IMG/VR virus record: IMGVR_UViG_3300034682_000313
Location: 1-20,101 of that record
Strand: one strand, 5' to 3'
Length of the DNA: 20,101 nt
Source of the DNA: a virus
A program made the translations under genes and the position numbers. A model generated the notes under the pieces. That model had not been told where the DNA came from. It did no database searches and saw nothing but the letters and a program-made list of their open reading frames with translations. Each line of letters starts with the position of its first letter. Position 1 is the stretch's first letter. Shown here in pieces: positions 1 to 20,101 of this stretch.

Positions 1-2
1 AG

Positions 3-350
3 CGGCTGCAACTCGCCATCAGCCTGCACCGGGATGCCGCCATCGAGTCGGCCAGTTGGGGGATGTTCCAGATCATGGGCTTCCACTGGCAGGCGCTGGG
101 CTTTGCCTCGGCCAGCGACTGGCAGACGGCCATGCAGCGCAGCGAAGTGGACCACCTCACCGCCCTGTGCCGCTACATCCAGCAAGATCCCGCCATGCAC
201 AAGGCCCTGCAGGGTCGCAAGTGGGCTGACTTTGCCCGCCGCTACAACGGCCCGGCCTACAAGGACAATGACTACGACACCAAGCTCGCCAAAACATATG
301 ACCACTTTGCCAAGGTCTATCCGGTGAAGGAGGTGGCGGATGTGGCGTAG
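3..350 (+). CDS. Endolysin, N-acetylmuramidase family, C-terminal part
   Basis: The frame is open from the left edge of the window, so the start and most of the catalytic domain are missing. The visible part opens with RLQLAISLHRDAAIESASWG and continues through FQIMGFHW, a signature I associate with the N-acetylmuramidase (DUF3380) fold used by many phage endolysins to cut peptidoglycan glycan strands. It sits where P2 has its endolysin K and directly before the spanin genes, which supports a lysis role. Its stop overlaps the next gene by 11 bases. It has no similarity I can see to the P2 K protein, so the lysin appears to be a replacement module. An internal ATG at 63 is not the real start, because the family motif begins upstream of it. 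Confidence 0.82.
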   Translation, partial: RLQLAISLHRDAAIESASWGMFQIMGFHWQALGFASASDWQTAMQRSEVDHLTALCRYIQQDPAMHKALQGRKWADFARRYNGPAYKDNDYDTKLAKTYDHFAKVYPVKEVADVA

Positions 351-813
351 CCTGCTGCGCTCCCCCCTCACCTGGTTGCTGCTGGCACTGGCCATCGCCT
401 TGGCTGGCTGGGGCTGGTCGGCCCGCTCTGCCGCCAAGGCTGAGGGCAAAGTCTCCACCCTGCAAAGCGACCTCAAGGCCGCCAACGACAAGGCCGTCGA
501 GGCCGAGCGGCGGGAGAAGACCAAAGACGGGGTCATCGATACCCTCACCGGCGAGCTGGACGCCCAGGCAAACGCCGCCGCCACGCTGCAACGCCAGCTT
601 GGCGATCTGACCATCACGGCCGCCACCCGGGCCGACACCATCAAGAGGCTCAAACGTGAAAATGCTGAACTCAAGGAGTGGGCTGATCGCCCTCTGCCTG
701 ATCCTGTTGTCAGGCTGCTCCAGCGCCCCGCCCTCACCGGCGCCGCAGATTATCAGGCTCACCTGTCCAGCCCCGGCGCCCTGCCAACTGCCGGCAGCCA
801 GCCCGGTCAATAA
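340..813 (+). CDS. lysB: LysB-like inner-membrane spanin (i-spanin)
   Basis: A 157-residue protein with one N-terminal membrane segment (about residues 10-27, LTWLLLALAIALAGWGW). A long charged and Ala-rich helix follows (about 30-115) and is probably a periplasmic coiled coil. The C-terminal stretch ELKEWADRPLPDPVVRLLQR is typical of P2 LysB relatives. It should sit in the inner membrane and pair with the lipoprotein encoded inside its 3' end to fuse inner and outer membranes at the last step of lysis. The start ATG at 340 lies within the end of the endolysin gene, giving tight coupling. The next gene begins at 656 in another frame, so its reading frame overlaps this one by 158 bases. Confidence 0.85.
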   Translation: MWRSLLRSPLTWLLLALAIALAGWGWSARSAAKAEGKVSTLQSDLKAANDKAVEAERREKTKDGVIDTLTGELDAQANAAATLQRQLGDLTITAATRADTIKRLKRENAELKEWADRPLPDPVVRLLQRPALTGAADYQAHLSSPGALPTAGSQPGQ

Positions 814-949
814 CGGCGATCTCATGGATCAGCTGACCCAGACCGAGGCCGCCTGGGCCACCTGCGCCGCCCAAGTCGACAGCCTTATCGCCTGCCAGCA
901 ACGCCACCAGAACGGGAGGGAGAATGGAAAAGCCAAAACAGATCCGTGA
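656..949 (+). CDS. lysC: LysC-like outer-membrane spanin lipoprotein (o-spanin)
   Basis: A 97-residue frame with a lipoprotein signal: hydrophobic LIALCLILLSGC ends in a lipobox with the acylated cysteine at about residue 21. A short proline-rich segment (SSAPPSPAPQ) follows, a hallmark of Rz1/LysC outer-membrane spanins. It starts with GTG at 656, and an ATG two codons later (662) is an equally good start. More than half of it is nested in the LysB gene, in a different frame, as is usual for this pair. The C-terminal half (TQTEAAWATCAAQVDSLIAC) has two further cysteines. The protein should lie on the periplasmic face of the outer membrane and bind the LysB coiled coil. Confidence 0.85.
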   Translation: MKMLNSRSGLIALCLILLSGCSSAPPSPAPQIIRLTCPAPAPCQLPAASPVNNGDLMDQLTQTEAAWATCAAQVDSLIACQQRHQNGRENGKAKTDP

Positions 950-1379
950 GGTACTGACCCGCTGCGTGCCCCACCTCAAGACAAACCCCGACAAGCTGCA
1001 CATCTTCATCGCCCCGGGCAATGTCGAAAGCACCGGCGCCAGCTCGCTCTCGTTCGAGTGGCAATACCCCCTCACCATCGGCATCGAGGACTTTGCCGGC
1101 CACCCGGACCAGATCATGGTGCCGCTGCTGGCCTGGCTGCGCCAACACCAGCCCGATCTGATGACCAACGACGAGCGACGCAAGGAGGGCATCACCTTCG
1201 AGGCAGAATACCTCGCGAGCGACCTGATGGACCTCATCATCACCGTCAAGCTGACAGAGCGGGTCAGGGTGTGGCAAAACGAACAGGGTATAGGCTGGGA
1301 ACACCTGCCAGAGCCGCCTGAAGACCCCTATGACGGCATCACCTGGGAACTCTTCACCGATGAAGGGCATCAGCCATGA
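924..1379 (+). CDS. R: Tail completion protein R
   Basis: A 151-residue protein beginning MEKPKQIREVL, of the size of P2 gpR (about 155). It includes the segment TNPDKLHIFIAPGNVESTGA, which I recognise as typical of gpR homologues. In P2, R and S are needed to finish the tail so that it can join a filled head. A strong ribosome site (GGGAGGGAG, 914-922) precedes the ATG, although the start overlaps lysC by 26 bases. Its stop overlaps the next start as ATGA at 1376-1379, so R and S are coupled. The position after the lysis cassette and before S is the canonical P2 one. Confidence 0.88.
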   Translation: MEKPKQIREVLTRCVPHLKTNPDKLHIFIAPGNVESTGASSLSFEWQYPLTIGIEDFAGHPDQIMVPLLAWLRQHQPDLMTNDERRKEGITFEAEYLASDLMDLIITVKLTERVRVWQNEQGIGWEHLPEPPEDPYDGITWELFTDEGHQP

Positions 1380-1834
1380 TCACCGACGACCTGAACCGCC
1401 TGACCAGCTGGGCCGACGGTCTGCTGGCCAGCATGGAGCCCGCCGCCCGCCGTCAGTTGGCGGGCGAGATGGCCCGCACCTTGCGCGCCAGCCAGGCCCA
1501 GCGGATCCGCGCCAACCGCCAGCCAGATGGCACCCCCATGGCCCCGCGCAAGCCGCAGCCCAAGCTGAAGACAAACCGGGGGCGCCTACGCCGCAAGATG
1601 TTCTTCAAAATCAGTAGCCCAGCCTGGCTCAAAGCCCGTGCCAATGAACATCAAGCCCTGGTCGAGTTTGCCGGCACCGCCAACCGGCTCGCCACCATTC
1701 ACCAGTACGGTCTCAAAGACCGCATCAAGGGGCGCGAGATCTCATACCCGGCGCGGGAACTGCTCGGCATCACAGAACAAGAACTTGACCAGCTAGAAAC
1801 CACCCTGCTCGCCCACCTCACCAAAGGACTTTAA
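1376..1834 (+). CDS. S: Tail completion protein S (virion morphogenesis family)
   Basis: A 152-residue protein, close to the roughly 150 of P2 gpS. The N-terminal half contains a basic stretch (MARTLRASQAQRIRANRQP, then MAPRKPQPKLKTNRGRLRRK). The central IHQYGLKDRIKGREISYPAR and the following LLGIT segment are characteristic of the phage virion morphogenesis family, where the H-x-YG block precedes a conserved YPAR-LLG block. In P2 it acts with R in tail completion. It is translationally coupled to R by ATGA and is the last gene before a 78-base gap that holds a palindromic element, which suggests the end of one transcription unit. Confidence 0.88.
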   Translation: MITDDLNRLTSWADGLLASMEPAARRQLAGEMARTLRASQAQRIRANRQPDGTPMAPRKPQPKLKTNRGRLRRKMFFKISSPAWLKARANEHQALVEFAGTANRLATIHQYGLKDRIKGREISYPARELLGITEQELDQLETTLLAHLTKGL

Positions 1835-1842
1835 CCATCGCC

Positions 1843-1883
1843 GCCAGTGTGCCAGCGCCGTACACACTGGCCGCCCCTCGCCT
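1843..1883 (+). repeat. Late-operon palindrome, copy 1 (upstream of V)
   Basis: A 9-bp inverted repeat, GCCAGTGTG and CACACTGGC, separated by 11 bases and followed by CGCCCCTCGCCT. The same arrangement, with identical arms, identical spacing and 11 of 12 matching trailing bases, recurs at 8187-8227 before FI. It lies between S and V, where P2 has late promoter PV. There is no T-run after the stem, so it does not look like an intrinsic terminator. A binding site for a late activator (the Ogr role in P2) is my inference. Confidence 0.8.
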
Positions 1884-1912
1884 TCCCGGTCATTGCCCAA
1901 AACAATGGCCCC

Positions 1913-2485
1913 ATGCAACCGACCCCGACTGAACTCCAACGCCTGATCGACAACCTGATCCGCATCGGCACCGTAATTGCCGTGCGCTCCGGGGAGTGTC
2001 GCGTCAAGAGCGGCAACAACAAGACTGACTGGCGGCCCTACGCAGCAGCGCGGGCCGGGAAGAATCGCACCCGCCATCGCCTCTCCATTGGCGAACAGGT
2101 GCTGATGCTCTCGGTCAGCGGCGATTTGCGCAATGCCTACATCGTCGGTCCCATCCACTGCGACGCCTTCCCAGAGCCCTTGGCGAATGATGACAATCCG
2201 GACCTCGACCGCACCGAATACGCTGATGGCGCAGTCATCGAATACAACCCGGCCACCGGCGCGCTCAACGCCACCGGCATCAAGACCGCCACCCTCTCGG
2301 CCTCCGTTACCGTCAAGCTGATCACCCCCCTGGTGGAATGCACCCAGGCACTCAAGGTCGGTTCGACCATCGAGGCGGGCGGCAAGATCACCGCTCCCAC
2401 CGCCAAGATTGGCGGCATCGAGGTGACCACCCACAAGCACGGCAACGTCAGCACCGGCAGCGGCACCTCCGGGGGCCCGCAATGA
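1913..2485 (+). CDS. V: Baseplate assembly protein V, tail spike tip
   Basis: A 190-residue protein from the ATG at 1913. This start puts MQPTPTELQRLIDNLIRIGT in register with the start of P2 gpV, whereas the longer open frame from 1847 would translate the palindrome region. The N-terminal part is an OB-fold-like hub (SVGEQV-type block at LSIGEQVLMLSVSGDL). The middle consists of alternating short strands (AVIEYNPATGALNATGIKTA) expected for the trimeric beta-helix needle. The C-terminus has THKHG, the H-x-H motif that coordinates iron at the tip of the P2 membrane-piercing spike. No good ribosome site is visible before 1913. It overlaps W by 4 bases (ATGA). Confidence 0.9.
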   Translation: MQPTPTELQRLIDNLIRIGTVIAVRSGECRVKSGNNKTDWRPYAAARAGKNRTRHRLSIGEQVLMLSVSGDLRNAYIVGPIHCDAFPEPLANDDNPDLDRTEYADGAVIEYNPATGALNATGIKTATLSASVTVKLITPLVECTQALKVGSTIEAGGKITAPTAKIGGIEVTTHKHGNVSTGSGTSGGPQ

Positions 2486-2853
2486 ACTGGCTCGGCATGA
2501 ATGCCGCCACCGGCCGCGCCATCAGCGCCACCGACCACATCATCCAGTCGGTGCGCGACATCCTCATCACCCCGGTGGGCTCCCGCGTCATGCGCCGCGA
2601 CTACGGCAGCGAGCTCTTTTACCTCATCGACCAGCCCCAGCATCAGGCCACCCGCCTGCGCCTGATGGCCGCCACCGTGCAGGCCCTTATCAACTGGGAA
2701 CCCCGCATCACCATCACCCGGGTCGATGTGCTGGGCGGCGGCATGGATGGCGCCCTCACCGTCGAGCTCACCTGGCAGCGCAAGGACGGCGGCGCGCCGG
2801 GTACCAGAACAGAGAGCGCCACTATTGCCATCCCCACAGGAGCCGCCCAGTGA
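2482..2853 (+). CDS. W: Baseplate protein W (gp25-like wedge)
   Basis: A 123-residue protein starting at the ATG that overlaps the V stop. The N-terminal region SVRDILITPVGSRVMRRDYG is the signature of the T4 gp25 / P2 gpW baseplate wedge family. It continues into SELFYLIDQP, which is also conserved. Gp25-like proteins trigger sheath contraction at the baseplate, so this protein should join J and I in the wedge. The same frame is open further upstream inside V, but starting there would add residues without family support. Its stop overlaps the GTG start of J. Confidence 0.92.
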   Translation: MNWLGMNAATGRAISATDHIIQSVRDILITPVGSRVMRRDYGSELFYLIDQPQHQATRLRLMAATVQALINWEPRITITRVDVLGGGMDGALTVELTWQRKDGGAPGTRTESATIAIPTGAAQ

Positions 2854-3761
2854 GCACCATCACCCTCTCCCAACTGCCACAGCCTGATGTGATCGAACTG
2901 CTGGACTTCGAGACCATCCTGGCCGAACGAAAAGCCTATTTCGTCAGCCTCCACCCGGCAGACCAACAACCCAGCGTCGAGGCCACCCTGGCACTCGATT
3001 CCGAACCTATCACCAAGCTGCTGCAAGAGAATGCCTATCGCGAGCTGATCCTGCGCCAACGCATCAACGAAAGCTGCATGGCTGTGATGCTGGCCTATGC
3101 TGCTGGCGCAGACCTGGACCATCTCGGAGCAAACTTCAACGTGCAGCGCCTGCTGATTGACGCAGGCGACCCAGATGCAACCCCGCCAAGACAGCCGACA
3201 TACGAGACTGACACCGACTTTAGAACCCGCATCCAGTTATCGTTCGAGGGGATCAGCACGGCGGGCAGCAAGGGCAGCTACCTCTTCCACGCGCTGAGCG
3301 CAGACGCTGATGTAAAAGACATCGATGCGGTGACCCAAACCCCCGGTAACGTCACCGTCTACGTATTGTCACGGTCAGGGAATGGCACGGCCTCACCGGA
3401 TCTGCTTGCGGCCGTGAAGACCACCCTGAACGCCGACCATACCAGGCCAATGACCGACCAAGTGACCGTGCAATCGGCTGCCATCGTGGACTACACGGTG
3501 GAGGCCGAGCTTGTGATCCTTCCAGGCCCCGCCCCTGATGTTGTGCGCCAGGCGGCCATCGACGCCATCACCTCCTATACCGAGGCACAGCGCAAGATCG
3601 GGTACGACGTCAACTTGTCAGGTGTCTATGCCTCCCTGCACCAGCCGGGTGTGCAGCGTGTAAACCTGACCAGCCCCGTCGCCAACATTCCGATTGGTGA
3701 CGGCCAGTCGAGCTACTGCTCCAACATCACTATCACCGTAGCGAGTGCCACCGATGTCTGA
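2850..3761 (+). CDS. J: Baseplate protein J
   Basis: A 303-residue protein, essentially the P2 gpJ length (302). It starts with GTG overlapping the W stop (GTGA at 2850-2853). The opening block LPQPDVIELLDFETILAERK and the block ENAYRELILRQRINESCMAV, followed by YAAGADLDHLGANF, are standard for the baseplate J family (PF04865). It builds the inner baseplate wedge with W and I. The last bases overlap the start of I (ATG at 3754). The middle, around nucleotides 3160-3480, is less GC-rich than the neighbouring V and W, but the protein shows no break. Confidence 0.92.
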   Translation: MSTITLSQLPQPDVIELLDFETILAERKAYFVSLHPADQQPSVEATLALDSEPITKLLQENAYRELILRQRINESCMAVMLAYAAGADLDHLGANFNVQRLLIDAGDPDATPPRQPTYETDTDFRTRIQLSFEGISTAGSKGSYLFHALSADADVKDIDAVTQTPGNVTVYVLSRSGNGTASPDLLAAVKTTLNADHTRPMTDQVTVQSAAIVDYTVEAELVILPGPAPDVVRQAAIDAITSYTEAQRKIGYDVNLSGVYASLHQPGVQRVNLTSPVANIPIGDGQSSYCSNITITVASATDV

Positions 3762-4362
3762 ATTGCTGCCGCCAAGCTCGACGCCGCTGGAACGGGCACT
3801 GGCTGACACGGTGGCCAAGGTAAGCACCCTGCCGACCCCAGCGCGGGATTTATGGAACCCTGACACTTGCCCCGTGGAGCTGTTGCCATGGCTGGCCTGG
3901 GCCTTCTCGCTGGATGACTGGGATGTGACATGGACTGAGTCCCAGCAGCGCGCAGCCGTGAAAGCCAGCTACAGCGTGCACCGGTACAAGGGCACCATCG
4001 GCAGCGTGAAGGATGCGCTGCAGGCGCTTGGTCTCGGCGTGCAGGTACAGGAGTGGTTTAACCAGATCCCTGCAGGTGACCCATATACCTACAAGCTGCT
4101 GCTGGAAGTGAACCAGTACGGTGTCAGCCTGGCGCAGCTTGAAACGATCCAGGCCGTGGTGGATAACGCCAAGAACCTGCGTTCACACATGACCACGCTG
4201 GACATGACTGTCTCCAGTAACTCCACGGTCTACATCGGCGCCGTGGCTATGTCCGGCAACGAGATCGCATTCAGCCACCCGGCAGGAACCCTGATCGCGG
4301 ATGGCACCTATATCGCCGACGGCTCTCAAGTAGCCAGCGGCCTGATTACTTATGGAGCATGA
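3754..4362 (+). CDS. I: Baseplate/tail protein I
   Basis: A 202-residue protein from the ATG at 3754 (MSELLPPSSTPLERAL). This start was preferred over an in-frame ATG three codons earlier, because the P2 family begins with a short polar segment before LERAL. The family core is LWNPDTCPVELLPWLAWAFS, then DDWD and AVKASYSVHRYKGTIGSVKD, all typical of phage tail protein I. The C-terminal 50 residues (from about MTVSSNSTVYIG) are a Gly/Ala/Thr-rich extension, probably a docking surface for the following fibre or spike. It ends one base before the ATG of the tailspike. Confidence 0.92.
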   Translation: MSELLPPSSTPLERALADTVAKVSTLPTPARDLWNPDTCPVELLPWLAWAFSLDDWDVTWTESQQRAAVKASYSVHRYKGTIGSVKDALQALGLGVQVQEWFNQIPAGDPYTYKLLLEVNQYGVSLAQLETIQAVVDNAKNLRSHMTTLDMTVSSNSTVYIGAVAMSGNEIAFSHPAGTLIADGTYIADGSQVASGLITYGA

Positions 4363-4363
4363 G

Positions 4364-6499
4364 ATGTCTGATTTTGATGGAGCCCTGACCCCTTCTGCTG
4401 GCTGGCCTGATGTTCCGCAGGCATCTGATGTGATGCGCTTGCTGGGTGGCGAAGGCGGTCCGCTCAATGCGCAGGCCGAAGCCCTTGCAGCTCGCACCAA
4501 TCTGCTCCGCGCCAACGTCAGCGAAGCACTGCGCCGCAGCTACGCAGAGGCGGGTTACAACGTCGCGGGGACGTTCCAGGCTGGGTTTACCATCGCCAGT
4601 TCCAATGACATTGGAATCGACCTGGCTACCGGGAAGGGTTACACGGGGCCATCTGGCCCGGTTGCGCCAGGGACTGACCCGACTAGTGGGGGGTTTGTTG
4701 ACCGTTCTGATGCATTGTGGCGCCCTAAGACCCCAGATGATTTCTCCGGCACTGACCAGCAGAAAATTGAGGCATGGCTTGCTGCTGGAGGGGCGCTAGA
4801 AATTCGCCGCGATTACACTATGACGTCTGTTGTTGCTGTTACTGTTTCTAACGCTAAGGTTTCTGGTCATGGGCGGATCATATTCCCTGCATCCGTTAGC
4901 ACCAGCGGCACCGTCCTTAGCATCACGGGCAACAACAACAAGCTCAAGGAGATGCACATTGTCCATCAAGGGTCGATGCTGAATGCCGGCGCTCTTGTCA
5001 CCGTAACTGGAAACAAGAATCGGTTGGAGAATGTCGAGTCAACCTTCCTGACTGAGTACAATCCAACCGTAGAGGGTGAGCAATACAAGGGCACCTGCAT
5101 TGCCTTGGTAGGAGACTCCAACTCTGCCATCGAGTGCTACGGGGAAAACAGCGGGACAGGCGTCAGCGATAACGGCAAAAACAACTTGCTGCTGCGAAAC
5201 ACCTTCAATAAGAGCTGTCGCATTTTGGTAAACGGAAATAAGTCACGCCACGCTATTGTTGATGGCAACACTGGCGACTGCCAGCACAAGGGCTATCCGC
5301 TGCAAGGCTGCGATGGGATCTGGGGCAACCGTTCCCACCGCTTCACGAAGTACAGCAATAACACCATCATCAACCCGGGTGAGCACGGAGCATATCTCCA
5401 GGGTGATGGGTTTACTTGGGACAAGACTAATCGGGTGGAGGGCGCCAAGAAGTGCCTCCTTAAAGTAGGTGCCAAAGCCGAAGGAAATTTTGCGTATCCC
5501 GGCGAAACTCTCCCGTTGTTTGACGAATTTGGTGTGCCGGATGCAATAAGTGGAGTCTACGCGACCACAGGTGCATTCATTGCGCCGAGGGGTTCTGGGA
5601 ATAACACTACCGCTAGCTCTGACGGATGTGTTTGCCTACAACCTAACATCGCTGACTTGGTGATCGATGAGTATGAAGTGGTTGACAATCCAGACTCTCC
5701 GTTTGGTATTCGTTCATTGTATTTCGCGTATGGCAGCGCAGGTTTACAGGTTATGTCTAACCTGAAAGTGCTCGATGGTAAGGTGCTACGGTCTGGGTCG
5801 TCGTCCTTTGCATGTGCAGACAACCTTGAAATCGACGGGTTCTACTCAGGGCAGAAACTGAATATTTCGGCGGCAGATGCGCCGCAGGGCACAAAAAATG
5901 TGACAATCCGCGCTGAGTGCCCTTCCATCGACTTCACCACGGCTCCAGATGGAATAAAAATTATCGGCGGGAAGTATCAGTACATATCAGAAAGTAGCGG
6001 CCTCAACATCGAGATATTCGACGCAGAAATAACTAGGCAAGATATCGGCGGGTCGTGGGCAAACGGCCGAGTCGTTCGACTGCAAGACACGAAGGTGAAA
6101 TGGCTCGGCACCTCCGTTTTCAACATCAACGGGGTTGATAATGTCGTTGACTCAACTTTCGATCTTCCTGACGCAAACGGTTCATATCCTTTGCAGTTCA
6201 ATTTCAATAGCCCCCTCCCGTCACAAGGGCATTTTGACGGCAATACCATTCGAGCGCCGCTTTCTGAACGGCCAGTTAGAATTGGTGGTTCTGATGCCAC
6301 CTGCAATTCCAACGTAATCGTTGGTTCCGCATCTGCCAATTACACCCTGACTATCCAGGGCAGCAACGTGACGGCGGTCGGCAACGCCCTGAATGCAGGC
6401 GCAGTGCGACTGGATACTGCGGCGACAAACTGTTTTGTTGTCGGGAAATCTGTTTCCAACGGTAACGCCGCGGGCGGCAACGTTGTTGTCACCAGTTAA
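4364..6499 (+). CDS. Beta-helix tailspike protein, candidate polysaccharide depolymerase
   Basis: A 711-residue protein. The ATG at 4364 was chosen because GGAG at 4354-4357 is well spaced; an ATG at 4352 in the same frame adds four residues. Residues 1 to about 115 look like a particle-binding head (AEAGYNVAGTFQAGFTIASS, then LATGKGYTGPSGP). From about residue 130 (GTDQQKIEAWLAAGGALEIR) the sequence turns into short alternating strands with many N, G, V, I and T residues, as in right-handed beta-helix (pectin-lyase-like) tailspikes. Such spikes bind and often cut O-antigen or capsule. Catalytic residues cannot be named from sequence alone. Base composition and codon use (AAT, GTT, ATA, AGT) are clearly more AT-rich than the flanking genes, pointing to separate acquisition. 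P2 has no gene here. Confidence 0.8.
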   Translation: MSDFDGALTPSAGWPDVPQASDVMRLLGGEGGPLNAQAEALAARTNLLRANVSEALRRSYAEAGYNVAGTFQAGFTIASSNDIGIDLATGKGYTGPSGPVAPGTDPTSGGFVDRSDALWRPKTPDDFSGTDQQKIEAWLAAGGALEIRRDYTMTSVVAVTVSNAKVSGHGRIIFPASVSTSGTVLSITGNNNKLKEMHIVHQGSMLNAGALVTVTGNKNRLENVESTFLTEYNPTVEGEQYKGTCIALVGDSNSAIECYGENSGTGVSDNGKNNLLLRNTFNKSCRILVNGNKSRHAIVDGNTGDCQHKGYPLQGCDGIWGNRSHRFTKYSNNTIINPGEHGAYLQGDGFTWDKTNRVEGAKKCLLKVGAKAEGNFAYPGETLPLFDEFGVPDAISGVYATTGAFIAPRGSGNNTTASSDGCVCLQPNIADLVIDEYEVVDNPDSPFGIRSLYFAYGSAGLQVMSNLKVLDGKVLRSGSSSFACADNLEIDGFYSGQKLNISAADAPQGTKNVTIRAECPSIDFTTAPDGIKIIGGKYQYISESSGLNIEIFDAEITRQDIGGSWANGRVVRLQDTKVKWLGTSVFNINGVDNVVDSTFDLPDANGSYPLQFNFNSPLPSQGHFDGNTIRAPLSERPVRIGGSDATCNSNVIVGSASANYTLTIQGSNVTAVGNALNAGAVRLDTAATNCFVVGKSVSNGNAAGGNVVVTS

Positions 6500-6520
6500 C
6501 CAATCCTTGGGGCTCCAGAG

Positions 6521-7852
6521 ATGACTTACAAGTGCATTCACACAACTGTCGGCCTTGCTTTGATGGCCGAAGCCGAGGCGACAGGGACACAGATCCGGCT
6601 GACCCATGTCGCCGTCGGGGATGGGAACGGCAACCCTATCACGCCGTCCGAGGGAATGACCCAGCTTGTCCGCGAGCGGTATCGGGCGACGGTGAACCGG
6701 GTCTGGCAGGATCCTGACACCTACAACAAGTTCAGTGCCGAGATCATCATCCCGGCCACTGTCGGCGGTTTCACGCTACGTGAGGTGGGGGTGTTCGACA
6801 GCAACGGTAACCTTTTTGTGGTGGGTAACCTGCCGGATACCTACAAGCCGACCGATACCGACGGCGCTTACAGCGACACGGTGATCCGCGTCGACTTCAT
6901 GGTGACAAACGCCAGCGTCGTGCAAATCATGGTCGACCCGAACGTTGTCGTTGCCACTCACCAGTGGGTGATGAATACGATTACCGTGTGCGCCCTCCTG
7001 CCTGGTGGCACCACTGGGCAGATCCTGGCGAAGAAGTCCAACGCCTGCGGCGACATCGAATGGAAGGACCCGACAGACGTCAATATCACGGTCAACAGCA
7101 TCGAGGAAACCCAGACGCTGGCCGCCGCGCAGACTCAGGTAGACTGGGCGGTGGTGAACAACACCGGGCTGGCCGTCTATGTGGAAGGGGTGCGCCTGCG
7201 TGCTGACGAGTTCACCAAAGACCCCATGATCAACACCAGGATCACGCTGACGCAAACCTACCCAGCCGGTGCGAAGATAGTCGGCACACAGAACGAGCCT
7301 GCAGGCACGCTGCCGGATCCGTTGGTGAAGTCGCAGAACCTGAACGATGTGCCGAACAAGCAGACGGCGCGGACAAACCTGGATGTGTTCAGCAAGAGCG
7401 AAACCAGGCAGATGGCTCCGCCAGGTCTGGTGGCGCACTTCGCTCGCAGCACCGCCCCAGCAGGCTGGCTCAAGGCCAACGGGGCCGCCGTGTCTCGCAT
7501 CGCCTATGCAGATCTGTTCGCTGCTATCGGCACCATATTTGGCGCCGGCGACGGGTTCAACACCTTCAACCTACCTAACCTGCGTGGTGAATTTCTGCGT
7601 GGCTGGGATGATGGGCGCAACGCTGACCCGGGCCGCGTCTTTGGCTCGGCCCAGGCTGACGCCATTCGAGCGCACAACCACAATGTCCCCGCCTGGAAGG
7701 CAACGCAGCCAGACCCAACGGGCGGCCCCAGCGCGGTAGGTGCTGACTCGGGTGGTGGTGGATCTGAACAAGACGACATTGTTACCAGAACCACCGGCAG
7801 CGCCGAGACGCGGCCGCGCAACGTGGCCCTTCTGGCCTGCATCAAGTTCTAA
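6521..7852 (+). CDS. H-like tail fibre with C-terminal collar domain
   Basis: A 443-residue protein. The N-terminal 150 residues (MTYKCIHTTVGLALMAEAEA, RLTHVAVGDGNG, VGGFTLREVGVFD, GNLFVVGNLP) match the N-terminal domain of P2 gpH-type fibres that attaches to the baseplate. A linker of about 150 residues contains the fibre-like segment LVKSQNLNDVPNKQTARTNL. The C-terminus carries a phage tail collar domain: VAHFARSTAPAGWLKANGAA, FNTFNLPNLRGEFLRGWDDG, and the final RPRNVALLACIKF. It is much shorter than P2 gpH (about 670), so the variable receptor-binding shaft is reduced. It follows the tailspike by 21 bases and precedes a small assembly protein, so the virion probably carries both adhesins. 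Confidence 0.88.
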   Translation: MTYKCIHTTVGLALMAEAEATGTQIRLTHVAVGDGNGNPITPSEGMTQLVRERYRATVNRVWQDPDTYNKFSAEIIIPATVGGFTLREVGVFDSNGNLFVVGNLPDTYKPTDTDGAYSDTVIRVDFMVTNASVVQIMVDPNVVVATHQWVMNTITVCALLPGGTTGQILAKKSNACGDIEWKDPTDVNITVNSIEETQTLAAAQTQVDWAVVNNTGLAVYVEGVRLRADEFTKDPMINTRITLTQTYPAGAKIVGTQNEPAGTLPDPLVKSQNLNDVPNKQTARTNLDVFSKSETRQMAPPGLVAHFARSTAPAGWLKANGAAVSRIAYADLFAAIGTIFGAGDGFNTFNLPNLRGEFLRGWDDGRNADPGRVFGSAQADAIRAHNHNVPAWKATQPDPTGGPSAVGADSGGGGSEQDDIVTRTTGSAETRPRNVALLACIKF

Positions 7853-7861
7853 GGGGGAGAC

Positions 7862-8155
7862 ATGAGCACTAAACCTTGTTTTCAGTTCGATCATGCCGGC
7901 CTTCTTCAAGGGGAGACGGTTGCCGACGAGTCGCCGTTGGAGCCAGGCGTATTCCTGCTCCCATCCGGCTGCACCTTCACCGCGCCGCCGTCAACCGTGC
8001 CAGACGGTCAGTGGCCGCGATGGAACGGCAGCACCTGGGATCTGGTGACCAAGACGACCCCCGCCAACGACAACCAGGACCCGGTAGCAAAGCTTCAGGC
8101 GTTCCTGTCTGCTAACCCAGACGTCGCCGCGCTACTGCAATCCACCACAGGCTGA
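7862..8155 (+). CDS. Small tail fibre assembly protein (chaperone-like)
   Basis: A 97-residue protein with an excellent ribosome site (AAGGGGGAGA, 7851-7860) right after the fibre stop. The middle reads EPGVFLLPSGCTFTAPPSTV then GQWPRWNGSTWDLV, a pattern seen in small phage tail assembly proteins encoded after fibre genes (a P/G-rich loop, then a W-x-G-x-x-W motif). The C-terminal part is a short helix (DPVAKLQAFLSANPDVAALL). It occupies the place of the P2 fibre chaperone G but is about half as long and not clearly homologous. A role in folding or trimerising the collar fibre is inferred from position. It could instead be a minor fibre-tip protein. Confidence 0.65.
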   Translation: MSTKPCFQFDHAGLLQGETVADESPLEPGVFLLPSGCTFTAPPSTVPDGQWPRWNGSTWDLVTKTTPANDNQDPVAKLQAFLSANPDVAALLQSTTG

Positions 8156-8186
8156 CCTGCCACCACCCTCACCTTGTCACCGATTC

Positions 8187-8227
8187 GCCAGTGTGTAAGG
8201 CCCTCACACACTGGCCGCCGCTCGCCT
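8187..8227 (+). repeat. Late-operon palindrome, copy 2 (upstream of FI)
   Basis: The arms GCCAGTGTG and CACACTGGC are separated by 11 bases, and one more inner T:A pair makes the stem 10 bp. CGCCGCTCGCCT follows. It matches the element at 1843-1883 in arms, spacing and trailing block, while the central 11 bases differ at about half the positions. It lies in the 160-base gap before FI, where P2 has late promoter PF. As in copy 1, no T-tract follows the stem. Confidence 0.8.
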
Positions 8228-8315
8228 GTCATCCCCAGCCCCTGCATCCTGACCCTGCTCGCATCACAGGCATTACCTACGCACAGAATGCTCCGTCCGG
8301 ACAACAGGAGAACCT

Positions 8316-9494
8316 ATGGCACTGGACCAATTTCACCACGGCGTGCGCGTCGTGGAAGTCAACGAGGGCACGCGCACCATCCGCACCGTCGCCACGGCGG
8401 TGATCGGCATCATCTGCACTGGCAGCGATGCGGATGCCGCTTACTTCCCCCTCAACAAACCCGTGCTGATTGCCAACCTGCCGGCGGCCATCGCCAAGGC
8501 GGGCAGCACCGGCAACCTCAAACGCTCGCTGCAAACCATCTATGACACCGTCAACACCATCGTCATCGCCGTGCGCGTGGCCGATGGCGCCGACGCCGCC
8601 GAGCTGACCAGCAACATCATCGGCACCATCCTGCCGGATGGCAGCTATACCGGCCTCAAGGCGCTGGAGCGGGCCGCCCCGGTCACGGGCGTCAAGCCGC
8701 GCATCCTCTGCGTGCCGGACAACTGCACCCTCCCCATCGCCACCGCCCTGGCGGGCGCCGCCAAAAAGCTGCGCGCCTTCGCCTATGTGCCGACCATCGC
8801 CGACACCGTAGAGGCGGCACTCGCCTACCGCGAGAACTTCTCCAGCCGCGAACTGATGCCGATCCACGGCGACTGGACCGCCTGGGACACCGCCGCCAAT
8901 GCCAGCATCAAGCTCGATGCCTGCCTCAAGGCGGCCGCCATGCGGGCATTCATCGACAAGGAGATCGGCTGGCACAAGACCCTGTCGAACGTCGGCGTGA
9001 CCGGGGTCGACGGCATGACCAAGGCCCTGTTCTGGGATCTGCAAGACCCCGATACCGAGGTCGGCCTGCTCAACGCCAACGAAATCACCGCTCTCATCCG
9101 GTCCGATGGTTTCCGGTACTGGGGTAACCGCACCTGTTCCGATGACCCGCTGTTCGCCTTCGAGAACTACACCCGCACCGCCCAGATACTGGCCGACACC
9201 ATGGCCGAGGCGCACATGTGGGCCAACGATAAACCGCTCACCCCCACCCTGGTGAAAGACATCATCGAGGGCATCAAGGCCAAGGGCCGCGAACTGGTGG
9301 CGGGCGGTTACCTGCTCGGCTTTGACTGCTGGTACAACGAGGAGCTCAACGACAAAGACACCCTCAAGGCCGGCAAGCTGCGCATCGATTACAACTACAC
9401 CCCGGTACCGCCGCTCGAAGACCTCGGCTTCATCCAGCGCATCACCGACACCTACCTCATCGACTTCGGCGCCCGCGTCGCGGCCGCCGCATAA
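8316..9494 (+). CDS. FI: Contractile tail sheath protein FI
   Basis: A 392-residue protein, very close to P2 FI (396). It opens with MALDQFHHGVRVVEVNEGTR, the classic start of P2-type sheath proteins, and contains VIGIICTGSDADAAYFPLNK and later VGVTGVDGMTKALFWDLQD. The C-terminal domain ends TYLIDFGARVAAAA. Sheath subunits polymerise round the tube and contract on infection. AGGAG at 8306-8310 gives a good ribosome site before the ATG. This is the first gene of the FI-FII-E-T-U-D operon and follows the second palindromic element by 100 bases. Gene FII begins 9 bases after its stop. Confidence 0.95.
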   Translation: MALDQFHHGVRVVEVNEGTRTIRTVATAVIGIICTGSDADAAYFPLNKPVLIANLPAAIAKAGSTGNLKRSLQTIYDTVNTIVIAVRVADGADAAELTSNIIGTILPDGSYTGLKALERAAPVTGVKPRILCVPDNCTLPIATALAGAAKKLRAFAYVPTIADTVEAALAYRENFSSRELMPIHGDWTAWDTAANASIKLDACLKAAAMRAFIDKEIGWHKTLSNVGVTGVDGMTKALFWDLQDPDTEVGLLNANEITALIRSDGFRYWGNRTCSDDPLFAFENYTRTAQILADTMAEAHMWANDKPLTPTLVKDIIEGIKAKGRELVAGGYLLGFDCWYNEELNDKDTLKAGKLRIDYNYTPVPPLEDLGFIQRITDTYLIDFGARVAAAA

Positions 9495-9503
9495 GGAGCC
9501 ACC

Positions 9504-10019
9504 ATGGCACTGCCACGCAAACTGAAACACGGCAACATCTTCATGGATGGCGAGAACTGGATTGGCGTCGCCGAAGACTTCACCCCGGCCAAGCTGGGCC
9601 AGAAATTCGAAGCCTATCGCGGCGGCGGCATGATGGGCGCCGCCAACATCCACATGGGACTGGAAGATGGCGCCCTCGACACCTCCTTCACCTTCGGTGG
9701 CGCAGAGGCCGCGCTCGTCAAACGCATGGGTCTCGCCAAGATTGACGGCGTCGCCCTGCGCTTTGCCGGTTCTTTCCAGCGTGACGACACCGGCGAAATC
9801 GTCTCGGTCGAAATCGTGCAGCGCGGCCGCTTCAAAGAGCTGGACCGGGGCACCTTCAAGAGCGGCGACAACACCCAGAGCAAAGTCAGCATGGTCAACA
9901 CCTACTACAAGGAGACCATGAACGGCGTCGTCCTGTGCGAAATCGACCTGCTCAACATGATCTGGATCGTCGACGGCGTCGACCTGATGGCCGAGCACCG
10001 CAAAGCCATCGGCCTCTAA
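9504..10019 (+). CDS. FII: Major tail tube protein FII
   Basis: A 171-residue protein, the P2 FII length (about 172). It starts MALPRKLKHGNIFMDGENWI, and the segments PAKLGQKFEAYRGGGM and LVKRMGLAKIDGVALRF are typical of the P2-like tube family. It forms the inner hollow tube inside the sheath. AAGGAG directly before the ATG is a strong ribosome site, as needed for an abundant structural protein. A 77-base gap with a hairpin separates it from E. Confidence 0.94.
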   Translation: MALPRKLKHGNIFMDGENWIGVAEDFTPAKLGQKFEAYRGGGMMGAANIHMGLEDGALDTSFTFGGAEAALVKRMGLAKIDGVALRFAGSFQRDDTGEIVSVEIVQRGRFKELDRGTFKSGDNTQSKVSMVNTYYKETMNGVVLCEIDLLNMIWIVDGVDLMAEHRKAIGL

Positions 10020-10037
10020 CCCACCCAACAACCCAAC

Positions 10038-10070
10038 GGGCGGCCCTTATCCAAACAGAAAGTGCCGCCC
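10038..10070 (+). repeat. Hairpin between FII and E
   Basis: GGGCGGC at 10038-10044 and GCCGCCC at 10064-10070 form a 7-bp perfect stem around a 19-base loop. Three further inner pairs (CTT with AAG) are possible after one mismatch. No T-run follows. It lies just after the abundant tube gene and before the sparse assembly gene E, so it may stabilise the upstream message or damp transcription. That role is inference only. Confidence 0.5.
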
Positions 10071-10096
10071 TCACCACATCACCAGGACGCAACACC

Positions 10097-10381
10097 ATGG
10101 AACACAAGACAGTGACTCTCGACCAAGCCATCCAACGCGGCGACACCACCATCACCGAGGTTCAACTGCGCAAGCCCAAGGCGGGCGAAATGCGCGGACT
10201 CAACATGGCCGATGTGCTGCAGATGGACGTTAACGCCCTCACCAAACTGCTGCCCCGCATCACCACCCCGATCCTGACCGAGCTCGAAATTGGCAACATG
10301 GACCCGGCTGACCTGCTGCAACTGGGCAGCGAGGTGGCCAGTTTTTTGATGCCGAAGAAAATGGGCTACCTGGCTGCGTAG
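10097..10381 (+). CDS. E: Tail assembly protein E
   Basis: A 94-residue protein (P2 E is about 91) beginning MEHKTVTLDQAIQRGDTTIT. The family core follows: EVQLRKPKAGEMRGLNMADV and LPRITTPILTELEIGNMDPA. In P2, E and the frameshifted E+E' product act in tail assembly in the way lambda G and G-T do, with the tape measure. The start at 10097 is favoured because the same frame upstream is arginine-rich read-through with no family match. The gene carries a slippery heptamer at 10342-10348, eleven codons before its stop. The ribosome site is weak (no clear GGAG; GGACGC lies at 10085-10090), consistent with low output. Confidence 0.9.
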   Translation: MEHKTVTLDQAIQRGDTTITEVQLRKPKAGEMRGLNMADVLQMDVNALTKLLPRITTPILTELEIGNMDPADLLQLGSEVASFLMPKKMGYLAA

Positions 10382-10521
10382 ATGACCTGATGGCCGACAT
10401 CGCCATCATCGCCCACTGGCCGCCGTCCGAGATGGCGGCCATGGAGATCAGCGAGCTGATGGGCTGGCACCAACGCCTCGTTGAAACCCACAACCGCATC
10501 AACGGGGCAGAAGAACAATGA
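10097..10521 (+). CDS. E': E+E' fusion, tail assembly protein made by -1 frameshift
   Basis: The E' frame is entered only by slipping at 10342-10348: E is read through 10348, then base 10348 is re-read. The product would be about 141 residues, in line with P2 E+E' (about 142). The added part begins DAEENGLPGCVDDLMADIAI and contains IAHWPPSEMAAMEISELMGW, a D-L-M-A-D-I-A-x-I...HWPP block diagnostic of E'. It ends RINGAEEQ with a TGA that overlaps the T start (ATGA at 10518-10521), coupling E' translation to the tape measure. E' has no start codon of its own that would produce this protein efficiently, so a plain open-frame search would miss it. Confidence 0.85.
10342..10348 (+). promoter_or_regulatory. 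Programmed -1 frameshift site in E
   Basis: In the E frame the codons read AGT TTT TTG ATG, giving the heptamer T TTT TTG in the right phase for simultaneous slippage of two tRNAs. As I recall, this is the same heptamer described for the P2 E gene. After slippage the frame stays open for 57 codons and ends exactly at the T start, and the encoded peptide matches the E' family. Confidence 0.88.
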
Positions 10522-12977
10522 ACCCTCTCAAACTGCAAATCCTCCTCGGGGCGGTCGACAAGCTCACCGCCCCCCTCAAGGCCGCCAGCGGCCAGAGCAG
10601 AACCACGGCCAAAGACCTCGCCGAGACGAAAAAGCGCATCAAGGAGCTCGAGACCCAGAGTGGCCAGATTGACGGCTATCGCACCCTGGGAAGCCAGATT
10701 GGCGCTACCCGCGCCCAGCTCACAGCAGCCCAGCGCGATGCCCAACAGATGGCCCAGCAACTTGCCCGGGTCGAGCAACCAACCAAGGCCATGACCCGCG
10801 CCATGGAGCAGGCCAAGCAGAAGGTGCGCGACCTCTCCCAACAAGAGCGGGAAATGGTCGCCCGTCACGGCAGCCTGAAAAGGGCCCTGGGCGAGGCAGG
10901 CATCAACACCAAGCAGCTCGGCGAACACCAGCGCCGCCTCAAGACCGATCTGGCTTCCGCCAATACCCAGCTCGACCAACAGCGCGCCAAGCTGGGCCAA
11001 CTGGCCGACCAGCAAAAGCGCCTCAACCAGGTCAAGGCCAGCTATCGCCAGACCCAAGAACTGCGCGGACAGATAGCTGGCCACGGCGCTACCGCCATCG
11101 CTGCGGGTACCGCGATTGGTTTGCCGGTCATCAGCGCAATCAAGGAATACACCGGCTTTGAAGATGCCATGAAGGGGGTGGCCAAGCAGGTCGATGGAGC
11201 CAGAACCGATTCAGGCGAACTCACCTCCGTCTACTACGACATGGCCAAAGAGATAAAGGCCATTTCAGAAGAGATCCCCCAGCTCAACGGCGCGATCGAC
11301 ATCGCCGCCCTGGTTGAAGGCGCAGCCCGTATGGGGGTGCAAGGTCAAGAGAACCTGCTCAAGTTCGCCAGAACATCAGCCAAGGCGGCAACCGCCTTTG
11401 AACTGCCGGCAGGACAACTCGCCGAAGACATGGGGAAAATCGCCAACCTCTACAAGATCCCCATCGGCAACATCGAACAGCTCGGCGATGCCATCAACTA
11501 CCTCGACGACAACGCTCAATCCAAGGGGGCCGATATCATCGACGTGCTGCAGCGCCTCGGAGGGGTGGCCGACAAGCTCGACTACCGAAAAGCCGCGGCG
11601 CTGGGCTCCACCTTCCTCAGCCTGGGGGCTGCCCCAGAGATCGCCGCCAGCGCCTCCAACGCCATGGTGCGCGAGCTCTCCATAGCTACCATGCAGAGCA
11701 AACGCTTCCAGTCTGGCATGCAGGCGATCGGCCTGAAGTCGACCGATGTGGAGAAGGCCATGGCTACCGACGCCATGGGCACCATCACCAAGGTGCTGGA
11801 GAAAATCAAAAAGCTCAAAGCAGAAGACCAGCTCAGGGTCACCACCCAGATATTCGGCAAGGAATACGGCAAGGATGCGGCCAAGCTCTCCAACAACCTG
11901 GATGAACTCTATCGCCAGCTGAAACTGGTGAATGGCGAGAAGGCGAAGGGTTCGATGCAACGGGAATCAGAAATCGACAAAGACTCGCTCTCGTCCCAGT
12001 GGCTGATCTTGCAGGCGGGGATTAAGAACGTGAAGGCAGACCTTGGTGAGCTGCTGCGTGGCTCCCTGATGGACATCATTAAATTCACCAAAGAGATTGT
12101 CGCCGGTACCCGAAACTGGGTTGAAGCAAACCCTGCACTGGCAAACACCCTAGTCCGGATTGCGGCGGTGACATCCATCATCGCCATAGCACTGGGCGGG
12201 CTGTCACTGACTATCGCCGCCTTGCTCGGTCCCCTGGCCATCATGAAGCTCATCTTCGGGGTGCTTGGGGTCACCTTTGGCGGCATGCTGGGTGCGATAG
12301 GGGCAATCCTTGCCCCACTGGCCGCTCTTGCCGCTCTGGGCATTGCCATCATCAAGTTTTGGCAGCCCATCAGCGCATTTTTCAGCGGGCTATGGCAGGG
12401 CATCATGGCAGGGCTCGCCCCCGTCTTTGAAGCTTTCAAGCCGTTCGCCCCGCTGATTGATGGCATCGGTACCGGGGTTAAAGCGCTATCGGGCTGGTTT
12501 GGCGACCTGCTCGAACCACTCCAGTTCTCGAAAGAGACGCTGGAAGGGTTCGGCAGTGCCGGCCAGTTCGTCGGCCGCATCCTGGGCGAAGCCTTCAACC
12601 TGGCCCTCACCCCGCTCAAGGCTTTCCTGAAAGGGATCGAATGGCTGCTCGAATCGCTCGGCATCCTCGAAACCAAGAAGATCCCGAAGTTCGATATCCC
12701 GACAGCCAACACGCCAGGCTATCTGAATGGCAACTTTGGGACCCCGGCACTTTCCTCGGCTTACACCTACGGGACTGGACCCCGCATTGTAGAAAAGCCA
12801 CAAATAAAGCCCAGAGCCAGCACAACCATCACCAGTCAGCCGTTCTACCAGCTAACCGTTCACGCCGCACCAGGGATGGATGAATCGCGAGTGGCCTCGA
12901 TTGCCCTAGACAAAATCAGAGAGCAAGAGCGTGCCAACAAAACGCTTGGCCGTGCCGGTTTCAGCGATCGCAACTAA
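10518..12977 (+). CDS. T: Tail tape measure protein T
   Basis: An 819-residue protein (P2 T is about 815). Residues 1 to about 190 are long charged helices with many Q, K, R and E residues (KDLAETKKRIKELETQSGQ), expected for the coiled rod that sets tail length. A conserved tape-measure core follows (TGFEDAMKGVAKQVDGA, then SEEIPQLNGAIDIAALVEGA and GRL-type blocks). Residues about 545-615 are strongly hydrophobic with several membrane-like helices (ITSIIAIALGG-type, LLGPLAIMKLIFGVLGVTFG), which may enter the host inner membrane during DNA injection. The C-terminus is charged (KIREQERANKTLGRAGFSDR). Its start overlaps the E' stop, and U follows after 12 bases. Confidence 0.94.
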   Translation: MNPLKLQILLGAVDKLTAPLKAASGQSRTTAKDLAETKKRIKELETQSGQIDGYRTLGSQIGATRAQLTAAQRDAQQMAQQLARVEQPTKAMTRAMEQAKQKVRDLSQQEREMVARHGSLKRALGEAGINTKQLGEHQRRLKTDLASANTQLDQQRAKLGQLADQQKRLNQVKASYRQTQELRGQIAGHGATAIAAGTAIGLPVISAIKEYTGFEDAMKGVAKQVDGARTDSGELTSVYYDMAKEIKAISEEIPQLNGAIDIAALVEGAARMGVQGQENLLKFARTSAKAATAFELPAGQLAEDMGKIANLYKIPIGNIEQLGDAINYLDDNAQSKGADIIDVLQRLGGVADKLDYRKAAALGSTFLSLGAAPEIAASASNAMVRELSIATMQSKRFQSGMQAIGLKSTDVEKAMATDAMGTITKVLEKIKKLKAEDQLRVTTQIFGKEYGKDAAKLSNNLDELYRQLKLVNGEKAKGSMQRESEIDKDSLSSQWLILQAGIKNVKADLGELLRGSLMDIIKFTKEIVAGTRNWVEANPALANTLVRIAAVTSIIAIALGGLSLTIAALLGPLAIMKLIFGVLGVTFGGMLGAIGAILAPLAALAALGIAIIKFWQPISAFFSGLWQGIMAGLAPVFEAFKPFAPLIDGIGTGVKALSGWFGDLLEPLQFSKETLEGFGSAGQFVGRILGEAFNLALTPLKAFLKGIEWLLESLGILETKKIPKFDIPTANTPGYLNGNFGTPALSSAYTYGTGPRIVEKPQIKPRASTTITSQPFYQLTVHAAPGMDESRVASIALDKIREQERANKTLGRAGFSDRN

Positions 12978-12989
12978 GGAGCAACCGCC

Positions 12990-13481
12990 ATGATGATGAC
13001 CCTGGGCTGGTTCGTGTTTATGCGCTCGACCGTTGCGCCACAATCCCAACAAGACGAAAAATCATGGCGCCACCCGGGCAATAACCGGGTCGGTGCCCGC
13101 CCCTCATATCAGTACCTCGGCCCCGATGACGAACTCAGCACCCTGAGCGGGGTGCTCTATCCAGAGCTCACCGGCGGGCCCGTCTCCCTCGATATGCTCA
13201 ATAGCATGGGCGACAGTGGCCAAGCCTTCCCCCTGATCCAGGGGGATGGCGTGATGCGCGGCTCGTTCGTGATAGAGGGGATCAGCACCACCCGCAGCGA
13301 GTTCTTCCAGGATGGCAGCACCCGAAAAATCGAGTTCACCATCAAGCTCAAGCGGGTCGATGACAACGACAGCTCCCTCGGTAATACCCTGCTCGGCCGC
13401 ACCGCGGGCAACCTGCTCGGTCGCTTGGGGCTGGGCAAGCTGGTCGGCAGTATCGGCAGCAAGCTCGGGGGGATCCTCTGA
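12990..13481 (+). CDS. U: Tail protein U (tail terminator region)
   Basis: A 163-residue protein; P2 U is about 159. The start MMMTLGWFVFMRSTVAPQSQ mirrors P2 MMLTLGMFVFMR. The block LSGVLYPELTGGPVSLDMLN and the segment DGSTRKIEFTIKLKRVDDND are family signatures. AAGGAG at 12976-12981 has the best spacing to the first of the three ATGs. The C-terminal tail is a glycine-rich repeat-like stretch (NLLGRLGLGKLVGSIGSKLG). In P2 it is an essential tail gene acting with T and D. Its stop overlaps the D start by one base (TGATG). Confidence 0.93.
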   Translation: MMMTLGWFVFMRSTVAPQSQQDEKSWRHPGNNRVGARPSYQYLGPDDELSTLSGVLYPELTGGPVSLDMLNSMGDSGQAFPLIQGDGVMRGSFVIEGISTTRSEFFQDGSTRKIEFTIKLKRVDDNDSSLGNTLLGRTAGNLLGRLGLGKLVGSIGSKLGGIL

Positions 13482-14641
13482 TGGGCGCATTCGACCAGTT
13501 CGGCACGCGATTGGCCGAGAATTTGGGGCTAACCAACCCACTCGACGCCTTGCGCCAAGGCCACCCGGTACCGGCTTACCAGGTGCTGGTCGATGGCAGT
13601 GACATCTCGGCCGCCATCAGGCCGCGTCTGATGTCGATGACCATCACCGACAACCGGGGTTTCACCGCTGACACCATCGAGATCACCCTCGATGACAGCG
13701 ACGGTCAGCTCGATATGCCACGCCGTGGGGCCTCCCTGCGCGCCCTTATCGGCTGGCAAGACAGCGCCCTGGTCGATAAGGGCACCTACAAAATCGACGA
13801 GGTAGAACACAACGGAGCCCCCGATGTGCTCACCATCCGGGGCAAGGCGGCCGACCTGCGCGGCGGCATGAACAAGCTACGCGAGCGCAGTTGGCACCAG
13901 ACCACAGTTAACGGCATCGTCGAACAAGTCGCGGCACCCTACCAGCTCACCCCCTGCGTAGGTGACTCACTCAAGGGCCTGCTGATCGACCACATCGACC
14001 AGACCAACGAAAGCGATCTCGCTTTCCTTACCCGTTTAGCGGGTCAGTGTGATGCCATCGCCACCGTCAAGTCTGGCCGCCTGATGTTTATCAAGGCGGG
14101 CCAGGGCACCACCGCGAGTGGCCAGCCCCTGCCCGCCATCACCATCACCCGTAGGGATGGCGATCAACACCGCTTCTCGGTTGCCGACCGGGATGCGTAC
14201 ACCGGCGTGACCGCCTACTGGCAAGACAACAAGACCGCCGAGAAAATGAAAATCGAGGTAAAGCGCAAGAAGAAGGCCAAGCCGAAGCAGGAACGGCCAT
14301 TGCCGCCTGGGGTCGTAGTGAACAAGAAAGAAAACGAGCTGCTGGTCGGCAGCAGCGAGAACGTCAAAGAGCTGCGCCATGTTTACGCCAACCAGAGCAA
14401 CGCCATGCGGGCCGCCCGTGCGGAGTGGGAACGGATCCAGCGCGGGGTAGCCGAGTTCGACATCACCTTGGCCAAGGGCCGCCCCGAGCTCTACCCGGAA
14501 CAACCAACCACCGTCAGGGGATTCAAACCTGATATAGACGCCGCCCCCTGGTTGCTCACCCAGGTGGTGCACGACCTCACCAATCAGGGCTACACCAACC
14601 GCATCCAACTCGAAGTGAAGCTCGACGAGCTGCCAGAATGA
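13481..14641 (+). CDS. D: Late protein D (baseplate hub)
   Basis: A 386-residue protein, matching P2 gpD (387). Key segments are HPVPAYQVLVDGSDISAAIR near the N-terminus, then GFTADTIEITLDDSDGQLDM and DQTNESDLAFLTRLAGQCDA, the last being the conserved hub-protein motif shared with gp27-like domains. It forms the hub that carries the V spike. Residues about 255-285 are a lysine-rich linker (KMKIEVKRKKKAKPKQERPL) that separates the hub fold from the C-terminal part. It is the last visible phage gene. In P2 the activator gene ogr follows, but here the sequence goes straight into a hairpin and a non-coding junction. Confidence 0.94.
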   Translation: MGAFDQFGTRLAENLGLTNPLDALRQGHPVPAYQVLVDGSDISAAIRPRLMSMTITDNRGFTADTIEITLDDSDGQLDMPRRGASLRALIGWQDSALVDKGTYKIDEVEHNGAPDVLTIRGKAADLRGGMNKLRERSWHQTTVNGIVEQVAAPYQLTPCVGDSLKGLLIDHIDQTNESDLAFLTRLAGQCDAIATVKSGRLMFIKAGQGTTASGQPLPAITITRRDGDQHRFSVADRDAYTGVTAYWQDNKTAEKMKIEVKRKKKAKPKQERPLPPGVVVNKKENELLVGSSENVKELRHVYANQSNAMRAARAEWERIQRGVAEFDITLAKGRPELYPEQPTTVRGFKPDIDAAPWLLTQVVHDLTNQGYTNRIQLEVKLDELPE

Positions 14642-14673
14642 AAAATGGCGGCAGAGCTTACACTCTGCCGCCA
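14641..14673. terminator. Terminator hairpin after D, likely bidirectional
   Basis: TGGCGGCAGAG (14646-14656) and CTCTGCCGCCA (14663-14673) form a perfect 11-bp stem with a 6-base loop. On the plus strand it starts 5 bases after the D stop but lacks a T-run. On the minus strand the stem is followed by TTTTT (14645-14641), so the canonical terminator faces the chromosomal genes reading leftward. It probably serves both converging units. Confidence 0.75.
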
Positions 14674-14786
14674 CTCTCGATCATCAAATCCCTTGCCGCC
14701 ACTTTGTCGCCATTCACAACCACAACCAAAGCAATCAATTGATTTTAAACGACAAAACAGAACGGCAATACTCGAGATGGTTGTAG
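14674..14786. other. Prophage-chromosome junction, candidate attR region
   Basis: This non-coding stretch lies between the phage terminator and the first chromosomal gene and turns AT-rich from about 14720. TGCCGCCACTYT occurs at 14666-14677 and 14694-14705, and a related TGTCGCCATT at 14705-14714; such short direct repeats could be integrase arm sites. AATCAATTGATT (14733-14744) is a perfect 12-bp palindrome. No tRNA end is recognisable. The exact core cannot be named without the left end of the prophage. Confidence 0.45.
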
Positions 14787-15191
14787 TTAAGGTGTGACAT
14801 CCGATGGGGTTCCCGCGCCAGGCGGGCTCCGGTAGCAGCTGAGTTCAACCGCCAGAATGTCATACATGTCGCTGATCGAGTCAACCTTGTTCGCGTCGAA
14901 CTGTGCCTGCAGATGGGCCTTGAGACGACCGGCATCCGGCATTCGCTCGGTGCAATAGCGCTTGTTGGACAGCTTGACTCGCTCGCCGGCACGACTGCTC
15001 AGTGCCCGTTCGGCGAAGGTCTCTCCGAACCGGGCTTTTACCTGTGAGTCCCCCAGCATGAGTGCGCTGTCGACCACCCCGTTGAGATAGGCAGAACAAC
15101 TTGCCGAGGTGGCATCCCGCTGACAATCGGCCAGACTATCTGCCCAGAGTGCAGGGCTTGCCAGCATGACTAACCATCCTAGTTTTCTCAT
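14787..15191 (-). CDS. Small secreted protein, Rap1a/Tai-like
   Basis: A 134-residue protein with a clear signal peptide ([17 protein letters not shown], predicted cut after residue 17), so it should be periplasmic. The mature part has four cysteines (about residues 23, 32, 80, 119), probably forming two disulfides. The pattern C...[12 protein letters not shown]...RYC...ELSCY resembles the Rap1a/Tai domain, known from periplasmic immunity proteins against type VI amidase effectors but also present in many uncharacterised secreted proteins. No effector gene is nearby, so immunity should not be assumed. Its ATG overlaps the nhaA stop (ATGA on the minus strand, 15191-15188), so it is co-transcribed and coupled with nhaA. 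The tail [14 protein letters not shown] lies beyond the last cysteine, next to the prophage junction, and could have been altered by integration. Confidence 0.72.
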
Positions 15192-16378
15192 AACCCCTCC
15201 GTACTTTGATTCGCCTCCCGATTGGGCAGCGATATCCGCAGAGCGATGTAACCGATCACGGCCGCGAGTGTGGAACCTGCCAGGATCCCGAGGCGCGAGT
15301 AGCTGCCGTAGTCCAGTCCGCCATGCTCGAATGCCAGCGATGCGATAAACATCGACATGGTGAAGCCGATGCCACACAGGATGCTGACGGCAAAGATCTG
15401 TCTGAAGTTCACTCCTTGCGGCAATTGGGCAATGCCTGATTTCACTGCCAGCCAGCTGATGGTGAAAATCCCGAGCGGCTTGCCGACGAAGAGCCCCAGG
15501 ATGATCCCCATGGGGAGCGGATTGAGCAGAGCCGAGAAGTAGACCCCCTCCAGCGATACCCCGGCGTTGGCGAAAGCGAACAGCGGCAGGATCAGGAAGG
15601 CGCTCCAGGGGTGCAGCACATGCTCCAGATGCTTGAGTGGCGATGCGTAACGCTTGCCGTTGAGGGGGATCATGAAGCCCACGATGACCCCCGCCAGAGT
15701 CGCATGGACACCGGACTTGAGCACGGCAACCCAGAGCACCAGGCCGACTAGCATATAGAGTCCAATCCTGTCCTCACCACGGCGATTCATCCAGAGCAAG
15801 GTCAGGGTGGCCACCACACCTATCGCCAGCGCAGTCAGCGACAGTTGCTGGGTGTAGAAGAGGGCAATGATGATGATGACCCCCAGATCGTCCATGATGG
15901 CCAGCGCCAGCAAGAAGACCTTGAGGCTGGTCGGTACCCGCTTGCCCAGCAGCGCCATGACCCCGAGAGCGAAGGCGATGTCGGTTGCGGCCGGAATCGC
16001 CCAGCCAGCACGGGTAGCCTCGTCTCCGTAGTTGAAGAAGCTATAGATGAGGGCCGGTGCCAACATCCCACCCACGGCGGCAATGGCCGGGAAGGTTGCC
16101 TGCACCCGGGAGGAAAGCGCCCCCTCCAGCATCTCTCGCTTCACCTCGAGACCCACCAGAAGGAAGAAGATCGCCATGAAGCCATCGTTGATCCAGAGCA
16201 GCAGCGGCTTGTTGATGTCGAGCGCCGCGATGCGAACCTGCACCTCGGTATTGAGGAAGCTCTGATAGTGTTGCGCCAGCGCCGAATTGGCCAAGCCGAT
16301 GGCAAGCAGGGCGGCCAGGATCAGAATGATCCCGGAAGCAGACTCCAGTTTGAGAAAACGCTTGAATACATCGCTCAT
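15188..16378 (-). CDS. nhaA: Na+/H+ antiporter NhaA
   Basis: A 396-residue inner-membrane protein with about twelve hydrophobic segments; E. coli NhaA is 388. The functional residues fall at the E. coli numbers: Asp133 in [11 protein letters not shown], Asp163 and Asp164 in [10 protein letters not shown], His225 in [10 protein letters not shown], and Lys300 in LFVGKPLGI. It expels sodium in exchange for two protons and supports growth at high salt or alkaline pH. The start [20 protein letters not shown] fits the family, although the ribosome site (TATGGG, about 10 bases upstream) is weak. A sigma70-like promoter lies about 110-145 bases upstream. The downstream small secreted protein overlaps its stop. 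Confidence 0.96.
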
Positions 16379-16493
16379 ATCTAACTACCCATAAGATTCC
16401 ATTTTTTCAGTCTAGGGCCCGAGTAGCTCAATGAAAAATCGTTTCTAACGGCCGATAACAACGAAAAAACCGAAAGCAAAACAGATAATGCCT

Positions 16494-16522
16494 GCTATAA
16501 GCCGGTTACTACCCTCTTTCAA
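16494..16522 (-). promoter_or_regulatory. Candidate sigma70 promoter for nhaA
   Basis: On the minus strand TTGAAA (16522-16517) is followed after 17 bases by TATAGC (16499-16494), a near-consensus pair with ideal spacing. It would give a leader of about 110 bases before the nhaA ATG at 16378. The rest of the 278-base gap is AT-rich with runs of A on the plus strand. No binding site for an NhaR-type regulator could be identified by eye. Confidence 0.55.
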
Positions 16523-16565
16523 GAGCCTTCTCTCCACCCGGAACACCGCATATAAATTCACATAA

Positions 16566-16591
16566 AATGCAAAAGGCGCCCGCAGGCGCCT
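16566..16591 (-). terminator. Intrinsic terminator of the lgt-thyA unit
   Basis: On the minus strand AGGCGCC, a 4-base loop and GGCGCCT form a 7-bp GC-rich stem (16591-16574), running into TTTTGCATTTT. It begins about 65 bases after the thyA stop. It separates thyA from the nhaA promoter, so nhaA is an independent unit. Confidence 0.85.
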
Positions 16592-16656
16592 CTAACAGCT
16601 GAGTGTCAATTCATCGTCACCTGAGTGACGGGACTCGCCCCAGGCTCATTACTTAC

Positions 16657-17451
16657 TCAAATAGCGACAGGCGCCTTGATCCCAGGATGGGGATCATAGC
16701 CCTGGATCTCGAAATCCTCGAATCTGTAATCGAAGATGGAGTCAGGTTTGCGCTTGATCACCAGTTGTGGCAGGGGGCGCGGCTCGCGGGTGAGTTGCAG
16801 TGCGGTCTGCTCCATGTGGTTGGAATAGAGGTGCACATCGCCACCGGTCCAGACAAAGTCCCCCACTTCCAGATCGCACTGCTGCGCCATCATGTGGGTC
16901 AGCAGCGCATAGCTTGCAATGTTGAACGGCAGGCCAAGGAAAACATCACAACTGCGCTGGTAGAGCTGGCAGGAGAGCTTGCCATCCGCCACATAGAACT
17001 GGAAGAAGGCGTGGCAGGGTGCCAGCGCCATTTTGTCCAGCTCGCCCACGTTCCATGCGGAGACGATGATGCGGCGGGAATCCGGGTTGTGCTTGATGTC
17101 ATCCACCGCTTTCTGGATCTGGTCGATGACGGATCCATCGGCCGCTGGCCAGGAGCGCCACTGGGCACCATAGACAGGCCCCAGATCACCGTGCTCGTCG
17201 GCCCACTCATCCCAGATGCTGACACCGTGCTCTTTCAGATAGGCGGTGTTGGTATCGCCATTGAGGAACCAGAGCAGCTCATGAATGATGGAGCGCAGGT
17301 GGCACTTCTTGGTGGTCACCAGCGGGAATCCTTCCGCCAGATTGAAGCGCATCTGATGACCGAACAAGGAGACTGTCCCGGTGCCGGTGCGATCGGATTT
17401 GACGGTCCCTTCATCCAGAATTTTCTGCATCAGGTCGAGATAGGCACGCAT
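16657..17451 (-). CDS. thyA: Thymidylate synthase
   Basis: A 264-residue cytosolic enzyme, exactly the E. coli ThyA length. It makes dTMP from dUMP using methylenetetrahydrofolate. The catalytic cysteine is Cys146 in [12 protein letters not shown]. The dUMP-binding blocks [16 protein letters not shown] and [11 protein letters not shown] are intact, as is the N-terminal [13 protein letters not shown] phosphate loop. The C-terminus ends in the conserved PVAI. Its ATG overlaps the lgt stop by one base (TAATG), so the two are translated from one message, as in enteric bacteria. It is followed by a convincing terminator. Nothing suggests damage. Confidence 0.97.
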
Positions 17452-18275
17452 TACTTCGCCTCCTTCGGTGCATTGCCGAACAGACGGGGCTGCTTGTAGG
17501 CGGCCCAGACCATGAGCCCCCCCGCCACTATCATCGGGGTAGAAAGGATCTGACCCATGCTGATCTCATTGAAGTAGAGACCCAGCTGGCTGTCTGGTTG
17601 ACGAACAAACTCCACCAGGAAGCGGAACAGACCGTAGAAGAGCAGGAACATCCCGGAAATGGCGCCACGGGGTGGGTGCTTGCGCCAGAACAGGTTCAGG
17701 ATGATGAAGAGCACCACCCCTTCCAGCGCGAACTGGTAAAGCTGGGACGGGTGACGCGGCTCGGGCCCAGCCTCGGGGAAGATGATGGCCCAGGGGACAT
17801 CGGTGACCCGACCCCACAACTCGCCGTTCATGAAGTTGCCGATGCGGCCAACACCGAGGCCGAACGGAATGAGCGGCGCCACGAAATCCGCCACGGTGAA
17901 GAAGTGGCGCTGGGTTTTGTGGGCAAACCAGATCATGGCGGTGATCACCCCGATGAGGCCACCGTGGAACGACATGCCACCGGTCCATATCTTGAACAGA
18001 TAGGTCGGGTCGGCAAGGAAGAGATCGAAGTTGTAGAACAGCACATAGCCGATACGGCCACCCAGGATCACCCCGAGGAAGCCATAAAACAGCAGGTCGG
18101 ATACCTCGTTGCGGGTCCAGCCGCTGTTGGGTGCATCGGCACGGCGACCTGCCAGCCACATGGCGAAGGCAAAACCGAACAGGTACATGAGACCATACCA
18201 GCGTACCGATAATGGTCCCAAACTGAATGCTACGGGATCAATCTGCGAGAAAACCCAATATCCGTCGTGCTGCAT
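17451..18275 (-). CDS. lgt: Prolipoprotein diacylglyceryl transferase
   Basis: A 274-residue inner-membrane enzyme that moves diacylglycerol from phosphatidylglycerol to the lipobox cysteine of prelipoproteins. The ATG at 18275 ([20 protein letters not shown]) is preferred over a TTG at 18287, because GGGG lies six bases upstream and the family starts near the FDPV-type segment. The Lgt signature is complete: [30 protein letters not shown] with the essential histidine, and [25 protein letters not shown] and RQPD follow further on. Several hydrophobic helices span the sequence. It starts 66 bases after ptsP, with no evident terminator between them. The phage spanin LysC is one lipoprotein that would need this enzyme. 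Confidence 0.96.
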
Positions 18276-18341
18276 AGGCGGCCCCAATCATAAGAAAAGC
18301 CGCATTCTCCTATCATTCTTACGCAGTAACAAGGTGGAATA

Positions 18342-20101
18342 TCAATCGGGCAGCCTGACCTTGTGCCCAGCCCGCAGCAATCCGCCCAGACCGTGCTCTT
18401 CCAGATATCGGGCAAACAGGCCCCGCAGCACGTGAGGATTGTCATGCTTGAGACCATCCGCCATCAGCGTCTTCAACTCGCCAAGGTCGGATTGCCGCAG
18501 CACGTATTTGATACGGGAGATGTTGTGGGTATTCATGCTGAAACGACGATAGCCCATGGCCAGCAGCAGCAGCACTCCGACCGGATCGCCAGCCAGCTCG
18601 CCACAAACAGAGACCGGCTTGTGATAGCGCCGAGAGGCATCGACCAACAGTTGCAAAGCGCGGATCACCGCGGGATGGAAGGCATCGTAGATGCTGGCGA
18701 CACGGGCATTGTTGCGATCCACCGCCAGCAGGTACTGGGTCAGGTCGTTGCTGCCCACCGACCAGAAGTCGATGAGCGGCGCCATCTCCGGCAGGATGTA
18801 CAGCGCGGAGGGGACTTCGATCATCACCCCGAGACTGGGGTAGCGGATCACCGCATCGCGGCTGGCCGCTTCTTCCGACACCTCGCGCCACGCCTGATCC
18901 AGCAGACGACGGGAGGCCTTGATTTCACTGACACTGCTGATCATCGGCAGCATGATGGCCAGATTGTCCAGCCCTTCGCTGGCCCGCAACATAGCCTTGA
19001 GCTGAACCAGGAAGAGTTCGGGGTGATCCAGGGTGAGCCGGATCCCCCGCCAACCAAGGAAGGGATTTTCCTCCACGATGGGAAAATAGGGCAGTTGCTT
19101 GTCCCCCCCCACGTCCAGAGTCCGCATGCAAACCGGGCGATCCCGATAGGTTTCCAGGATCCCGCGATAGCGGGCAGTCTGCTCCCACTCCGAAGGGAAG
19201 CTGTCCTGCAGCATGAAGGGGATCTCGGTGCGATAGAGCCCGACCCCGTCCGCCAGATGATTGAGGGAAATCTCGGTATCCGCACTCAGCCCTGCGTTGA
19301 GCAGCAGAGAGACCTTGGTGCCGTCGGCGGTCTCGGAGGGCTGGTTGTCGACGCTGCGCACCAGGGTGTCGAGTGCCCGCTCCTCACTCAGCAGTTGCCG
19401 GTACTCGGTCAGGATCACCTGGTTGGGTTCGATGAAGAGATCGCCGCTGTAGCCATCGATGACCAGAGTGCGACCGCCGATGTCACCGAGAGGCAGATCC
19501 ACCCCCATGATGGCCGCCACCCCCATGGCACGGGCCAGGATGGCGGCATGGGAGTTGGTCCCGCCCTTGAGCGACACCACACCGCTCAGAAATTCCCTCG
19601 GGATCTCCGCAAGGATAGTGGCCGTCACTTCATCGGCGACCAGCACCACGGGTTCGCCGATGGTGAGCTGCTCGGGTTCGTCCTGCACCAGCCGGCTGAT
19701 GAGCCGCTGGGCGATGTCTTTCACATCGGTGGAGCGCTCCCGCAGATAGGGATCCTTCATCCCCTTGAACTGCTCTATCAGCCGATCGCTGATGAGTTTG
19801 ACCGCCGAAATCGCCGTCCAGTGTTCCTTGCTGACCTTGTTGCGGATGGGCTTGATGTAGCCGGGATCGTTAAGCAGGTGCAGATAGATGTCGAAGATGG
19901 CGACCGAGTCCTGGCTGTAGCTCTCGCGAAAGCGCAGTGCCAGGCTCTCCAGATCATGGCGCACTTCCTCCACTGCCAGCTCGAGACGGGCAAGCTGCTT
20001 GGCATGATCCTCGTCCTTGCGCGGCGTGATGGTATTGAGCGCCTTGCGCGGACGCCACACCCAGGCCTTGGCGATGGCGATGCCACTCGCCCCGGCAATA
20101 C
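18342..20101 (-). CDS. ptsP: Phosphoenolpyruvate-protein phosphotransferase PtsP (EI-Ntr), C-terminal part
   Basis: The frame runs off the right edge; the visible 586 residues cover the enzyme I portion, and the N-terminal GAF sensor domain is outside. The visible sequence begins IAGASGIAIAKAWVWRP, which starts the enzyme I domain. The phospho-accepting histidine lies in KGGTNSHAAILARAMG. The PEP-binding barrel shows GLYRTEIPFM, LDVGGDKQLPYF, NPFLGWRGIRL and VGSNDLTQYLLAVDRNN, and the catalytic cysteine lies in SVCGELAGDP. It passes phosphate from PEP to NPr in the nitrogen PTS. The arrangement ptsP-lgt-thyA matches E. coli. An internal GTG at 20060 is not the true start. Confidence 0.96.
   Translation of the reverse strand, partial: IAGASGIAIAKAWVWRPRKALNTITPRKDEDHAKQLARLELAVEEVRHDLESLALRFRESYSQDSVAIFDIYLHLLNDPGYIKPIRNKVSKEHWTAISAVKLISDRLIEQFKGMKDPYLRERSTDVKDIAQRLISRLVQDEPEQLTIGEPVVLVADEVTATILAEIPREFLSGVVSLKGGTNSHAAILARAMGVAAIMGVDLPLGDIGGRTLVIDGYSGDLFIEPNQVILTEYRQLLSEERALDTLVRSVDNQPSETADGTKVSLLLNAGLSADTEISLNHLADGVGLYRTEIPFMLQDSFPSEWEQTARYRGILETYRDRPVCMRTLDVGGDKQLPYFPIVEENPFLGWRGIRLTLDHPELFLVQLKAMLRASEGLDNLAIMLPMISSVSEIKASRRLLDQAWREVSEEAASRDAVIRYPSLGVMIEVPSALYILPEMAPLIDFWSVGSNDLTQYLLAVDRNNARVASIYDAFHPAVIRALQLLVDASRRYHKPVSVCGELAGDPVGVLLLLAMGYRRFSMNTHNISRIKYVLRQSDLGELKTLMADGLKHDNPHVLRGLFARYLEEHGLGGLLRAGHKVRLPD

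Follow-up and report, generated by a model that had tools for sequence, protein, structure and literature searches.

Palindromic sites at the late tail operons of an Aeromonas P2-like prophage as predicted operators for an Ogr-type activator

Late promoters of P2-like phages and the two palindromes of the window

The late promoters of P2 and Smp131 carry the motif TGT-N12-ACA (PMC3931495), phages phiRSY1 and phiRSA1 have TGTTGT-N13-ACAACA at four late promoters (PMC5694545), and the late genes of the satellite P4 respond to the Ogr protein of its helper (PMC8628076). The DNA analyzed here, hereafter called the window, is the whole 20,101-base IMG/VR record IMGVR_UViG_3300034682_000313. It contains the right-hand portion of a P2-like prophage, with lysis genes, R, S, V...H and FI...D, followed by host genes that include an nhaA-type antiporter confirmed with Pfam. 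Its closest named relative is Aeromonas phage vB_AsaM_LPM4 (OL348188, hereafter LPM4), the similarity to which ends at about 14.64 kb along the window; another prophage relative, L003, also has the flank beyond 14.74 kb in common with it.

As the preliminary description of this DNA had reported, the palindrome GCCAGTGTG-N11-CACACTGGC is present in two exact copies, at 1843-1871 (centre 1857) and 8187-8215 (centre 8201), neither of which has a strand of its own. Their uniqueness in the window was also confirmed: no further copy was found in it with up to three mismatches allowed (0.02 expected from dinucleotide shuffles), and the looser core pattern A[GT]TGT-N13-ACA[AC]T matched there the same two copies and nothing else. 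Copy 1 separates gene S (tail completion; 1376-1834, plus strand; Pfam Phage_tail_S, 4.5e-31), the final gene of the upstream late operon, from gene V (baseplate spike; 1913-2485, plus strand; Pfam Phage_base_V, 5.8e-9), and its centre indeed lies 56 bases before the V ATG. It is followed on the plus strand by a trailing block, CGCCCCTCGCCT (1872-1883), and by the putative -10-like hexamer of PV, AACAAT (1901-1906). Copy 2 comes after the last open reading frame before PF, which closes the V operon in the tail-fibre assembly position (7862-8155, plus strand) and has no Pfam match. Downstream of it, again on the plus strand, are the block CGCCGCTCGCCT (8216-8227), the putative -10-like hexamer of PF, CATCCT (8245-8250), a Shine-Dalgarno AGGAG (8306-8310) and gene FI (tail sheath; 8316-9494; Pfam Phage_sheath_1, 3.4e-18, and Phage_sheath_1C, 7e-20). 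Both blocks have the form CGCC[C/G]CTCGCCT noticed earlier, the CTCGCC part of which is kept in the promoter consensus of V and FI in Aeromonas relatives, and both hexamers lie at +44 to +49 from the palindrome centre, where V, FI and P promoters have a -10-like hexamer.

We consider it very probable that the two elements are operators at PV and PF for the own Ogr/Delta-type activator of this Aeromonas P2-like prophage, and the earlier proposal of dimeric activator sites at P2-type late promoters gains support from their conservation, from the copy at P/O and from the Ogr genes of relatives described below. A symmetric protein, presumably a dimer, would touch both TGT/ACA half-sites, some 55 bp ahead of the start, and bring the host RNA polymerase to a promoter having a weak -10 and no good -35 sequence, which would switch on the tail operons V...H and FI...D. 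One more copy, lying between P and O outside the window, would serve both capsid operons divergently.

Conservation, symmetry and the candidate activator

The tail sheath protein was used to gather Aeromonas relatives. Wherever the stretches before V and FI are present in them, an element of equal length stands there, which answers the question of conservation raised in the preliminary description, and all these relatives have sites of the type CA[GT]TGT-N13-ACA[AC]TG before V, FI and P/O. The copy that had been sought before the capsid operons is present between P and O in LPM4 (19131-19159, identical to its other element) and in other records. The genes that open the late operons have the site shortly before them, V and FI in the window and P/O in LPM4 and others. 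Corresponding TGT-N12/13-ACA sites occur at the same distance before V in Pseudomonas, Ralstonia and enterobacterial relatives.

A scan of the whole of IMG/VR for the exact pattern GCCAGTGT-N13-ACACTGGC returned 68 sites in 59 stretches, 63 of which are late-promoter sites: 62 stand beside P/O, V or FI, and one lies at a contig end exactly where FI should come next. The remaining five (L209, L215, L233, L243 and L259) look like chance matches. Among these exact sites the distance from the centre to the ATG is 56 for V wherever it could be aligned, nearly always 56 or 57 for P, 90 or 93 for O and 102-125 for FI, so that TGT-N13-ACA is centred about 50-90 bases before the start codon, and slightly further for FI. 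In 37 Aeromonas genomes we found 17 exact sites, distributed over 9 genomes, with a reversed-pattern control giving 0. Thirteen of the 15 sites that were examined are P, V or FI promoters and two head an operon in another mobile element; the scatter over unrelated chromosomal places that had been considered as evidence to the contrary was not seen among them, none of the 15 being inside an unrelated chromosomal gene.

The invariant core is TGT-N13-ACA, of fixed total length and with a variable loop. In relatives having arms without the GTGTG/CACAC repeat (CAGTGTATCC...GGATACACTG or CATTGTGTAA...), TGT-N13-ACA alone holds. The spacing of 11 or 13 given in the preliminary description can thus be narrowed to 13, the only value constant among relatives; a spacing of 11 was discarded, being a second reading of the GTGTG/CACAC repeats. 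The suggestion of a diverged or different type of activator site is not needed either, for N13 has been published for phiRSA1 and phiRSY1 (PMC5694545). These two phages, which have an Ogr homolog in the genome, share with our locus the core, the spacing of 13 and a position at P2-like late operons, and differ from it in the outer and inner arm bases, which here are CAGTGTG, CATTGTG or CAGTGTATCC, and in the shorter extent of their perfect palindrome. The P2 promoters PP, PO, PV and PF belong to the same genes, with one site shared by P and O and another whose centre precedes the V ATG by about 56 bp, but P2 has a spacing of 12, so that its exact dyad does not occur here, and a weak right half-site. 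LPM4 resembles the window in having the element at P/O, V and FI, and carries an Ogr/Delta gene at 32142-32459; it is distinguished by arms of the CAGTGTATCC type and by an Ogr subclass other than the one prevailing among the relatives closest to the window. In these respects the operator is an ordinary, well-conserved one of an already known kind, encountered in a new host group, and the late-activation code of P2 would then reach Aeromonas with a motif precise enough for operons and dependent satellites to be found by sequence.

The Ogr-like gene for which a search had been advised was recognized as an Ogr_Delta zinc-finger gene (PF04606) in 18 of 21 related records, LPM4 included; the window has none, its record being limited to the right-hand portion of the prophage and ending short of the expected place. 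Binding of the late operator by a different regulator, namely a host factor or another helix-turn-helix protein of the phage, could be entertained because the palindrome exceeds the P2 sites in length and perfection and the residues of Ogr that recognize DNA cannot be read from the sequence here. We nevertheless regard it as very improbable, since position, core and spacing agree with the published motifs of Ogr sites (PMC5694545; PMC3931495), Ogr_Delta genes accompany most related records, and the relatives in other genera keep equivalent sites equally far before V.

Additional information comes from the variation of the arms, which among phages include GCCAGTGTG, GCCATTGTG, GCCAGTGTATCC and GCTAGTGTGCC and are nearly always self-complementary. 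In 46 distinct sites, retrieved with a search pattern that left complementarity unforced at arm pairs 4, 5, 9 and 10, pairs 4, 5 and 9 are 96-100% complementary while using two different base pairs each, well above column shuffles, and the complementarity of pair 10 also exceeds that of column shuffles. G-T intermediates are absent from pairs 4 and 5, and few or none are found at the four pairs overall. Such matched changes are the signature of a symmetric DNA-binding protein. Certain phages have differing arm types at differing promoters, which counts against a strict reading of the whole arm by the activator.

The same features bear on whether the palindrome acts as RNA, that is, as a hairpin serving the upstream operons at their ends for termination, processing or attenuation. 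A perfect inverted repeat of 9-12 bp would fold into a stable hairpin in read-through from S or from the last part of the V operon, but no U-run follows the palindrome, the loop varies whereas neither the total length nor TGT-N13-ACA does, and the symmetric substitutions at pairs 4 and 5 pass through no G-T intermediates. Moreover, P and O are divergent, so that neither operon's own transcript would include the copy lying between them, which argues against an RNA element at that position. On account of this divergent copy and of the symmetric substitutions the hairpin was dropped, and we would assign it an even smaller chance than a different regulator. A recombination, packaging or DNA-uptake repeat without any role in transcription is the least credible alternative, for although repeats at module borders can aid recombination, and the tail modules are mosaic with mixed arm types in certain phages, the starts of P, V and O as well as the -10-like hexamer keep their distance from the palindrome within a few bases, and the site also stands at the head of an operon in an unrelated mobile element.

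At least three Ogr subclasses can be distinguished in Aeromonas P2-like phages (L093-L110), beginning with MRLICPHCG, MRFPCPHCG and MSKFFPCPHCG. The MRFPCPHCG subclass is paired with CAGTGTATC-type sites only, while sites accompanying the other subclasses are of the TGTG type or mixed. The idea that Ogr class and arm type strictly co-evolve was rejected and is retained as a lead only: class B (MRFPCPHC...) occurs exclusively with CAGTGTATC-type sites, but class A is mixed, its exceptions by hand tally being the FI sites of G009, G010 and G070-G072 and the P site of G074. Shewanella phage M16-3 has a different palindrome before P, GCGGTAT-N10-ATACCGC, which is centred 56 bases before the P ATG together with TACACT-GGCGCC-ATG and suggests a different half-site for the Ogr of this phage.

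Predicted start points of V and P

The V ATG of the window follows AACAAT by 6 bases and lacks a Shine-Dalgarno sequence. The distance from the site to V is the same in Aeromonas, Pseudomonas, Ralstonia, Yersinia, Pantoea and P2 itself; from centre to ATG it measures 54-57.5 in 59 of the 67 distinct V genes having a detected site. For P the corresponding value is 55-57 in 33 of the 34 genes where a site was detected; the distances of O and FI are larger. Across diverse P2-like phages V starts 6-7 bases after the -10-like hexamer, and in V and P, unlike O, FI, W and FII, the mean best match to TATAAT is highest at exactly 6 bases ahead of the ATG. The TAGACT-GGCGCC-ATG unit of Aeromonas P promoters stays whole when its distance from the palindrome changes by one base. 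A Shine-Dalgarno motif was counted in 7 of 104 V genes and 3 of 52 P genes, compared with 106 of 128 FI and 102 of 115 FII genes.

Ogr sites lie near -55 of the transcription start. Combined with the distances of V and P and with the position of the hexamer, this leads to the prediction that V and P are transcribed from the A of their start codons. We consider it likely that V mRNAs, and usually P mRNAs, are leaderless; the suspicion that V is nearly so, voiced in the preliminary description, appears to apply to much of the P2-like family. Start codon and predicted transcription start would coincide for V in the window and for P in relatives, whereas FI and O would have ordinary leaders with a Shine-Dalgarno sequence, that of FI being about 59 nt long if transcription starts near 8257 as predicted. 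Three observations speak against the leaderless reading: the P gene of P2 itself has a short leader with a Shine-Dalgarno sequence, the predicted anti-Shine-Dalgarno pairing of P genes is not weak (median -4.9), and the motif does appear in the 7 V genes counted above. A search of the open literature for leaderless mRNAs of the P2 family or published start maps of P2-like phages found nothing usable. Should V and P be leaderless, a very common phage family would translate structural genes by a route thought to be rare in gammaproteobacteria, which may permit their synthesis when ordinary initiation is impaired or set a low copy number.

In many P2-type V promoters (for example before V in L203) the -10 region is overlapped by another, shorter inverted repeat, such as GCCGCCGG-N6-CCGGCGGC in P2 and CATTG-N7-CAATG in the window (1891-1908). 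This repeat may serve the upstream operon as a terminator that overlaps the V promoter.

Tandem sites in a second Aeromonas element

The two sites of Aeromonas genomes lying outside phage late promoters precede a small HTH gene in an element that also has an integrase, AlpA, AntA, a primase-helicase and a hint of a MobV-like relaxase. This HTH gene was found in six Aeromonas genomes, all six of which have two late-type sites exactly 90 bp apart (11517-11635 in L397, G022:C67; 9245-9363 in L398, G050:C102; also L400-L405). Behind the tandem promoters is a conserved operon encoding the HTH protein and proteins of about 104 and 275 residues. The 104-residue protein matched nothing in Pfam, PHROGs or NCBIfam and the 275-residue protein nothing in these databases or the PDB; a single-sequence AlphaFold model of the latter was poor (pLDDT 52).

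The presence of tandem sites in an unrelated element independently supports action of the site in trans for the phage activator, and the element is probably a satellite of P2-like phages, such promoters being what a satellite that exploits the activator of its helper would carry. It resembles P4 in combining an integrase, AlpA and a primase-helicase with tandem sites of the helper type. It differs from P4, the activator of which is Delta, in that the scanned proteins of the Aeromonas element gave no Pfam or PHROGs match to Delta, Psu or Sid, and in showing the MobV-like hint instead; because none of the three was recognized in the proteins scanned, we have not filed the element as P4-like. Taken jointly, the propositions that the palindrome is a helper-satellite regulatory code, whereby Aeromonas satellites without Delta, Psu and Sid would be switched on by the Ogr of their helper, and that V and P mRNAs are leaderless in much of the P2-like family, stand in our judgement in even balance. 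With its tandem sites the AlpA-primase element offers a helper-satellite pair open to direct test. These sites lie 167 and 77 or 173 and 83 bp before the ATG of the HTH gene, mostly with the hexamer CATCAT or CAACCT at the -10 position of the phage promoters, and while the bases of the half-sites vary among the copies, the core and the 90-bp step are constant.
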